Below are positions 1 through 64,000 of a DNA stretch of 64,000 bases, piece after piece. Under the pieces are notes generated by a model, which did not search any database, was not told where the DNA came from, and worked only from the letters and a program-made list of their open reading frames with translations. The translations under genes and the position numbers were made by a program. The stretch is from assembly GCF_000269985.1 (NCBI RefSeq), contig NC_016109.1:1116001-1180000 (forward strand), written 5' to 3'. The first letter of the stretch is position 1, and each line of letters starts with the position of its first letter. This DNA comes from Kitasatospora setae KM-6054. GTDB taxonomy: Bacteria; Actinomycetota; Actinomycetes; Streptomycetales; Streptomycetaceae.

Positions 1-90
1 GGGCGCGACCCGTTCCACCGCCTGCCGCCCGAGGACGCCGCCGCTCCGCTGCGCACCCCCGTGCCGGTCGGGTACGGCACGCGGCACTGA
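1..90 (+). CDS. C-terminal end of an unidentified protein (partial)
   Basis: An open frame runs from the first base to a TGA at 88-90 and encodes the last 29 residues of a protein, ending in VPVGYGTRH. Codon positions have the high third-position GC seen in neighbouring genes, so this is probably the true end of a gene that starts outside the window. The fragment is too short to assign a family. Confidence 0.5.
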   Translation, partial: GRDPFHRLPPEDAAAPLRTPVPVGYGTRH

Positions 91-118
91 GCACGGCAGC
101 GCTGAGCGCGGCGGGGCG

Positions 119-1366
119 GTGGGCGGGCGGGTCCTGTCAGAAGCCTTGACGGTCCACCGACCAGGACCCTACGGTGCGGTCACCGATGGCCCCGGGCGGG
201 TGGCCAGCGGCCTCCCCCACCCCGCGCCAGGAAGGGCGACCGCGTTGCCCGTTCACCCGCTCCCCCAGCCGACGAGCGCCCCCCGCCAGCCGGGCGGCGC
301 CCTCCCGTTCCCGACCCCGTACGAGCAGCCGACCCCCTACGAGCACCAGGTCCCGTACGAGCCGCCGTACGCCGAGGCTGCGTGCGTGGAGGCGCCGACG
401 CTGGCCCAGGTCGCGGCCCGCGCGGGCGTGTCGAGCGCCACCGCGTCCCGGGTGCTGAACCGGTCCGCGCCGGTGTCCGCGGAGATCGCGGCGCGGGTCG
501 AGCGCGCGGCCCGCGAGTTGAGCTACGTCCGCCGCCGGGCGCCCGCCGCGACGGCCCGGGACACCGGGGCGATCGCCGTGGTGGCGTTCGCCGACCTGCT
601 GCGCTTCCATGCCGACCCGTTTCCGGTGCGGCTGCTGGCGGGCGCCCAACGGGTGGCTCCGGAGCGGGAGTTGGTGGTGATGGCGGCGGGCCCCGGACCG
701 GCCCGGCCGTCGCTGGTGCGCTATCTGTGCGGCGGGCACGTGGACGGCGTGCTGCTGGTCGGGCGGTGGGGCGATCCCGCGCTGCCGGGGCTGTTGCAGG
801 CCGCGGGCGTGCCGGTGGTGTCGCTGGGGCGGCCGCCGCAGTCGCAGCGACTGGCGCACGTGGACGCCGACAACCTGAGCGGCGCGCGCGCCGCCGTCCA
901 CCTGCTGCACCGGGCCGGGCGGCGGCGGATCGCGACCATCGCCGGGCCGCCGGACACCGCCGCGGGCGCGGACCGGCTGGCCGGCTACCGGCGGGCACTG
1001 GCCGACCAGGGCGACCCGGCGCGCTGCGCGGTGGCGTACGGCGACTTCGGGTCGCGCTCCGGCGAGCACGCGATGCTCCGGCTGCTCGACCAGTACCCGG
1101 ACGTGGACGCGGTGTTCGCCGCGTCGGACGCGATGGCGGTGGGCGCGCTGCGGGCGCTGCGCCGGCTCGGGCGGCGGGTGCCGGACGACGTGGCGGTGGT
1201 CGGCTTCGACGACTCGCCGGCCGCGGCGACGGCCCGGCCGGGCCTGACCACCGTCCGCCAGCCGGTCGAGGACCTGGGCGCCCGGGCGGTGGAGCTGCTG
1301 CGGGACCCGGCGCCGGGCCGGTCGGTGGTGCTGCCGACCCATCTGGTGGTGCGCCAGTCCTGCTGA
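119..1366 (+). CDS. LacI-family transcriptional regulator
   Basis: This is a DNA-binding repressor of the LacI/GalR family. The N-terminal helix-turn-helix is clear (TLAQVAARAGVSSATASRVLN, about residues 93-113) and is followed by a periplasmic-binding-type effector domain ending in the usual GFDD and TTVRQP motifs. The first 89 residues are an unusual Pro/Tyr-rich extension containing repeated PYE triplets. If translation starts at the in-frame GTG at 386 the protein has normal LacI length (326 aa), and a GAGG at about 374 could serve as its ribosome site. High third-position GC upstream of 386 argues that the extension may be coding, so the start is unresolved. The effector is unknown. No sugar gene lies beside it inside the window; the truncated upstream gene may be its target. 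Confidence 0.85.
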   Translation: MGGRVLSEALTVHRPGPYGAVTDGPGRVASGLPHPAPGRATALPVHPLPQPTSAPRQPGGALPFPTPYEQPTPYEHQVPYEPPYAEAACVEAPTLAQVAARAGVSSATASRVLNRSAPVSAEIAARVERAARELSYVRRRAPAATARDTGAIAVVAFADLLRFHADPFPVRLLAGAQRVAPERELVVMAAGPGPARPSLVRYLCGGHVDGVLLVGRWGDPALPGLLQAAGVPVVSLGRPPQSQRLAHVDADNLSGARAAVHLLHRAGRRRIATIAGPPDTAAGADRLAGYRRALADQGDPARCAVAYGDFGSRSGEHAMLRLLDQYPDVDAVFAASDAMAVGALRALRRLGRRVPDDVAVVGFDDSPAAATARPGLTTVRQPVEDLGARAVELLRDPAPGRSVVLPTHLVVRQSC

Positions 1367-1514
1367 CTCCCGGTCTGACAACCCGTGCGTGCCACAAGCG
1401 AGTTGGAGGTTCCGTGGAGGCCGCCCCGGCGGCGTCCGGCCCGGGCTAGGGTCGTTGGCCATTGCACCCGTCCGCATCGGCGCGCGCGGGGCAGGCGTGG
1501 AGGGAGCACCGCCG

Positions 1515-3341
1515 ATGGCCCGGCACGACCAGGACGGCCAGGACGGCCAGGACGACCGGGACGAGCCGTACGGCCGGGGGGACCCGTACGGCCGGTACGA
1601 CGTGATGGCGCTCGACGTGACGGGGACGGTGCACGGCCACCGGAGCGACCGCGAGCGGCCCGACGTGGCCGCGATGGGCGCGTTCGGCGACCGGCACGGG
1701 GCCGGGTACGTGCAGGTCGACCACGAGGACGGGCAGATGGTGTTCGCCCGCGACGGCGGCGGCCGCTGGCACCTGCTGTCCGACCACGCCGACCGGCACG
1801 CCTCCGGGGAGCTGGTGCTCTGGTTCGACCTGCTGCACCACTACCCCGCCCCGGGCCGCGACGACCCCGGCCACCCGCTGGCCGGGGAACCCGACCCGGG
1901 CGGGCGCGGCGAACTGGAGCGGACCGAGGCGCTGCGGCTGGTCGCCGAGCGGATCGCGGCGACCGGCGCCGGGCAGCCGGTGGACGCACTGGTCGCCGAG
2001 CGCTTCCCCGGCGGCTGGCACGTGCACGACCCGGCCCGGACGGACGGCCGCGGCTCGGCGTTCCTGGTCGGCGACCTGGGCCGGATCCGGGAGGCCGCGA
2101 CCTCGCTGCCGCCCGCCGTGCTGCGGGAACGCTTCCGCGCCGAGGAGGCGTTCCTCCGCCGGACGCCGGAGCGGGAGGCGCTGCGGGACGAGGAGGCCGA
2201 CCTGTGGGAGGCCGCCACCCGGCCGCCGGGCGCCCCGCCCGCCCCGTCCCGCGCGGCGCGACGGCCCGCCGAGACCACCCTGATCAAACAGGCCGCCGGG
2301 CTGCTCGACCCGATCGTGCAGCAGCTCGCCGGGCTCGGCCCGAAGGGCTGGGAGAGCCTCACCGCCGTCTTCTCCTGCACCGTCGGCGCCGAGACCGCCC
2401 GGCTGGCCTTCCGGCGCGGCCGCCGGGAGACCGTGGTGCGCGTCCCGGAGAAGCTGCTGGTGCTGGTCCGCCGCCAGCGCCACCTGGCTGCCCGGACCGC
2501 CGAGGGGCCCTGGTACCGGCTGCTGGTGGAGGCCGACGCGGAACTCGGCTCCGGCGGCGCGCTGGTCGACTACGACCTCGGCGAGGAACCGCTGCCGGAC
2601 GAGGACCTGCTGGCCGCCGTGCACTACCGCGAGGACCTGTTCGCCTACCCGCGCCCGGCCGTCCCCGCCTGGCTGACCCGCCACCTGGCCGCCGAGCCGC
2701 CGGTATCGGTGCCGTCGCCGGTGCCGGTACTTGAGGCACCCGCGCCCGTGGTGGACGTCAAGCACGCGTGGAAGCGGCTGTACGCCGACGGCGGGCGGAT
2801 CGCGTACGGCGAGGAGTCGATCGCGCTCGCCGACGTCGAATGGGTCTGCTACCCGGTCTCCCGGACCGTCACCCGCCGTTTCCTCGGCCCGAGTTCGTAC
2901 ACCACCACGTACGGGTTCGGGGTCGGGCCGGCCGGCCGCGCGCTCGGCGACCTGCGGTTCACCACCTTCCGGAAGAACGCCGAGCCGCCGCGGGAGTGGA
3001 CCGCGCTGGTCGACCTGGTCCGCAGGGAGGTCGAACCCCGGCTGCTGGAGCGGCACTTCGAGGTGGTCGCGGCCGGCGGGGCGGTGTCGATCGGCGCGCT
3101 GCGGCTGGACCGGGAGGGCGCGAGCGCGAAGACCGGCAGCGGTCGGAAGACCACCGAACGGGAGCTGCCCTGGGGCGAGTTGGCCCCCGTACGGGTGGCG
3201 GATGGCTTCGTGTCGCTGTACCGGGCGGGCGGGGGCCCGGAGCCGGTGTTCCAGGTGCCGCTGGGGCGCGGCAACGCGGTGCTGCTGCCCGCCCTCCTCC
3301 CGGCGCTGGCCCGGCTGTTCACCGGTCGGCCGCTCGACTGA
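1515..3341 (+). CDS. uncharacterised protein with DUF6585-like C-terminus
   Basis: This is a 608-aa soluble protein of unknown function. I chose the ATG at 1515 because a GGAGGGA site lies just upstream, although the frame stays open back to a GTG at 1389. No signal peptide or membrane segment is evident. The N-terminal part (about 1-250) is acidic and rich in His, Asp and Arg. The C-terminal part (about residues 420-605) alternates beta-type segments with an aromatic-rich patch (RRFLGPSSYTTTYGFG) and resembles the DUF6585 family; this assignment is from memory of the family and is not certain. It lies 148 bp after the LacI gene and is not obviously linked to it. Confidence 0.7.
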   Translation: MARHDQDGQDGQDDRDEPYGRGDPYGRYDVMALDVTGTVHGHRSDRERPDVAAMGAFGDRHGAGYVQVDHEDGQMVFARDGGGRWHLLSDHADRHASGELVLWFDLLHHYPAPGRDDPGHPLAGEPDPGGRGELERTEALRLVAERIAATGAGQPVDALVAERFPGGWHVHDPARTDGRGSAFLVGDLGRIREAATSLPPAVLRERFRAEEAFLRRTPEREALRDEEADLWEAATRPPGAPPAPSRAARRPAETTLIKQAAGLLDPIVQQLAGLGPKGWESLTAVFSCTVGAETARLAFRRGRRETVVRVPEKLLVLVRRQRHLAARTAEGPWYRLLVEADAELGSGGALVDYDLGEEPLPDEDLLAAVHYREDLFAYPRPAVPAWLTRHLAAEPPVSVPSPVPVLEAPAPVVDVKHAWKRLYADGGRIAYGEESIALADVEWVCYPVSRTVTRRFLGPSSYTTTYGFGVGPAGRALGDLRFTTFRKNAEPPREWTALVDLVRREVEPRLLERHFEVVAAGGAVSIGALRLDREGASAKTGSGRKTTERELPWGELAPVRVADGFVSLYRAGGGPEPVFQVPLGRGNAVLLPALLPALARLFTGRPLD

Positions 3342-3427
3342 CGGCTCCGGCGGCCCGCTCACCGGACTCCGGCGCACTCCCGGAAACGCGCTGGCCGGGG
3401 CGGCGGAACGCGTGCTGTACTCGGCGG

Positions 3428-4144
3428 ATGGCGGACAGCGGCGACGGTGGTGGCGGCAGCGGTGACGGCGGTGGCGGCGGGCGGATGCGGCTGCGGCTGC
3501 GGGTGAGCAGTCGGCCGGTGTCCACCGGCATGCGCCTCGGCCAGGTGCTGGACACCGGGCCGATGCTGAGCCGCACTTTCTTCCACCCGCCCGACCCGCA
3601 CGTCGCGTTCCTGTACGTGAGCCGGGCCGACCTGCTGCGCCTCGGCGCGCTGTTCCGGCTCGCCGCGACCAGCCCGCGCAGCGCGCTGCACGTCCCGGCG
3701 CCGCCGGGCCCCGGCCCGCTGGAGGCCAGGACCACCTCCCTGCTGGTGGCCCGGGAGGACACCGGCCTGCGCCCGTCCGACTGGCCGGCCCTCCGCCGGG
3801 CCGCGCGTCACGCCGCCGCCCCGCTGACGGTCACCGCCCCGGCCCCGCGCCCCGCCGACCGTCCGGACGCCGTCCGCCGGCTGGCCGACCGCCACCCGGC
3901 CCGCTTCGCCGAGCACGCCGGCACGTCCTTCGTCCTGGCCCGGCCCGAACTCCTCTTCTGGATGGGCGACTCGCTGACCGAGGCCGGCGAGTCCGTCGCC
4001 ACCGACCCCGGCGTCCACCGCCGCGGCGAGAGCTACCGGGACGACTGGGTCGGCTTCTTCGACCCGGACCGCACCGACGACCCGATGCACGCCCTGTGCG
4101 TCGTCGCCGCCGACCCGCTCTTCCACCGCTCCGGCCGGCCGTAG
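3428..4144 (+). CDS. hypothetical protein, 238 aa
   Basis: The reading frame is supported by codon bias. The chosen ATG at 3428 opens a Gly/Ser/Asp-rich tail of about 19 residues; an alternative ATG at 3485 removes it and begins MRLRLRVSS. Neither has a strong ribosome site. The body contains a conserved-looking C-terminal stretch (SFVLARPELLFWMGDSLTEAGE, then GESYRDDWVGFFDPDRTDDP). There are no membrane segments or catalytic motifs that I recognise, and function cannot be assigned. Downstream 4145-4358 is gene-free and contains three near-repeats of GTGCTCCTG at about 4221-4250. Confidence 0.6.
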   Translation: MADSGDGGGGSGDGGGGGRMRLRLRVSSRPVSTGMRLGQVLDTGPMLSRTFFHPPDPHVAFLYVSRADLLRLGALFRLAATSPRSALHVPAPPGPGPLEARTTSLLVAREDTGLRPSDWPALRRAARHAAAPLTVTAPAPRPADRPDAVRRLADRHPARFAEHAGTSFVLARPELLFWMGDSLTEAGESVATDPGVHRRGESYRDDWVGFFDPDRTDDPMHALCVVAADPLFHRSGRP

Positions 4145-4358
4145 CCGCCCGGGTCCGCCGTCCGGGGTCGGGACGTGCAGGGTCTCGGTGGGCATGGGTG
4201 TCTCCTGTCGTCGGTCCGACCCGTGCTCCTGGTGCTCCTGGTACTCCTGGTGGTCGGACGCGACGGAGGAGGGGCCCGCGCCGCGGCGCGCTCCCCTGCC
4301 TCGAAGGACGGGCCGGTGCGGACGGTTCTCCCGACCGGTCGGCGAAGCGGCCTGCCGG

Positions 4359-5330
4359 TCAGCCGATCCGTTCGCGCAGCCAGGCCAGCTTGGCCGCCAG
4401 GTGGACTTCGCCGCCGCCCTCGTGGCCGTTGAACTCGTAGACGCGCAGCGCCTTCTCGCCGGGGTGGGCGTGGTAGGCGGCGAAGCAGCCGGAGGGCGGG
4501 CAGATCGGGTCCATCATCGCGATGGAGAAGAGGGCCGGGGCCTGGATCCGGGTGGCCAGCAGGGCGGCGTCGAAGTAGGCGAGGGTGGCGAAGGCGCGGG
4601 TGGTGCGGTCGCGGTGCAGGCGCAGGTACTCGGCGATCTCGGTGAACGGGGGCTGCGGGGCGGTGCGGACGCCGCGCGGGAAGTCGCAGAGGAAGGGGAC
4701 GTCGGGCAGGACGCCGGCCAGCGGGCCGTCCGTGAGCGCGGCGACGGCGAGGGAGATGCCGCCGCCCTGGCTGATGCCGGTGACGGCGATCCGGGCGGGG
4801 TCGACCTGCGGGAGGGTGCGGGCGGCGGCCAGGAAGCGGACGGCGTCGGTGTAGACCCGGCGGTAGTAGTAGTCGTCGGGGTGGTCGAGCCCGCGGGTGA
4901 GGAATCCGGGTACGGCGCCCGCGAGTTGCGGGGCGGGGTCGTGGGTGCGGCCGGGGGCGGCGGACCAGCCCTGGCCGCGGGTGTCCATCACCAGGTGGGC
5001 GTAGCCGGCGCAGGCGTAGGTGAGGTTCTCGTGCGGGAGTCCGGCGCCGCGGCCGTAGCCGAGGTACTCGACCACGCAGCCGAGCGGCCGGTCGGCTCCG
5101 GCGGGGAGGTGGAGGCGGCCGTGGACGGGGTGGCCGCCGAAGCCGGGGACGGTGAGTGCGTAGGTGTCCACCAGGGTCAGGCCGTTGGGGACGGGGGTGA
5201 GGGCGGGGCGTTCGACGGCGGGGCCGGCTTCGGCGAGGGTGCGGTGCCAGAAGGCGTCCAGGTCGGCGGGCTCGGGGAGGTGGGGGCGGTAGGCCAGGCA
5301 CTCGTCGAGGGTGAGGTCGGTGAGCGGCAC
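4359..5330 (-). CDS. AXE1/cephalosporin-C-deacetylase-type acetyl esterase
   Basis: This is a 323-aa alpha/beta hydrolase of the acetyl xylan esterase/cephalosporin C deacetylase family (AXE1), which removes O-acetyl groups from sugars. The nucleophile elbow GISQGG, the oxyanion-side motif VVEYLGYGRG and the C-terminal FNGHEGG catalytic His region are visible. There is no signal peptide, so it acts in the cytoplasm. The GTG start at 5330 follows a GGAG site. A palindrome matching the sialic acid operator lies 49 bp upstream (5379-5397), and the gene follows the FadR-like repressor on the same strand. I therefore infer that it may de-O-acetylate imported sialic acids, doing the job of NanS by another fold. 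That substrate is inference; the family call is firm. Confidence 0.88.
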   Translation of the reverse strand: MPLTDLTLDECLAYRPHLPEPADLDAFWHRTLAEAGPAVERPALTPVPNGLTLVDTYALTVPGFGGHPVHGRLHLPAGADRPLGCVVEYLGYGRGAGLPHENLTYACAGYAHLVMDTRGQGWSAAPGRTHDPAPQLAGAVPGFLTRGLDHPDDYYYRRVYTDAVRFLAAARTLPQVDPARIAVTGISQGGGISLAVAALTDGPLAGVLPDVPFLCDFPRGVRTAPQPPFTEIAEYLRLHRDRTTRAFATLAYFDAALLATRIQAPALFSIAMMDPICPPSGCFAAYHAHPGEKALRVYEFNGHEGGGEVHLAAKLAWLRERIG

Positions 5331-5378
5331 GGGTGTTCTCCGGAGGGGCGCGGTGGCGGGAGCACCCGGATCGTAGGT

Positions 5379-5397
5379 CAGACATCAGACGTCTGTC
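5379..5397. promoter_or_regulatory. operator-like palindrome upstream of the acetyl esterase gene
   Basis: The sequence TCAGACATCAGACGTCTGT differs at two positions from the 19-bp palindrome at 6252-6270. It sits in the 82-bp gap between the FadR-like gene and the esterase, 49 bp before the esterase start, where it could block transcription of the esterase. Confidence 0.7.
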
Positions 5398-5412
5398 GAC
5401 CTGCCGGAGAGT

Positions 5413-6204
5413 TCAGGCCCGGTTGGCGACGGCCTCCGCGCGGGCGGCCGCGATCCGGCGGCGGACCGGGACGTAGTGCCGGCGGACGGCCTCGGTGAAG
5501 CGGCGGGCGTCGCCGATCCGGAGCGCCTCGACCATGGCGCGGTGGGCCTCGACGGTGTCGGCCTCGTCCTGCGCGGTGACGATGTTCAGGTGCGGGGCGA
5601 CCACCGCGTGCACCTCCCAGCAGGCCGAGGAGAGCTGGGCGACCAGCTCGTTGGCGAGCGGCTGCAGCAGCAGCGCGTGGAAGCTCCGGTCGGTCGCCAC
5701 GATGTCCCGGCCGAGCCGCAGCCGCTGCTCCATCTCGCCGACCAGGTCGGCGAGTTGTTCCAGGTGGACGGGCAGCAGGGCGTCGATGATCCGCCCGGCC
5801 ATGGCGCGCTCGAACAGCTCGCGGACGTCGACCAGGTCGGAGAGCACCCGGAAGTCGTCGTCCGGGCTGAGCAGCCCGCGGAAGCTGAGGCTCTCCACCA
5901 GGGCGGAGAGGCTGAGCCGGCCGACGAAGGTGCCGTGCCCGTGCCGGACCTGGACGATGTCCAGCGCGTCGAGCACCTTGACCGCCTCGCGGACGCTGGA
6001 GCGGCCGGCGCCGAAGAGCTCGCACAGCTCGCCCTCGCTGGGCAGCGGGTCGCCCGGCCGCAGCCGGCTCCGCAGGATGTACCCCTTGATCTGCTCGACC
6101 ACCGACGGCTTCACCGGGCCGGGGTCGGCGCGGAACGCCCAGGTCGGCGGGGTGGCCCGACCGGTGGGCCCGTTGCCGAATCGTGAACCTGCGGTGGTCG
6201 TCAT
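5413..6204 (-). CDS. FCD-domain GntR (FadR-subfamily) regulator, probable NanR-like repressor 1
   Basis: This is a 263-aa GntR regulator. The winged helix (LRPGDPLPSEGELCELFGAGRSS, then VREAVKVLDALDIVQVRHGHGTFVG) is followed by an all-helical FCD effector domain. The start at 6204 is chosen because GGGGAGGGT precedes it at good spacing; the frame runs further upstream without a better site. It is transcribed divergently from the ABC importer operon, and a perfect 9+1+9 palindrome lies between them, as expected for an autoregulated repressor. NanR of E. coli and the sialic acid regulator of Corynebacterium are also FCD-type GntR proteins, which supports the role. A close paralogue lies at 17469-18242. 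The ligand (sialic acid or ManNAc-6-P) is inferred. Confidence 0.9.
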   Translation of the reverse strand: MTTTAGSRFGNGPTGRATPPTWAFRADPGPVKPSVVEQIKGYILRSRLRPGDPLPSEGELCELFGAGRSSVREAVKVLDALDIVQVRHGHGTFVGRLSLSALVESLSFRGLLSPDDDFRVLSDLVDVRELFERAMAGRIIDALLPVHLEQLADLVGEMEQRLRLGRDIVATDRSFHALLLQPLANELVAQLSSACWEVHAVVAPHLNIVTAQDEADTVEAHRAMVEALRIGDARRFTEAVRRHYVPVRRRIAAARAEAVANRA

Positions 6205-6251
6205 CCCTTGACCCTCCCCTGTGGCGGCGGCTACGTTCACACCCTAACAGC

Positions 6252-6270
6252 TCAGACATCAGATGTCTGA
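6252..6270. promoter_or_regulatory. perfect palindromic operator between repressor 1 and the ABC importer operon
   Basis: TCAGACATCAGATGTCTGA has 9-bp perfect arms around one central base. It lies 47 bp upstream of the repressor start and 168 bp upstream of the binding-protein start. Near copies occur at 5379, 15448, 15515 and 18333, all in front of sialic acid genes. Confidence 0.85.
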
Positions 6271-6437
6271 TGACGGATGAGCTGCCCTCCACTCGCACCG
6301 CACCGCCCGGGATTCCGACCCGGCACCCCGCCCGCGGCCCCCTGTCAGGGCCCGGGCCGACACCCCTCGCGGGGCCCGCCCGTTCGGGCCCGCGCACCGA
6401 CAGCCCCTCACTCCGCCCTCCCCCACAAGGAGTTCCC

Positions 6438-8048
6438 GTGCTGGAACGGACGTCCAAGGAAGTCGACCGCCGCGGCTTCCTGCGCCTGGTCGGCGCCCTC
6501 ACCACCGCCACCGCGATCGCCGGTTCGGTCGCCGCCTGCGGCGGCCCGTCGTCCACGGCCGCGGGCTCCGCCGCCGGCGGTGACGCCAAGGGCGGCAACG
6601 ACGGCACCATCGAGGCCGGCATCTCGTACGCGCTGTCCACCGGCTTCGACCCGATGACCTCCTCGGGCGCCACCCCGGTCGCCGCCAACCTGCACGTCTT
6701 CGAGGGCCTGGTCGACCTCGACCCGGCCAGCCGCGCGCCGTACGCGGCGCTGGCCACCGCGCTGCCGGAGCAGGTCGACGACACCACCTGGCGGGCCCGG
6801 CTGCGCTCCGGCGCGACCTTCCACGACGGCTCGCCGGTCACCGCCGAGGACGTGGTGTTCTCCTTCACCCGGATCCTCGACCCGGCCAACTCCTCGCTGA
6901 TCGTGCAGTTCCTGCCGTTCCTGGACACCGTCACGGCGGTGGGCGCCGACACCGTCGAGTTCCGGCTGAAGTACGCGTTCCCGCTGTTCGCGACCCGGAT
7001 CTCGGTGGTCAAGGTCGTCCCGAAGAAGGTCGTCGAGGCCGACCAGAAGGCGTTCGACGCCAAGCCGACCGGCTCCGGCCCGTACCGGGTGGTCGAGGCG
7101 ACCCGGCAGGACAAGATCGTCTTCCAGCGGCACGACGCCTACAACGGCCCGCGCCCGGCCAAGGCCGCGTCCATGGTGTGGCGGCTGACCTCGGACCCGA
7201 CCGCGCGGGTCTCCTCACTGGTGTCGGGCCGGGTGCGGGCGATCGAGGACGTGCCGTACGTCGACGTGGCCGGGCTGAAGGGCAAGGCCGTCACCGAGTC
7301 GGTGGAGAGCTTCGGCAACCTGTTCCTGATGTTCAACTTCGCCCGCAAGCCGTTCGACGACAAGCGGGTCCGCCAGGCGCTGCACTACGCGCTGGACGTC
7401 GAGAAGATCGTCACCACCGCGATGTACGGCAACGGCATCGCCTCCACCAGCTACCTGCAGCCCAGCCACCCCGACTACCACCAGGCGGCCACCGTCTACC
7501 GGCACGACCCGGAGAAGGCCAAGGCACTGCTCGCCGAGGCCGGCGCGGGCGGCCTGGCGGTCACCCTGCTGACCACCAACACCGGCTGGGTGAACGACAT
7601 CGCGCCGCTGATCAAGGAGAGCTGGGACGCGGTCGGGGTGAAGACCACGCTCGACATCGGCGACTCCTCCGGCCAGTACAAGAAGGTGGACGCGGGCGAC
7701 TTCGGCGTGATGGCCGCGCCCGGCGACCCCTCGGTGTTCGGCAACGACGTCGACCTGCTGCTGCGCTGGTTCTACGGCGCGGGCGTGTGGACCACCAAGC
7801 GCTTCCGCTGGGCGGGCTCGCCCGAGGACGAGCAGGTCCGCGGCCTGCTCGACCAGGCCGCCGGGACGGCGGACCCGGCGGCCCGCACCGCGCTGTGGAA
7901 CCAGGCGATCGACCTGGTCGCCGAACAGGCCGTGCTCTACCCGGTGGTGCACCGCAAACTGCCCACCGCGTGGAACGACCAGAAGCTGACCGGCTTCAAG
8001 CCGCTGCCCACCACCGGCCTGTCCTTCCTCGGCGTCTCCGCCGCGTAG
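6438..8048 (+). CDS. ABC transporter family 5 solute-binding lipoprotein (sialic acid candidate)
   Basis: This 536-aa protein is an extracytoplasmic binding protein of the DppA/OppA family (SBP_bac_5). The GTG start at 6438 has AAGGAG five bases upstream. The N-terminus carries a twin-arginine motif (RRGFLRLVG) and a lipobox ending VAAC at about residue 34, so it is probably exported folded by Tat and lipid-anchored. Typical family segments follow (WRARLRSGATFHDGSPVTAEDVVFSF). It is the first gene of an operon encoding the importer, NanA-like lyase, NanK-like kinase and probably NanE, so the ligand is most likely Neu5Ac and not peptides. Corynebacterium glutamicum takes up sialic acid with this transporter class. 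Substrate assignment is by context. Confidence 0.9.
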   Translation: MLERTSKEVDRRGFLRLVGALTTATAIAGSVAACGGPSSTAAGSAAGGDAKGGNDGTIEAGISYALSTGFDPMTSSGATPVAANLHVFEGLVDLDPASRAPYAALATALPEQVDDTTWRARLRSGATFHDGSPVTAEDVVFSFTRILDPANSSLIVQFLPFLDTVTAVGADTVEFRLKYAFPLFATRISVVKVVPKKVVEADQKAFDAKPTGSGPYRVVEATRQDKIVFQRHDAYNGPRPAKAASMVWRLTSDPTARVSSLVSGRVRAIEDVPYVDVAGLKGKAVTESVESFGNLFLMFNFARKPFDDKRVRQALHYALDVEKIVTTAMYGNGIASTSYLQPSHPDYHQAATVYRHDPEKAKALLAEAGAGGLAVTLLTTNTGWVNDIAPLIKESWDAVGVKTTLDIGDSSGQYKKVDAGDFGVMAAPGDPSVFGNDVDLLLRWFYGAGVWTTKRFRWAGSPEDEQVRGLLDQAAGTADPAARTALWNQAIDLVAEQAVLYPVVHRKLPTAWNDQKLTGFKPLPTTGLSFLGVSAA

Positions 8049-8067
8049 CCGGCGCGCCCGCTCGACG

Positions 8068-8111
8068 GGCGCCGGGGCCCGGACCGCCGCTCCGGGCCGG
8101 GCCCCGGCGCC
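8068..8111. other. strong hairpin between binding-protein and permease genes
   Basis: Perfect 13-bp arms (GGCGCCGGGGCCC and its complement) flank an 18-base centre that can pair further (GGA with TCC). It falls in the only sizeable gap (87 bp) inside the importer operon. Such hairpins often protect the upstream message or partly terminate transcription, giving more binding protein than permease. That role is inferred. Confidence 0.6.
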
Positions 8112-8135
8112 GCCCCTCCTGAACTAGGACTCCTC

Positions 8136-9086
8136 ATGCTCGTATTCCTCCGGCTCGCGCTGCGGCGGCTCGCGATGCTGCCGGTGATGGTCCTCGGCGT
8201 GACCCTGCTGGTCTTCGTGGTGCTGCAGTTCTCGCCCGCCGACCCGGCGTACAACGCCCTCGGTGACGGCGCCTCCGAGCAGGCCAGGCAGGCGTTCGCC
8301 GCCGCCAACGGCCTGGACGACCCGCTGCCGGTGCGCTACGTCCGCTTCCTCGGCGACCTGCTGCACGGCGACCTCGGCCTGACCGTGCCGCCCAGCGGGC
8401 CGGTCGCCGACCGGATCGCCACCGCGTTCCCGCTGACCCTCCAACTCACCCTGCTGGGACTGGCGATCGCGATCGTCCTCGCGCTCGCGCTGGGCGTCAC
8501 CGGCGCGCTGTACCGCGACCGCTGGCCCGACCAGCTGACCCGGGTGCTGTCGATCTCCGGCGTGGCGATCCCGTCGTTCTGGCTCGGCATCGTGCTGATC
8601 CAGGAACTGGCCCTGAACCGCTCGCTGCTGCCGACCGGCGGGTACGTCAACCCGGCCGACTCGCTGGGCGGCTGGCTGGAGACGATGATCCTGCCGGCGG
8701 TCTCGCTGGCGATCCCGGTGGCCGCCGGACTGGCCCGGCTGGTGCGCACCGCGATGGTCGCCGAGCTGGACCGCGACTACGTCCGCACCGCGACCGGCAA
8801 CGGCCTGCCGCGGGCCGTGGTGATCCGCGGCGTGCTGCGCAACGCGCTGGTGACCCCGCTGACGGTGCTGGGCCTGCGGGTCGGCTACCTGCTGTCCGGC
8901 GCCGTCGTGATCGAGACCATCTTCGACCTGCCCGGCATGGGCAAGCTGATCCTCGAGGGCGTCACCGGCGGCGACGTCGCCCTGGTGCAGGGCACGGTGC
9001 TGACCATCGCGGTGGTCTTCCTGGCCGTGAACGTCCTCGTCGACCTGCTCGTCCTGCTCGTCAACCCCCGCGTCAGGACGGTGTGA
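8136..9086 (+). CDS. ABC transporter permease, DppB/OppB type
   Basis: This 316-aa integral membrane protein is the first permease of the oligopeptide-class importer. The N-terminal segment (LAMLPVMVLGVTLLVFVVLQ) is typical of DppB, and the permease loop with the EAA-like region occurs around residues 200-250 (RTATGNGLPRAVVIRGVLRNAL). About six membrane spans can be traced. It is followed after 3 bp by the fused permease-ATPase, so they are translated together. With its partners it would form the inner membrane channel for the sugar captured by the lipoprotein at 6438. Confidence 0.9.
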   Translation: MLVFLRLALRRLAMLPVMVLGVTLLVFVVLQFSPADPAYNALGDGASEQARQAFAAANGLDDPLPVRYVRFLGDLLHGDLGLTVPPSGPVADRIATAFPLTLQLTLLGLAIAIVLALALGVTGALYRDRWPDQLTRVLSISGVAIPSFWLGIVLIQELALNRSLLPTGGYVNPADSLGGWLETMILPAVSLAIPVAAGLARLVRTAMVAELDRDYVRTATGNGLPRAVVIRGVLRNALVTPLTVLGLRVGYLLSGAVVIETIFDLPGMGKLILEGVTGGDVALVQGTVLTIAVVFLAVNVLVDLLVLLVNPRVRTV

Positions 9087-9089
9087 CCC

Positions 9090-11032
<1,943 letters not shown>

Positions 11033-11036
<4 letters not shown>

Positions 11037-12016
11037 CCACTCCGGTACTGACCTTGAGCGGTGTGCACGTCCGCCACCGGGCCCGCGGCGGCGGGCTGTT
11101 CAAGCGGGACGCGGTGCACGCCCTGACCGACGCCGACCTCACCGTCGGCCGGGGCGAGATCCTCGGCCTGGTCGGCGAGTCCGGTTGCGGGAAGTCCACC
11201 CTGGCACGGGTGCTGACCGGACTCCAGCGCCCCACCGAGGGCACCGTCGCCTTCCGCGGCGAGGACCTGTGGGCGCTGCCCGCCGCCCGCCGCCGGAGCG
11301 AATTCGGCTCCAGCGTCGGCATGGTGTTCCAGGACGCCTCCACCGCGCTCAACCCGCGGCTGCCGATCGGCCGGATCCTGCGCGACCCGCTGGACGTCCA
11401 CCGGCGCGGCACCCCGGCCGAACGCGACGCCCGCGTCGAGGAGTTGCTCGACCTGGTCGGCCTGCCCGGCCACGTGGTGCGCAACCTGCCCGGCCAACTC
11501 TCCGGCGGCCAGCGCCAACGCGTCGCGATCGCACGGGCGCTGGCCCTGGAACCGGAGATCGTCGTCGCCGACGAGCCGACCAGCGCGCTGGACGTCTCGG
11601 TCCGCGCCCAGGTCCTCAACCTGCTGGTCGACCTGCGCGAACGCCTGGGCCTGGGCATGGTGTTCATCTCGCACGACATCCAGACCGTGCGCTACCTGGC
11701 CGACCGCCTCGCCGTGCTCTACCTCGGCCGGGTGGTCGAGGAGGGCCGCGCCGAACGGGTCGCCGCCGCGCCCGCCCACCCGTACACCCGGGCCCTGCTC
11801 TCCGCCACCCCCAGCCTGCTGGAGGACACCGAGCGGATCGTCCTGCACGGGCCCGTCCCCTCCGCCACCAACCCGCCCTCCGGCTGCCCCTTCCGCACCC
11901 GCTGCTGGAAGGCCGACGACGCCTGCGCCACCGCCTTCCCCGCCGCCGACGGCGACGACACCCGGAGCTGGCACTGCGTCCACCCCGAGACCACCCCCGC
12001 AAGGAGCACCTCATGA
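11033..12016 (+). CDS. ABC transporter ATPase, DppF/OppF type
   Basis: This 327-aa protein is the second nucleotide-binding subunit of the importer. It shows Walker A GESGCGKS, Q-loop VFQDASTALNPRLPI, signature LSGGQRQR, Walker B IVVADEPTSALDVS and H-loop ISHDIQ. The oligopeptide-type C-terminal extension with Cys residues (CPFRTRCWKADDAC) is present. The ATG overlaps the stop of the fused permease-ATPase gene (ATGA at 11033-11036), and its own stop overlaps the lyase start in the same way, so the three are translationally coupled. Confidence 0.92.
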
Positions 12017-12936
12017 CCGCCCGCCGCCCCGCCTTCTCCGGCGTCGTCCCGCCCGTCGTCACCCCGCTGACCGCCGACGGCGAGATCGACACCGCCTCGC
12101 TGGAACGCCTGGTCGGCTTCCTGCTGGAGGGCGGCGTGGACGGCCTGTTCGCGCTCGGCAGCTCCAGCGAGACCGCCTACCTGACCGAGGCCCAGCGCAC
12201 TCGCGTCCTGGAGGTGGTGGTCGGCGCGAACGCCGGCCAGGTGCCGGTGATCGCCGGCTGCATCGAGACCACCACCAACCGGGTGATCGAACGGGCCCTG
12301 ATCTCACGGCAGTCGGGCGCGGACGCGGTGGTCGCCACCGCGCCGTTCTACACCCGCACCCACCCCGTGGAGATCGAGCGGCACTTCCGCGAGATCGCGG
12401 CGGCCGCCGAACTCCCGCTGTTCGCCTACGACATCCCGGTCTGCGTGCACAACAAGCTGGACACCGGCATGCTGCTGCGACTGGCCGCGGACGGCGTGCT
12501 GGCCGGCGTCAAGGACTCCTCCGGCGACGACGTGGCCTTCCGCTACCTCTGCCTGGGAGCACGGCAGTTGCCCGACTTCGCGGTCCTCACCGGCCACGAG
12601 GTGGTGGTCGACGGCGCGCTGCTCGGCGGCGCGGACGGCGTCGTCCCCGGCCTCGGCAACGTCGACCCGCACGGCTACCGCCGCCTCGCCGACCACGCCG
12701 CCGCCGGCGACTGGACCGCCGCCGCCGCCGAACAGGACCGGCTGGCCCGGCTGTTCGAGATCGTCACCGTCGCCAAGGACACCTCCGGCACCGCCGCCGG
12801 CCTCGGCGCGTTCAAGACCGCGCTGATGCTGCGCGGCATCATCGCCACCAACGCGATGAGCACCCCCATGGCCCCGTACGACACCGAACAGACCGCCGCC
12901 GTCGCCGCCCTGCTCGACCGGGCCGGGCTGCGGTGA
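12013..12936 (+). CDS. nanA: N-acetylneuraminate lyase (DapA/NanA family)
   Basis: This 307-aa class I aldolase of the dihydrodipicolinate synthase/N-acetylneuraminate lyase family should split Neu5Ac into ManNAc and pyruvate in the cytoplasm. The phosphate/carboxylate motif GSSSE (49-53), the catalytic Tyr139 in FAYDIP and the Schiff-base Lys167 in GVKDSSGD are visible. A good AAGGAG site precedes the ATG, which overlaps the upstream ATPase stop. Sequence alone would not exclude another aldolase of this family. The neighbours (importer, ROK kinase, NanE, sialidase) make lyase activity by far the best reading. Confidence 0.85.
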   Translation: MTARRPAFSGVVPPVVTPLTADGEIDTASLERLVGFLLEGGVDGLFALGSSSETAYLTEAQRTRVLEVVVGANAGQVPVIAGCIETTTNRVIERALISRQSGADAVVATAPFYTRTHPVEIERHFREIAAAAELPLFAYDIPVCVHNKLDTGMLLRLAADGVLAGVKDSSGDDVAFRYLCLGARQLPDFAVLTGHEVVVDGALLGGADGVVPGLGNVDPHGYRRLADHAAAGDWTAAAAEQDRLARLFEIVTVAKDTSGTAAGLGAFKTALMLRGIIATNAMSTPMAPYDTEQTAAVAALLDRAGLR

Positions 12937-14063
12937 GGCTCGCCGTGGCACCCTCCTCCGGCGGCGGTCCGGCGGGATCCGGGCCGGCGGGATCCGAGCG
13001 GGCGGGCTGCGATACGACGGGATCCGGTGGGACGGCGGGCGGTTCGGATGGCGTAACGCCGCTGCACGGCACGCGCGTTGGGCCTGTCGTTCCGGCCGGC
13101 CCGGTCACCGCCGGCCCGGTCGTCGCCGGCCCGGTCACCGCCGGCCCGGTCACCGCCGGCCCGGTCGTCGCCGGGGTGGACGTCGGCGGAACGAAGACCT
13201 CCGCCGCGCTGGTCGGGCCGGACGGCGCGGTCGGGCCGGTGGTCACCGTGCCCACGCCCGCCGCCGAGGGCCCGGCCGCCGTACTGGCGGCGGTCGCCGG
13301 AGCGGTGCGGGCGCTGGGCGGCGATCCGGTCGCGGTCGGGGTCGGCAGCGCCGGGGTGATCGACCCGGGGCGCGGGTGCGTGCTCTCCGCGACCGACGCG
13401 ATGCCGGGCTGGGCGGGCACCGAACTCCGTTCCCGGCTGGGCGAGTTGCTCGGACTGCCGGTCGCCGTCGACAACGACGTGCACGCGCACGCCCTCGGCG
13501 AGGCGTGGACGGGGGCCGCCCGCGACGCCCGCTGCGTCCTGCTGGTGGCCGTCGGGACGGGCGTCGGCGGCTCGCTGCTGATCGACGGCCGGGTCCACCA
13601 CGGCGCCCGGCAGGTCGCCGGGCACCTCGGCCACCTCGCCGTCCCGGACGCCACCGGCCTGCCCTGCACCTGCGGCGGCACCGGCCACGTCGAGGCGGTC
13701 GCCGCCGGGCCCGCCCTGCAGGCCGCGTACCGCCGCGCGGGCGGCTCCCCGGACGCTCCCGACCTGCGGGCCGTCGCCGCCCGCGCCGCGCAGGGCGACC
13801 CGCCGGCCGCCGACGTCCTGGCCACCGGCGCCCGCGCCCTGGGCCGGGCGGTCGGCGGCCTCGCCAACGTCCTCGACCCGGACCTGGTCCTGATCGGCGG
13901 CGGCGTCGCCCACTGCGGCCCCGCCTGGTGGGACCCGCTGCGCGCCGCCTTCGCCGCCGAACTCCTCCCCCCGCTCGGCGAACTCCGGCTCACCCCCTGC
14001 GCCTTGGGGCCCACCGCCGCGATCGTCGGCGCGGCCCGGCTGGCCTGGCAGCAGCTGCGCTGA
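12933..14063 (+). CDS. nanK: ROK-family kinase, probable N-acetylmannosamine kinase
   Basis: This ROK sugar kinase should phosphorylate ManNAc to ManNAc-6-phosphate. After an N-terminal extension come the phosphate-1 motif (AGVDVGGTKTSAALVG), AVDNDVHAHALGE, VGTGVGG and the GHLGHLAV/CTCGGTGHVEA region. E. coli NanK also has GHxGH followed by a Cys-rich loop; here the last Cys is replaced by His. The GTG at 12933 overlaps the lyase stop. The first 80 residues are odd: Gly/Ser-rich sequence followed by five AGPV(T/V) repeats encoded by a 15-bp tandem repeat. A start closer to residue 75 would give a normal-length kinase, so the N-terminus is uncertain. Confidence 0.83.
   Translation: MRLAVAPSSGGGPAGSGPAGSERAGCDTTGSGGTAGGSDGVTPLHGTRVGPVVPAGPVTAGPVVAGPVTAGPVTAGPVVAGVDVGGTKTSAALVGPDGAVGPVVTVPTPAAEGPAAVLAAVAGAVRALGGDPVAVGVGSAGVIDPGRGCVLSATDAMPGWAGTELRSRLGELLGLPVAVDNDVHAHALGEAWTGAARDARCVLLVAVGTGVGGSLLIDGRVHHGARQVAGHLGHLAVPDATGLPCTCGGTGHVEAVAAGPALQAAYRRAGGSPDAPDLRAVAARAAQGDPPAADVLATGARALGRAVGGLANVLDPDLVLIGGGVAHCGPAWWDPLRAAFAAELLPPLGELRLTPCALGPTAAIVGAARLAWQQLR
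13096..13170 (+). repeat. five tandem copies of a 15-bp unit in the kinase gene
   Basis: The unit CCGGCCCGGTCACCG (alternating with a CGTCG-ending form) occurs five times without interruption and encodes repeated Ala-Gly-Pro-Val-(Thr/Val) just ahead of the ROK nucleotide-binding motif. Copy-number change would keep the frame. Confidence 0.85.
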
Positions 14064-14134
14064 CCCCCGCCGGGCGGCGCCTCCCGCCGGGCCCCTCCGC
14101 CGTCCTCCTCCCCCTCCCCCCACTCGGAGCACTC

Positions 14135-14860
14135 ATGAACGATCCTCGACCCCCCGCCGTCCTGGAGCGCCTGCGCGGCCGGCTGGTCGTCTCCTGCCAG
14201 GCGTATCCGGGCGAGCCGCTGCGCGACCCGGACGCGATGCGCCGGATGGCGCTCGCGGCGCTGGAGGGCGGGGCGGCGGGCATCCGGGCCCAGGGGCTGG
14301 CGGACCTGCGGGCGATCCGGGCGGCGGCGGACGTCCCGCTGATCGGGCTGTGGAAGGACGGCGCGGCGGGGGTGGTGATCACGCCGACCGCCGCACACGT
14401 CCGGGAGGTGGCGGCGACGGGGGCGGAGATCGTGGCGCTGGACGCGACGGCCAGGCCCCGGCCGGACGGACGGCCGTACGCGGAGTCGTTCGCGGCCGCG
14501 CACGCGGCGGGCGCGCTGGTGATGGCGGACGTGGCGACCTTCGCGGAGGGCCTGCGGGCCGCCGAGGCGGGGGCGGACGTGGTGGGCACGACGCTGTCCG
14601 GCTACACCGACGACTCACCCCGACTGCCGGGCCCCGACCTGGAGTTGGTGGCCCGGCTGGCCGCCGCGCTGGACGTCCCGGTGGTCGCCGAGGGCCGGAT
14701 CCACTCCCCCACCCAGGCCCGCGCCGCGCTGGAGGCCGGCGCGTTCGCGGTCGTGGTGGGCACCGCGATCACCCACCCGACCTCGCTGACCCGCTGGTTC
14801 GCGGCCGAGGTCGACGCCGCGCACCGGCCGCGCCCGGCCGACCTCCCCGCTTCGAGCTGA
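14135..14860 (+). CDS. nanE: N-acetylmannosamine-6-phosphate 2-epimerase
   Basis: This 241-aa TIM-barrel protein matches NanE, which converts ManNAc-6-P to GlcNAc-6-P. Family landmarks in order are LVVSCQA, GIRAQG, GLWKD, IVALDATARPRP, DVATFAEGLRAAEAGADVVGTTLSGYT and VVAEGRI, ending with AVVVGTAIT. The ATG follows a short 71-bp gap after the kinase, with CGGAG upstream. It completes the route from sialic acid to GlcNAc-6-P; nagA and nagB are not in the window and must lie elsewhere. Confidence 0.93.
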   Translation: MNDPRPPAVLERLRGRLVVSCQAYPGEPLRDPDAMRRMALAALEGGAAGIRAQGLADLRAIRAAADVPLIGLWKDGAAGVVITPTAAHVREVAATGAEIVALDATARPRPDGRPYAESFAAAHAAGALVMADVATFAEGLRAAEAGADVVGTTLSGYTDDSPRLPGPDLELVARLAAALDVPVVAEGRIHSPTQARAALEAGAFAVVVGTAITHPTSLTRWFAAEVDAAHRPRPADLPASS

Positions 14861-14917
14861 CCCCGACGGACCGGCTCCACCGGCCCACTCCGCCCGCCCG
14901 CTCCGCCGCGCAGCCGG

Positions 14918-15307
14918 TCACGGCAGCTCCGCGGCCCGTTCGGCGATCTGCTTGAGCGTCGCCCCTTCGTACGTCCAGATGTTGCGCGCGTGGAAGCCCG
15001 GGCTCCGCCGGTCGACGGTGTGCTTCCGCTCGGGGCACGCCGCCAGGTACACCTGCCGGAACAGTTCGGTCGCGCTCCAGGACTCCGCGCCGAAGCGCTC
15101 GCCCGCGGCGGCGGAGTACAGCGTCCGGCCGGGCCGCCGGTCGCCGGTCCACACGGCGGCCTCGAACTCGGGGTGCCGCCGCAGCCACTCCCGGATCTCC
15201 CGCTTGTTCGCCTCGGGGATGATGTCGCACAGATCCGGGTTGACGGTGACCTCCGCGCCTTCCGGTATCAGGCCCCGGTCCTTGATGGTCCGCATGTCGT
15301 TCGCCAC
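14918..15307 (-). CDS. hypothetical protein, 129 aa
   Basis: A 129-aa soluble protein of unknown function, encoded convergently to the epimerase gene. The GTG start at 15307 follows GGAGGGG. It has a basic N-terminus, the segment EIREWLRRHPEFEAAVWTGD in the middle, and FHARNIWTYEGATLKQIAE near the C-terminus. No membrane segment or known motif is seen. It interrupts the sialic acid genes but need not belong to the pathway. Confidence 0.65.
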   Translation of the reverse strand: MANDMRTIKDRGLIPEGAEVTVNPDLCDIIPEANKREIREWLRRHPEFEAAVWTGDRRPGRTLYSAAAGERFGAESWSATELFRQVYLAACPERKHTVDRRSPGFHARNIWTYEGATLKQIAERAAELP

Positions 15308-15447
15308 GCCCGCCCCTCCCCTTCTCCCCGCTTCCGGCAGCGACGCCGCCAGGCGGGCCCGAGGCCCGCGCCTCCGGTCCGGGCGATCCTACGGCCTGGG
15401 GCGGGCGACAGGCCGGCGTCCAGTGCCGCTCCCCGCCCGCCCAGCAC

Positions 15448-15464
15448 AGGACATCAGATGTCCT
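15448..15464. promoter_or_regulatory. operator palindrome 1 upstream of the sialidase
   Basis: AGGACATCAGATGTCCT is a perfect 8+1+8 palindrome with the same GACATCAGATGTC core as the site at 6252-6270. It lies 186 bp before the sialidase start. Confidence 0.8.
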
Positions 15465-15514
15465 ACGTCATACCCCTTGACCGTCACCCACCGCTCTCCC
15501 TAGGGTCGTTGACG

Positions 15515-15530
15515 AGACATCAGATGTCCT
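15515..15530. promoter_or_regulatory. operator palindrome 2 upstream of the sialidase
   Basis: AGACATCAGATGTCCT contains the full 13-bp GACATCAGATGTC core at 15516-15528. It is 120 bp before the sialidase start and one of a pair. Confidence 0.78.
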
Positions 15531-15649
15531 TGCTCTGGCCTCTCACTCCCCGCCCGCCCGCCGACCGGCCACCCCCACCCGCGATCCCCCTTCGCGCTCC
15601 GGGCCGGTCGGCGTACGCGGCTCCCCCTCGGACGATTGCGAGCACCTCC

Positions 15650-17461
15650 GTGGCCCTCTCCCCTCCGCCCGCCCGCGCCCTCCTCGCGGTCGGCGCCCTC
15701 ACCCTCGCCGCGCTCCCGCTGGGTGCCACCGGCGCGTCCGCCGCGACCCCGGTCGGCCAGTCGGCCGTGGTCAGCCAGGACTGCGCCTCCGGCGGCCGGA
15801 TCCAGCAGACCGTGGTGAACAACACCGCCACCCCCACCACGTTCACCCTGACCTGGCCGGGCAACGGCAGCTGGACCGCGACCGTCGCGGCCTTCGACTC
15901 CGGCCACTTCTACTTCACCAAGCCGTCCGGCACGGCCTACACCTTCCGCACCACCACCCCGCAGGGCTACGACAGCACCGTCAGCGGCACCCTGGACTGC
16001 GCGAACGCGCTGGCCGCCAACGTCAGCCTGGAGTGCCCGCGCGACGCCGACGGCTCGCTGCCCGCCGGCCACCGGCTGCGGGTGACGCTGGACAACCGCA
16101 CCGCCGCCGCCCAGACCTTCACCGTGGCCTGGCCCGGCCGGGCCTACTCGCCCTGGACGGTGACCGTCCCGGCGATGTCCGGCGACTCCTCGCTGTACTG
16201 GACGCTGCCGAACGGCACCCCGTACACCTTCAACCTCTCGGTGGCCGGGAGCAGTTGGACCGACACCGAGTCCGGCACCGCGAGCTGCGGCCTGGCCGCC
16301 GGCACGCCGGGCATGAACGCGCAGACCGTGCTGACCACCGCCACCCCGATCAGCGGCGTCAACACCCTGGCCGCCGACGGGGTCTCGTACACCACCACGA
16401 CCGCCACCGCGAAGTCGGTGCGGATCCCGGCGCTGGCCCAGACCGCGTCCGGCACGGTGATCGCCACCGCCGACGCCCGGATCGACGGCGGCGCGGACCT
16501 CGGCGGCGGGACGAACAACATCCAGGTGGTGATGGTCCGTTCGACCGACGGCGGGGTGACGTTCTCCGCGCCGCGGATCATCGCGCACCCGCCGACCACC
16601 AAGGAGGGCTACGGCGACTCCAGCCTGCTGGTGGACCGCGCCACCGGGCGGGTGTTCTGCTTCTTCACCTACTCGCCCAAGGCCGGCGTCGGCTACTACG
16701 GCTCCACGGCCGGCGACACCTCGGCCACCGCCACCACCAACACCCACGTCAGGTACGTCACCTCGGACGACGACGGCGCCACCTGGAGCACCCCGGTCGA
16801 CCTCAACCCGTCTGTCCGGGACGGCAGTTGGGCGGGCATGTTCGCCTCGTCCGGGCACGGGATCCAGCTCGCCTCGGGCCGCCTGGTGCAGCCGATGGTG
16901 TACCGCGACGCGGCGGGCGACCACGCGGCGAACCTCTACTCGGACGACCACGGCGCGAGTTGGCACGCGGGCGGCTCGGCGGCGACCGGCGTCAACGAGT
17001 CCAAGGCGATCCAGCGCGGCACCGGCAAGGTCGTCCAGAACATGCGCTCCAACGCGGGCGGCAACCGCTGGTACGCCACCGCCGCCGGCGGCTCCGACGT
17101 GGCCGGCGGATTCGGCACCGCCTGGAACTCCGGCCTGCTGGACCCGGGTTGCAACGGCGACGAGGTCTCCTACCTGCGCCCGACCGACACCGACGCCGCC
17201 GGGAACCCACTGCTCAGCTCCACCGCGGTCCTCTCCAACACCGCCACCGCGAACAACTCCACCCGCCAGGACCTGACCGTCCGGATCAGCCAGGACGACG
17301 GCGCCAGCTGGCCGCACCGCGCCCTGCTCAAGGCCGGCCCGAGCGGCTACTCCAGCGCGGCGGTGCTCGACGACGGGACGGTGGCCGACCTGTACGAGAT
17401 CGGCGGCACCGGCGGCATCGTGTACACCAACTTCACCACCGCCTGGGTGACCGGATCCTGA
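15650..17461 (+). CDS. secreted sialidase (GH33, exo-alpha-sialidase)
   Basis: This 603-aa exported enzyme should release terminal sialic acid from glycans. An N-terminal signal peptide ends near ASAA (about residue 32). Two homologous beta modules follow (about 38-117 and 124-213; GTAYTFRTT matches GTPYTFNLS). The catalytic propeller shows the RIP motif (258-260), four Asp boxes (298-306, 372-380, 431-439, 547-554), candidate triad arginines R258, R466 or R473 and R539, the general-base Glu450 and the Tyr567 nucleophile in SGYSSA. The GTG start at 15650 is the first that gives a proper signal peptide; its ribosome site is weak. Two operators upstream place it in the same regulon as the importer, so release and uptake are co-induced. 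Confidence 0.93.
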   Translation: MALSPPPARALLAVGALTLAALPLGATGASAATPVGQSAVVSQDCASGGRIQQTVVNNTATPTTFTLTWPGNGSWTATVAAFDSGHFYFTKPSGTAYTFRTTTPQGYDSTVSGTLDCANALAANVSLECPRDADGSLPAGHRLRVTLDNRTAAAQTFTVAWPGRAYSPWTVTVPAMSGDSSLYWTLPNGTPYTFNLSVAGSSWTDTESGTASCGLAAGTPGMNAQTVLTTATPISGVNTLAADGVSYTTTTATAKSVRIPALAQTASGTVIATADARIDGGADLGGGTNNIQVVMVRSTDGGVTFSAPRIIAHPPTTKEGYGDSSLLVDRATGRVFCFFTYSPKAGVGYYGSTAGDTSATATTNTHVRYVTSDDDGATWSTPVDLNPSVRDGSWAGMFASSGHGIQLASGRLVQPMVYRDAAGDHAANLYSDDHGASWHAGGSAATGVNESKAIQRGTGKVVQNMRSNAGGNRWYATAAGGSDVAGGFGTAWNSGLLDPGCNGDEVSYLRPTDTDAAGNPLLSSTAVLSNTATANNSTRQDLTVRISQDDGASWPHRALLKAGPSGYSSAAVLDDGTVADLYEIGGTGGIVYTNFTTAWVTGS

Positions 17462-17468
17462 CGGCCCG

Positions 17469-18242
17469 TCAGTTCGCCTGCTGCTCCGCCGCCCTGGCGT
17501 TGCGCTCCCGGGCGGCGGCGATCCGGCGGCGGGCCGGACGGTAGTGCGCCTCGACCGCGCGGTCGAAGGCGGCGGGGTCGCCGGCCCGGACGGCGGCGAC
17601 CACCGCGCGGTGGGCGTTGACGGTGTCCAGCTCGTCCTGCTTGGTGATCACGTGCAGGTGCGGGGCGACGACGCCGTAGACGTCCCAACAGGCCGAGGAG
17701 AACTGGCTGATGATCTCGTTCCTCAGCGGTTCGACCAGCAGCGCGTGGAACCGGCGGTCGACCGCGATGACGTCCCGGCCGGCCGCCAGCCCGGCCTCCA
17801 TCTCGTCGACCAGCTCCTCCAGGGTGCTGATGTGGTCGGCGTGCAGGGTGGCCAGGATCCGCTGGGCCATGCCGCGCTCCAACACCTCCCGGACGTCGAC
17901 GAGTTCCTCCAGCACCTTGAAGTCGTCGTCCGGGCTGAGCAGCCCGCGGAAGGTCAGCCCCTCGACCAGCGCGGACATGCTGAGCCGCCCCACGTAGGTG
18001 CCGTGGCCGTGCCTGACCTCGACGATGTCCAGCGCGTCCAGCGTCTTGACCGCCTCGCGCACGCTGGAGCGGCTGGCGCCGAGCGCCTCGCACAACTCGC
18101 CCTCGCTGGGCAGCAGGTCGCCGGGGCGCAGCCGGTTGTCGATGATGTAGCGCTTGATCCGCTCGGCCACCTCGTGCCGGCGCAGCGGACGGGTCGACCC
18201 GGCGCTCCGGCCCGGGCTCGTGGTTCGGCTGGTCTCGGCCAC
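17469..18242 (-). CDS. FCD-domain GntR regulator, probable NanR-like repressor 2
   Basis: This 257-aa protein is a close paralogue of the regulator at 5413. The recognition region is nearly the same (SSVREAVKTLDALDIVEVRHGHGTYVG versus SSVREAVKVLDALDIVQVRHGHGTFVG) and the FCD domain aligns throughout (SPDDDFKVLEELVDVREVLERG). The GTG start at 18242 was chosen for its AAGGGGGA site; the frame also opens further upstream. An operator copy lies 91 bp ahead of the start at 18333-18349, so it is probably regulated by itself and/or its paralogue. It sits downstream of the NanT-like gene on the same strand. Confidence 0.9.
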   Translation of the reverse strand: MAETSRTTSPGRSAGSTRPLRRHEVAERIKRYIIDNRLRPGDLLPSEGELCEALGASRSSVREAVKTLDALDIVEVRHGHGTYVGRLSMSALVEGLTFRGLLSPDDDFKVLEELVDVREVLERGMAQRILATLHADHISTLEELVDEMEAGLAAGRDVIAVDRRFHALLVEPLRNEIISQFSSACWDVYGVVAPHLHVITKQDELDTVNAHRAVVAAVRAGDPAAFDRAVEAHYRPARRRIAAARERNARAAEQQAN

Positions 18243-18332
18243 CGGTGCCGTCCCCCTTCTCCGCTGATCGCTCGCGTCTCCCGCCGCGTGGCGCCGGGCC
18301 ACGGGGGCTGTCAGCCTACCAGCCCGGTTCGC

Positions 18333-18349
18333 GGACATCCGATGTCTGA
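18333..18349. promoter_or_regulatory. operator palindrome upstream of repressor 2
   Basis: GGACATCCGATGTCTGA contains the core GACATC-C-GATGTC. It lies in the 192-bp gap between the NanT-like gene and repressor 2. The rest of that gap (18360-18434) is a degenerate CCCCGGCCCG-type direct repeat. Confidence 0.75.
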
Positions 18350-18434
18350 TCAGCCCCTGGTCGGCCCCTGGTCAGACCCTGACCCGCCCCCGACCCGCCC
18401 CCGGCCCGCCCCCGGCCCGCCACCGGCCCGCCCC

Positions 18435-19976
18435 TCAAGCCCGGCCTTGCCCGAGCGCCGCCGGCCGCTCCGGTCCGGGCTCGGCCGCAAGCTCCGGTCC
18501 GGGCGTCGCCGCCGGCTGCGGTCCGGGTGTCGTCGGCCGGTCGGCGAGGCGGTGCAGCCGGCCGGGGACGTCCAGGCCGATCAGCGTGATGACGACCAGG
18601 CTGAGGCCGAAGGTCAGCAGCGCCAGTGACTGTCCGAGCGGGCGGCCCTCGGCGAGGCGGGCGCCGAGCAGCGGGGCGACGGCGCCGCCGAGCGCGCCCA
18701 CGTTGTAGACGAAGCCGAGGCCGGAGGCCCGGCGCTCCACCGGCAGGTGGCCGCCCAGGTAGCGGGGCAGCAGGCCGGAGATCCCGAAGCTGGTGGCCTG
18801 TAGCAGGAACAGCAGCACGCCGAGCAGCAGCAGGTCGTCGTGCACGGCGAACACCGGGAAGACGAACAGCAGCGACGCGGCGAGGGTGCACGCGTACGCC
18901 CTGGCCGGGCCGAAGCGGTCGCCGGTGAACCCGGCCAGCACGCAGCCGGCCGCCGTCCCGAACCCGGCCCAGAACAGCACGTCGCGGACCTGTTCGGCGC
19001 TGTGGTGCAGCTCGGTCTTGAGGTAGGTGGGCAGCAGGGCCTGGATCGGCCAGGTGTAGAGGAAGCCGGCGAAGACGGTCACCGTCAGCGCCAGGTAGAG
19101 CACCCGGTGGCCGGGGCCGCCGAGGCGGACGGCGAGCGTGCCGAGCGCGCCCGCGGCGAGCAGTGCGAGCGGCCAGGCGGCGTCCCCGGCGCGGCCGGTG
19201 AACAGCGCCAGCAGGGTGCCGAAGGCGGTCGCGGCCAGGGCGAGGTGCAGCGCGGCGCGGGCCGGCGAGAACGTCCCGTCGCCGGGGCGGGCGAACAGCG
19301 GGCGGAACGGGTTCGGCCGGGCCGCCGCCCCGGCGGCGGTCGCCTCCTCCCAGTCCTCCCACTCCGCGGCCTCCGGGAGCGCCCGGCGCATCCAGAGCGC
19401 GAACAGCGCGGGCAGCACGCCCAGGTAGAACATCCACCGCCAGCCGAGCGCGGGCACCACCTGGCTGTAGACCTGGGCGGCCAGCACCGTCCCGATCGAG
19501 TAGCCCGAGATCAGGAACCCGCTGGCCCGCCCGCGCATCCGCTCCGGCCAGCTCTCCATCACGTACGTCGCGCTGGCGCCGTACTCCCCGGCCATGCCCA
19601 GCCCGACCACCAGCCGGGCCGCGTACAGCCCCGCGTAGCCGCCGGCCAGCCCGCAGCCCAGCGTCCCGAGCGAGAAGAGCAGGATGCTCGCCGTCATCGC
19701 GGCCCGCCGCCCGTACCGGTCGCCCAGCGCGCCCAGCAGCATCCCGCCGAGCCAGCGGCTGACGAACGCCGCCGAGACCAGCGAGGCCGCCCGCACCGCG
19801 TCGAGCCCGAACTCGGCCTTCACCTCGGTCAGCACCAGGGTGATCAGCACGAAGTCGAACCCGTCCAGCACGTAGCCGGCCCAGGCGGCGCCGAACGCCT
19901 TCCACCCGCGCTGCCCGACCTGCCGGTACCAGCGGCTGGTCGGCGGGCGGTCGGCGCGGCGCGGGGGGCGGTTCAT
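18435..19976 (-). CDS. nanT: MFS sialic acid:proton symporter (NanT-like)
   Basis: This 513-aa major facilitator protein resembles E. coli NanT along the N-terminal half: WKAFGAAWAGYVLDGFDFVL, the SAAFVSRWLGGMLLGALGDRYGRR loop, GEYGASATYVMESWP and RGRASGFLISGYSIG all match segments I know from NanT. About 12-14 membrane spans can be traced, and the C-terminus is a Pro/Ala-rich tail. It is a second uptake route beside the ABC importer. No copy of the shared operator lies immediately upstream, so it may be expressed differently. Sialic acid specificity is inferred from similarity and location. Confidence 0.85.
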   Translation of the reverse strand: MNRPPRRADRPPTSRWYRQVGQRGWKAFGAAWAGYVLDGFDFVLITLVLTEVKAEFGLDAVRAASLVSAAFVSRWLGGMLLGALGDRYGRRAAMTASILLFSLGTLGCGLAGGYAGLYAARLVVGLGMAGEYGASATYVMESWPERMRGRASGFLISGYSIGTVLAAQVYSQVVPALGWRWMFYLGVLPALFALWMRRALPEAAEWEDWEEATAAGAAARPNPFRPLFARPGDGTFSPARAALHLALAATAFGTLLALFTGRAGDAAWPLALLAAGALGTLAVRLGGPGHRVLYLALTVTVFAGFLYTWPIQALLPTYLKTELHHSAEQVRDVLFWAGFGTAAGCVLAGFTGDRFGPARAYACTLAASLLFVFPVFAVHDDLLLLGVLLFLLQATSFGISGLLPRYLGGHLPVERRASGLGFVYNVGALGGAVAPLLGARLAEGRPLGQSLALLTFGLSLVVITLIGLDVPGRLHRLADRPTTPGPQPAATPGPELAAEPGPERPAALGQGRA

Positions 19977-20284
19977 CGCGGCAGGATATCCGGACTGTTT
20001 GATTCCGCAAGGGCCCGGCCGACCGCGGGGCCCCGGGCGGCGGACGGACCGGCCCGGGGCCCCGGGGTCGGCCGAGGGCTCACGGGCCGCCCGAGACGGC
20101 CGGGGACGGTTCCGGCGCGGGCCGCGCCGCCCGGTCGCCGCGGAGCGGCAGGAGCGGCAGGAGCGGCAGGAGCGGCGCGGAACGCTCCCGGCTGTCAGCG
20201 CGGCGGGCTAGGCTCCGGCTCCGCTCCAGCCCGCCCGCAGAGCCCGCCGACCGCGGCTTCTGCCGACCCACCGGAGGTCCGCGC
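19977..20284. other. 308-bp gene-free divergent region with a short tandem repeat
   Basis: This gap separates the NanT-like gene from a divergent hypothetical gene and must hold both promoters. Four copies of the 9-bp unit GGAGCGGCA (last copy GGAGCGGCG) lie at 20142-20177. No sialic acid operator is seen. Confidence 0.6.
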
Positions 20285-20845
20285 ATGCCGATCCACGTTG
20301 CCGGCCGACGCCGCTCGGCGAAGAGCCTCGCCGCGGAGTTCCCCGGCGCCGTGATCGTCGACACGACGTCGAAGGCGCCCGACCCGTGGGTCCGGCTGAG
20401 CCCCTTCTACCCGCACGGCGGGATCCCCGTCCCGTTCTCGCCTGGTGTCACCGCCCAGTCGGTCGAGGGCATCTGGCAGGCCCTCAAGGTGTTCGAATCC
20501 GTCGACACCGACCCCGCCAAACTGGACGTCACGACCATGAAGGGCCTGAAGCGGACGGTCCGCCGCTTCGGCCCCGTCCGGGGCCACCGGGCCGGCCTGG
20601 ACGGGACGGAGCTGCTCCCCTACCAGGAGGCCCGGCGGCGCATCTACCTGCCCGCCTACCGGTGGACGCTGGAGCACCGCGTCCCGGACCTGCTGGAGCG
20701 GCTCCGCGCCGAGGAGCACCTGGTGCTGCTCGACTACACGACCAACGGCGACGTGGCCGACACCGGCAGCCCGCTCTCCCACGCCGCCCTGATCCGGCGC
20801 CACCTGGAGGGCCGCTGGCCCGACGAGGGTCCTGCCGCCGGGTAG
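20285..20845 (+). CDS. conserved hypothetical protein, 186 aa
   Basis: A 186-aa soluble protein with a GGAGG ribosome site. The sequence FPGAVIVDTTSKAPDPWVRLSPFYPHGGIPVP and the later GLKRTVRRFGPVRGH look conserved, and I believe similar proteins are common in Streptomyces under a DUF name (possibly DUF6939), but I cannot confirm it. No transmembrane segment or catalytic motif is evident. It stands alone between oppositely oriented genes. Confidence 0.75.
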   Translation: MPIHVAGRRRSAKSLAAEFPGAVIVDTTSKAPDPWVRLSPFYPHGGIPVPFSPGVTAQSVEGIWQALKVFESVDTDPAKLDVTTMKGLKRTVRRFGPVRGHRAGLDGTELLPYQEARRRIYLPAYRWTLEHRVPDLLERLRAEEHLVLLDYTTNGDVADTGSPLSHAALIRRHLEGRWPDEGPAAG

Positions 20846-20924
20846 CGCGGCGGCCGCGCCGACGCCTCCGCGCCCGACCCGGCCCCGTGGCCGGGTGGCG
20901 CGGCGGCGTCGACGCGCGAAAGCG

Positions 20925-21764
20925 TCAGCGCGCGAAAGCGGCGAGCGGGAGGCGGGCGAGCGGCTCGATGGTGACGCGGGTGATCAGCCCGCGGGCGTCG
21001 AGCTCCAGGCGGACGAGGGCGTAGGGCCGGCCCGCCGGGGCGATGACGGCGGTGGGGGTCGGGGTGGCGAGGGCGGTCGCGAGGGCGATCCGGGCGGCGA
21101 AGCGGCGGGTCTCGGCGGCGATCGCCTCGGCGCCGCGGACCTCGGCGGGGGTGCCGGGCGGCAGGAGCCGGGGGTCGGCCCGGCGGACGGCGTCGGGCGC
21201 GAGCAGGGCGACCAGGCGGGCCAGGTCGCCTCCCCCGGCGGCGGCGAGGAACGCCTCGGTGACCGCCCGGGCCCCGCCGGCCGCCGGAACGGAACCGGGG
21301 TGGACGGCGCGGACGGCTGTCCGGGCGCGGCTGGCGAGCTTCTTGGCGGCGTCGGGGCGGACCGCCAGCACCTCCGCGACCTGCTCGAACGGCAACGCGA
21401 ACAGGTCGTGCAGGACGTACGCCACCCGCTGGCGCGGGGAGAGCGCGTCGAGCAGCACCAGCAGCGCCCGGGACACCTGCTCGCGGCGCAGGAACTCCTC
21501 CTCTGCGGCCAGCTCCGCCGACTCGAAGTCGACTTCCAGCAGCGGCAGTTCGGGTCGCCGTCGCCAGGCCCGAAGCCGGTCGGCGCAGAGCCGCGCGGTG
21601 ACGGTGGTGAACCAGCCGCCCGGGTTGTCGATCCCGTCGACGCCCTGCGTCCTGGTCCAGACGGTCTGCACGACGTCCTCGGCGTCCTGCCGGGAGCCCA
21701 GCATCCGGTGGGCCAGCGAGAGCAGGCGGGGGCGCTCGGCCTCGAAGTGTTCGATCAGGTCCAT
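20925..21764 (-). CDS. ECF sigma factor with SnoaL-like C-terminal domain (SigJ/ECF41 type)
   Basis: This 279-aa sigma factor has region 2 (LLSLAHRMLGSRQDAEDVVQTVWTR), region 4 (LDALSPRQRVAYVLHDLFALPFEQVAEVLAV) and an extra C-terminal domain of about 110 residues (AVTEAFLAAAGGGDLARLVALLAPDAV) typical of SigJ/ECF41 proteins. In that group the SnoaL-like domain modulates activity in place of a separate anti-sigma factor. The ATG at 21764 follows AAAGGTGA. The upstream gap (21765-22032) carries several degenerate copies of CCGATGAC/CCCATGAA. The divergent gene encodes a DoxX-like membrane protein, a plausible target. Confidence 0.88.
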   Translation of the reverse strand: MDLIEHFEAERPRLLSLAHRMLGSRQDAEDVVQTVWTRTQGVDGIDNPGGWFTTVTARLCADRLRAWRRRPELPLLEVDFESAELAAEEEFLRREQVSRALLVLLDALSPRQRVAYVLHDLFALPFEQVAEVLAVRPDAAKKLASRARTAVRAVHPGSVPAAGGARAVTEAFLAAAGGGDLARLVALLAPDAVRRADPRLLPPGTPAEVRGAEAIAAETRRFAARIALATALATPTPTAVIAPAGRPYALVRLELDARGLITRVTIEPLARLPLAAFAR

Positions 21765-22032
21765 CGGCGGGGTCACCTTTCGGGGGTGCGTGTCGTCAGG
21801 AGGGGTGCGAGCGAAGGAACGACCCGACGACCCGACAGTCCGATGACCCCACGGACAGATGACCTCACGGACCGATGAACCCAAGAACCCATGAACCGAT
21901 GACCGCGTCCGCGAGGAACGCGTGCAGGAGAGCGGAGAAGAGTGCGATGGACCCGATGACGGCCGCTGCGAACGGCCACCGTACGGCCCCGAGCCTACCC
22001 GGCGCCGACGACCCGGACGCGGGGTGGGCGCG

Positions 22033-22389
22033 GTGAGCGGCGGGTCGGCGGGCGCGCTGCTCGTGGCCACGGTGTGCTGCGTGCTGGCGAACGGCTTCGA
22101 GGTGGTGGCGAAGCTGCTCCGGGCGGAGTTCGTGGTGCGGAACTCCGCCGAGGTCGGCCTCGCCCCCCGCTGGCTGCCCTGGCTGGCCCTCCTGGAGGGC
22201 GCGGGGACGGTCGGCGTGGCGGCCGGGCTGTTCGGCCCGGCCCGGCTGGGCCTGGCGGCGGCCGTCGGGCTGCTGCTGTTCTTCGTCGGCGCGGTGGGCG
22301 CCCACGTGCGGGCCCGGGTGTTCCACAATCTGGCCTTCCCGCTGGCGTTCCTCCTCCTGGCGGCGGCCGCGGTCAGATACTTCTCCTGA
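22033..22389 (+). CDS. DoxX-like small membrane protein
   Basis: This 118-aa protein has four hydrophobic segments (roughly 6-22, 45-62, 68-85, 98-115) and the Lys/Arg-Phe pattern (EVVAKLLRAEFVVRNSAEVG) of DoxX-like proteins. GGGG at 22021-22024 suits the GTG at 22033; a GTG at 22024 is also in frame. It is divergent from the ECF41-type sigma factor, whose known targets are often oxidoreductases or small neighbours. Function is unknown. Confidence 0.75.
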   Translation: MSGGSAGALLVATVCCVLANGFEVVAKLLRAEFVVRNSAEVGLAPRWLPWLALLEGAGTVGVAAGLFGPARLGLAAAVGLLLFFVGAVGAHVRARVFHNLAFPLAFLLLAAAAVRYFS

Positions 22390-22458
22390 ACCCGCAGGAA
22401 CGCCGCCCACGCCCGGCCCCGGCTCGGCCCCGCCCCGGCCGACCCCTTGGAGGAGCAC

Positions 22459-22836
22459 GTGCCCGCCCAGCCCGCCCCCGCCGCGTTCGAGCGCGTCGCC
22501 CCGGTCGTCCCCGTCCGCGACCTGGCCACCGCGCTCGCCCGCTACCGCCGCCTCGGCTTCACCGCGCACCCGTACGAAGGCGACGCGGGCTACGGGTTCG
22601 CCGCCCGCGGCCCGGTCGAACTCCACCTGACCGAGTGGCCCGACCACGACCCGCTGCGCACCGCCACGGCCCTCTACCTGTACGTCGCGGACGCGGACGC
22701 CGTCCACGCCGAATGGACCGAGGCCGACCCCCCGGGCCGCCTCACCGCCCCCGCCGACACCCCGTACGGCCTGCGCGAGTTCGCCTACGTCGACCCGGAC
22801 GGCACCCTGCACCGGGTGGGGTCACCCCTCCGCTGA
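22459..22836 (+). CDS. VOC-family protein (glyoxalase/bleomycin-resistance type)
   Basis: A 125-aa single-domain vicinal oxygen chelate protein. It shows the paired beta-alpha-beta pattern (VAPVVPVRDLATALARYRRLGF, then LREFAYVDPDGTLHRVG) of bleomycin-binding proteins, with a DPDG turn near the end. The GTG at 22459 lies just after GGAGGA. It is probably a drug-binding or metal-dependent protein; the substrate is unknown. It is convergent with the LLM gene and separated from it by a hairpin. Confidence 0.8.
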   Translation: MPAQPAPAAFERVAPVVPVRDLATALARYRRLGFTAHPYEGDAGYGFAARGPVELHLTEWPDHDPLRTATALYLYVADADAVHAEWTEADPPGRLTAPADTPYGLREFAYVDPDGTLHRVGSPLR

Positions 22837-22911
22837 GGGGCCCGGAGGGCTTCCCCGCAGGTGCGGGGGCGGAGGCTCGTCGGCCTGCGGTACCGGGCTT
22901 CCGGGCCCCTC
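22835..22911. terminator. nested bidirectional terminator
   Basis: Outer 12-bp arms GAGGGGCCCGGA (22835-22846) and TCCGGGCCCCTC (22900-22911) enclose an inner hairpin CCCCGCA-GG-TGCGGGG at about 22853-22868. It fills the gap between two convergent genes. Confidence 0.75.
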
Positions 22912-22918
22912 GGGGCCG

Positions 22919-23938
22919 TCACTCCGCCGGGCGCCAGCCCAGGAGCGGGCCGAGGCGGGTCGCGAGGTCGGTGAGGATCTGGACGTAGTCCTCCGGGGCG
23001 AAGGTGAACGGGAGGGGGATGGCGACCTCGTCGACCTCGCGGAAGGCGGCGTGGGCGTAGAGCTGTTCGGCGAGCTGCTCGCTGGTGCCGACCAGGTCGG
23101 GGGCGAAGAGCATCCGGTTGGGGCCCTGGGGGGTGCGGGTGCGCTCGTAGCGGGAGGCGGCGTAGGCGTGGTACTTGGCGCGCTGCTCGGGGGTGGCGCT
23201 GTCAGTGGGGATGACGACCAGGCCGTGCGAGACGCGGGCCTTCTCGCCGTCGGGGTGGGCGGCGCGGAAGGTCCGGATCAGGGCGAGCTGGTTGGCGGCG
23301 AAGTCCGTGCCCTCCTCGGCCCGGACGACGCTGCTGGTGAGCAGGTTCAGGCCGTGCTCGCCGGCCCAGCGCATCGAGCGCAGGCTGCCGCCGCCGTACC
23401 AGACCCGGGCCGCCAGGCCGGGGACGTGCGGCTGGACGTGGTCGGAGTAGGCCTCGATGCCCTCGGTGCCCTGGAAGCTGCTGGCCGGGCGGCCGGCCAG
23501 CAGGTCGATCAGGCGCTGGACCCGGGTGTAGCCGAAGTCCTCCCGGTCGGCGGTGTCGGGGTAGAGCGCGTCCTTCACGTCCTCGAAGTGGACGGGCACG
23601 CCGACGCTGACGCCGGGGTTGAGCCGGCCGCCGGAGAGCACGTCGACGGTGGCCAGGTCCTCGGCGTAGCGGAGCGGGTTCTCCCAGCCGAGCGGGGTGA
23701 CGGCGGTGCCGAGGGCGATCCGGCGGGTGCGCTGGGTGGCGGCCGCGAGGACGGTCAGCGGGGAGGAGATCCCGTACTGGAGGTGGCGGTGGCGGAGCCA
23801 GGCGCTGTCGAAGCCGAGCTGTTCGCCGAGCTCGATCAGCCGCAGGGTGGCCTCGTGGCCGCCGGCCGGGTCGTGCTCGTCGAACAGGCCGATGGTCAGG
23901 AATCCCAGCGAGCGCAGCGGGCGGTCGGGGGTGGGCAC
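22919..23938 (-). CDS. LLM-class flavin-dependent oxidoreductase
   Basis: A 339-aa luciferase-like monooxygenase-family protein. The TIM-barrel core is recognisable (SLGFLTIGLFDEHDPAGGHEATLRLIELGEQLGFDSAWLRHRHL, split over the first two strands; IALGTAVTPLGWENPLRYAEDLATVDVLSGGR). The GTG at 23938 follows a strong GAGGAGGA, preferred over an upstream GTG at 24001 in the same frame. The cofactor is FMN or F420; actinomycetes use both. The substrate is unknown. The gap to the next gene carries three GGGCTGCCG repeats near 24138-24165. Confidence 0.85.
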   Translation of the reverse strand: MPTPDRPLRSLGFLTIGLFDEHDPAGGHEATLRLIELGEQLGFDSAWLRHRHLQYGISSPLTVLAAATQRTRRIALGTAVTPLGWENPLRYAEDLATVDVLSGGRLNPGVSVGVPVHFEDVKDALYPDTADREDFGYTRVQRLIDLLAGRPASSFQGTEGIEAYSDHVQPHVPGLAARVWYGGGSLRSMRWAGEHGLNLLTSSVVRAEEGTDFAANQLALIRTFRAAHPDGEKARVSHGLVVIPTDSATPEQRAKYHAYAASRYERTRTPQGPNRMLFAPDLVGTSEQLAEQLYAHAAFREVDEVAIPLPFTFAPEDYVQILTDLATRLGPLLGWRPAE

Positions 23939-24173
23939 CGGGGTCCTCCTCGGGTCGTTCGGTCTCCGGTCAGCGGGTCTCCGGGGTTCCGCCACGGTCA
24001 CACATCCGGGTGGTGGTGATCAACGGTCGGTCGGGATTGTGACGTGGCGCCATGCTCCCGCAACAGTGCCCCCTCCCCCGGCCCCGCACAGCCCGGCCGC
24101 CAGGCCCGCCGGGCTGCCGAGTCCGCCGGGCTTCCGGGCTGCCGGGCTGCCGGGCTGCCGGCCTGGCGGGCCG

Positions 24174-25193
24174 TCAGCTCACGGGTGGCTCGGCGGTGAG
24201 GACCAGGCGGCGGCTGGTGGTGCGGTAGCCGACGCGTTCGAAGGCGGCGGCCATCGGGGCGTTGGCCAGGTCGGTGTCGGCGCGGACCTGTGGGGCGGCG
24301 GCCTCGGCGGCCAGGATCCGGGTGGTCTCGGCGAGGATCTCCTCGGCGTGGCCGCGGCCCCGGTGTTCGGGCAGGACGCCGAGGTAGCCGACCACGGGCG
24401 AGGCCGGGTTGCGGGAGGGGACGGCGAAGCCGACCGGCTCGCCGTCGGGGGTGTGGGCGGTGCGCCACCAGGCGCGTTCGCCGGACATGCCGTCCCGGTA
24501 GAAGGCGACGTCGGCCCGGGCCTGGGCCTCGGCGCCGTGCTCGGCGGCGGCGGTGCGGGAGGTGGCGTCGAGGGTGCCGGCCAGGACGCGGCGGAACAGG
24601 TCGACGAAGACCTCGTCGTCCGGTTCGGGGCGGAACTCCAGCCGGCCGGTCGGGGCCGGGAGGCCCGCGCTCGGCGTCCATTCGTAGCGCAGCCGCTCCA
24701 GGGTGCCGGGGAGGCCGGCCCGGCGGGCGGCCTCCCGGCGCCAGGCGACGGCGGCCCGGGTGTCGGGGAGGTCGTGCCAGTCGCTGGGGAGGAAGAGGTG
24801 GTAGGCGGGGGCGTGCCCGTACGCGGCGTGCGCGGCGGCGAGCAACTCGGCGGCCAGCGCGGTGCGTTCGTCGTCGAGCCGTCCGCCCTCGCCGTCCTGG
24901 CCGCCCTCGCCGCGCTCGGCGGCCGAAGGGCCTGCGCCCGTACGGTCGGTGCCGGGGACCAACAGGGCGTCGAGCGCGGCCGGTTCGGCGTCCGTCGGGC
25001 CGCCCCACCAGACGGCGAGGGCGCGCGGCGCGGCGCCTGGGGCGTCCTGGGCGATCCACGTCCGTTCCGGCCGGTACTCGCCGGTGGCGAGCCGGGCGGT
25101 GTAGGTCTCGGGCGTCAGGGTGCTGGCGGGGTCGGTGACGAGCAGCGGGAGGAGGCCGTCGAGGTCGGCCTCGACGGTGGGGCGGAAGATCAC
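24174..25193 (-). CDS. GNAT-family N-acetyltransferase (two-domain)
   Basis: This 339-aa protein has a C-terminal GNAT domain with the acetyl-CoA loop (YLGVLPEHRGRGHAEEILAETTRIL) and the following NAPMAAAFERVGYRT motif. The N-terminal half has the degenerate second GNAT fold usual for this length. The start ATG at 25193 begins MIFRPTVEADLDGLLPLL. A 19-codon ORF with an excellent ribosome site lies 52 bp upstream and could be a leader peptide. The substrate is unknown. Confidence 0.85.
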   Translation of the reverse strand: MIFRPTVEADLDGLLPLLVTDPASTLTPETYTARLATGEYRPERTWIAQDAPGAAPRALAVWWGGPTDAEPAALDALLVPGTDRTGAGPSAAERGEGGQDGEGGRLDDERTALAAELLAAAHAAYGHAPAYHLFLPSDWHDLPDTRAAVAWRREAARRAGLPGTLERLRYEWTPSAGLPAPTGRLEFRPEPDDEVFVDLFRRVLAGTLDATSRTAAAEHGAEAQARADVAFYRDGMSGERAWWRTAHTPDGEPVGFAVPSRNPASPVVGYLGVLPEHRGRGHAEEILAETTRILAAEAAAPQVRADTDLANAPMAAAFERVGYRTTSRRLVLTAEPPVS

Positions 25194-25245
25194 GGCGTCT
25201 CCGGGAGTGGTGCGGGCGGGTACCGGAGGCGCGGCCCGATCGCCC

Positions 25246-25305
25246 CTACCGCATGGTCAGCGGGGTCGCGGGGGAGGTCGGGCGCGCCGATGGCGGGGTT
25301 GGCAT
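25246..25305 (-). CDS. possible 19-aa leader peptide upstream of the acetyltransferase
   Basis: A 20-codon ORF (MPTPPSARPTSPATPLTMR then stop) is preceded by AGGAGAGGAGGT at ideal spacing, the best ribosome site in this neighbourhood. It is co-directional with the GNAT gene and ends 52 bp before it. The Pro-rich sequence could stall ribosomes and control the downstream gene by attenuation. No homologue is known to me, so this is a candidate only. Confidence 0.45.
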   Translation of the reverse strand: MPTPPSARPTSPATPLTMR

Positions 25306-25447
25306 CACGACCTCCTCTCCTGCGTGGAACGACAGCGGCACCGGACGGCACGGAACCGTCGGCGGCGCCGGTCCGCTGACCGGCGCCGCCAGGGTAGAAC
25401 CCCGCCGAATCCCCCCGCAACGGATTTTCCGCCCCCGCATCCACCGC

Positions 25448-25514
25448 ACCCACCGACCCCACCCGCCGGCCGACGCGGCCCCACCCACCGACCCCACCCG
25501 CCGGCCGACGCGGC
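25448..25514. repeat. two 32-bp direct repeats
   Basis: An identical 32-bp sequence beginning ACCCACCGACCCCACCC and ending GACGCGGC occurs at 25448-25479 and 25483-25514, just after the stop of the oxidoreductase gene at 25516. Confidence 0.85.
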
Positions 25515-25515
25515 G

Positions 25516-26952
25516 TCAGCCCCGGTACGCCTCCAGCAGCCGCAGCCACACCTCGCTGATCGTGGGGTAGGCGGGGACGGCGTGCCAGAGCCGGGCGAGC
25601 GGCACCTCCCCGGCGACGGCGACGGTCGCGGAGTGCAGCAGTTCGGCGACGCCGGGCCCGGCGAAGGTGACGCCGACCAGGACCTCCCGGTCGAGGTCGA
25701 CGACGGCCCGGGCCCGGCCGCGGTAGCCGTCGGCGTACAGGGCGGCGCCGGAGACCGCGCCGAGGTCGTAGTCGACGGCGCGCACCCGCAGTCCGGCGTC
25801 CCGGGCCTCGCGCAGGGTGCGGCCGACGGCGGCGACCTCGGGGTCGGCGAAGACCACCTGCGGGACGGCGGCGTGGTCGGCGGTGGCGACCGAGCGGCCC
25901 CAGGGGGCGAGGTCGAGCGGGCGGCCGGCGGCGCGGTCGGCGATGGCGGTGCCGAAGATCCGGCCCTGGTACTTGCCCTGGTGGGTGAGGAGCGCGCGGT
26001 GGTTGACGTCGCCCGCGGCGTAGAGCCAGCCGGCCGGGACGGCGGTGGCGCGGCCGGTGTCGTCGGTGTCGATCCAGCCGCCGGGTTCGAGGCCGACGGT
26101 GTCGAGGCCGAGGTCGGCGGTGGCGGGGCGGCGGCCGGTGGCGAACAGGGCCTCGTCGGCGGGCAGCCGGGTGCCGTCGGCGAGGTCGAGCAGCAGGGTG
26201 CCGTCGGGTTCGCGGCGCAGCGCGGTGACGGAGGCGCCGAGGCGGACGTCGACGCCGGCGGCGCGCAGGCCGTCCGAGACGAGCTGCCCGGCGAACTCCT
26301 CGGTGCGGTCGAGCAGTCGGCCGCCGCGGACCAGCAGGGTGACCTCGCTGCCGAGGGCGCGCCAGGCGGTGGCCATCTCGACGGCGACGACGCCGCCGCC
26401 GACCACCGCGAGCCGGCCGGGGACGGCCCGCGCGGAGGTGGCCTCGCGGCTGGTCCAGACCCGGGCGCCGGCCAGGCCGGGCAGGTCGGGGAGGGCGGCG
26501 CGGGTGCCGGTGCAGACGGCGACGGCGTGCCGGGCGGTGAGGACGCGGCGTCCGCCGTCGGGGGTGTCGACGGCGACCCGGCGTTCGCCGTCCAGCCGGC
26601 CGTGGCCGCGGACCAGGTCGATGCCGGCCGAGGCGAGCCACTGGGCCTGCCCGTCGTCGTGCCAGTGCGAGGCGAACGCGTCGCGGCGCTCCAGCACGGC
26701 GGCGGCGTCCAGCCGCCCGCCGCCGACCGCCTCCCGGCTGCCGGCCACCCGGCGGGCGTCGGCGAGCGCGGCGGCCGGGCGGAGCAGCGCCTTGCTGGGC
26801 ATGCAGGCCCAGTAGGAGCACTCGCCGCCGACGAGTTCGCTCTCGACCAGTGCCACGCTCAGCCCGCCGGCGTGCGCCCGGTCGGCGAGGTTCTCCCCGG
26901 TCGGGCCGCCGCCGATCACCACCAGGTCGTAGCTGTCGCGTTCGGTTCCCAT
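25516..26952 (-). CDS. pyridine nucleotide-disulfide oxidoreductase (class I)
   Basis: This 478-aa flavoenzyme has an FAD motif (DLVVIGGGPTGENLADRA), a redox disulfide in an altered spacing context (GGECSYWACMPSKALL), an NAD(P) motif (RLAVVGGGVVAVEMATAWRALG), FATGRRPAT and a C-terminal dimerisation domain. It resembles the dihydrolipoamide dehydrogenase/mercuric reductase-like proteins of actinobacteria. The C-terminal His-Glu pair of true lipoamide dehydrogenase is not evident; the sequence there is RLWHAVPAYPTISE, which keeps a His-x3-Pro and a Glu. The substrate is unknown. Confidence 0.88.
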   Translation of the reverse strand: MGTERDSYDLVVIGGGPTGENLADRAHAGGLSVALVESELVGGECSYWACMPSKALLRPAAALADARRVAGSREAVGGGRLDAAAVLERRDAFASHWHDDGQAQWLASAGIDLVRGHGRLDGERRVAVDTPDGGRRVLTARHAVAVCTGTRAALPDLPGLAGARVWTSREATSARAVPGRLAVVGGGVVAVEMATAWRALGSEVTLLVRGGRLLDRTEEFAGQLVSDGLRAAGVDVRLGASVTALRREPDGTLLLDLADGTRLPADEALFATGRRPATADLGLDTVGLEPGGWIDTDDTGRATAVPAGWLYAAGDVNHRALLTHQGKYQGRIFGTAIADRAAGRPLDLAPWGRSVATADHAAVPQVVFADPEVAAVGRTLREARDAGLRVRAVDYDLGAVSGAALYADGYRGRARAVVDLDREVLVGVTFAGPGVAELLHSATVAVAGEVPLARLWHAVPAYPTISEVWLRLLEAYRG

Positions 26953-27109
26953 CCGCGTCCACCGGCCCTCTCGCCTCGCCCCGCCGCCCCGTGACGGCCG
27001 GTCAGGGCCCCATCGTGCCGCACGGACGGCACTCCGTTGGTCCGGCTCACGGCTGGCCTCCCGATCCGCCTGTGCACTGCCGGGCCGGGCGGTGCACAGG
27101 CGGTCCGGT

Positions 27110-27967
27110 CTAGCGGCTCCCCTGCGTACCGCCCGCCGAGGCCGCGAGGTCGTTGAGCGCGGCGTTCACCACCTGCCAGCAGATTCCGAGCGTGTCCCGG
27201 TCGGGCCGGTGTGCCTCGCGGGCTTCCAGATCGGGGTGGACGAAGTTCCGGTATCGGCGGAGCACGTGGCTGAACTTCTGGGCGTCACCGTCGATCCAGC
27301 CGGCCGTGTGGCACAGGTCGATCAGGCCTTCGAACTTCGCGTTCCGCGGTGCCGTGTTGCCCAGCAGCGTGCGGTCCCGTTCCACCACGGTCTGCAGCAG
27401 GACGCCCTCCATCAGGCTGCCCAGCATGACGATGGCCGCCACGTGCGCGCCGTGTGCGTAGCAGGTCCGGGCCTCGTCCAGGCGGCGCTGCAGCAGCTGG
27501 ACCATGGCCGGGTCCTGGATGATGTCGGCCATCGCCACCCGGAGTTCGGTCGCCCCGTACTCCGAGGGGTGTGCCAGCGCCGGGTCGCAGGCCAGCAGTC
27601 GGGGGCCGTTGCCGCCGGCTTCCAGCCGGAGGCCCTCGTGGACCAGGAACGAGTTGACCGCGGCGAGGACGTCCGCGAGGAGTTCGGGCTCGTCGAGGTA
27701 CTCGCGGGCGTCGGCGAGGCGCAGCAGGACCTTCTCGATCTCGGCGGGCCGGTCGCGACGTTCCATCAGCAGTTCGAGGGCCCATTCACGACGGTACTGG
27801 CCGTCGTAGGCGGGGACGTCCTGCCAGCCGGCCCGGCGCAGGAAGCCCTCGATCTCGTACCCCTTGCGGTAGTAGAGGTCGTCGTCTCCGGTGACCACCC
27901 TGGCGAGTTCCGCCACGGTGTTCTCGTCGAGCAGCAGGCTGTCGGGCAGAGGCGGTCGGGTGTTCAT
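27110..27967 (-). CDS. HEPN/Abi-like protein, partner of the helicase-nuclease
   Basis: A 285-aa soluble protein. The C-terminal half looks like a HEPN domain: a long helix (HVAAIVMLGSLMEGVLLQTV), then KFEGLIDLCHTAGWIDGD and the Rx4-6H-type motif R238-x5-H244 in RRYRNFVHP, which in HEPN RNases is catalytic. The N-terminal half (GYEIEGFLRRAGWQDVPAYDGQYRREWALELL) recalls N-terminal domains of AbiJ-like abortive-infection proteins; that comparison is from memory. Its ATG overlaps the helicase stop (ATGA, 27964-27967), so they are coupled. A role as an RNA-cleaving effector of a defence system is inferred. Confidence 0.7.
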   Translation of the reverse strand: MNTRPPLPDSLLLDENTVAELARVVTGDDDLYYRKGYEIEGFLRRAGWQDVPAYDGQYRREWALELLMERRDRPAEIEKVLLRLADAREYLDEPELLADVLAAVNSFLVHEGLRLEAGGNGPRLLACDPALAHPSEYGATELRVAMADIIQDPAMVQLLQRRLDEARTCYAHGAHVAAIVMLGSLMEGVLLQTVVERDRTLLGNTAPRNAKFEGLIDLCHTAGWIDGDAQKFSHVLRRYRNFVHPDLEAREAHRPDRDTLGICWQVVNAALNDLAASAGGTQGSR

Positions 27968-30900
27968 CGGTTTCCTTCGGGAGGGGTGCGGCGGGTTTCG
28001 CCGGTCGGGCGGTCGGTCGGGTCGTCGGTGTGCTCGGCGGACGGGTCGTCGCCCTCGGGCAGGACCATCGGCGTCCACGGTGTCCGCGGTCCGTCGGAGG
28101 GGGCTTCGTCGGGACGTCGGTGGTAGGTCGCGGGGGCGATGCCCAGCCGGTCGAGTTCCTGCCAGAGGCCGGCCAGGGCCCGGTCGGGGTCGAACCGGAA
28201 TTCGCTCTCCGGAATCCGCCAGAACCGCCATCCGACGCGCTGGAGTTCGCGGTCGCGCTGTTGGTCGTGGCGGAGTTGTTCGAGCGTGGAGTGGTAGTGG
28301 TCGCCGTCGCACTCGACGCCGATGCGGCCGCGGGCGCCGATGACCACCAGGTCGATCCGTTTGTTCCCGGCGGGGTACTGCGGGACGACGTGGTAGCCGC
28401 GTTCCTTGATCCGCAGGTAGACCTGCTGCTCGAACAGTGAATCGAAGGGCTTGCGGGGCACGTCGGGCAACACGGTGCCGAGGTCGTCCGCCTCCGCGAG
28501 CGCGGCCGGCGGGTTGCGCATGTAGCCGAGCAGACTCGACCGCAGGTCTCCGGGCTTCATCCGGTCCGGGGGGACCGAGTAGAACAGGATCATCTGGTCC
28601 TGGGCCCGGCTGGCAGCCACGTTGTACGCCTGCTGCTCGCTCCGCAGCCCGCCCGCGACCTTGCGGACCTTGTCGACCACCATCGAGAGCAGGATGACGT
28701 GGCGTTCGTCGCCCTGGAACATGGCGGGGGTCCCGACCCTGATGCGGTGCTTCTCCCGAACGGGGGCGGGAATCCGCTGCTCGATCAGTTGTTCCAGCAG
28801 CTTCACCTGGCCGCCGTAGCCGCCCTGGAGGACGATGACGCCCATGGTCCGGCCCTCGTAGGCGGGATCGGCGGTGAACGAGACCAGTCGGTCGACGATC
28901 GCCTCGGCCTCCCGGGGGTTGCGGATCCGGTGGTCGCGGCCTTCGGCGACGCCGTCGGCGACGTAGTGCGTCAGCAGCGGATCGAGGCGTTCGCCGCCGT
29001 ACTGCCGCAGGGGTGTCAGCCCGGGCGGGTTGTAGAACATCGCCGAGGACCAGCCGATGATCTCCGGCATGCAGCGGAAGTGTTCCTGGAGCCGGATCGT
29101 CGAGGGGAAGAAGGTGGAGAGCAGCTGGTAGAGGTTCGACTGCGGGGTGTAGAGCTGCCTCAGGTGCCGGGGCACGTCCGGGAGGTGGGCGGTGAGCCGG
29201 TCCTGGATCTGCTGGACGCGGCCGAAGCCGGCCACCGCCGGGGTGCACTGCTTGTCGTCGCCGACCACGATGATCCGCGGGGCGAGCCACATCAGGAACA
29301 GCGCGTCCATCCCCGCCTGGCTGGCTTCGTCCACGATCACCACGTCGAAGGCGTTCTGGTGCGGTTCGATCATCTCGGCGACCCGGGAGATCGGCATCAC
29401 CCAGGCCGGCACGGCGCCCTGGGCGATCCGCATGGCGCTGCGGGCGGCGGCCCCGAACTCGGCGGCGATCTTGCCCTTGCCCTTGCCGTAGGAGGCCATG
29501 TGGCTGCGGTACGCCTGCAGGGCGGAGCGCTGTTCGGGGGTCATCCGCTGCAGGCAGTGCAATCGGCCCTTGGCGGCCGCCAGGTCGCCGGTCAGTTCCT
29601 CCAGTCTGCTCTCGCACTCGGTGAGTTCGGCGTCGAGCCGTTGCTCCCGTCCGGGGGCGCGCTCCTCGTGGACGAAGCGGCAGGCTCCGGCCCAGGCCCA
29701 CGCGTCGGCGAGGCGGCCCATCCGCTCGTCCCATTCCGGGGCGTGGCACTCCGCGACGATCCGGTTCGCCAGCGCGGGCGAGGCGACGCGCAGCGCGTCG
29801 AGCAGTTCGGAGCAGCGCCAAGCCTGCCGTTGCCTGGCGTGAGCAGCCGTGTAGGCGTCCAGTTCCTTGCGGTAGCGGTCGAGGTCGCGGTCGGCGAGGG
29901 CCTGGGCCATGGCCAGCGATTCGAGGGTCGGGGAGTGCCCGTCGTTCCCTCCGCGCAGGACGCGTTCCCAGCCGGCGAGGCGAGTGGTGGCGTCTTCGGC
30001 CCGTTGCCGTCCGGCCAGGGCGAACACCGCGGAGGTGAAGTGGTCCCACTGTCGGGGTGTGGTCAGGTCGAGGTAGATCCCGCGGCCGACCAGCAGGTCG
30101 TCCACCCGTTCCCGGAGGCCGCCGAAGGCCGCCACCGACTCCAGGTGCCGGTAGCGCTCCCGCAGTGTCGCCACCCGGACTTCCAGCGGCCCGTCCTCCA
30201 GCGGTGCGCCGACCTGGTCCCAGCGGACCGCGACGGTCGCCAGTACGGGCCCGGCCCTCAGGTGGGCGTGCAGCGCCTCGAAGTCGGCGGCGTCGGTCGG
30301 CGGACGGCCGTCGACGCGGCAGCCGTCCAGCAGTTCGCGGGCCTGGCGCTGCGCTTTCGGGGTGACGAGTGCGCGCACTCCTCGGCGTCCGGCCGGATTC
30401 GCGCGCAGTTCGGACACGGCGGCCGTGAGCCGGGTGGCTTGTTCCGGCGTGAGGCCCTCCGGCAGGGCGACCGTGCGGACACCTGCCCCGGCGAGCCCGT
30501 CGACCACGGCGTCGACCGCCGCCCCGGCCTCCGCGACCCGGTCCCACAGGTCGCCACGGCGGCGGGCCAGTCGGTCCGCGAGGGCCCGCCGTGACCACTC
30601 GCTGTCGCCCCACCGCTCGGCCTCCCACGGAGCACCGAGGCGGTGCAGCAGGGCCCGGCCCGAGCCGAGCAGCCCGACCAGGTGGTCGGTGGTCGGGGTG
30701 TCGAGCGCGGTGAGCCGGTCGCGCAGGGCGGCGGCCTCGTCCGGCAGTCCGGAGGCCGGGGACTCCTCCGCCACGGCGGTGGCCACCTGCCCGGGGGTGG
30801 GCAGCGACGCGGGCGCGGGCGGCATGGGGCCGGCGACCAGTTCCGCGGCCCCCTCCCGGAGCAGGACCAGCAGTTCTTCGGCCTCAAGCGCGCCGAGCGG

Positions 30901-32544
30901 CGGCACCGAGGGGGCCCGGTCGGAGAGGCTGCCGATCCAGGACAGCGCGGGGGCCTGCTCCTGGACCTTCCGGACAATCCCGGCGAGCGTGCCCGAGTAG
31001 CCCGGCGCGACCTCGGGGTGCTGGTAGAGCTCGGCCTCCCGAAGTGCGATGACCTGTTCGGTCAGCAGCTTGCGACGGCTGGTGACCTCCTGCCGGCGCT
31101 GGGTCAGTCGCCGGATCTCCTCGTTCAGTTGGCCCGGGTCCCCGGACGCCACCTGGTCGCTCAGCGCGTTGACGGTCCGTTCGAGTTCGCCCGCGCCGTC
31201 CTGCCGGACGCCGCTGAGCAGGAGCACGCACAGGTCGCGGACGGCCGGCGGCAGCTTGTCCCGCAGCACGGTCAGGGCGTGGTCGCGGGCGCTGGTGACC
31301 AGGACCCGCTGCCCCTGCGCGAGCAGTGCGCTGAGCAGATTGGCGATGGTGTGGGTCTTGCCCGTTCCGGGCGGCCCCTGCACGACCACCCCGGTGTCGC
31401 GCTGGAGGCGGTCAAGCACGGCGCGCTGCTGGGCATTGGTCTTGCCCGGGAACAGCGGTTCCTCGTCGAACAGGCCGCGGGCGGAATCCGCGCTCCACCC
31501 GGCTCGTGCCTGCGGGCCGATGGTCATGACCAGCTGGGCCAGGCCGAGCGGCGCCTGCCGCTCCGCGACCACGGTCTGAGCGATCTGCTCGTAGCGGCGC
31601 AGCAGCGCGTTGCGGCTCATCGGACGCAGCATCAGTGCGGGCGCGAAAGTGAGCCGCAGGCCCGCTCCGGGCGCGTCGGGCGGTTGCCAGCCCGGGTGGA
31701 AGGAGAGCGGGCGGGGCAGGACGAGCCCCTGCCACCTGGTCAGGTACGCGAGGGCTTCCTGGCCCAGTGGATGCACCGGGTCCGCCGACAGTTCCTTGGC
31801 GAGCACCGCGGAGCGCTCCGGCACCAGGCCGTCGTCGCTGTCGAGGAAGTCCTGGTCCTCCAGCCGCACGCCGCTGTCGTTGGACAGCCTCACGGTGATC
31901 CGCGCGGTGCGCTGGTCCACCTCGGTGACCGCCCGGCAGGCGAGGAGGTGGCGGTGCAGGACCGCCCCGCGCGGGTCGCTCCAGGTCAGCAGTCCCGTGC
32001 CCAGGACGAGTTCGACCTGGTCGTCCTGCTGGACCAGCCGCTGGTGCCAGCGGTAGACGGTCTCGTAGAGCTCCCGCAACGGCCGGTCCGACCGTTCGCG
32101 TTCGGCCCAGCGCCGCCAACGGACCAGCCAACTGCCGTACGAGCGCAGCACCTCGTCCGCCGCTCGGCGCGCGACCGTCGCGCCGGTGTCCTGCCGGTGC
32201 CCGCGCTCCGGTGCCGGTTCGCCTTCCGGCCCCGGTTCGGCCAGTGGCGGGTCGCTGTCCGGGTTCTGCACGTCCCGGCTGTCCAGCCAGCCGAGCAGTT
32301 CGGCGGGGATCTCGGGCGGCGCGCTCTGCGGGACGTGGTCGAGGACGAACAGCGGGCGGTCCGGCTGTCCGTCCGGCTTCGCCACCGTCGTCGGCAGATC
32401 GCACAGCCACAAGTGCCCCCAGGAACGGGTGTCCCTGGAACGCTGGGTGCCGCTTTGCACCACTTCGCGGAGGAATCCGAGCAGTGCGGCCGTCTTTCCG
32501 ACGACCTCCGGATTCCGCGCGTGCAGGTGTGGAACGTCCACCAT
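27964..32544 (-). CDS. SF1 (UPF1-like) helicase fused to a Vsr/DUF559-like endonuclease
   Basis: A 1526-aa protein. Walker A GPPGTGKTHTIANLL lies at about residue 390, motif II VVIVDEASQAGMDALF at about 1066, then VVGDDKQCTPA, GTPAMFQGDERHVILLS and motif VI YNVAASRAQDQMILF near 1330. A long, partly helical insertion separates Walker A and motif II. The C-terminus (about 1385-1500) is a PD-(D/E)xK nuclease of Vsr/DUF559 type: FEQQVY, RIDLVV, GVECDGDHYH, then RDRELQRVGWRFWRI. The ATG at 32544 is preceded by GAGGGGAG; an extension to 32631 is possible. Single-chain helicase-Vsr proteins occur in known phage defence systems, so a defence role with the HEPN partner is likely but not proven. Confidence 0.85.
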   Translation of the reverse strand: MVDVPHLHARNPEVVGKTAALLGFLREVVQSGTQRSRDTRSWGHLWLCDLPTTVAKPDGQPDRPLFVLDHVPQSAPPEIPAELLGWLDSRDVQNPDSDPPLAEPGPEGEPAPERGHRQDTGATVARRAADEVLRSYGSWLVRWRRWAERERSDRPLRELYETVYRWHQRLVQQDDQVELVLGTGLLTWSDPRGAVLHRHLLACRAVTEVDQRTARITVRLSNDSGVRLEDQDFLDSDDGLVPERSAVLAKELSADPVHPLGQEALAYLTRWQGLVLPRPLSFHPGWQPPDAPGAGLRLTFAPALMLRPMSRNALLRRYEQIAQTVVAERQAPLGLAQLVMTIGPQARAGWSADSARGLFDEEPLFPGKTNAQQRAVLDRLQRDTGVVVQGPPGTGKTHTIANLLSALLAQGQRVLVTSARDHALTVLRDKLPPAVRDLCVLLLSGVRQDGAGELERTVNALSDQVASGDPGQLNEEIRRLTQRRQEVTSRRKLLTEQVIALREAELYQHPEVAPGYSGTLAGIVRKVQEQAPALSWIGSLSDRAPSVPPLGALEAEELLVLLREGAAELVAGPMPPAPASLPTPGQVATAVAEESPASGLPDEAAALRDRLTALDTPTTDHLVGLLGSGRALLHRLGAPWEAERWGDSEWSRRALADRLARRRGDLWDRVAEAGAAVDAVVDGLAGAGVRTVALPEGLTPEQATRLTAAVSELRANPAGRRGVRALVTPKAQRQARELLDGCRVDGRPPTDAADFEALHAHLRAGPVLATVAVRWDQVGAPLEDGPLEVRVATLRERYRHLESVAAFGGLRERVDDLLVGRGIYLDLTTPRQWDHFTSAVFALAGRQRAEDATTRLAGWERVLRGGNDGHSPTLESLAMAQALADRDLDRYRKELDAYTAAHARQRQAWRCSELLDALRVASPALANRIVAECHAPEWDERMGRLADAWAWAGACRFVHEERAPGREQRLDAELTECESRLEELTGDLAAAKGRLHCLQRMTPEQRSALQAYRSHMASYGKGKGKIAAEFGAAARSAMRIAQGAVPAWVMPISRVAEMIEPHQNAFDVVIVDEASQAGMDALFLMWLAPRIIVVGDDKQCTPAVAGFGRVQQIQDRLTAHLPDVPRHLRQLYTPQSNLYQLLSTFFPSTIRLQEHFRCMPEIIGWSSAMFYNPPGLTPLRQYGGERLDPLLTHYVADGVAEGRDHRIRNPREAEAIVDRLVSFTADPAYEGRTMGVIVLQGGYGGQVKLLEQLIEQRIPAPVREKHRIRVGTPAMFQGDERHVILLSMVVDKVRKVAGGLRSEQQAYNVAASRAQDQMILFYSVPPDRMKPGDLRSSLLGYMRNPPAALAEADDLGTVLPDVPRKPFDSLFEQQVYLRIKERGYHVVPQYPAGNKRIDLVVIGARGRIGVECDGDHYHSTLEQLRHDQQRDRELQRVGWRFWRIPESEFRFDPDRALAGLWQELDRLGIAPATYHRRPDEAPSDGPRTPWTPMVLPEGDDPSAEHTDDPTDRPTGETRRTPPEGNR

Positions 32545-32755
32545 TCTCCCCTCGGTCGGTGACGAACGTTCCAGGATGACCATGGCCGGTTCGACCGGAG
32601 GCGACTCCCCGGAAAGTGGCCGGATACACACTCCGCTGTGGCTTGGACACGATGAGTTTCCACTCGTTGCCTCCCGTTTCCCCTCCCGGGGAGACCGGGC
32701 GCACGCCGCCGGACCGGGGTGTCACGTACCGCCGGGCCCGATGCGTTACTTGGGC

Positions 32756-33367
32756 ATGGATCACTCATCGAAGCGGGCGGGGCCGGCGGGGCCGGAGGGT
32801 TCGACGGGGGCGGAGCGGGTGCCGGGGTTCGAGGAGTTCGTGGCGGGCCGGGAGCGGCACCTGTTGCGGACGGCGTTCCTGTTGACCGGCGGGGACGCGC
32901 ACCTGGCGGAGGACCTGGTGCAGGAGGCGCTGGGGCGGGTGTTCCTGAAGTGGCGCCGGGTGTCCCGGATGGAGAATCCGAGCGGGTACGCACAGGCGGC
33001 GCTGGTGAACACCTTCCTGTCGTACCGGCGGCGGCGTTCCAGTACCGAGCGGGTCACCGACGTGCTGCCGGAGACCGGCGTGGACGATCCGGACCCGGCG
33101 CTGCGGCTGACGCTGCTGCGGGCGCTGGCGGGGTTGTCGCCGGCCGACCGGGCGGTGCTGGTGCTGCGGTTCTGGGAGGACCGCGGCGTGGAGGAGACCG
33201 CCGGGGTGCTGCGGATCGGGGAGAGCGCGGTGCGCACCCGGACCCGGCGGGCGCTGGTGCGGTTGCGGGCGGTGCTCGGCACCGACCTGGACGCCCTGGT
33301 GGGCCGCTCGGCGGCCCCGGCGGGTACGGACGACTACGAGAGGGCGGGGGCGCGGCATGCCCACTGA
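32756..33367 (+). CDS. SigE-family (SACE-type) ECF RNA polymerase sigma factor
   Basis: A 203-aa ECF sigma factor: FEEFVAGRERHLLRTAFLLTGGDAHLAEDLVQEAL is region 2.1-2.2, and LAGLSPADRAVLVLRFWEDRGVEETAGVLRIGESAVRTRTRRAL is region 4. The family is the actinobacterial SigE-type group with no associated classical anti-sigma domain. The ATG at 32756 gives the usual length; ATG 32741 is also in frame. Neither has a clear ribosome site, so a short-leader transcript is possible. The 3' end overlaps the next gene by 11 bp. Confidence 0.85.
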   Translation: MDHSSKRAGPAGPEGSTGAERVPGFEEFVAGRERHLLRTAFLLTGGDAHLAEDLVQEALGRVFLKWRRVSRMENPSGYAQAALVNTFLSYRRRRSSTERVTDVLPETGVDDPDPALRLTLLRALAGLSPADRAVLVLRFWEDRGVEETAGVLRIGESAVRTRTRRALVRLRAVLGTDLDALVGRSAAPAGTDDYERAGARHAH

Positions 33368-34580
33368 CGAGGAGTTGACGGCGGTGCTCTCCCGGGTGCT
33401 GGACGGGGCGGCGGCGGGCGCGCCCGAGCCGGTGCACGGCCGGCTGGCGGCGGGTGCCCGCCGGGCGGGCCTGCGGCGGCGCGGGCGGCGGCGGGCGGTG
33501 CTGGCGGGGGCGGTGGCGGCGGTGCTGGTGGCGGGCGCGGCGGGTCTCGCGGCGTTCGGGGGGCGGCCGTCGCCGGGGCCGGCCGCGGCGGGTCCGCGGA
33601 TCTCGGACGAGCGGTTCGCCGAGCTGGTCGGTTCGCTGCTGCCGCCGGGCACCGTCAGCGGGCTGGTGCCGGCCGGTCCGAAGCCGGATCCGCACGAGAT
33701 CGGGGTGGCGCTGACCTTCGACGACGGGGCGGGGGCGAGCATCGTCACGGTCAAGGTGCAGTACAGCGGCGTCCCGGTCGAGGCGATCACCTGCCTGGAC
33801 GCGTTCGACACGCCGACGGGCTCCTGTGACCGGGTGCTCCGGCCGGACGGCTCGGTGCTGATCGTCGACAAGCTGCGCAGTCAGCACGTCGACAACGGCC
33901 AGGAGTGGCGCGGCGTCTGGGCGGCGCCGGACGGCCGGCTGGTGACCGTGATCGAGTTCAACGGCGAGCCGAGCCGGCCGAACCGGCAGCAGCCGCCGCT
34001 GGCGGACACCGCGTTGGGCGCGATGGCGAGTTCGCCGCTGTGGGCGGAGGTGTTCGCCGCGCTGACGCCGGTCCCGGTCCCGGCCCCGACGGCCCCGACG
34101 GCCCCGGAGACCGGCGGCACCGGGCCGGCGCCGAGCCCCGCGGTGTCGGCCGACGCGCTGCTGGACCGGCTGACCGACCTGCTCCCGGCCGGTACGGAGA
34201 CCGGCGCCCGGAACACCGCGCACACCGCGCTGGCGGTGGCGGCGGCCGGGCGGCGCAGCTCGCTGACGGTGGCGTACGAGCCGCCCTCGGCGCGCGGGCT
34301 GGCGGACCTGGCCGACCTGCCGGGGACGCCGAGGACGGAGCTGGAGGTGCGCGAGCCGCTGCCGGGCGGCGGGTTCGTGGTGTCCACGGCGTTCGGCGAC
34401 GGCAAGAGCGCGACCTACCCGCTGCTGCACTGGGTGGTGACGGTGTACTACCCGGACGGCGCCCGACTGGTGCTCGGCGAGTGGAACGGCGAGCGGTCGT
34501 ACGAGGCGGCGCCGGGCGATCCGGCGCTCGACCTGGCGGCGTTGAAGGCGATCGCGCTGTCGCCCGCCTGGCGGTCCTGA
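33357..34580 (+). CDS. single-pass membrane protein coupled to the sigma factor
   Basis: A 407-aa protein starting inside the sigma factor gene. A basic stretch (RRAGLRRRGRRRAV) precedes one membrane helix at about residues 44-66, leaving a large exported C-terminal part with two related halves: ERFAELVGSLLPPGTVSG pairs with DRLTDLLPAGTETGARN, and the segments with YxG/YPDG follow each. The overlap suggests that it regulates or is regulated by the sigma factor. No zinc-binding anti-sigma motif is present, so calling it an anti-sigma factor would be a guess. Confidence 0.75.
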   Translation: MPTDEELTAVLSRVLDGAAAGAPEPVHGRLAAGARRAGLRRRGRRRAVLAGAVAAVLVAGAAGLAAFGGRPSPGPAAAGPRISDERFAELVGSLLPPGTVSGLVPAGPKPDPHEIGVALTFDDGAGASIVTVKVQYSGVPVEAITCLDAFDTPTGSCDRVLRPDGSVLIVDKLRSQHVDNGQEWRGVWAAPDGRLVTVIEFNGEPSRPNRQQPPLADTALGAMASSPLWAEVFAALTPVPVPAPTAPTAPETGGTGPAPSPAVSADALLDRLTDLLPAGTETGARNTAHTALAVAAAGRRSSLTVAYEPPSARGLADLADLPGTPRTELEVREPLPGGGFVVSTAFGDGKSATYPLLHWVVTVYYPDGARLVLGEWNGERSYEAAPGDPALDLAALKAIALSPAWRS

Positions 34581-34640
34581 GCGGCCGGGAGCACCCGGGA
34601 GCGGCCGGGATCGGCCGGGATCGGCCGGGATCGGCCGGGA
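34581..34640. repeat. 10-bp tandem repeat, six degenerate copies
   Basis: The unit (T/G)CGGCCGGGA is repeated six times (one copy GCACCCGGGA), directly after the stop codon of the membrane protein gene and ahead of the terminator. Confidence 0.8.
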
Positions 34641-34657
34641 AGGTCGGAGAAAAGCCG

Positions 34658-34702
34658 GGAGGCCGCCGCGAGGTCCCGGAGGGGGACCTGGCGGCGGCCT
34701 CC
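34658..34702. terminator. strong bidirectional terminator
   Basis: Arms GGAGGCCGCCGC and GCGGCGGCCTCC enclose a second stem AGGTCCC/GGGACCT, with one G-G mismatch between them. The 19-bp hairpin lies between convergent genes. Confidence 0.85.
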
Positions 34703-34742
34703 GGCGCGGCGGCCCGCCGTACGTGCGCGGCCGGTTGCGCCG

Positions 34743-35294
34743 TCAGCTCTGCTTGATCGCGGAGACGTCGAACTCCAGCACGATCTTGTCGCCGACCAGC
34801 ACGCCGCCGCCCTCCAGCGCGGCGTTCCAGGTGACGCCGAACTCCTTGCGGCTGATGGTGACCGAGCCCTCCAGGCCGACCCGCAGGTTGCCGTAGGGGT
34901 CGACGGCGTTGCCGGTGTACTCGAAGTCGATGGTGACCGGCTTGGTGGTGTCCTTGATGGTGAGGTCGCCGGTGACCCGGTAGTCGGTGTCGGACTTCTG
35001 CTCGACCTGGGTGGTGCGGAAGGTGATGTCGGGGAAGTTCGGCGCGTCCAGGAAGTCGTTGGTGCGCAGGTGCTGGTCGCGCTGTTCGACGCCGGTGTCG
35101 ATGCTCTCGGTCTTGATCACGACCTGGCCGGTGGACTTCGCCGGGTCGGCGCCGTCCAGGTGGGCGGTGCCCTCGAACTGGTGGAAGGCACCGCGCACCT
35201 TGGTGACCATGGCGTGGCGGGCGACGAAACCGATCCGGGTGTGGGTCGGGTCGAGGACGTAGTCCCCGGTGAGTTCGGGCAGGCTGACGGTCAT
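34743..35294 (-). CDS. YceI-family lipocalin-like protein
   Basis: A 183-aa YceI-family protein. Family motifs include YVLDPTHTRIGFVARHAMVTKVRGAFHQFEG, VVIKTESIDTGVEQRDQHLR and the C-terminal VGDKIVLEFDV. YceI proteins form a lipocalin-like barrel that binds long isoprenoids. There is no signal peptide, so this one is probably cytoplasmic. The ATG at 35294 follows AGGAGAGAG. It stands alone, with a terminator after it. Confidence 0.92.
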   Translation of the reverse strand: MTVSLPELTGDYVLDPTHTRIGFVARHAMVTKVRGAFHQFEGTAHLDGADPAKSTGQVVIKTESIDTGVEQRDQHLRTNDFLDAPNFPDITFRTTQVEQKSDTDYRVTGDLTIKDTTKPVTIDFEYTGNAVDPYGNLRVGLEGSVTISRKEFGVTWNAALEGGGVLVGDKIVLEFDVSAIKQS

Positions 35295-35451
35295 GGTCGG
35301 CGCTCTCTCCTGGTGGCGTGCGCGCCGCGTGGCGTGCGCGACGCTTGGCGTGTGCGGGGGGGTGGGCCGGGGTGGCCGGTCCCCCGCACACGCTAGGCGC
35401 TGCGCCCCGTCCGGCCGCGCGTGACACGCGGCCGACGGGGTGTCAGGGGGA

Positions 35452-36339
35452 TCAGCCGAAGCGGCCGTTGACGTAGTCGGCGGTGCGCTGGTCGGCGGGA
35501 TCGGTGAAGAGCCGTTCGGTGGGGCCGGATTCGACGATCCGGCCGGGGGTGTCGTGGCTGGCGAGGAAGAACGCGCAGGACTGGGAGACGCGTTGGGCCT
35601 GCTGCATGTTGTGGGTGACGATGACGATGGTGACCCGGTGGCGCAGTTCGGCGATGGTCTCCTCGATCCGGCGGGTGGAGGTCGGGTCGAGAGCGGAGCA
35701 GGGTTCGTCCATCAGCAGGATCTCCGGGGCGACCGCGAGCGAGCGGGCGATGCACAGGCGCTGCTGCTGGCCGCCGGAGAGCGCGCCGCCGGGGGTGCCG
35801 AGGCGGTTGCTGACCTCGTTCCAGAGACCGGCCTGGCGCAGGCTGGACTCGACCAGGTGGTCGCGTTCCTCCCGGGTGGCCTTGATGCCGGCCAGTTTGA
35901 GCCCGCTGACCACGTTGTCGTACAGCGACATGGCGGGGAACGGGTTGGGGCGCTGGAAGACCATGCCGATCCGGCGGCGGACCTCGGCGGGGCGGCGGCC
36001 GGGGGCGTAGACGTCCTCGCCCTCCAGCAGGACCTCGCCGGCCAGCGCGGCGCCGCGCACCATCTCGTGCATCCGGTTGAGGATCCGCAGGTAGGTGGAC
36101 TTGCCGCAGCCGGACGGGCCGATCAGCGCGGTGATCTCGCCGGCCCGCATCGCGAAGGAGACGCGTTCCAGGACCTTGCGCTGGCCGAACCAGGCGGTGA
36201 CGTCGCGGGTCTCCAGGCCGGAGAGCGCGCGTCCCGGTTCCGGGGCGGTGCCGGGGACGGGCGGCAGCGGGATCGTGGGCGGGTCGTCGTGCGCTCCGGC
36301 GTGCTGGACGGGGAAGGGGGGCGGGGCGGTCTCGGTCAT
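35452..36339 (-). CDS. phosphate-type ABC transporter ATPase (PstB-like)
   Basis: This 295-aa ATPase matches PstB: Walker A GPSGCGKSTYLRILNRM, VFQRPNPFPAMSLYDNV, signature LSGGQQQRL, Walker B ILLMDEPCSALDP and HNMQQAQRVS. A Pro-rich tail of about 40 residues precedes the domain. It is the last gene of the six-gene operon starting at 44078. No phoU follows, and only 35 bp separate it from the sortase-like gene. Confidence 0.92.
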   Translation of the reverse strand: MTETAPPPFPVQHAGAHDDPPTIPLPPVPGTAPEPGRALSGLETRDVTAWFGQRKVLERVSFAMRAGEITALIGPSGCGKSTYLRILNRMHEMVRGAALAGEVLLEGEDVYAPGRRPAEVRRRIGMVFQRPNPFPAMSLYDNVVSGLKLAGIKATREERDHLVESSLRQAGLWNEVSNRLGTPGGALSGGQQQRLCIARSLAVAPEILLMDEPCSALDPTSTRRIEETIAELRHRVTIVIVTHNMQQAQRVSQSCAFFLASHDTPGRIVESGPTERLFTDPADQRTADYVNGRFG

Positions 36340-36374
36340 CGGCGGGCGGTCCTTTCCCAGGGAGCCGGGGCGGT

Positions 36375-37310
36375 TCAGTAGACGTTGGGGAGCAGGGCGG
36401 CGGCGTTCTCGTACACCGACCAGAGCAGGGCGGCGGCGACCGGCGCGAAGCACAGGTAGGCGGCGGAGCGGCGCCAGCGGCGGGCCGTCCAGACGGCCGC
36501 GACGACGGCCAGCAGCAGGGCCAGCGACCAGAGTTGGAGTGCGGACAGGGCGCCCTTGTCGGCGGCCAGCACCTTGTCGGTGGCGGTGGTGGCGGGCCGC
36601 TTGGCGCCGGCCGGTTCGGGGTCGCCGTCGAGCCGGGCGCCGACCAGGACGGTGCTGGTCGGGATCCAGTCGGAGTCGCCGGTGACCAGGACCAGCCGGT
36701 TGGGGGCGGTGTCCTTGATCGGGTGGTCGCCGTCGCCGTAGGTGTTGACGGTGTAGTGGAAGCTGCCCTGGCCGGTGGTGACGTCGATCCGGTCGCCGAC
36801 CTTGAGCCGGCCGAGGTCGGCGAACGGGGCGCCGAACGCGGTGGAGCGGCCGAACAGGACGGCCACGCCGGGCTGTCCGGGCAGCACGGTGTCGCGCCGG
36901 TGGCCGGGGCCGCGCATCAGGTCGCGGCCGGTGGTGCCCTCGACCACGACGGCCTGGCGCAGGTCGAGCGCGGGGATGTCGAGGACGGCCAGCGGCGCGC
37001 CGTCCTCGGTCGGGCCGGTCGGCGCGGTGGCGTTGGCGAGCCGGTCGCGCAGGGTGGCGTAGGCGGTGGACTGGTGCCGGGCCTCCTGGAGGCCGGACAG
37101 GCCCAGCAGGTAGCCGGCGAAGCCGAGCAGCAGCACGGCGGCCAGTGTCACCGCCCGGGCGGCGACCATCAGCGGGCCCGGCGGCGGGGCGGCCGGGGCG
37201 TTGGCCGGGGCCTTCGGATCGGCCTTCGGGTCGGCCTTCGGGTCCGGCCGCGGGGCCGGCGGGGCGCCGGCCGTCGTGGTGGCCGACCGTTCCAGGGCGG
37301 GCGCGGTCAT
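36375..37310 (-). CDS. sortase-fold membrane protein lacking the catalytic residues
   Basis: A 311-aa protein with one N-terminal membrane helix (about 48-72), a sortase-like domain (about 105-226) and two C-terminal helices (about 258-277 and 281-305). The class E-like frame is clear: LAVLDIPALDL, GPGH, TVLPGQPGVAVL, GAPFADLGRLKVGDRI. The catalytic His position is Arg155 (FGRS instead of AGHR). The Cys position is Gly211 (LVLVTGDSDW instead of TLxTC). The C-terminal Arg is also gone (STVLVGA). It therefore cannot be an ordinary transpeptidase. It sits between pstS-like and pstB-like genes, suggesting a structural or binding role in that transporter. Confidence 0.8.
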   Translation of the reverse strand: MTAPALERSATTTAGAPPAPRPDPKADPKADPKAPANAPAAPPPGPLMVAARAVTLAAVLLLGFAGYLLGLSGLQEARHQSTAYATLRDRLANATAPTGPTEDGAPLAVLDIPALDLRQAVVVEGTTGRDLMRGPGHRRDTVLPGQPGVAVLFGRSTAFGAPFADLGRLKVGDRIDVTTGQGSFHYTVNTYGDGDHPIKDTAPNRLVLVTGDSDWIPTSTVLVGARLDGDPEPAGAKRPATTATDKVLAADKGALSALQLWSLALLLAVVAAVWTARRWRRSAAYLCFAPVAAALLWSVYENAAALLPNVY

Positions 37311-37374
37311 CTGCTGCTCTCCTCGGGTGCGAAGACCGGTGCGGACGGGGCGGCCGGAACCGGCGGGACGGGGT

Positions 37375-39177
37375 TCACCGGTTGCCCGCCGTCCGGTCGC
37401 GGCGGCGCCACCAGGCGGCCAGCAGCGGCGGGACGGTGACCACGCCGAGCAGTTCGACGGCGGTGAGCGAGGAGAGCAGCCAGTCCTGCGGGCGGCCGCC
37501 GAGCGCGACCACCTGGGCGGGGGCGGCTCCGCCGCCGCCGTTCGAACCGCCGCCGCCACCGTCGGAGGCGAGCAGTTCGCCGGTCTGCGGGTCGACCACC
37601 GGCTGGCTGCCGTCGCCGGAGCCGGAGCCGGAGCCTCCGGAGGTGCCGGCGCCGGTGCCGGCACCTCCGGAGGCACCGCCGGAGCCGGTGGCGGTGCCGG
37701 TGCCGGAGCCGCCCGAGGTGCCGCCGGTGCCGGAACCGGAGCCGGAACCGCCGGAGGTACCGGAGCCGGAGCCGCTGCCGGTCTTGACCGCCTGGCCGTT
37801 CTGCACGGTGCAGTTGAGCGGGCTGCCGGCCTTGTCGCACGGGGAGGGCTGCGGCGCGTTCTTCAGCACGGTCAGCTCGCCGGCCGAGTTGAACGTCGGG
37901 TTGGGGCAGTTGTTGAGGCTGTTCGGGTCGACGGGGCTGGCGTTGCCGGGGATGTGCTGGGTCTGCAGCAGGCCGCCGCGGACGAGGTTGCGCGGGATCG
38001 GCGAGTAGCCGAGCTCGTCCGCCTCGCCCTGTCCGGCGCACAGCACGTAGGCGAGGTAGCGGCTGAGCGCGTTGCCCTTGGTGTCGTTGAAGCGGGGCGC
38101 CACCGGGAGCGCGGCGCCGGCCCGGGGCACGATCAGGTAGCTGTAGGAGGAGATCGGGTAGGAGCGGGCGTCGTTGTTGCTGTAGACGGCGTCGAGGTTC
38201 TGCTGGAGGTAGTCCGGGTCGTTCGGCGAGGTGTTGTCGTCGACGCCGCGGATCCGGGCGGCGGTCAGCGCCACCGCGACGTTGGAGGCGGTCGGCAGGG
38301 TGTAGTACCCGGCCGGGTTGAGCACCTTGACGACGGGCCAGTTGCTGCGCTTGGCGAACGCGTACTCGTCGTAGCCGATCGCACCGATGCCGGTCGGCGA
38401 CTGGATGTAGCCGGCCACCACGTCGGAGCCGTTCTGCGCGGTCATCCGGCCGGACGGCGGGAAGAACTCGGTGTAGTCGCCGCAGGGGACGCCGTTGACC
38501 CTGGTGCAGTACGCCTCCCACTCGCCCTGGTGGGTGTGCTGCATCCAGCGGGTGAACTGGGCGGTGGCGCCGGAGCCGTCGGAGCGCACCACGGGGGTGA
38601 TCGGGATCTTCGGCAGCGCCTTGCCGTAGTCGGCGGTGATCTTCGGGTCGTCCCAGGAGGTGATCCGGTTGGTGAAGATGCCGACGATGGTGTCCGGGGA
38701 CAGCCGCAGGTCGGTGATCTTCTTGCCGCCGAGCTCCAGGTGGTACATCAGCGCGGTGCCGCCGGCCGTGATCGGCACGTACGAGTAGCCGTACTGCGGG
38801 TTCTCCGCGCCGCCGAGGCCGCCGTTCTGCTTGGTCGGGTCGACGCCGCTGTCGTTCCTGCTGCGGAACGGGACGTCGGAGGCGGTGAAGTCGTCCTGTC
38901 CGGCGGCCCACTGGACCCGGCCGGCCGCCGAGCCGACCGGGTTGAAGTCGATCTCGATGCCCATCGGGCCGACGTCGCGCCGCCACTGGTCGATGGCCGG
39001 GCCGGCCCAGCTGGAGCCGTCGGCGTTCAGCGAGGTCGCGGCGTGCGCGGGGGCCGCGCCGAGCAGCGCGGTGGGCAGGGCCAGCGCGGCGGTGAGCAGT
39101 GCCGAGGCCAGGTGGCGGAGTCGCACGGGACGGGTCTTCCTTCTCTGACGGCGCGGGGTGTCGTTCTGCCGGTTCAT
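37375..39177 (-). CDS. membrane-anchored PstS-like substrate-binding protein
   Basis: A 600-aa exported protein. A signal peptide (cleavage near AHA, about residue 46) precedes a PstS-like domain (about 48-430; SLNADGSSWAGPAIDQWRRD, VRSDGSGATAQFTRWMQ). Then comes a Gly/Ser/Thr repeat linker (about 480-550) and a C-terminal membrane helix with a positive tail (about 575-598), so the binding domain is tethered at the cell surface. Normal PstS is about 370 aa and a lipoprotein. Its ATG overlaps the pstA stop at 39174-39177. Ligand: phosphate or another anion. Confidence 0.85.
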   Translation of the reverse strand: MNRQNDTPRRQRRKTRPVRLRHLASALLTAALALPTALLGAAPAHAATSLNADGSSWAGPAIDQWRRDVGPMGIEIDFNPVGSAAGRVQWAAGQDDFTASDVPFRSRNDSGVDPTKQNGGLGGAENPQYGYSYVPITAGGTALMYHLELGGKKITDLRLSPDTIVGIFTNRITSWDDPKITADYGKALPKIPITPVVRSDGSGATAQFTRWMQHTHQGEWEAYCTRVNGVPCGDYTEFFPPSGRMTAQNGSDVVAGYIQSPTGIGAIGYDEYAFAKRSNWPVVKVLNPAGYYTLPTASNVAVALTAARIRGVDDNTSPNDPDYLQQNLDAVYSNNDARSYPISSYSYLIVPRAGAALPVAPRFNDTKGNALSRYLAYVLCAGQGEADELGYSPIPRNLVRGGLLQTQHIPGNASPVDPNSLNNCPNPTFNSAGELTVLKNAPQPSPCDKAGSPLNCTVQNGQAVKTGSGSGSGTSGGSGSGSGTGGTSGGSGTGTATGSGGASGGAGTGAGTSGGSGSGSGDGSQPVVDPQTGELLASDGGGGGSNGGGGAAPAQVVALGGRPQDWLLSSLTAVELLGVVTVPPLLAAWWRRRDRTAGNR

Positions 39178-40427
39178 CGGGTCTCCACCGCGAGCGCGGT
39201 CGTGGCCAGGGCGGGCGCGGGCTGGGCGCCGCCGATCGGGGCGGTCCGGACCGGGCGGGCCTGGCGCAGCGGGCGCCGGGTGGGCCGGTCGGTGGCGCTG
39301 CGGTGGCGGCCCAGCAGGCGGGCGGTGACGAAGAGCACCAGCACGACGAGCATCAGGGTGAGCGCGCCGGCGAACGCCCGGGCGACCATGTCGGGGTAGG
39401 GCTGCTTGACGTAGTTCCAGATGTACAGCGGCAGGCTGGCCTGGTTGCCGTGCAGCGGGTCGAAGTTCATCCGGGCGGTGAAGCCGGCGGTGAGCAGCAC
39501 CGGGGAGGTCTCGCCGACGCCGCGGGCCATGCCGAGCACCACGGCGGTGGTCAGGCCGGGCCGGGCGGTGGGCAGCACGACGTGCCAGACGGTGCGCCAC
39601 TGACTGGCGCCGAGCGCGTAGGACGCCTCCTTGAGGGTGCCGGGGACGAGCCGGACGACCACCTCGGCGGCGCGGGTGACGATCGGCGTCATCATCACGG
39701 TGAGCGCGAGCGAGGCGGCCAGGCCGCTCTTCTCGGCGCCCAGGGTGAGGATGACCACACCGAGCACGAACAGGCCGGCCACGATGGACGGCAGCGCGGT
39801 CATCGCCTCGACCAGCACCCGGACCGGCTTGACGATCCGGGCGCCGCGCCGGGTGCTGCCGGCCTCGACCAGGAAGACGGCGGTCAGCACGCCGAGCGGC
39901 ACCGAGAACAGGGTGGCCAGGCCGAGCTGTTCGAGCGAGCCGACCACGGCGTGCAGGCAGCCGCCGGAGGTGATCGGCGACAGCGGGGCGGTGGTGCGCA
40001 TGGTCTCGGTGAAGAAGTTCCAGTGCCGGGCGGCGTCGAAGCCGCGCAGCGCGACGTAGCCGATCTGCTCGACGATGACGGCGACCACCAGCAGGCCGGA
40101 GCTCCAGGCCACGGCGGTGGCGAGGCGTTCGCGGACGGTCAGGGCGTCCCACTGGAGCCGGCCGGTGAGGGTGTAGAGCGCCAGGAACAGCAGGTACCAG
40201 CAGAGCAGGAAGCCGAACGCGCCGCTGAACGGCAGCACCCGCTCGTAGAGCAGCCAGTCCAGGCCGAGCGAGCCGGCGCCCGCGCCGAGCATGGTGAGGA
40301 CTTCCTCGCGGGTGGTGCCGCCGAGCTTGATCCGGCGCTGCTCGGGGGGTTCGACCGGCGCGCTGCCGGTGCCGCTGCCGGCGGTGGTGTCGGCGGTAGC
40401 GGTGGTCTCGGGGGGTGTGGGGTGCAT
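39174..40427 (-). CDS. phosphate-type ABC transporter permease (PstA-like)
   Basis: A 417-aa permease longer than typical PstA (about 300 aa). Two extra N-terminal membrane segments (about 45-110) precede the conserved permease core (SLEQLGLATLFSVPLGVLTAVFLVEAG, ALPSIVAGLFVLGVVIL, YALGASQWRTVWHVVLPTARPGLTTAVVLGMARGVGETSPVLL). The C-terminus adds a basic tail. It is 13 bp after the PstC-like gene and overlaps the PstS-like gene by 4 bp. Confidence 0.9.
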   Translation of the reverse strand: MHPTPPETTATADTTAGSGTGSAPVEPPEQRRIKLGGTTREEVLTMLGAGAGSLGLDWLLYERVLPFSGAFGFLLCWYLLFLALYTLTGRLQWDALTVRERLATAVAWSSGLLVVAVIVEQIGYVALRGFDAARHWNFFTETMRTTAPLSPITSGGCLHAVVGSLEQLGLATLFSVPLGVLTAVFLVEAGSTRRGARIVKPVRVLVEAMTALPSIVAGLFVLGVVILTLGAEKSGLAASLALTVMMTPIVTRAAEVVVRLVPGTLKEASYALGASQWRTVWHVVLPTARPGLTTAVVLGMARGVGETSPVLLTAGFTARMNFDPLHGNQASLPLYIWNYVKQPYPDMVARAFAGALTLMLVVLVLFVTARLLGRHRSATDRPTRRPLRQARPVRTAPIGGAQPAPALATTALAVETR

Positions 40428-40440
40428 CGGGTTCCTCCGG

Positions 40441-41457
40441 TCAGTCCGAGGTCGAGGCGCCGGACCGGGACCGGCTGATGACGAACCCGGCGGCCACGTT
40501 GACCAGCAGGGTGAGGGCGAACAGCACCAGGCCGGCGGCCATCAGCGCGGACAGCGACAGGCCGTTGGACTCGCTGAAGCGCAGCGCGATCAGCGAGGAG
40601 ATCGAGCCGCCGCCGTTCTCCAGGACGTGCCAGGCGAGCCGGAACACCGGCGAGATGATCAGCGCGACGGCGATGGTCTCGCCCATCGCGCGGCCGAAGC
40701 CGAGCATCACGGCGCCGATCACGCCGCCGCGGCCGAACGGCAGCACCACGGTGCGCACCATGCCCCAGCGGGTCGAGCCGAGCGCGTAGGCGCCCTCCCG
40801 CTCGCCGGAGGGGGCCTGCGAGAACACCTCGCGGCTGAGCGAGGTGATGATCGGGATGATCATCAGCGAGACCACGGTGCCCGCGATGAACGTCGAGGAG
40901 GTGTACGAGGTGGGGGTGTCGCCGGTGCGCACCTCCAGGAACGGCAGCGTCCCGCCGAGGTGGTTGGCCAGCCAGCGGGAGGTGCCGACGAACCGCGGCT
41001 GCAGGAAGAACAGGCCCCACAGGCCGTACACGATGCTGGGGATCGCGGCCATCAGGTCGACCAGCGAGATCAGCGTCGGGCGCAGCCGGACGGGCGCGTA
41101 CTCGGAGATGAACAGCGCGGCGGTGATCGAGACCGGGACGGCGATGCACAGCGCGATGACGGCGATCAGGATGCCGTTGGGCAGCACGGCGGCGATGCCG
41201 AAGGTGTGCGCGGCGGTGCGCCAGTTCTGCTCGGTCAGGAAGGACCAGCCGACGGCGTTCAGCGCCTCGGTGCCGCGCATCAGCAGGAAGAAGGCGATCA
41301 GGCCCATCAGCACGAACACCGAGAGTCCGGCGGTGCGCAGCACGCCGCGGAAGGCCCGGTCGGCGGGCGAGGCGGGGGCGCTGATCGGGCGGGGCCGGTC
41401 GGGGTCGGGCGTCGGCGGTGGGACGCGGGTGTCCGTCGGCTGGACGGCGGCTGTCAT
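40441..41457 (-). CDS. phosphate-type ABC transporter permease (PstC-like)
   Basis: A 338-aa permease with the PstC signature regions: EYAPVRLRPTLISLVDLMAAIPSIVYGLWG and YALGSTRWGMVRTVVLPFGRGGVIGAVMLGFGRAMGETIAV. Six membrane helices can be traced. The ATG at 41457 is in a 92-bp gap after the 842-aa protein gene. Confidence 0.92.
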   Translation of the reverse strand: MTAAVQPTDTRVPPPTPDPDRPRPISAPASPADRAFRGVLRTAGLSVFVLMGLIAFFLLMRGTEALNAVGWSFLTEQNWRTAAHTFGIAAVLPNGILIAVIALCIAVPVSITAALFISEYAPVRLRPTLISLVDLMAAIPSIVYGLWGLFFLQPRFVGTSRWLANHLGGTLPFLEVRTGDTPTSYTSSTFIAGTVVSLMIIPIITSLSREVFSQAPSGEREGAYALGSTRWGMVRTVVLPFGRGGVIGAVMLGFGRAMGETIAVALIISPVFRLAWHVLENGGGSISSLIALRFSESNGLSLSALMAAGLVLFALTLLVNVAAGFVISRSRSGASTSD

Positions 41458-41549
41458 GGTGTCAACTCTCCGCGCGGTGAGGGTTCCTGGGCTGGGACGA
41501 CGGTGGTCGCCGGACGGGCGCGCGGGGCGCCCGTCCGGCGGGGGCGGGG

Positions 41550-44078
41550 TCAGCCGCGGCGCAGCAGCCGGGACCAGAGCCGCCCGGTGCCGCGGCGGAG
41601 GTTCGCGCCGGCCGGGGTGCCGCCGAGGAACAGCGCGGCGGGGCCGCCGACCAGCAGGACGGCGCCGGTGGCGAGGACGACCGGCAGCAGCAGCCGGGCC
41701 ATCCCGGCCCGGTCGGCCGCGGCCTCCCCGACCGGGGCGGCGGCGAGGCCGGGCGAGGCGCTGCCGCCGGGCTTGGCGGTGGCGGAGGAGGCGGCGGCCG
41801 GGGCGGCGAGCGCGTTGGCGCCGCCCGCGCCGGAGGTGTCGCCGCCGGTGGAGCCGCCGCTGTCGCCGAAGCTGCCGCCGGTGCCGGTGCCGCCGGTGGT
41901 GCCGGAGCCGGTGGAGCCGCCGCCGCTGGTCCCGGAGCCGCTGGTGCCGGAGCCGCCGGCGCCGTTGTCGCCGCCGGTCTCGGCGGGCTTCTCGGGCTTG
42001 CTGCCGTCCTGCGCGGCGACGTGGTCGGCGGCGGCCTTCGCCTGGGCGAGCTGCGGCTTGGTCAGGTCGGCGAAGCCGGCCGCGAGCTGGCCGGGGCCCT
42101 GGCCGTAGACCTGGCCCTGCTCGGTGACGCCGCGGACGAACCGGCTGACCGCGGCGGCCTTGTCCCGGCCGAGGCCGTCGGTGGGCAGCATGGCGTACTG
42201 CACCATGGTCAGCGGGTACGCCTTCGGGTCCTTGGCGTAGGCGGAGTTCTCGTCGTCGTAGGGCAGGCTCTGGGTGCCGGTGGCCTGGTCGAACGGCATG
42301 TCGCGGGCGGCGGCCTGCATGGAGGCGATCGTCGGCGTGGTGAACGCGCCCGCCGGGTTGGGAAGTTCGGCCTCGGGCAGGGCCATCGCCTGGGCGTTGC
42401 CGCTGTCCATCACGGCGAACAGGGCGCGCTTGCCGGTGCTCGGGGCGAAGCACTTGTCGTGCTGGCCGTTGGCGTTGACGTAGGGCAGCTGGCAGGACAG
42501 CTGGTTCTGCAGGGTCATCCGCAGCACCTGGCCGAGGCCGCCGAGCACCGGGTTCCACTCGTACTGCTTGTGGTTGTTCTTGCCGGTGTAGTCGAGGGTC
42601 TGGAACGAGTCGACCGGGTAGCCGGCGTAACCGGGCTTCAGGAACTTGGTGTTGACGTGGGTGCCCCACGGGTCGGGGGAGCCCTGGAGGAACTGCTCGG
42701 CGTCGGGGTCGGCGGCGATCCACTCGGTGAGCCGGTGCACCAGGTCGGTGGTGCCGCCGACCACGACCGGCTCGGTGTTGGCCACGTTGCCGCACTCGGG
42801 CCAGGTCACGCCGGCCGCGACGTCCGCGTTGAGCTTGCGGAACTCCGGGTCGTCGAACATGCAGATCGGGTTGCCGCGGACGGTGTCGGTGTCGTCGTCG
42901 TTGTAGTGCCGGTAGCTCTGGGTGAGCATCTTGGCCAGCAGCCGCTGGTTGAGCCGCAGTCGGCGGACCTGCTGCCGGGTCCGGCCGTCGTCGACCACGT
43001 ACGCCACCGAGACGGCGCTGTTGGCGAGCGGCGCGTAGACGTACGGGCGGGTCGGCGGGTCGGGGTTGGGCAGCGAGGTCAGCGCGACGTCCGCGCCGGA
43101 GCGGCGCAGGAAGGCGCCGCGGGCCTGCGGTTCGCCGTTGCCGACGCTGTACTGCACGCGCAGCGGGTCGGCCGCCAGGCAGCTGCCGGTGCGCCACTGC
43201 TGCATGGCGCGGTCGGCCATCTCCAGGCCGATCGCGGAGAACGCGGCGTCGCCGGCGGTGCAGGAGTCGGGGGTCGGCGCGAACTGCAGCGGGATGGTGA
43301 CGTGCCGCTTCCAGGCGCAGGACTCGCCGGGCAGCAGGCCGTTGGGCTTCAGCTGGAAGGAGCCGTCGGTGGCGGTGTTGAAGATGAAGCCGTCCATGTC
43401 GATCGAGTGGTCGTCGCAGTTGATGACCAGATCGGGGAAGCTGTTGGCGCCGATCGAGTCGCCGCCGTAGTTCGGCTCCACCACCAGCGAGCACTTGTGG
43501 GTGTTGTCGCAGTTCAGGCCCTGGCTCTGCTGGGCGGTCCAGAGCTCGATGTCGGCCTCGCCGGTGCCGTCCGGGCGGGTCGCGGCGATCACCATGTTGG
43601 ACGGGAACTCGGGGGCCGGTCCGGCGGCCGGCTCCGGCTGCAGGAAGCCCTTGGCCGGGTCACCGCCGTACAGGGTGGAGCCGTAGCAGTCGGTGATGTC
43701 CGGGTTGTCGCCGCGGCACTGGTAGATCCGGACGGCGTAGAAGGCGTCCTTGATCATCGGCTGGACGAACTGGACCGGCTGGCCGTAGAGGTCGACGGTC
43801 GGCGTGAAACCGGTCCAACTGACGTGCACCACCTGGTTCCTGAGGTCGCCGACCTGCGAGACGGTGATGGTGCCCTTCGGGCCGTCCTGCCAGGTGTTCG
43901 GGTCGAACCGGGCCGGGCCCTCCACGGTCGTGCCCCCGGCCGCCGACGCGGGCTGCACGCCCGGCCCGCCGAGCGGCAGGAACACGACGGCGGCGGCCAC
44001 CGTCCAGGTCAGCACGGCGGCCAGGTAGGCCCTCCACGGACGCGATCCGGCTCTCAGCCCTGACGGGCGGATTCTCAT
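41550..44078 (-). CDS. large secreted PBP-like surface protein with C-terminal anchor
   Basis: An 842-aa exported protein, the first gene of the Pst-like operon. A signal peptide ends near ASAA (about residue 47). The middle 650 residues contain PstS-superfamily-like features (LVINCDDHSIDMDGFIFN, RRSGADVALTSLPNPDPPTRPYVYAPLANSAVSVAYVV, NKFLKPGYAGYPVDSFQ-like segments) and many Cys residues. A Gly/Ser/Thr linker (about 690-745) leads to a C-terminal membrane helix (about 795-820) and an Arg-rich tail. It looks like a second, larger tethered binding protein. Function is unknown beyond that. Confidence 0.75.
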   Translation of the reverse strand: MRIRPSGLRAGSRPWRAYLAAVLTWTVAAAVVFLPLGGPGVQPASAAGGTTVEGPARFDPNTWQDGPKGTITVSQVGDLRNQVVHVSWTGFTPTVDLYGQPVQFVQPMIKDAFYAVRIYQCRGDNPDITDCYGSTLYGGDPAKGFLQPEPAAGPAPEFPSNMVIAATRPDGTGEADIELWTAQQSQGLNCDNTHKCSLVVEPNYGGDSIGANSFPDLVINCDDHSIDMDGFIFNTATDGSFQLKPNGLLPGESCAWKRHVTIPLQFAPTPDSCTAGDAAFSAIGLEMADRAMQQWRTGSCLAADPLRVQYSVGNGEPQARGAFLRRSGADVALTSLPNPDPPTRPYVYAPLANSAVSVAYVVDDGRTRQQVRRLRLNQRLLAKMLTQSYRHYNDDDTDTVRGNPICMFDDPEFRKLNADVAAGVTWPECGNVANTEPVVVGGTTDLVHRLTEWIAADPDAEQFLQGSPDPWGTHVNTKFLKPGYAGYPVDSFQTLDYTGKNNHKQYEWNPVLGGLGQVLRMTLQNQLSCQLPYVNANGQHDKCFAPSTGKRALFAVMDSGNAQAMALPEAELPNPAGAFTTPTIASMQAAARDMPFDQATGTQSLPYDDENSAYAKDPKAYPLTMVQYAMLPTDGLGRDKAAAVSRFVRGVTEQGQVYGQGPGQLAAGFADLTKPQLAQAKAAADHVAAQDGSKPEKPAETGGDNGAGGSGTSGSGTSGGGSTGSGTTGGTGTGGSFGDSGGSTGGDTSGAGGANALAAPAAASSATAKPGGSASPGLAAAPVGEAAADRAGMARLLLPVVLATGAVLLVGGPAALFLGGTPAGANLRRGTGRLWSRLLRRG

Positions 44079-44481
44079 CGGCGCAGCACCTCCGGCGACG
44101 GCGCGCCAGAGCGGGCACGCACGGGTGACAAGGGAGCGGGGCGACCGTTCGACGGCCCCGACGATATTCGGCCAGTCGCGTCTGGCCGAACCCTGTCCGC
44201 CAGGTGTACGAGACCCCAATTGGTGCTCGAATCAAGAGATTTGGTGCACCGTCAGGAACCTCCGTGACCCGACCGAAACCATACGGGCGGCACGCCCGCG
44301 CGCCAGCGGGACGGACGGAGCGGGTGGGACGGGTGGTTTTCGGCCCCACCCGGCCCCACCCGGCCCCACCCCGGCCCCGCCCCGCCCTGGCACCGGCACC
44401 CGCCCCGAACGCACGCGTACCGCCCGACCGGTGACCGGTCGGGCGGTACGGGGGCGGTACGGGGTATCGGGGCCGCCGGGA
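44079..44481. promoter_or_regulatory. 403-bp regulatory gap ahead of the Pst-like operon
   Basis: The gap holds the promoter region of the operon and, at its far end, the terminator of the next gene. A perfect inverted repeat TTCGGCCAG-N6-CTGGCCGAA lies at 44167-44190, about 90 bp before the 842-aa protein start, and is the best operator candidate. I see no convincing PhoP (PHO box) direct repeats. A CCCCACCCGG-type run lies at about 44343-44390. Confidence 0.55.
44417..44449. terminator. terminator of the 194-aa secreted protein gene
   Basis: GTACCGCCCGACCGGT, one G, and its exact complement form a 16-bp perfect stem, 33 bp after the stop codon of the gene at 44482-45066. Confidence 0.8.
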
Positions 44482-45066
44482 TCAGGAGGCGGGCGTGTAG
44501 GCCACGTTGAAGGTGCCGACGCTCTGGCCCGCGACGAAGAAGTCGGTGCGCAGCTTGGTGTTCAGGTACTGGGCGCCCGCGGCGTCCAGCACCAGCGAGT
44601 CCGAGCTCAGGTTCTGCGTGGTGCCGGTGTAGTTGAAGGAGTTGTTGCCGGCCGGGTCGAACAGCGCGACCGGGGTGGTGGAGCCGTCCGGCACCGCGGT
44701 GACCGCCCAGTCGTCGAAGGAGAAGGACAGCTGGTGGAAGGTGACCGCACGGCCGGTCTTCGCGTCGACGAAGAGCAGGCCGCCGCCGAGCGCGACGTGG
44801 CCGAAGAAGTCGCGGATGCTGCCGGTGCCGTCGGTCACCGGGAAGCTCGCGGACAGGCCGCTGGCCGCGTCGTAGCCCGCGGTCGCGGTGGGCAGCGGGA
44901 CGGCCACGATGCCGGCCTCGGCGGCCTGCTGGAAGAACGCGTTGCTCTCGTGGATCACCGCGCTGCCGGCCGCCGGGGCGGCGGAGGCGGTGGTGGCGGA
45001 GGCGGCGGTGGCGATGAGCGCGAGGCCGGCGGCCGCAGCGGCGATCCGGACGGTGAGACGGGACAT
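44482..45066 (-). CDS. secreted protein of unknown function, 194 aa
   Basis: A 194-aa exported protein: signal peptide with cleavage near ASA (about residue 29), then a beta-rich domain (VTDGTGSIRDFFGHVALGGGLLFVDAKTGRAVTFHQLSFSFDDW is its core, read over two strands). There is no anchor or Cys pair. AAGGAG precedes the ATG. It lies between the Pst-like operon and a free PstS-like gene, each with its own terminator, so it is a separate transcription unit, perhaps functionally linked. Confidence 0.8.
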   Translation of the reverse strand: MSRLTVRIAAAAAGLALIATAASATTASAAPAAGSAVIHESNAFFQQAAEAGIVAVPLPTATAGYDAASGLSASFPVTDGTGSIRDFFGHVALGGGLLFVDAKTGRAVTFHQLSFSFDDWAVTAVPDGSTTPVALFDPAGNNSFNYTGTTQNLSSDSLVLDAAGAQYLNTKLRTDFFVAGQSVGTFNVAYTPAS

Positions 45067-45390
45067 CGTGGCTCCTTCGGGCGGGGTTACCTGGTGCGCG
45101 GTCGTGCGCGGTGCGTGCTGCTCGGTCGTGCGTGTCGCTCGGTACTGCGCGTTCCCCAGTACTGAGTGCCGTTCAGTACTGCGTCCGGTGCTCGGTGCTG
45201 CGTGCTGTTCGGTGCTGCGTCCCGCCCGGTGCCGTGTGCCGCCCGGTGCTGCGTGCCGCTCGGTCGTACGCGGTGCGGTGCCGTCAAGGGCCGCCGCCCG
45301 TCCCGGCGGCTGGTGCTGCGGGACGGGCGGCGGGTGGTGCGGGTACTACTGCGGGTGGTGCGGGTGTGACGGGTCCCCGGAGGGGTCGGG
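45067..45390. repeat. 324-bp gap with degenerate 17-20-bp repeats and a terminator
   Basis: From about 45098 to 45280 the motif CTCGGTGCTGCGT recurs in at least eight degenerate copies (GCTCGGTACTGCG, GTTCAGTACTGCG, GCTCGGTGCTGCG, CCCGGTGCCGTG and so on). Beyond it, arms CCGCCGCCCGTCCC (45291-45304) and GGGACGGGCGGCGG (45320-45333) form the terminator of the PstS-like gene at 45391. No gene is seen. Confidence 0.7.
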
Positions 45391-46413
45391 TCAGCTGGTC
45401 AGGCCACAGGCGGCGGCCGGCAGGGTCAGGTAGCCGTAGTTCGCGATGGCGGCCTTGCCGGGGGTGGAGCAGATGTAGCCGGTCGGGCCGAAGATCGCGC
45501 GCAGCGCGGTGCTCTGGGTGGTCGCCGGGCTGGCGTTCCACTCGGCGGCGCGGACCACGTTGTTGAGCACGCGGCCGTAGGTCGGGTTGGCGAAGGCGGC
45601 GTTCAGGGCGCCGGCGGTGGTCAGCGGGGCGACACCGTTGATGCTGCGCAGGGTCAGGTTGCCCTTGTTGTCGGTCGCGGTGACGTGGCCGTTGGCCTGG
45701 CCCACCCAGTGGCCGGCGGAGTACGGGAAGATGACGTCCGCGGTCTGCAGCGCGGCGTCGGTGCCCTCGTTCTCCTCCGGGGTGTAGGTCTGGACGCAGG
45801 AGCCCAGGGTCGGGTTGCCGATGGCGCCCAGGAAGAAGGAGCGGGTGCCGGAGCTCAGCTGGGGCAGGTAGGGCTTGATCGTGCCGGCGGAGCCGCCGAA
45901 GTTCGACCAGTCGGTCTTGCCGACCTTGCAGGAGTAGATGTCGTTGAGGTCCTGGGTGGTCAGGTTCGCCGGGGCGAGGCCGCCGCTCGGGGCCGACCAG
46001 GTCACCGCGTCCTTGGCGAACGCCACGAACAGGATGGTGGACGGGTCGCTGGCCGAGCGGGGGCGGGAGGAGCGGGCGAAGTCCAGGGTCGCGCTGGTGT
46101 TGGCGTTGAGCGCCGAGATGCCGGCGCCGGAGCCGTTCGGGCGCAGGATGGTGCTGGCGCCGGTCTTCGGGGTGATCGAGCTGGAGCCGGTGGCGTCCCA
46201 GCTGTACAGGTGCGGCGTGGTGGCCGGGATGGTGGCGTTGTAGTCGCTGGAGAGCTGGTTGAGCAGAGCCTGCGTGGTGTCCGAACCCGCACCGACGATG
46301 TCCTGGGCGGCGGGGGTAACGGTCGGGTCGGCCATCGCCGGGACCGAGACGGTCGCGAGGGCGGCAGTGGTCATCGCGAGAGCCGCGAACGCCTTGGCAG
46401 CGGTGTGACGCAT
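45391..46413 (-). CDS. secreted PstS-like protein (unanchored)
   Basis: A 340-aa exported protein related to phosphate-binding proteins: signal peptide ending near AMA (about residue 28), then DIVGAGSDTTQALLNQLSSDYN, RPNGSGAGISALN, LDFARSSRPRSASDPSTILFVAFAKDAVTWSAP and LTTQDLNDIYSCKVG. There is no lipobox or C-terminal anchor, so it is released. GGAGGAACAG precedes the ATG. The presence of phosphate-type ABC genes downstream suggests a soluble third binding protein, though an extracellular role unrelated to transport is possible. Confidence 0.85.
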   Translation of the reverse strand: MRHTAAKAFAALAMTTAALATVSVPAMADPTVTPAAQDIVGAGSDTTQALLNQLSSDYNATIPATTPHLYSWDATGSSSITPKTGASTILRPNGSGAGISALNANTSATLDFARSSRPRSASDPSTILFVAFAKDAVTWSAPSGGLAPANLTTQDLNDIYSCKVGKTDWSNFGGSAGTIKPYLPQLSSGTRSFFLGAIGNPTLGSCVQTYTPEENEGTDAALQTADVIFPYSAGHWVGQANGHVTATDNKGNLTLRSINGVAPLTTAGALNAAFANPTYGRVLNNVVRAAEWNASPATTQSTALRAIFGPTGYICSTPGKAAIANYGYLTLPAAACGLTS

Positions 46414-47008
46414 GGTCCTGTTCCTCCATAAAGGAAAGTCCTAGCTGGACCGGTCCTGGCGGGGACCGGTGCCGGAGAGCTCCGCGGCTTCCCGGCGGAG
46501 CGATCCTCTCGGCGCGCCCCTTCCCCCCGGAAGCACCGGCCGCCGCTCCCGCCCCGCCCGCCGCCGCCCCGCCGTGGCGCCGAATGCCCTGGTCAGCGCG
46601 CGAGTTGACGGCCCAGCGATCAGGCGTTCCACTCCGGACGCGTTATTCTCCAGGTGTGCCCACGGGGTCACCCCGGCCACCTCCGCTTCACCCCCGCGCA
46701 CCACCCCCGCACCCCCCGCGCACCGGTCGCACCCGTCGGCGCGCACCCGGCCCGCGCGCCGACCGTACGTCGGCCACGCGCATCTGCTCATCTGATGCTT
46801 CGTCAATTCTGCTCTTGCTCAGGAGAGTTGACGAAACACTCGACCGCCCATCGGCGCAACCCCCGGAAACAGCAGGGGGGTTCACGATACGCCGCCGCCC
46901 CGGAAACACCGAAACGCCCCACCGCGACGGAAGGCGGCAGGGCGCGTACGGGACGGGGCGGAGCAGGACAGGGCGGAGCAGGACAGGGCAGGGCAGGGCA
47001 GGAGCGGG
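46414..47008. other. 595-bp gene-free region with inverted and tandem repeats
   Basis: This gap holds the promoter region of the PstS-like gene. An 8-bp inverted repeat TTCGTCAA (46799-46806) / TTGACGAA (46828-46835) brackets a locally AT-richer 21-bp core and places a TTGACG hexamer, resembling a -35 box, on both strands. Further on, 46956-47000 contains two 15-bp repeats (GGGCGGAGCAGGACA) followed by three GGGCA units. I see no convincing gene. Confidence 0.5.
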
Positions 47009-47422
47009 CTACCAGGCGGTCGGCAGGGCCGGCCCGCCGCCCAGCCGGCGCAGCCGCTGGACGTGGTCGGCGCCCTGCAGGAAGGCGGTGACGCTCTGCC
47101 GGCACTGGTCGCGGCGCAGGTAGCCGCGGGCACTGCGGGCGATCGCCTCGCCGCTGCCCGCGCCGGCCCGGGTGGTGCGGGCCGGGAGATGGGCGGTCCA
47201 GACCCAGAGGCGGTCCTCACGCTGGCTGAGGACGAACCGCAGGGCGGCCCGTTCGGCCAGCAACTCGCCGATCCCGGCCGCGAGTTCACGATCGCTGCGG
47301 TAGGCGCGGACGGCTGCGGCCAGCCGTCGGCCGTTCGCGGCGACCAGCGACCAGCCGACCCGGCCGTCCGCCCCGCGCACCGGCACCAGCCGGGGCCCCC
47401 GTCCGGCCTCCGGCGCGCTCAC
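47009..47422 (-). CDS. YegP/DUF1508-like protein, copy B
   Basis: A 137-aa protein whose core (DGRVGWSLVAANGRRLAAAVRAYRSDRELAAGI) resembles the YegP/DUF1508 fold, in which a strand-turn-strand is followed by a helix. Its GTG overlaps the stop of the upstream gene (GTGA). The same pattern recurs in the upstream protein (NGRFQWQLKAMNGRVVAVSS), and both end with a similar RxYxR-x3-C segment, so the two are paralogues. Function unknown. Confidence 0.65.
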   Translation of the reverse strand: MSAPEAGRGPRLVPVRGADGRVGWSLVAANGRRLAAAVRAYRSDRELAAGIGELLAERAALRFVLSQREDRLWVWTAHLPARTTRAGAGSGEAIARSARGYLRRDQCRQSVTAFLQGADHVQRLRRLGGGPALPTAW

Positions 47423-47877
47423 GACCCGACACCCGAGCCGACGCCGGAGCCGACACCGGAGCCGACGCCGGAAGCGGCCCCGGCTCCGTCTCCGGCACCG
47501 CCATCGCCGCCACCGCCCCCGCCGCCGTCACCGGGCGCCTCGGCCCCGGCATCGGACATCCGGGCCACCAGCGCCATGAACCGCCGGAACGCGTTCTGGC
47601 AGGTGGCGTACCGCTCGTACGCCCGGCTCGACTTGACCAGTGGATTGCCGCGCGGTCCGGGAACCACCCAGGTCCACCCCAGTCCGTCGCGGACGTGGGT
47701 GATCCGCGCCACCAGCGCAGGTCCCAGCGCGACCAGCTCCGCGAACGCCCGTTCGGCGTCGGCGGACGACTCGTGGACAGAGGAGGACACCGCCACCACC
47801 CGCCCGTTCATCGCTTTGAGCTGCCACTGGAACCGCCCGTTCGGCGCCCGCTCCGTGAACAGGCCCTCCCCGCGCAC
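47419..47877 (-). CDS. YegP/DUF1508-like protein, copy A with Gly-rich tail
   Basis: A 152-aa protein with the same domain as copy B (RFQWQLKAMNGRVVAVSSSVHESSADAERAFAEL, then GWTWVVPGPRG and SSRAYERYATCQNAFRRF), followed by a Gly/Ala run and four Gly-Val-Gly-Ser repeats encoded by a 12-bp tandem repeat (about 47428-47475). The GTG start at 47877 has a weak ribosome site. It is translationally coupled to copy B. Confidence 0.65.
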   Translation of the reverse strand: MRGEGLFTERAPNGRFQWQLKAMNGRVVAVSSSVHESSADAERAFAELVALGPALVARITHVRDGLGWTWVVPGPRGNPLVKSSRAYERYATCQNAFRRFMALVARMSDAGAEAPGDGGGGGGGDGGAGDGAGAASGVGSGVGSGVGSGVGS

Positions 47878-48250
47878 CGCGCTACCCCCGGATCGTCCGC
47901 CGGGTCACGGCCGTTCTTCGGCCGCTCCCCCGGGCACTCTGCCGACCCGCGTGGACCGCGAACCGGACGCACATCGTCACGCCGCGAACGCTATGTGTGC
48001 ACGGAGGACATCCGGAAGTGGAATCCCTCCCGCGCCGACGCTGTTCGCCCCGAAGTTCTCCCTTGTTAATGCGGGGAGCTTTGCGAGCCCCTCACCGACG
48101 CGGTCGAGCCGTGCCCGGCAATTCACCCGGGCATTGCCCGGCCTTTGCCCCAGCCCTCCCGCGGACCGCAGAATATGCACCATGCACAGAGTATGTACTA
48201 TGCATATGAACGGGGGGTCGACCGCAGGAAGCACGGAAGGGACCCACACC
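47878..48250. promoter_or_regulatory. 373-bp divergent regulatory region ahead of the SDR gene
   Basis: No gene is seen. Between the divergent YegP-like and SDR genes lies an AT-rich island with two 15-bp direct repeats at 48174-48188 and 48192-48206 (listed separately). Confidence 0.55.
48174..48206. promoter_or_regulatory. operator-like paired repeat upstream of the SDR gene
   Basis: TATGCACCATGCACA, spacer GAG, TATGTACTATGCATA: the two 15-bp halves differ only by three C/T changes and also form an imperfect inverted repeat (TATGCA...TGCATA). The block is strikingly AT-rich for this genome and lies 45 bp before the SDR start. Confidence 0.65.
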
Positions 48251-49051
48251 ATGGAACGCCTCAAGGACAAGGTCGCGGTGATCACCGGCGCCGGCAGCGG
48301 CATCGGCCGCGCCGCCGCCGAACTGATGGCCGCCCAGGGCGCCCTGGTGGTCGCCGCCGACTACGACGGCGCGGCCGCCGAGGAGACCGCCCGCCTGGTC
48401 GAGGCGGCCGGCCGGCACGCCCTGCCGCTCACCGTCGACGTCACCGACGAGCACTCCCTGGAGGAGCTGTTCGCCACCGCCGTCCGCGAGTTCGGCACCC
48501 TCGACGTGCTCTGCAACCACGTCGGCGGCACCGATCCGCGCCGCGACCTCGACCTGCTGCGGATGGACTTCGAGGAGTTCGACCGCGCCGTCGCCCGCAA
48601 CGTCCGCTCCACCCTGATCGGCACCCGGCTCGCCCTGCCGCACCTGATCCGGGCCGGCGGCGGCTCCGTCATCAACACCGCCTCGGTCGCCGCCCTGGTC
48701 GGCGACGTCACCCAGACCGCGTACGGCGCGGTCAAGGCCGCGGTGGTCAGCATCACCAAGTCGGTCGCCGTGCAGTACGGCCCGCAGGGCGTGCGCTGCA
48801 ACGCGATCGCCCCCGGCGCCGTCCTCACCCCGGCGCTGCGCGACAACCTCCCGCAGTCGGTGATCGACGCGCTGCTGGCCGGCAACGCCCTGCCCTACCT
48901 CGGCGAACCGGAGGACATCGCCCACACCATGGTGTTCCTCGCCTCCGACGAGTCCCGCTACCTGACCGGCCAACTCCTGGTCGTGGACGGCGGAATGACC
49001 ATGCAGTCCTCCGCCGCCCCGGGCCGCCGCGCGATGCTCCCGCCCGCCTGA
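48251..49051 (+). CDS. SDR-family oxidoreductase
   Basis: A 266-aa classical short-chain dehydrogenase/reductase: TGAGSGIG cofactor motif (about 12-19), NHVGG in place of NNAG, catalytic Ser-Tyr-Lys (NTASVAALVGDVTQTAYGAVKAAV) and the C-terminal DGGMTMQ. The ATG at 48251 follows AAGGGA; an in-frame ATG upstream (48206) is less likely. The substrate is unknown. Its position beside the UbiX/UbiD locus hints at aromatic or alcohol metabolism. The 3' end overlaps the convergent HAD gene by 94 bp. Confidence 0.88.
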   Translation: MERLKDKVAVITGAGSGIGRAAAELMAAQGALVVAADYDGAAAEETARLVEAAGRHALPLTVDVTDEHSLEELFATAVREFGTLDVLCNHVGGTDPRRDLDLLRMDFEEFDRAVARNVRSTLIGTRLALPHLIRAGGGSVINTASVAALVGDVTQTAYGAVKAAVVSITKSVAVQYGPQGVRCNAIAPGAVLTPALRDNLPQSVIDALLAGNALPYLGEPEDIAHTMVFLASDESRYLTGQLLVVDGGMTMQSSAAPGRRAMLPPA

Positions 49052-49755
49052 CCGCTCACTCCCCCCGGGGCGGGCACCGGACCGGGCACCGGGCTGGGTG
49101 TCGAACCGGGCACCGGCCCGGCCGCCGGAGCGGATGTCGGACCGAGCACCGGGGCGACCAGCCGCCGCAGGCCGGCGGCGCCCCGGTAGTGCACGGCCGT
49201 CAGCCCGGCGGCACGGGCCGCCTCGACGTTGGCGCCGCTGTCGTCGACGAAGGCGCAGCGGCCGGCCGGGACGCCCGCCAACCCGACCGCCAGCGCGTAG
49301 ACCGCGGGGTCGGGCTTGGCCAGGCCGATCCGGGAGCTGTTGACGACGTGGTCCGCGAGGTCGGCCAGCCCCAGCCGGTCGAGGTCCTCGTCGAGCCACG
49401 GCGTCGCGTTGGTGACCAGCACCAGCGGGACGCCGCGCCCACGGACCCGCCGCAGCAGCCCCTCCACCTCCCGGTCCACCCGGGACGGCGCGTACGCGAA
49501 CGCCCGCGCCAGCCCGGCCGCCCGCCCGGCCGGAACCCGGACGGCCAGCTCCGCCGCGATCGCGGCCGTCCACTCCTCCCGCCCGATCCGTCCCAGCAGC
49601 AGCGGCAGGTCCCGCTCGGGGGCGAAGGCGATCGCCGCGGTGCTCCCGGGCGCCAGCCCGGCCGCCCGCTCCTGCCGGGCCACCTCGTCGTACGCGTAGA
49701 ACCGGAGGACGTTGTCCAGGTCGCACAGCAGGGCGTCGAACGGGCGGTCACTCAT
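48958..49755 (-). CDS. HAD-family hydrolase with long C-terminal tail
   Basis: A 265-aa HAD phosphatase: motif I is DALLCDLDNVLR (DxDN in place of DxDG/T), motif II VLVTNAT, motif III K in GLAKPDPAVY and motif IV AFVDDSGANVEAARAAG. The fold ends near residue 200. The last 60 residues are Pro/Gly/Ala repeats and then sequence antisense to the SDR gene, so the true functional end is probably earlier and the stop has been lost or the tail is dispensable. Confidence 0.82.
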   Translation of the reverse strand: MSDRPFDALLCDLDNVLRFYAYDEVARQERAAGLAPGSTAAIAFAPERDLPLLLGRIGREEWTAAIAAELAVRVPAGRAAGLARAFAYAPSRVDREVEGLLRRVRGRGVPLVLVTNATPWLDEDLDRLGLADLADHVVNSSRIGLAKPDPAVYALAVGLAGVPAGRCAFVDDSGANVEAARAAGLTAVHYRGAAGLRRLVAPVLGPTSAPAAGPVPGSTPSPVPGPVPAPGGVSGQAGGSIARRPGAAEDCMVIPPSTTRSWPVR

Positions 49756-49830
49756 GATCGCCATCCTGCCAGGCCCCCGCCGCGCCCCTGGGCCGGTGCC
49801 GGCGCCGGCGCCGTCGCGCCGGGGCGCGGC

Positions 49831-50787
49831 TCAGCCCTCCCCCGGCGGCGGGGTGATCCGGGCGCGGGAGCGGAAGGCGGCCGGGGTCTCGCCGGTGCGG
49901 TGGTGGAAGAAGCGGGTGAAGACGGTGGTGGCGGGGAAGCCGAGGCGGTCGGCGATGGTGGCGGTGGTGGAGTCGCTGTGCAGGAGGAGGCGTTTCGCCT
50001 CCAGGACGAGGCGGTCGTCGATGAACGCCTTGGCGCCGTGGCCGGTCGCGGCGAGGGTGGCGCGGGTGAGGGTGCGGACGCTGTAGCCGAGGCGGGCCGC
50101 GTAGTCCTCGACCCGGTGGGTGCGCGGGTGGTCGGCCTCGACGGCCTGCCGGAAGCGGCGGAAGGTCTCGTCGCCGGGCGTCCGCCGCCGCTCGCCGCCG
50201 GGCAGGTGGGAGAGCCGCAGCACCAGGACGGCCAGCAGGTGGCGGACCACCTCGACGTGGACCTCCAGCGGGAGGTCGCGCAGCTCGCGGTACTCGTCCT
50301 CCAGCAGTTCCAGCGTGCGCTCCACCGCCGGGCGGGCCGCGGGCGCGGGGAGCAGCGGCAGGCGCCAGGCACGGCGGTCGAGGCGGGCGGCGGCGACCGT
50401 CGCGGGGTCGAGGAAGCTGGCCTGGAAGAGGACGAACACGGCGTCGGCGGCCGCCCCGGCTTCCGGCCCCGCCTCAGCCCCCGGCCCCGCCCCCAGGTCG
50501 AGGATGCGGAGCACCTGCCCGGGGCGGACCCAGAGCCAGTGGCCGGGGTCGATCCGGCACTCGGTCAGGTCGACCAGGCAGCGCAGGGCGCCGTGCCGGA
50601 CGGTGACCAGCAGGTGGAAGGACGGGCGGACGGGGCTGTCCGAGGCGGGGACGCCGAGGCGGGCCAGCCGGGCGCTCCAGCCGGCCGGGTCGGTGACCTC
50701 GATGCCGGGCGGGCCGCCGGGGGTGGTGGGGAAGGGGAAGTCGGCGACCAGCGGCGTCCGGGCGACAGGCTGTCCGTTTCTGCTCAT
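49831..50787 (-). CDS. AraC-family transcriptional regulator
   Basis: A 318-aa regulator with an N-terminal cupin-like sensor (FHLLVTVRHGALRCLVDLTECRIDPGHWLWVRPGQVLRI) and a C-terminal AraC DNA-binding domain (VEDYAARLGYSVRTLTRATLAATGHGAKAFIDDRLVLEAKRLL, GFPATTVFTRFFHHRTGETPAAFR). It is transcribed divergently from ubiX-ubiD, which it probably controls in response to an aromatic acid; that is inferred. GGAG abuts the ATG at 50787, which is closer than usual. Confidence 0.88.
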   Translation of the reverse strand: MSRNGQPVARTPLVADFPFPTTPGGPPGIEVTDPAGWSARLARLGVPASDSPVRPSFHLLVTVRHGALRCLVDLTECRIDPGHWLWVRPGQVLRILDLGAGPGAEAGPEAGAAADAVFVLFQASFLDPATVAAARLDRRAWRLPLLPAPAARPAVERTLELLEDEYRELRDLPLEVHVEVVRHLLAVLVLRLSHLPGGERRRTPGDETFRRFRQAVEADHPRTHRVEDYAARLGYSVRTLTRATLAATGHGAKAFIDDRLVLEAKRLLLHSDSTTATIADRLGFPATTVFTRFFHHRTGETPAAFRSRARITPPPGEG

Positions 50788-50918
50788 CTCCTGCCCGAGT
50801 CTAGCCGCCGGTAAGGCCCTTTCCGCACCTAGCGTGATCGTCACCGGCCGGTCGGGGCCGCCGCGTCCGCGCGCCGGTCCTGACCGAAACTGCACAGCGA
50901 AGCGAAAGGCAGTCACGC

Positions 50919-51506
50919 ATGCGACTGATCGTCGGGATGACCGGCGCGACCGGCGCCGTCCTCGGGGTGCGGCTGCTGGAGCGGCTGGCGGCGAACCCGG
51001 AGGTGGAGACCCACCTGGTGCTGAGCCGCTGGGCCCGGGCCACCGTCGAACTGGAGACCGGCCGGACGGTGCGCGAGCTGTCCGCGCTGGCCGAGGTGGT
51101 GCACGGGCCGGACGACCAGGGGGCGGCGATCTCCTCGGGGTCGTTCCGGACCGACGGGATGGTGGTCGTGCCGTGCAGCATGAAGACGCTGGCCGGGATC
51201 CGGGCCGGCTGGGCGGAGGGCCTGGTCGGCCGGGCGGCGGACGTGGTGCTGAAGGAGCGCCGTCCGCTGGTGCTGGTGCCCCGGGAGACACCGCTGAGCG
51301 AGATCCACCTGGAGAACATGCTGGCGCTGGCCCGGATGGGCGTCCGGATCGTCCCGCCGATGCCCGCGTTCTACCACCGTCCTTCCACCGTCGAGGAGTT
51401 GGTGGACCACCTGGTGGCCCGGATCCTCGACCAGCTCGACCTCCCCGACCCCGGCGCCCGCCGCTGGTCCGGCATGCGCGCGGCCCGCGCGGCCCACCTC
51501 CCCTGA
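50919..51506 (+). CDS. ubiX: UbiX-type flavin prenyltransferase
   Basis: A 195-aa UbiX/Pad1 protein, which makes prenylated FMN, the cofactor of UbiD decarboxylases. The motifs are plain: VGMTGATGAVLGVRLLE, VVVPCSMKTLAGI, RPLVLVPRETPLSEIHLENML and MPAFYHRPST. AAAGG precedes the ATG. It is followed 77 bp later by the UbiD gene. Confidence 0.93.
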   Translation: MRLIVGMTGATGAVLGVRLLERLAANPEVETHLVLSRWARATVELETGRTVRELSALAEVVHGPDDQGAAISSGSFRTDGMVVVPCSMKTLAGIRAGWAEGLVGRAADVVLKERRPLVLVPRETPLSEIHLENMLALARMGVRIVPPMPAFYHRPSTVEELVDHLVARILDQLDLPDPGARRWSGMRAARAAHLP

Positions 51507-51583
51507 GCAACGCCCCCCGGCCGACTCCCCCGGCCGACCGACCGGCCGCCACGGCCTTCGCGACAACACCCCCTGGAGCCCCG

Positions 51584-53107
51584 ATGTCCGCACCCAGCAC
51601 CCCCACTCCCACTCCCACTCCCGCACCCGCACCCGCACCCGCCCTCGACTTCCGCGCCTTCGTCGACCGCCTGCTCGCCGACGGCGACGCGGTGGCCGTG
51701 CGCCGCCCGGTCGACCCGCACCTGGAGGTCGGCGCGGTCACCCGCCGGGTGTACGAGACCGCCGCGCCCGCGCCGCTGTTCACCGCGCTGACCGCCGGCG
51801 CGCCGGGCTGCCGGATCCTCGGCGCGCCGGCCGGCCTGAACCGCGATCCGGACGCCCGCTACGGCCGGCTCGCGGCGCACGTCGGCCTGGGGCGGACGGC
51901 GGGGGCGCGGGAGATCGTGGAGCGGCTGGTCGCGGCGATGCACGCGGAGCCGGTGCCGCCGCGGCTGGTCGCGACCGGGCCGTGCAAGCAGAACGTGCTG
52001 ACCGGCGGGCAGGTGGACCTGGAGCGCTTCCCGGTGCCGCTGCTGCACGCGGAGGACGGCGGCCGCTACCTCGGTACCTACGGGTTCCACATCGTCCGTA
52101 CCCCGGACGGGAGTTGGACCAGCTGGTCGGTAGCCAGGACGATGCTGCGGGACGCCACCAGCCTGGTCGGCCCGGTCATGCCGCAGCAGCACGTCGGCCT
52201 GGTGCGCGAGCAGTGGCTGCGGCGCGGCGAGCGGATGCCGTGGGCGATGGTGCTGGGCGCGCCGCCGGCCGCGCTGGCCGCGGCCGGGATGCCGCTGCCG
52301 GCCGGGGTGAGCGAGGACGGCTACGTGGGGGCGCTGGCCGGAGCGCCGGTGGAGGTGGTCCGGGCGGAGACCAACGACCTGCTGGTGCCCGCCAACTCCG
52401 AGATCGTGCTGGAGGGTTGGGTGGAGGTCGAGGAACTCGCCGCGGAGGGCCCGATGGGCGAGTATCACGGCTACGCCTTCCCGGAGGGCAAGGCGCAGCC
52501 GGTCTTCCACGTCGAGGCGGTCACCTTCCGGGACGACCCGGTGCTGCCGGTCTGCGCGGCCGGCCTGCCGCCGGAGGAGAACCACACCGTCTGGGGGACG
52601 ATGATCTCGGCGGCGGCGCTGGACGTGCTGCGCCGGGCGGGCCTGCCGGTGGACTTCGCCTGGTGCTCGTACGAGGCGGCGACCTGCTGGATCGTGGTCG
52701 CGGTCGAGCGCGCCCGGCGCGCCGAACTCGCACTGGCGGACGACGAGTTGGCGGAGCTGATCGGCGAGACGCTGTTCGCCTCGCACGCGGGCTGGCTGGT
52801 CCCGAAGGTGATCGTGGTGGACGACGACATCGACGTCACGGACGTCTCCCAGGTGGTCTGGGCGCTGGCCACCCGCCACCACCCGCAGACCGGCACCCGG
52901 CTCTACCCGGAGACCCCCGGCATCCCGATGGTCCCGTACCTGACCGCCGCCGAGGCGAAGGCGGGCCGCGGCGGCAAGTCGGTCACCAACTGCCTGCTCC
53001 CGCAGGGGTTTCGGGGCCGCACCGCGTCCTTCACCGGCTCCTTCCCGGCCGAACTGCGGCAGCGGGTGCTGGACGACTGGACGGCGTACGGCTTCCCCGC
53101 CGCCTGA
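51584..53107 (+). CDS. UbiD-family prenyl-FMN-dependent decarboxylase
   Basis: A 507-aa UbiD-family enzyme, which removes or adds a carboxyl group on aromatic or unsaturated acids. Conserved segments include SWSVARTMLRDATSL, ANSEIVLEGWVE, EGPMGEYHGY (the Glu of the E-R-E catalytic set) and LPPEENHTVWGTMISAA. A Pro/Thr repeat tail of about 20 residues opens the protein. Together with ubiX and the AraC regulator it forms an inducible decarboxylation module; candidate substrates are hydroxybenzoate, protocatechuate or cinnamate derivatives. Confidence 0.9.
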   Translation: MSAPSTPTPTPTPAPAPAPALDFRAFVDRLLADGDAVAVRRPVDPHLEVGAVTRRVYETAAPAPLFTALTAGAPGCRILGAPAGLNRDPDARYGRLAAHVGLGRTAGAREIVERLVAAMHAEPVPPRLVATGPCKQNVLTGGQVDLERFPVPLLHAEDGGRYLGTYGFHIVRTPDGSWTSWSVARTMLRDATSLVGPVMPQQHVGLVREQWLRRGERMPWAMVLGAPPAALAAAGMPLPAGVSEDGYVGALAGAPVEVVRAETNDLLVPANSEIVLEGWVEVEELAAEGPMGEYHGYAFPEGKAQPVFHVEAVTFRDDPVLPVCAAGLPPEENHTVWGTMISAAALDVLRRAGLPVDFAWCSYEAATCWIVVAVERARRAELALADDELAELIGETLFASHAGWLVPKVIVVDDDIDVTDVSQVVWALATRHHPQTGTRLYPETPGIPMVPYLTAAEAKAGRGGKSVTNCLLPQGFRGRTASFTGSFPAELRQRVLDDWTAYGFPAA

Positions 53108-53123
53108 ACCGGGCAGCTCCCGG

Positions 53124-53173
53124 CCGGGCCGGGAGCGCCCGGACCGGGCCGGGAGCGCCCGGACCGGGCCGGA
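53124..53173. repeat. 20-bp direct repeat, two and a half copies
   Basis: CCGGGCCGGGAGCGCCCGGA occurs at 53124-53143 and 53144-53163, with a partial third copy to 53173. Each unit is self-complementary in part, so the array may act as the ubiD terminator. Confidence 0.75.
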
Positions 53174-53294
53174 TCGGTCCGAATGTTTCGGCGACCGCAG
53201 CCCGCCGGGTGCCGGTGCCGGCGCTGCCCGCCAGCGGGTTTCCCGGTCGGCGGCCGGCCCCTCCGCGGGCCGCCGGGGCGCTACTATCCGAGCC

Positions 53295-54326
53295 ATGAGC
53301 GCTGCAGAACTCGAACCCGACCCCGCACCGACCCTGTCGGAGATCGCCCGGGCGGCCGGCGTCTCGGCGCCGACAGTTTCGAAGGTGCTGAACGGCCGGG
53401 CCGACGTCGCACCCGCGACCCGGGCCAAGGTCGAGGAGATCCTGCGCCGCACCGGCTACCAGCGCCGGCGGAGCACCGCGTCGCCGTCCCGGTTGCTCGA
53501 CCTGGTCTTCCACCAGCTCGACAGCGCCTGGGCGATGGAGGTGATCCGCGGGGTGGAGAACGTCGCCCGGGCCGAGGGCCTGAGCGTGGTGCTGTCCGAG
53601 TCCGCCGGGCGGCTCACCCCGGGGCAGACCTGGGTGGACGGCGTGCTGGCCCGCCGCCCGGCCGGCGTGGTGCTGGTGCTGTCCGAGCTGGACGCCGCCC
53701 AGCGCGACCAACTCACCAGCCGGGACATCCCGTTCGTGGTGCTCGACCCGGCCGGCGACCCGGCCGAGGGGGTGCCCGCCGTCGGCACCGGCAACTGGCA
53801 GGGCGGCCTGGCCGCCACCCGTCACCTGCTCGACCTCGGCCACCGCCGGATCGGGATGATCTCCGGCCCGTCCGGCATGATGTGCAGCCGCGCCCGGGTC
53901 GACGGCTACCGCACAGCGCTGGGGACGGCCCGGCTGCCGGTCGACCCGGAGCTGATCGTCGAGGGCAACTTCCACCACGAGGCCGGGTACGCCGCGGCCC
54001 ACGCCCTGCTGACCCGCCCCGACCGGCCGACCGCGATCTTCGCGGGCAACGACCTCCAGGCCCTCGGCGTGTACGAGGCCGCCCGCGAACTCGGCCTGCG
54101 GGTGCCGGAGGACCTCTCGGTGGTCGGCTTCGACGACCTGCCGCTGGCCCGCTGGGTCGGCCCGCCGCTCACCACCGTGCGCCAGCCGCTGATCGAGATG
54201 GCCGAGACGGCGGCCCGGCTCGCCATCGGGCTCGGCCGCGGCGAACAGCCCACCGCGACCCGGGTCGACCTCGCCACCAGCCTGGTCGTCCGGACCAGCA
54301 CCGCCCCGCCGCCCGCCGGGGCCTGA
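53295..54326 (+). CDS. LacI-family transcriptional regulator
   Basis: A 343-aa LacI/GalR repressor with HTH TLSEIARAAGVSAPTVSKVLNGR at about residues 14-36 and an effector domain with GVVLVLSEL, HLLDLGHRRIGMISGP, AIFAGNDLQALGVYEAARELGL, GFDDLPLARWVGPPLTTVRQP. The HTH and effector core resemble sugar (xylose/xyloside)-type repressors of actinomycetes. No target operon is adjacent in the window, as both flanks are unrelated genes, so its regulon lies elsewhere or includes itself. Confidence 0.88.
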   Translation: MSAAELEPDPAPTLSEIARAAGVSAPTVSKVLNGRADVAPATRAKVEEILRRTGYQRRRSTASPSRLLDLVFHQLDSAWAMEVIRGVENVARAEGLSVVLSESAGRLTPGQTWVDGVLARRPAGVVLVLSELDAAQRDQLTSRDIPFVVLDPAGDPAEGVPAVGTGNWQGGLAATRHLLDLGHRRIGMISGPSGMMCSRARVDGYRTALGTARLPVDPELIVEGNFHHEAGYAAAHALLTRPDRPTAIFAGNDLQALGVYEAARELGLRVPEDLSVVGFDDLPLARWVGPPLTTVRQPLIEMAETAARLAIGLGRGEQPTATRVDLATSLVVRTSTAPPPAGA

Positions 54327-54577
54327 CACCCTTCGCGCGGCACCACGCGCCCGGCCGCCGGCGGAACCGCAGCCCGCCCACCACGGACTCGGCGTGCGAT
54401 CACCCCGCGCGAGTTCATCGGATCGTTGTCATGCGGCAGATGCGGACATACCGCTCATAACCGGTCAGATGATACGTCAAGAGACTTGACCCGCTGCTTA
54501 CCTGGCCGGAACAGTTTGCGCCACATCGGACTCTCCGTGGCTTGTTCCCATCCCATGCACCAGTGAGTGGGTAGCAC

Positions 54578-55570
54578 ATGCGCAATCCCAGAGCCTTCCG
54601 CGTGGCCGCGATATCGGCCGCCGTAGGGCTGATCACCGCGCCGGTCCTCTACACGGCGTTCGCGGCGAGCGGCGACACGCCGTACGGCCTGGAGCTGAAC
54701 CAGGCCAAGAAGCTCCCGCTGACCGCCCTCGGCTTCGACGGCGAGCACAAGAACGACTGCGCCGGCATCCCGGCCGCCCAGGACGGCTGGCACTTCGTCC
54801 TCGGTTCGGGCGAAGCCAACTTCGTCAAGCTCACCGTGACCTTCGAGCCCGGCGGCGAGCAGGTCATCACCAACTTCGGCCCGCCGAGCGGGAAGCACGC
54901 CTACGTCGGTTCGGCGAAGGGCGCGAAGCTGCTCTCCGCCACCGCCGAGGCGGTCGGCGGCGACTCGAAGAAGAAGCCGAACTTCAACCTGTCGCACACC
55001 TGCCCGGCGACCAAGACGGAGACCACCCCGTCGCCGTCGCCGTCGCCGAGCAACTCGGCCAAGCCGAGCGGCAGCCCGTCGTCCTCGGCCTCCCCGTCGG
55101 CCTCGCCGTCGGGGTCGCCGAGCACCAGTGCCTCCCCGTCCGCCTCCCCGTCGGAGTCGTTCTCGGCGTCGCCCTCGCCGTCGTCCAGCCCGAGCCCGTC
55201 GGCGTCCGCGTCGGCGTCGGTGTCGGTGTCCGCGTCGCCGAGCGAGAGCCCCAAGGCGTCGACCAGCCCGTCCGCGTCGCCGAGCGAGAGCCCGAAGACG
55301 TCGACCAGCCCGTCCGGCACCCCGTCGGGCAAGGTCTCGACCAGCGCCACGCCGTCCGCCTCCGCCTCGGAGTCGGCCGTCCCGGTGCCGTCCGGCAGCA
55401 CGACCCCGGCCGCCGTGCCGTCCGCCTCGGTGCCGGCTCCGGCCGCCCCGGCGCAGGACAGCCTGGCGTTCACCGGCACCACCGTGATCGGCACCACCGT
55501 GATCGGTGTCGGCCTGGTCGGCGCGGGCGCCGTCCTGGTCTCGCGCCGTCGCAAGGGCGCGCACCGCTGA
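54578..55570 (+). CDS. LAFTG-anchored cell-wall surface protein, copy 1
   Basis: A 330-aa surface protein: signal peptide (to about residue 30), a globular domain of about 115 residues (LTALGFDGEHKNDCAGIPAAQDGWHFVLGSGEANFVKL... with a Cys pair), a long Ser/Pro/Ala stalk, then LAFTG at 296-300, a hydrophobic helix and SRRRKGAHR. LAxTG is the class E sortase signal of actinomycetes, so it is probably linked to the cell wall. It starts with GGTAGCACATG and has no classical SD. The upstream gap (54327-54577) has the inverted repeat GTCAA-GAGAC-TTGAC at 54476-54490. Confidence 0.9.
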   Translation: MRNPRAFRVAAISAAVGLITAPVLYTAFAASGDTPYGLELNQAKKLPLTALGFDGEHKNDCAGIPAAQDGWHFVLGSGEANFVKLTVTFEPGGEQVITNFGPPSGKHAYVGSAKGAKLLSATAEAVGGDSKKKPNFNLSHTCPATKTETTPSPSPSPSNSAKPSGSPSSSASPSASPSGSPSTSASPSASPSESFSASPSPSSSPSPSASASASVSVSASPSESPKASTSPSASPSESPKTSTSPSGTPSGKVSTSATPSASASESAVPVPSGSTTPAAVPSASVPAPAAPAQDSLAFTGTTVIGTTVIGVGLVGAGAVLVSRRRKGAHR

Positions 55571-55816
55571 ACCGGTCCGGCGGGTGCGCCCGCGGTGCCC
55601 GGCACTGACGGGCGTACCGCCGAGATCCTTGCGCCGTAGGTGAGTTCACGGCGCGGACGGGGCGGGTGGCGGGGTTCCGGAAGGGCCCCGGCGCCCGCCC
55701 CGTCCCACGGTCCGGCCCGGGGCTTGACCCGGGCCGCGGCGACTGGAGAGATTGGGGCCGCCACGGGTCCCCCGTGGCCGAAACTCACCCAGCACCGAAG
55801 AGTGGACAGGTAGCAC

Positions 55817-56617
55817 ATGCACCGATCCATAGCCCTCCGTGCGGCCGCCGTCGTGGCCGCCGCCGGGCTGATATCCGTCGCGCCGGCCGCCGGCTCGGCG
55901 TTCGCCTCCAGGGGCGTCTACCCCTCGCAGTTGCGGCAGCCCGTCCCGGTCACCGCCGCCGGGTTCGACGGCGAGCACCAGAAGACCTGCGCCGAGATCC
56001 CGGCCACCCAGGACGGCTGGCACTTCGTCCTCCCGGGCAACGACGCCTCGTTCGTCAAGCTCACCGTGGTCTTCGAGCCGGGCGGCCAGCAGGTCGTCAC
56101 CAGCTTCCCCAACAACCCGGCCGGCAAGCACGCCTACGTGGGGTCCGCCAAGGGCGCCACGCTGGTCTCGGCCGTGGCCGAGGTCGAGGGCGGCGACCAG
56201 CCCAAGTTCAACCTCTCGCACACCTGCCCGGCGAGCGTGACCGAGACCACCCCGCCGCCGAAGACCCCGCCGACGGAGAACCCGAAGCCCTCGGCCTCCG
56301 AGAGCCCGAAGGGTTCGGAGTCGCCGTCCCCCTCGGCCTCGGTCTCGGCGTCCGCCTCCGTCTCCGTCTCCGCGTCCGCGTCCGCCTCCGCCTCCGGGTC
56401 GCCGAGCCGGTCCGGTTCGGGCACCCCGAGCCCCTCGGGCAGCACCTCCGGCCCGGCCGCCGGGCCGAGCGCCTCGGCCTCCACCGGCAGCGGCCCGAAG
56501 GACGGCAGCCTGGCCTTCACCGGTGCCAGCGTCATCGGCACCACGGTGGCCGGCGTCGCGCTGCTCGGCGCGGGCGGCTACCTGGTCTCGCGCCGCCGCA
56601 AGGGCGCCCACCGCTGA
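55817..56617 (+). CDS. LAFTG-anchored cell-wall surface protein, copy 2
   Basis: A 266-aa paralogue of the protein at 54578: signal peptide, the same globular domain (AAGFDGEHQKTCAEIPATQDGWHFVLPGNDASFVKLTVVFEPGG), a shorter Ser/Ala/Pro stalk and LAFTG at 232-236 with the same C-terminal SRRRKGAHR. The 5' leader is also similar (GGTAGCACATGC). It arose by tandem duplication followed by divergence of the stalk. Confidence 0.9.
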   Translation: MHRSIALRAAAVVAAAGLISVAPAAGSAFASRGVYPSQLRQPVPVTAAGFDGEHQKTCAEIPATQDGWHFVLPGNDASFVKLTVVFEPGGQQVVTSFPNNPAGKHAYVGSAKGATLVSAVAEVEGGDQPKFNLSHTCPASVTETTPPPKTPPTENPKPSASESPKGSESPSPSASVSASASVSVSASASASASGSPSRSGSGTPSPSGSTSGPAAGPSASASTGSGPKDGSLAFTGASVIGTTVAGVALLGAGGYLVSRRRKGAHR

Positions 56618-56686
56618 ACCCGGTAGCTCCCCGACCGCCCTGGTCCGCACGGTAGTCGGGGAGCCGCCGGACAGCGGCCGCAAGAA

Positions 56687-56720
56687 CGACGGCGGGGCCC
56701 CGCACGGGGCCCCGCCGTCG
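56687..56720. terminator. bidirectional terminator
   Basis: CGACGGCGGGGCCCC, loop GCAC and its exact complement make a 15-bp perfect stem between the convergent surface-protein and ROK genes. Confidence 0.85.
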
Positions 56721-56743
56721 CGCGTCCGGGCGCCTCCCGGTGG

Positions 56744-58024
56744 TCAGCCGGCCTCCGGCAGCCAGAGCGCCGCCGGGTCGGTGTGCAGCCGGCGGACGGT
56801 GACCAGGGCCGCGCCGAGGACCGGGCCCCGGCGGCCCAACGGCGAGGCGCGCAGCGCCTCTTCGGGCCAGGGGCGGACCCGGATCAGCGCGGCCAGCTCC
56901 TCCCGCATCGCGGGCAGCAGCCACTGCGCGAGGTCGGCGTAGCCGCCGCCGAGGACGAGCGTGGCCGGGTCGATCAGGTTGACGGCGGCGGCCAGCGCGG
57001 TGCCGAGCGCGGTGCCCGCCTGCCGCAGCGCGCGCCGGGTGCCGGCGTCCCCGGCCTCGGCCCGGCGGGCCAACTCGGCGATCGGATCGATCTCCTGACG
57101 ATCCGTCAATTCACTTCCGCCGGAGACCAGTTCGTCCAGCTGGTCGGCGACCCCGGCGGAGCGGAGCACCGCCGCCAGGCCCGCGTACGGTTCGAGGCAG
57201 CCGCGGGCGCCGCAGGAGCAGAGGTGCCCGCCGGGGTGGACGGTGAGGTGGCCGAGCTCGCCGGCGAAGCCCTGCACGCCGCGGAACAGCCGCCCGTCCA
57301 GGACGAGCGCGCCGCCGATGCCCTCGCCCGCCGAGACGTGCACGAAGGTGCCGCTGCCGGTGCCCTGCCAGAGTTCGGCCAGCGCGCCGAGGTTGGCCTC
57401 GTTCTCGACGGCGGGGGCGGCGCCGGGGCCGGGCCACAGCTCGGCGACGTCGACCCGGTGCCAGCCGAGGTTGGGGGCGTGCTCGACCCGGCTGCCGGGG
57501 CTGTCGAGCGGGACGCTGCCCGGCACGGCGAGCACCCGGCCGACCACCCGCAGGCCGAGCCCGACGGCCTCGCGCTCGGCCCGCTCGGCGAGTTCGGCGA
57601 GCTCGGCGAGGGTCTCCGCGGCGGAGCGCCCGGCGTTCGGGGCGGCGCGGTGCAGCGCGACCCGGACCTCGCCGCGCAGGTCGAGGACGGTCGCGCCGAG
57701 GTGCTCGACGCCGATCTCCAGGCCGAGCCCGGCCGGGCCGTCGCCGTTCGGGGCGAGCGCCCGGCCGGGGCGGCCGACCCGGCCGCTGCGTTCCAGCTCG
57801 CCCTCCAACAGCAGCCCGCCGCCGATGAGTTCGTCGACCAGGCTGGAGACGGCGGTGCGGGTCAGGCCGGTCCGGCCGGCCACGTCGGCGCGGGAGAGCG
57901 GGTGGGCGTCGACGACGGTCCGCATCACCAGGGCGAGGTTCTGCCGCCGCATGTCCTGCTGGGAGGCGGGGCCGCGGCGGGCCGCGAGGCCGCCGTCGGA
58001 CTGCTGCTGCCCGTCCTCTGTCAC
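56744..58024 (-). CDS. ROK-family transcriptional repressor (XylR-like)
   Basis: A 426-aa ROK regulator: an N-terminal winged helix (NLALVMRTVVDAHPLSRADVAGRTGLTRTAVSSLVDELIGGGLL) is followed by a ROK domain with GAGEGIGGALVLDGRLFRGVQGFAGELGH-type motifs and a CSCGARGCLEPY zinc loop. The GTG at 58024 is preceded by GAGGGACGGGG. It ends the xyl cluster and probably represses xylB and xylA through the inverted repeat at 59700-59722. Confidence 0.88.
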   Translation of the reverse strand: MTEDGQQQSDGGLAARRGPASQQDMRRQNLALVMRTVVDAHPLSRADVAGRTGLTRTAVSSLVDELIGGGLLLEGELERSGRVGRPGRALAPNGDGPAGLGLEIGVEHLGATVLDLRGEVRVALHRAAPNAGRSAAETLAELAELAERAEREAVGLGLRVVGRVLAVPGSVPLDSPGSRVEHAPNLGWHRVDVAELWPGPGAAPAVENEANLGALAELWQGTGSGTFVHVSAGEGIGGALVLDGRLFRGVQGFAGELGHLTVHPGGHLCSCGARGCLEPYAGLAAVLRSAGVADQLDELVSGGSELTDRQEIDPIAELARRAEAGDAGTRRALRQAGTALGTALAAAVNLIDPATLVLGGGYADLAQWLLPAMREELAALIRVRPWPEEALRASPLGRRGPVLGAALVTVRRLHTDPAALWLPEAG

Positions 58025-58137
58025 GTCTGCCCCGTCCCTCGCTGCTCGCTGCTCGCTGGTCCCGCCCGGCCGCGCACCGCCCGGCTCGGCACCGCCCGGC
58101 TCGGCGCCCGGCCCCGCACCGCCCGGGCCGGTGGCCG

Positions 58138-59568
58138 TCAGTGCGCGCCGTCCCCCTGCAGGGCGGCGGTCTGCGAAATGGTAGTCGCGATCCGTTCGAG
58201 CGCGGCGTCGTCCCGCTCCAGCGCGGGCAGCAGCGGGCCGTCGGCGGTGCCCCAGCGACGGGCGACGGCGTCGGCGCGTTCGCCGGTGAGCAGCGCGGCG
58301 GCCTGGGCGGCGGCGCCGAGGGCGACCAGTTCGCGGGCGGCGGGCAGCCGGACGGGGCGGCCGGAGAGCCGGCGGACGGTGTCCTGCCAGGCCGGGCCCT
58401 GGGCGCCGCCGCCGATCAGCAGGATCGGCTGCTCGGGGTCGGCGTGCTCGGCCCCGTCCACGGCGAGGACGTCGTCGAGGGCGGCGAGCAGCGAGTACGC
58501 GGCGCCGTCGTAGGCGGCCTGGAGCAGTTGGCCGGGGGTGGTGTCGTGGCGCAGGCCGTGCAGCAGGCCGCTGGCGTGCGGGAGGGCGGGGGTGCGCTCG
58601 CCGTCGAGGTAGGGCAGCAGGACGGCGCTGCCGCCGGGTTCGACGGCCTGGCGGTCGCGGCCGAGCAGGGTGGCGATCCGGTCGACGGCGAGGGTGCAGT
58701 TGAGGGTGCAGGCGAGCGGGAGCCAGCCGTCGAGGGCGTCGGCGAAGCCGGCCACGGTGCCGGTGGGGTCGGCGGGGCGGTTGCGGGCGACGGTGTAGAC
58801 GGTGCCGGAGGTGCCGAGGCTGAGCACGGGGGTGCCGGGGGTGAGGCCGAGGCCGAGGGCGGCGGCCATGTTGTCGCCGGTGCCGGTGGCGACCGGGGTG
58901 CCGGGGCGCAGCGGTCCGCCGGGGCGGGCGTGGCCGGCGGCGGTGCCGGCGGGGGTGACGGCGGGGAGCAGGGCGGGGTCCAGGCCGATCCGGTCGAGGA
59001 CGGCGGCGTGGTAGCCGTCGGGGGTCCACCAGCCGGTGCCGGAGGCGTCGCCGCGGTCGGTGGTGGCGGTGCCGGTGAGGCGTTCGGTGAGGTGGTCGTG
59101 CGGGAGGCGGACGGCGGCGGTGCGGTCGGCGTTGCCGGGTTCGGTGGCGCGCAGCCAGGCCCACTTGGCGGCGGTGAAGGACGGGCCGGGGACGCTGCCG
59201 AGTTCGGTGGCCCACCAGTGGGCGCCGAAGTCGCGGACCAGTTCGGCGGCCTGCGGTGCGGAGCGGACGTCGTTCCAGAGCAGGGCGGGGCGGACGGGCC
59301 GGCCGGCGGCGTCGAGGGTGACGAGTCCGTGCTGCTGGCCGCCGACGGCGAGGGCGGCGGCGCGGTCGGCCCAGCCGGTGGCGGCGACGGCGGTGTTCAG
59401 GGCGTCCCACCACTGGTCGGGGTCGCTCTGCCGGCCGCCGTCGCGGGAGTCGACCAGGTGCGGGGCGCGGCCCTCGCCGAGGACCTCGCCGGTCTCGGTG
59501 TCGACGGCCAGGGCCTTGGTGGACTGGGTCGAGCTGTCGACGCCGATCACCACCTGCGGGTGTGCCAT
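58138..59568 (-). CDS. xylB: xylulokinase
   Basis: A 476-aa FGGY-family kinase that phosphorylates D-xylulose. Motifs: VIGVDSSTQSTKALAVD at the N-terminus, GGQQHGLVTLD, the substrate-side LPHDHLTERLTG, TGTGDNMAAALGLG and GGGAQGPAWQDTVRRLSGRPV. The ATG is 210 bp from the divergent xylA start. The pairing with xylA and with a ROK regulator supports xylulose over other sugars. Confidence 0.93.
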   Translation of the reverse strand: MAHPQVVIGVDSSTQSTKALAVDTETGEVLGEGRAPHLVDSRDGGRQSDPDQWWDALNTAVAATGWADRAAALAVGGQQHGLVTLDAAGRPVRPALLWNDVRSAPQAAELVRDFGAHWWATELGSVPGPSFTAAKWAWLRATEPGNADRTAAVRLPHDHLTERLTGTATTDRGDASGTGWWTPDGYHAAVLDRIGLDPALLPAVTPAGTAAGHARPGGPLRPGTPVATGTGDNMAAALGLGLTPGTPVLSLGTSGTVYTVARNRPADPTGTVAGFADALDGWLPLACTLNCTLAVDRIATLLGRDRQAVEPGGSAVLLPYLDGERTPALPHASGLLHGLRHDTTPGQLLQAAYDGAAYSLLAALDDVLAVDGAEHADPEQPILLIGGGAQGPAWQDTVRRLSGRPVRLPAARELVALGAAAQAAALLTGERADAVARRWGTADGPLLPALERDDAALERIATTISQTAALQGDGAH

Positions 59569-59699
59569 CCGGGTGCTCCTGTCTGTGCTGCGGCGGCCGC
59601 TCCCCGGCCCGGCCCCGGGCGGGCGGGGAGGCGGGCGGGGAGCCGGGCGAACGGGGGTGTTCCGCGTGGGGGACTTCCCTCGCGGGCTCGGCCATACTA

Positions 59700-59722
59700 A
59701 TTTGTCATCCGGCCTGACGAAT
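59700..59722. promoter_or_regulatory. probable XylR operator in the xylB-xylA gap
   Basis: ATTTGTCA-TCCGGCC-TGACGAAT is an inverted repeat with one mismatch, in an AT-richer patch between the divergent genes, 57 bp before the xylA start. Binding by the ROK repressor at 56744 is inferred. Confidence 0.7.
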
Positions 59723-59778
59723 AGCCCCCGGGCCTCGTCGGGCCGCCGGTCGCCCCCTTCACCCCCCTGGAGTACGTG

Positions 59779-60945
59779 ATGAGCCAGCTCTCCCCCACCC
59801 CCGCCGACAAGTTCACCTTCGGCCTGTGGACGGTCGGCTGGCAGGGCCGCGACCCGTTCGGCGACGCCACCCGCCCGGCCCTGGACCCGGTCGAGACGGT
59901 CGAGAAGCTGGCCGCCCTGGGCGCGTACGGCGTGACCTTCCACGACGACGACCTGGTGCCGTTCGGCTCCTCGGACGCGGAGCGCGAGGCGATCGTCAAG
60001 CGCTTCCGGACCGCCCTGGAGTCCACCGGCCTGCGGGTCCCGATGGCCACCACCAACCTGTTCACCCACCCGGTCTTCAAGGACGGCGCGTTCACCGCCA
60101 ACGACCGCGACGTGCGCCGCTACGCGCTGCGCAAGACCATCCGCAACATCGACCTCGCGGTCGAGCTGGGCGCGAGCGTGTACGTCGCCTGGGGCGGCCG
60201 GGAGGGCGCGGAGCACGGCGCGTCCAAGGACGTCCGGGTCGCCCTGGACCGGCTGAAGGAGGCGTTCGACCTGCTCGGCGACTACGTCACGGAGCAGGGC
60301 TACGACCTGCGCTTCGCGATCGAGCCGAAGCCGAACGAGCCGCGCGGCGACATCCTCCTCCCCACCATCGGCCACGCCCTCGCCTTCATCGACCGGCTGG
60401 AGCGCCCCGAGCTGGTCGGCCTCAACCCGGAGGTCGGCCACGAGCAGATGGCGGGCCTGAACTTCCCGCACGGCATCGCCCAGGCGCTCTGGTCCGGCAA
60501 GCTGTTCCACATCGACCTGAACGGCCAGTCCGGCATCAAGTACGACCAGGACTTCCGGTTCGGCGCGGGCGACCTGCGGCAGGCGTTCTGGCTGGTCGAC
60601 CTGCTGGAGTCGTCCGACTACCAGGGCCCGCGGCACTTCGACTTCAAGCCGCCGCGCACCGAGGACTTCGCCGGCGTCTGGGAGTCCGCGGCCGGCAACA
60701 TGCGCAACTACCTGCTGCTCAAGGAGCGCGCCCTGGCCTTCCGCGCCGACCCCCAGGTCCAGGACGCGCTGCGCGCCGCCCGCCTCGACCAGCTCGCCCT
60801 GCCGACCGCCGCCGACGGCCTGGCCGCCCTGCTCGCCGACCGCTCCGCCTTCGAGGAGTTCGACGTCACCGCCGCCGCCGAACGCGGCATGGCCTTCGAA
60901 CACCTCGACCAGCTCGCCATCGAACACCTCCTCGGCGCCCGCTGA
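59779..60945 (+). CDS. xylA: xylose isomerase
   Basis: A 388-aa class I xylose isomerase, the usual Streptomyces length. Metal-binding and catalytic segments are present: [12 protein letters not shown] (catalytic His), [26 protein letters not shown] (Glu and Lys), [38 protein letters not shown]. The ATG at 59779 has GGAG at ideal spacing; the GTG at 59776 is less likely. It converts xylose to xylulose for XylB. Confidence 0.97.
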
Positions 60946-60962
60946 CCCCTCCGTCCCCTCCC

Positions 60963-60998
60963 CACCGGCCGACCCCGTCCCCCGGAGGTCGGCCGGTG
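60963..60998 (+). terminator. xylA terminator
   Basis: CACCGGCCGACC (60963-60974) and GGTCGGCCGGTG (60987-60998) form a perfect 12-bp stem, followed by CCTTTT. It also faces the convergent gene at 61035. Confidence 0.85.
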
Positions 60999-61034
60999 CC
61001 TTTTCCCTCCCCCTGCCCCGGCTGCCCCGCCGCC

Positions 61035-62144
61035 TCACCGGCCCGCCATCACCACGGCCAGCACCCGCCCGACCATCACCCAGTCCGTCCGCCCGGCCCG
61101 GACGGAACACCGCACGGCTTCGAGGACGGTCGCGTCCACCGGGTCCGGCCGAGCCAGCCGCGCGCGCATGTAGTACGTGAAGAGCCCGGGCAGCCGGCCG
61201 GACCGGGTTCCGCTGCTGGCCGTGAGGGCGAAGAGCGGCAGGAACCACTGCGCGAAGTCGTCCTTGGCCTCCGGAGCGGCCCGGTACGCCTCGTGCAGCG
61301 GATGCAGGTCCGCGAGGTCGCCGTAGGGGAGGTGGCCGTGCAGGGCGTACCGCAGGCGGGTGCCGTCGTGTTCACGGAAGTACCGGCCGTGGGCCGCGAT
61401 GTGGTTGACCGCGTTCGGGGTGACGGTCATGACGGCCGTCTCCACCAGGTGCCGTCGGGCCGCGGTGAGGACGGTGACGTGGACGCCTGCGCGCGGGTCG
61501 AGGACGAGGCCGTGCAGGCCGAGGGGGGCGAGGTCGATGCCGTGGTCGCGGGTCCGGGAGAGGATCAGCCGCCCGGCGGCGGCGCCGGCGGTGTGCTGGA
61601 GGTGCTTGGGCTGCCGGCGGTGGCTTGCGTGGATGTCGGAGCGGTCGAGGACGGGGCGGTCCCGCGCGGGTTCGGCGACGAGGTGGAGGCCGGCGCGTTC
61701 CTTCCGGCTGTCCGTACTGCCGCAGGCGCGACAGGGGTGGCCGCCGGTGCCGGTCATGTGTCCGCAGGTGCGGCAGGTGGGAACGGTCTCGCGGCTGATG
61801 CCGAGAGTGCCGACACGGAGGTTGTTCTCGATCACCTCCAGGGCGAGGTCGGCCACCTCGGCATCGGCATCGGTCATGACGCCGCCCGCCGGAGGCTGTC
61901 CGGACGGATACGTGCCGGCTATCAGGTCGGCCTCGAACCGTCGGCGGGAGATCGCCGACCCGTCCGCCTCACGGTGGCGTAGGTCTCCGGCGAGGGTCGC
62001 GGTGTTCCAGAGGTGGGGCGCGGGCGGGGCACCCAGGATGGCGTTGAGGGCGGCGGCGAGACGGATGCCGACGGCCTTGCCGGGGCGAGCGTCGAAGGTG
62101 AACGGGCCGCTCTGGACGGGCCCGTTGAGGAACAGGTGTCGCAC
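61035..62144 (-). CDS. zinc-ribbon protein of unknown function, 369 aa
   Basis: A 369-aa soluble protein with an AGGAGGAG site before the GTG at 62144. It contains a four-Cys zinc ribbon (CRTCGHMTGTGGHPCRACG, about residues 123-141). The sequence after it (LILSRTRDHGIDLAPLGLHGLVLDPRAGVHVTVL) faintly recalls the catalytic region of class I methionyl-tRNA synthetase-like proteins, but the HIGH motif is absent, so this comparison is weak. It is the last of three co-directional genes with the nucleotidyltransferase and the kinase-like gene. Confidence 0.6.
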   Translation of the reverse strand: MRHLFLNGPVQSGPFTFDARPGKAVGIRLAAALNAILGAPPAPHLWNTATLAGDLRHREADGSAISRRRFEADLIAGTYPSGQPPAGGVMTDADAEVADLALEVIENNLRVGTLGISRETVPTCRTCGHMTGTGGHPCRACGSTDSRKERAGLHLVAEPARDRPVLDRSDIHASHRRQPKHLQHTAGAAAGRLILSRTRDHGIDLAPLGLHGLVLDPRAGVHVTVLTAARRHLVETAVMTVTPNAVNHIAAHGRYFREHDGTRLRYALHGHLPYGDLADLHPLHEAYRAAPEAKDDFAQWFLPLFALTASSGTRSGRLPGLFTYYMRARLARPDPVDATVLEAVRCSVRAGRTDWVMVGRVLAVVMAGR

Positions 62145-62244
62145 AGGCTCCTCCTGGAGCGGCGGGGTGGCGGGAGTCGTGGTACTTGTCGGCGTTCTCG
62201 ACGGACTCGGCCTGTCGGCTGACGGGCGGCGTCGTGTGCGCTTC

Positions 62245-63249
62245 CTAGCCGCACTGACCGGCGAGGCCGGCGGCGTAGGAGCCGCTGACGGCCCAGGGGG
62301 TGAGTTCGATGCCGAAGCCGCTGCGTTCGCCGTCCTGCGTGTGGACGAGCCTGCCGGACAGGTGCACGGTGTCGCCGGATCGGAACGCGCCCGTGTAGGC
62401 CCCGAGGTACGAGCGCATGTGGGTGATCCGGCGGGCGAAGGAGTCGGCCTCGTCGATGGTCGAGTGGAGGATGGTCTTGACCTTGATCCCGTAGACGGCC
62501 GGGGTGGTGAGGCCCTCGGCGTGGTCGGTGATCTTGGCGAGGAGGGAGATCTCGCCGATCTCCTTGGAGCGGATCCGGGCGAAGGTCTTGTCGCGGTCGG
62601 AGCGGAGGGGCTCGCAGTTGACGTGCGCGCCGGCGTCGGCGGTGAGTCCTTGGAGCTTGCGGCGTTCCTGTTTGACGAGGGCGTCGAAGGAACTGCCCTC
62701 CAGGTACTTGGCCCGGCGCAGGTACAGCCGGGTGAGGTCGTTCCCGTCGTACGGCCGGATCAGGTCGGTCTGCCGGAACAGCTCCTGTGCGGCCTGGTAG
62801 CCCTCGGGCCCGTAGCAGACGAGGTCGATGTCCGAGCGTTCGTTGAAGCAGCCGACGAGGAAGGAGCCGGTGACGCCGATCAGGTCCTGGGCGCCGTTCG
62901 CGGTGATCCACTCGGTGATCGCCAGGAGGTCCTTGCCTGCCGGGTTGTCGGCGACCGCGCCGGGGTCCTCGTGGATGGCGGCGAGGGCCTGGCGGCAGGA
63001 GTAGTGGACGGCCGCGTCCTCGCGCGGGAGGCCGGTGATGACGCAGCCGAGGGTGTCGGAGTAGACGTAGCACTCCGGCCTTCCGGCGAGGATGCCGAAG
63101 GACTTCGACACGACGCTGTTCTGCCGGTAGGTCCGGTCGAAGAGCCGCCGGTCGCCTTTCTCGTCGGGGTGGTACTTGACGTAGCCGAGGTAGTGGCTGC
63201 CGGGGTGGCTGTCGCCGATGACCTTGAAGACGACGCCGTGCTGGTCCAT
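62245..63249 (-). CDS. nucleotidyltransferase-fold protein
   Basis: A 334-aa protein with a clear nucleotidyltransferase motif (GSFLVGCFNERSDIDLVCYG; GS then the DxD of SDIDL). Before it lie GYVKYHPDEKGDRRLF and CYVYSDTLGCVITGLPRE, after it LYLRRAKYLEGSSFDALVKQERRKLQG. The ATG at 63249 avoids an overlap with the upstream gene, but has no good ribosome site; the frame extends to 63354, which would overlap by 71 bp, and the N-terminal RDRDYL could be real. The substrate is unknown. Confidence 0.65.
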   Translation of the reverse strand: MDQHGVVFKVIGDSHPGSHYLGYVKYHPDEKGDRRLFDRTYRQNSVVSKSFGILAGRPECYVYSDTLGCVITGLPREDAAVHYSCRQALAAIHEDPGAVADNPAGKDLLAITEWITANGAQDLIGVTGSFLVGCFNERSDIDLVCYGPEGYQAAQELFRQTDLIRPYDGNDLTRLYLRRAKYLEGSSFDALVKQERRKLQGLTADAGAHVNCEPLRSDRDKTFARIRSKEIGEISLLAKITDHAEGLTTPAVYGIKVKTILHSTIDEADSFARRITHMRSYLGAYTGAFRSGDTVHLSGRLVHTQDGERSGFGIELTPWAVSGSYAAGLAGQCG

Positions 63250-63283
63250 CAGGTAGTCGCGGTCGCGGACGGTGGGAACCGGC

Positions 63284-64000
63284 CTACCGGTGTTCGGCGG
63301 TGAACCGTTCCAGGGTGGGAAAGGTGCCGGTGTCGATCGTGTGGGACGACTCATACTGATCGAGTCCCGTCATGAAGAGGGCGCGGCGGTACTGCCACTT
63401 GAGGTGCTTGTCGTGCCGCGTGGGGTCGGTGGGCCGCATGAGGGCGAGGAAGAAGAAGCACTTGACGAACAGGAAGTCGCCCAGGTGCTCGCTCACCCGC
63501 CGCCCGATCAGGGACACGGTGGTCTCGTCGAGCGCGGCGGTGTAGGCGGCGCGCTGTTCCGGGGTGATGCCGTAGCCCTTGCCACCGCCCTTGAAGGCCA
63601 CGATGTCGAGCGCGGGGTAGACGTCGTAGCCGAGCGGGACCGGCCCGTGGTGCTGCCAGTCGATGACGCCGGCCCGGAGGACGTTGGGCAGGCCGTAGTC
63701 CAGGTGTCCGCGCACCGTCGGGAGCCGGGCCAGTCGGCCGAGGGCGTGCTCGACCGCCTCGTGGACGCGCGGGACGTCGAAGTCCGGGTTCTCCTCGAGG
63801 ACCTCGGTCGCGAAGGCCGCCCGCTCGAACCACGGCGTGGCGGGGAGGGGATGCCTCGCCTGGGCCCGTAGGAGCTTCGAGGCGACAGCAGCCGCCGTAC
63901 TGATCACCCGGTGGCCGACCCGACCGTCCCGCCCGGCGTCGGCCAGCGCCTCCTCGTGCAGCGAGGTGTCGCCGATGGCGCGCTCGACGACGAAACGGCG
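63284..64000 (-). CDS. APH-fold phosphotransferase/kinase (partial, 5' end outside window)
   Basis: The reading frame stays open to the window edge, upstream of the GTG at 63907 (VERAIGDTSLHEEALADAG continues the fold), so the gene is truncated here. The catalytic loop HLDYGLPNVL (HxDxxxxN) and the metal motif VIDWQ identify an aminoglycoside-phosphotransferase-like kinase. The C-terminal half is visible. It leads the run with the nucleotidyltransferase and zinc-ribbon proteins, perhaps a small-molecule activation pathway (inference). Confidence 0.7.
   Translation of the reverse strand, partial: RRFVVERAIGDTSLHEEALADAGRDGRVGHRVISTAAAVASKLLRAQARHPLPATPWFERAAFATEVLEENPDFDVPRVHEAVEHALGRLARLPTVRGHLDYGLPNVLRAGVIDWQHHGPVPLGYDVYPALDIVAFKGGGKGYGITPEQRAAYTAALDETTVSLIGRRVSEHLGDFLFVKCFFFLALMRPTDPTRHDKHLKWQYRRALFMTGLDQYESSHTIDTGTFPTLERFTAEHR

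Follow-up and report, generated by a model that had tools for sequence, protein, structure and literature searches.

The window analyzed here is a stretch of 64,000 nucleotides from the 8.78-Mb genome of Kitasatospora setae KM-6054 (NC_016109.1, positions 1,116,001 to 1,180,000), and positions are counted from its first letter. Its minus strand carries a same-strand operon in the order BigS, PstC, PstA, PstS, pseudo-sortase, and PstB, with genes for two secreted proteins upstream. Sortases are the enzymes that staple proteins to the bacterial wall and are studied as drug targets; the sortase-fold protein of this operon, P0002, lies between PstS and PstB.

45391..46413, minus strand: secreted binding-protein-like gene (GSDTT type), upstream; open reading frame assigned by eye
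44482..45066, minus strand: secreted 194-aa protein, conserved upstream of BigS; no Pfam match over cut-off
41550..44078, minus strand: BigS; beta-rich N-terminal part, PstS fold, disordered linker, C-terminal hydrophobic helix and a further helix
40441..41457, minus strand: PstC-like permease; TIGR02138 258.2 bits (cut-off 196.45); start by eye
39174..40427, minus strand: PstA-like permease, its end overlapping the PstS start by 4 bp; TIGR00974 216.8 bits (cut-off 193.45)
37375..39177, minus strand: PstS-like binding protein with signal peptide, Gly-rich linker, and C-terminal hydrophobic helix; PF12849 6.6e-31 (PBP_like_2 passes), TIGR00975 147.5 (cut-off 205)
36375..37310, minus strand: pseudo-sortase P0002, 311 aa; N-terminal helix, sortase-fold domain, two C-terminal helices, terminus LLPNVY
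35452..36339, minus strand: PstB-like ATPase, directly downstream of the pseudo-sortase; TIGR00972 336.5 bits (cut-off 343.2); start by eye

A second Pst-like transporter

The transporter genes resemble those of the PstSCAB phosphate importer, PstC and PstA exceeding the curated cut-offs and PstB (a near miss) and PstS being close relatives below them. Unlike in PstSCAB, the window PstS has no lipobox that could be recognized by eye and ends in a membrane anchor made of a hydrophobic helix and a basic tail, and the operon has two extra components, the PstS-fold protein BigS and the pseudo-sortase. BigS has no Pfam family. Its AlphaFold2 model, made without Met1, has a pLDDT of 77.8, and the binding-protein part aligns with PstS (VIA Z up to 32.0). 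Elsewhere in the genome, at 4.808 Mb, lie genes for a canonical PstC and a canonical PstS, the latter with a lipobox-like LSLSAC sequence. That the window operon imports phosphate is a guess from homology. Scanning the window with a PHO-box consensus gave 11 matches, all with 3 mismatches (mean of 4.85 in shuffled sequences; 0 of 100 shuffles reached 11). Three of them lie in the operon, two of these at gene boundaries; none is convincing, and we do not read them as PHO boxes.

P0002 has a predicted sortase fold and lacks the catalytic residues

37035..37175, minus strand: N-terminal helix, residues 46-92, membrane part and stalk; AlphaFold2 helix, membrane placement predicted
36627..36998, minus strand: sortase-fold domain, residues 105-228; AlphaFold2 strands, VIA Z 18.8 (best) and 17.5 (SrtE1)
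36897..36899, minus strand: codon of Arg138, aligned with the substrate-contacting Tyr229 of SrtE1 (S3 subsite); alignment to 5cuw, co-variation with DPxTG
36846..36848, minus strand: codon of Arg155, at the catalytic His position (SrtE1 His251); R 110 and K 5 of 115 ungapped degenerate proteins, H in 22/22 intact ones
36678..36680, minus strand: codon of Gly211, at the catalytic Cys position (SrtE1 Cys320); A, G, S, T, or V in 116/116 degenerate proteins, C in 22/22 intact ones
36396..36554, minus strand: C-terminal helix pair, residues 253-305 (253-278 and 281-305), with the basic loop ARRWRRS between them; AlphaFold2 helices

P0002 matches the Pfam family Sortase (PF04203) with 52.1 bits (6.9e-14; cut-off 26.6). 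The best NCBIfam subfamily is class E sortase NF033747, but the score of 71 bits is below the cut-off of 160; the same model gives 129.9 (below) and 188.3 (above) for L137 and L132, two intact relatives with a C-terminal tail like that of P0002. In the AlphaFold2 model of P0002 (pLDDT 88.3, pTM 0.79), a long helix at the N terminus is followed by a beta-rich domain and a pair of C-terminal helices. When the domain was compared with solved structures (VIA), sortases were the best matches, with a top Z of 18.8 and a Z of 17.5 for SrtE1 (5cuw; rmsd 2.1, 129 residues). P0002 thus shares with the class E sortases SrtE1 and SrtE2 of Streptomyces the fold, the N-terminal helix, the GPGH and PGxxG motifs, and the best NCBIfam subfamily, and differs from them by the absence of His, Cys, and Arg, the replacement of Tyr229, the low subfamily score, the two-helix C-terminal tail, and the Pst-like operon. 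In the alignment, Arg155 takes the place of the catalytic His, Gly211 that of the Cys in the TLxTC strand of class E, and a Thr stands in the column of the active-site Arg. The preliminary description of this DNA had read P0002 as a class E frame with all three catalytic positions replaced and had called for structure prediction and alignment with class E sortases; both bear this reading out.

The substitutions are not particular to P0002. Among 138 distinct loci inspected, which are distinct proteins and not independent events, 116 encode a degenerate protein and 22 a protein with both His and Cys; no protein has one of these residues alone. The His position of the degenerate proteins is occupied by Arg (110) or Lys (5), with a gap in the truncated copy L088, and the Cys position by Ala (50), Gly (43), Ser (18), Thr (4), or Val (1). 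Because an automatic search for a retained active-site Arg was unreliable (of the six degenerate proteins it returned, L131 was real, L032, L054, L130, and L206 were false by eye, and L229 was ambiguous), this residue was counted only in the 26 degenerate rows aligned, some of which are the same place fetched twice. It is kept only in the early-branching L131, where His is replaced by Arg and Cys by Ser. For comparison, in class F sortases of actinobacteria the Arg is exchanged for Asn and both His and Cys are retained, according to an excerpt of PMC6998099. Since the substitutions recur throughout the clade, in 116 distinct proteins, they are due neither to chance nor to a sequencing error, and recent decay can be rejected as well. 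Their conservation in orthologues, which the preliminary description had left to be checked, therefore holds. P0002 keeps its fold, has lost its catalytic residues, and shares both traits with its orthologues, as expected of a pseudoenzyme.

Could P0002 still be an enzyme with another chemistry, another pocket residue having taken over, such as Arg155 together with a nearby Thr or His137? In favor of this, conservation of the domain is high, with His137 in 105 of 115 degenerate proteins and Arg or Lys at position 155 in 115/115, and some pseudoenzymes may have migrated catalytic residues (PMC10211241, in part). However, a relocated Cys nucleophile can be rejected, as none of 115 degenerate proteins has a Cys anywhere in the aligned sortase domain, and the former Cys position varies among five residues. 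His137 is present in 22/22 intact rows as well and therefore looks structural. Conservation in the degenerate domain exceeds 90% for no Ser or Asp. It does so for two Thr, one Glu, two Gln, and Arg205; both Thr residues are shared with intact relatives (6/22 and 18/22). We consider a new chemistry very unlikely.

A second alternative is that the sortase domain is a passive remnant and that the three helices act by stabilizing the membrane-embedded PstC and PstA. Few stretches are as well conserved as the LLPN at the end of the tail, and P290, L306, L307, P308, and N309 are invariant in a 36-row alignment. Yet the pocket frame is conserved as much as the tail, with G125, G136, P144, G145, and F163 kept in 62/62 thinned degenerate rows, and the His position remains restricted to Arg or Lys. 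We would expect more drift in a remnant, which makes this alternative unlikely.

Relatives and the order of events

Relatives were collected in four sets: 61 genomes including that of K. setae, 50 of them with a match at an E-value of 1e-5 or below, intact sortases among them; contigs of GTDB genomes with 32 loci, one of which was a chance match (L065, 22 residues) and was dropped; 396 genomes of the phylum; and 394 genomes of the class. Matches were found in 223 of the 396 phylum genomes, and many of these are, by coverage, tailless sortases, which lie outside the neighborhood counts given below. The 22 intact rows are the ones that were fetched, and intact neighborhoods are known for these alone. 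The degenerate form occurs in 14 families of the class by inspected loci, with a fifteenth indicated by an uninspected fragment (G496).

The preliminary description had also taken the two C-terminal helices for a gain of the dead enzyme. The helices are present in the model of P0002 (253-278 and 281-305), but a two-helix tail ending in LLP is also found in intact relatives such as L132, L133, L135, L137, and L139, so that part of the claim does not stand. By profile coverage, 12 of the 22 intact rows reach the tail (L132, L133, L135-L143, and L153); all 12 keep His, Cys, and Arg, and the tail would therefore be older than the loss of catalysis. L064, from the Acidimicrobiia, is intact, too, and has a tail visible by eye. 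These intact tailed sortases share the tail with P0002 and differ from it in keeping the catalytic residues and in their surroundings: 0/12 are next to Pst genes, and several are next to genes that look by eye like cytochrome c maturation genes.

In a tree of 84 rows and 134 columns, from which the His and Cys columns were left out, one branch with a support of 97/90 parts 62 degenerate from 22 intact proteins, and the split was recovered in 96% of 200 bootstrap trees. The tree contains one long row (L134) and is unrooted, a midpoint root serving for drawing only; hence, the dead proteins form a clade only with a root on the intact side, which an enzyme-first history would require. The simplest reading of the sequences is that the tail came first and that catalysis was lost later and once, although an unrooted split does not demonstrate a single loss.

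The gene appears to be maintained. NG86 dN/dS ratios are 0.40 to 0.62 over 8 pairs, with codon bias uncorrected. A decaying pseudogene that hitch-hikes in the operon would account for the loss of all catalytic residues and for the one truncated copy, but it is highly improbable given the spread over 14 families of the class, the invariant residues, these dN/dS ratios, and the close co-occurrence with BigS described below. The truncated copy (L088:7901-8440, in a genome of the genus Kitasatospora) has only the C-terminal half of the pseudo-sortase in open frame and is probably broken. A mobile origin of the locus is unsupported: there were no phage matches, and the one partial match (36.8% over 36% of the query) is to an 11.85-Mb Nonomuraea record of the plasmid collection.

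Linkage to Pst genes and BigS

As the preliminary description had noted, P0002 is encoded inside a transporter operon, and this arrangement is conserved. With Pst genes called by fixed identity limits, at least one was found at 112 of the 116 degenerate loci versus 0 of the 22 intact loci. All four Pst genes are present at 62 of the 112 linked loci and PstB alone at 27, the latter in part because the stretch is short. The four degenerate loci without a Pst gene (L191, L194, L195, and L221) are near contig ends, and three of them have a BigS, binding-protein, or WxLIP-like gene; L191 has none. In genus g272, no PstB was present in the stretch examined at L185, L190, L191, and L194. Not one of the 112 Pst-linked degenerate proteins keeps the His or the Cys; orthologues in the same operon with His, Cys, and Arg, which had been named as the finding that would speak against a pseudo-sortase, were thus not encountered. 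Across the class, a noncatalytic sortase fold goes together with a Pst-like transporter operon.

The gene order of the window recurs in most first-copy loci of 18 kb from Kitasatospora and Streptacidiphilus, and relatives of the GSDTT type lie upstream in six orthologous loci (L040, L042, L048, L054, L060, and L061). Weak PstB matches (26-30%) beside intact sortases were rejected as another ABC ATPase in what looks by eye like a cytochrome c maturation neighborhood. The intact tailed sortases L132, L135, and L137 adjoin genes that resemble, by eye, those for cytochrome c maturation.

The pseudo-sortase and BigS occur together. In the 394 genomes of the class, 49 have both, 3 have the pseudo-sortase only, 4 have BigS only, and 338 have neither, at E-value limits of 1e-30 for the pseudo-sortase and 1e-20 for BigS (Fisher p 6e-54, relatedness uncorrected). 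Of the 65 places found in the class, G496, G557, G729, and G775 were unfetched, and G496, G729, and G775 were counted as degenerate by match alone; five inspected genomes with intact proteins (G465, G474, G685, G720, and G779) were excluded from the count. Both genes are kept in the small genomes of family f7 (L075, L181, L196, and L197; 1.0-1.7 Mb, completeness 60 to 100%).

A DPxTG motif in the PstS linkers

37579..37596, minus strand: VDPQTG motif in the PstS linker; DPxTG in 58/85 linkers, 1.4 expected by shuffling

Despite a Gly-rich composition and variable length, 58 of 85 PstS linkers contain DPxTG, preceded by Ile or Val in 55 of the 58. The linkers are related, so these cases do not count as independent. 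From the start of the motif to the PstS C terminus, the distance is 53 to 121 residues, mostly 65 to 100; the usual sortase signal sits nearer the membrane helix. The sequence L[PA]xTG occurs in 1 of 85 PstS linkers and not in the window PstS; the C termini of BigS and other proteins were viewed by eye only. Other lineages have YDxxG-type sequences near the place of DPxTG (by eye).

In the sequence alignment to 5cuw, the gHy of SrtE1 pairs with the gHr of P0002, which places Arg138 at Tyr229, a residue of the S3 subsite for which contact with the sorting signal has been proposed (PMC5148588, in part). This column contains Tyr (17) or Phe (4) in 21 of the 22 intact relatives and, in 62 thinned degenerate rows, Arg (32), Leu (11), Gln (9), Val (5), Ser (2), Glu (2), or another residue (1). 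Two neighboring columns, 91 (Arg138) and 92 (Arg139), were tested against DPxTG ahead of a wider screen, column 91 having been chosen because of Tyr229; the assignment was checked on 5cuw afterwards and held. Arg138 is present in 50 of 58 loci with DPxTG and in 8 of 26 without it. Over 7 phylogenetically independent pairs, a mean of 4.1 changed the same way and 0.1 the opposite way, which is not significant by a sign test (median p 0.125), and Arg139 had no association with the motif (0.5 against 0.3 of 7 pairs). In the screen of 419 column-residue traits, Arg138 ranked first (4.09), closely followed by the second (4.00). The co-variation of DPxTG with the Tyr229-aligned residue is suggestive.

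These data also bear on a possible decoy function, in which P0002 would bind the substrates of the cell's active class E sortases and so regulate these enzymes. The K. setae genome encodes six further sortases that exceed the Pfam cut-off, all with His and Cys and three of class E type by eye, and other families include inactive paralogues by which the active ones are regulated, as an excerpt of PMC5201418 describes. However, the genetic partners of P0002 are the Pst and BigS genes, the class E signal contact at Tyr229 is replaced, and the L[PA]xTG signal is nearly absent from the linked PstS linkers. A decoy function is quite unlikely, and we prefer a role of P0002 within its own operon.

Proposed role of P0002

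We hypothesize, at a probability of roughly 0.6, that P0002 is a conserved pseudoenzyme that would act as a non-catalytic membrane subunit and dock tail-anchored PstS-type proteins on the Pst-like ABC importer. That the sortase fold has been reused is well supported by the comparison of sequences, and it was probably reused as a membrane docking part. A binding or scaffolding role is the most likely one in light of the operon position, the co-occurrence with BigS, the rewired pocket, and the suggestive co-variation with the linker motif.

The proposed history and mechanism would be as follows. A class-E-type sortase with a two-helix tail would have lost His, Cys, and Arg in one part of the Actinomycetota. 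The dead sortase would then have become a dedicated subunit of a second, Pst-like importer composed of PstC, PstA, PstB, and two or three PstS-fold or PBP-like proteins. P0002 presumably resides in the membrane with its sortase domain outside the cell, a topology that we infer from the N-terminal helix and from the positive charge of the loop that joins the two C-terminal helices. Its former substrate groove, with Arg or Lys at the His site, may serve as a noncovalent docking site, and the docked PstS and BigS would be held next to the PstC-PstA channel in a putative complex.

We can tentatively go one step further. The groove, which in the enzymes cuts LAxTG, might have turned into a noncovalent receptor for a charge-swapped [IV]DPxTG in the PstS linker and might so dock the tail-anchored PstS on the importer, Arg138 and Arg155 facing the Asp. 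DPxTG is absent from 27 of 85 PstS linkers despite the presence of a pseudo-sortase and therefore is not a universal ligand; in lineages that lack the motif, a different peptide or partner would occupy the groove. This more specific model is possible, and we regard it as doubtful.

Our search of open-access papers turned up no account of a sortase family that has lost catalysis or of a sortase tied to Pst genes. A survey of the sortase superfamily (Malik and Kim 2019), cited in an excerpt of PMC10924467, may mention such proteins. If our hypothesis is true, the groove of a sortase can be reused as a receptor, and Pst-type transport in actinobacteria has an unexpected additional subunit. Database users can be misled at present, as Pfam names P0002 a sortase with a score above the cut-off. 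Moreover, the degenerate clade, L131 with His and Cys gone and Arg kept, and the intact tailed relatives form a natural series for the transition from an enzyme to a binding protein.

Sister operons

WxL and WxL-interacting protein systems are systems of the Firmicutes. In operons that are sisters of the one described here, including second copies in Kitasatospora and Streptacidiphilus, the pseudo-sortase is preceded by BigS, binding-protein, and WxLIP-like genes and usually followed by PstB. Sister operons of other actinobacteria resemble the Firmicutes systems in carrying genes with weak matches to WxLIP_PGBD beside genes for Ig-like secreted proteins; no WxLIP-like genes were seen in the window operon. 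The WxLIP_PGBD matches range from 1.6e-6 to 5.9e-5 (L063:7032-8126, L125:6538-7473, L127:15676-16602, and L145:16940-18643), that of L127 being just over the Pfam cut-off and the others just below it. The sister operons may thus encode a WxL-type surface system in Actinomycetota.
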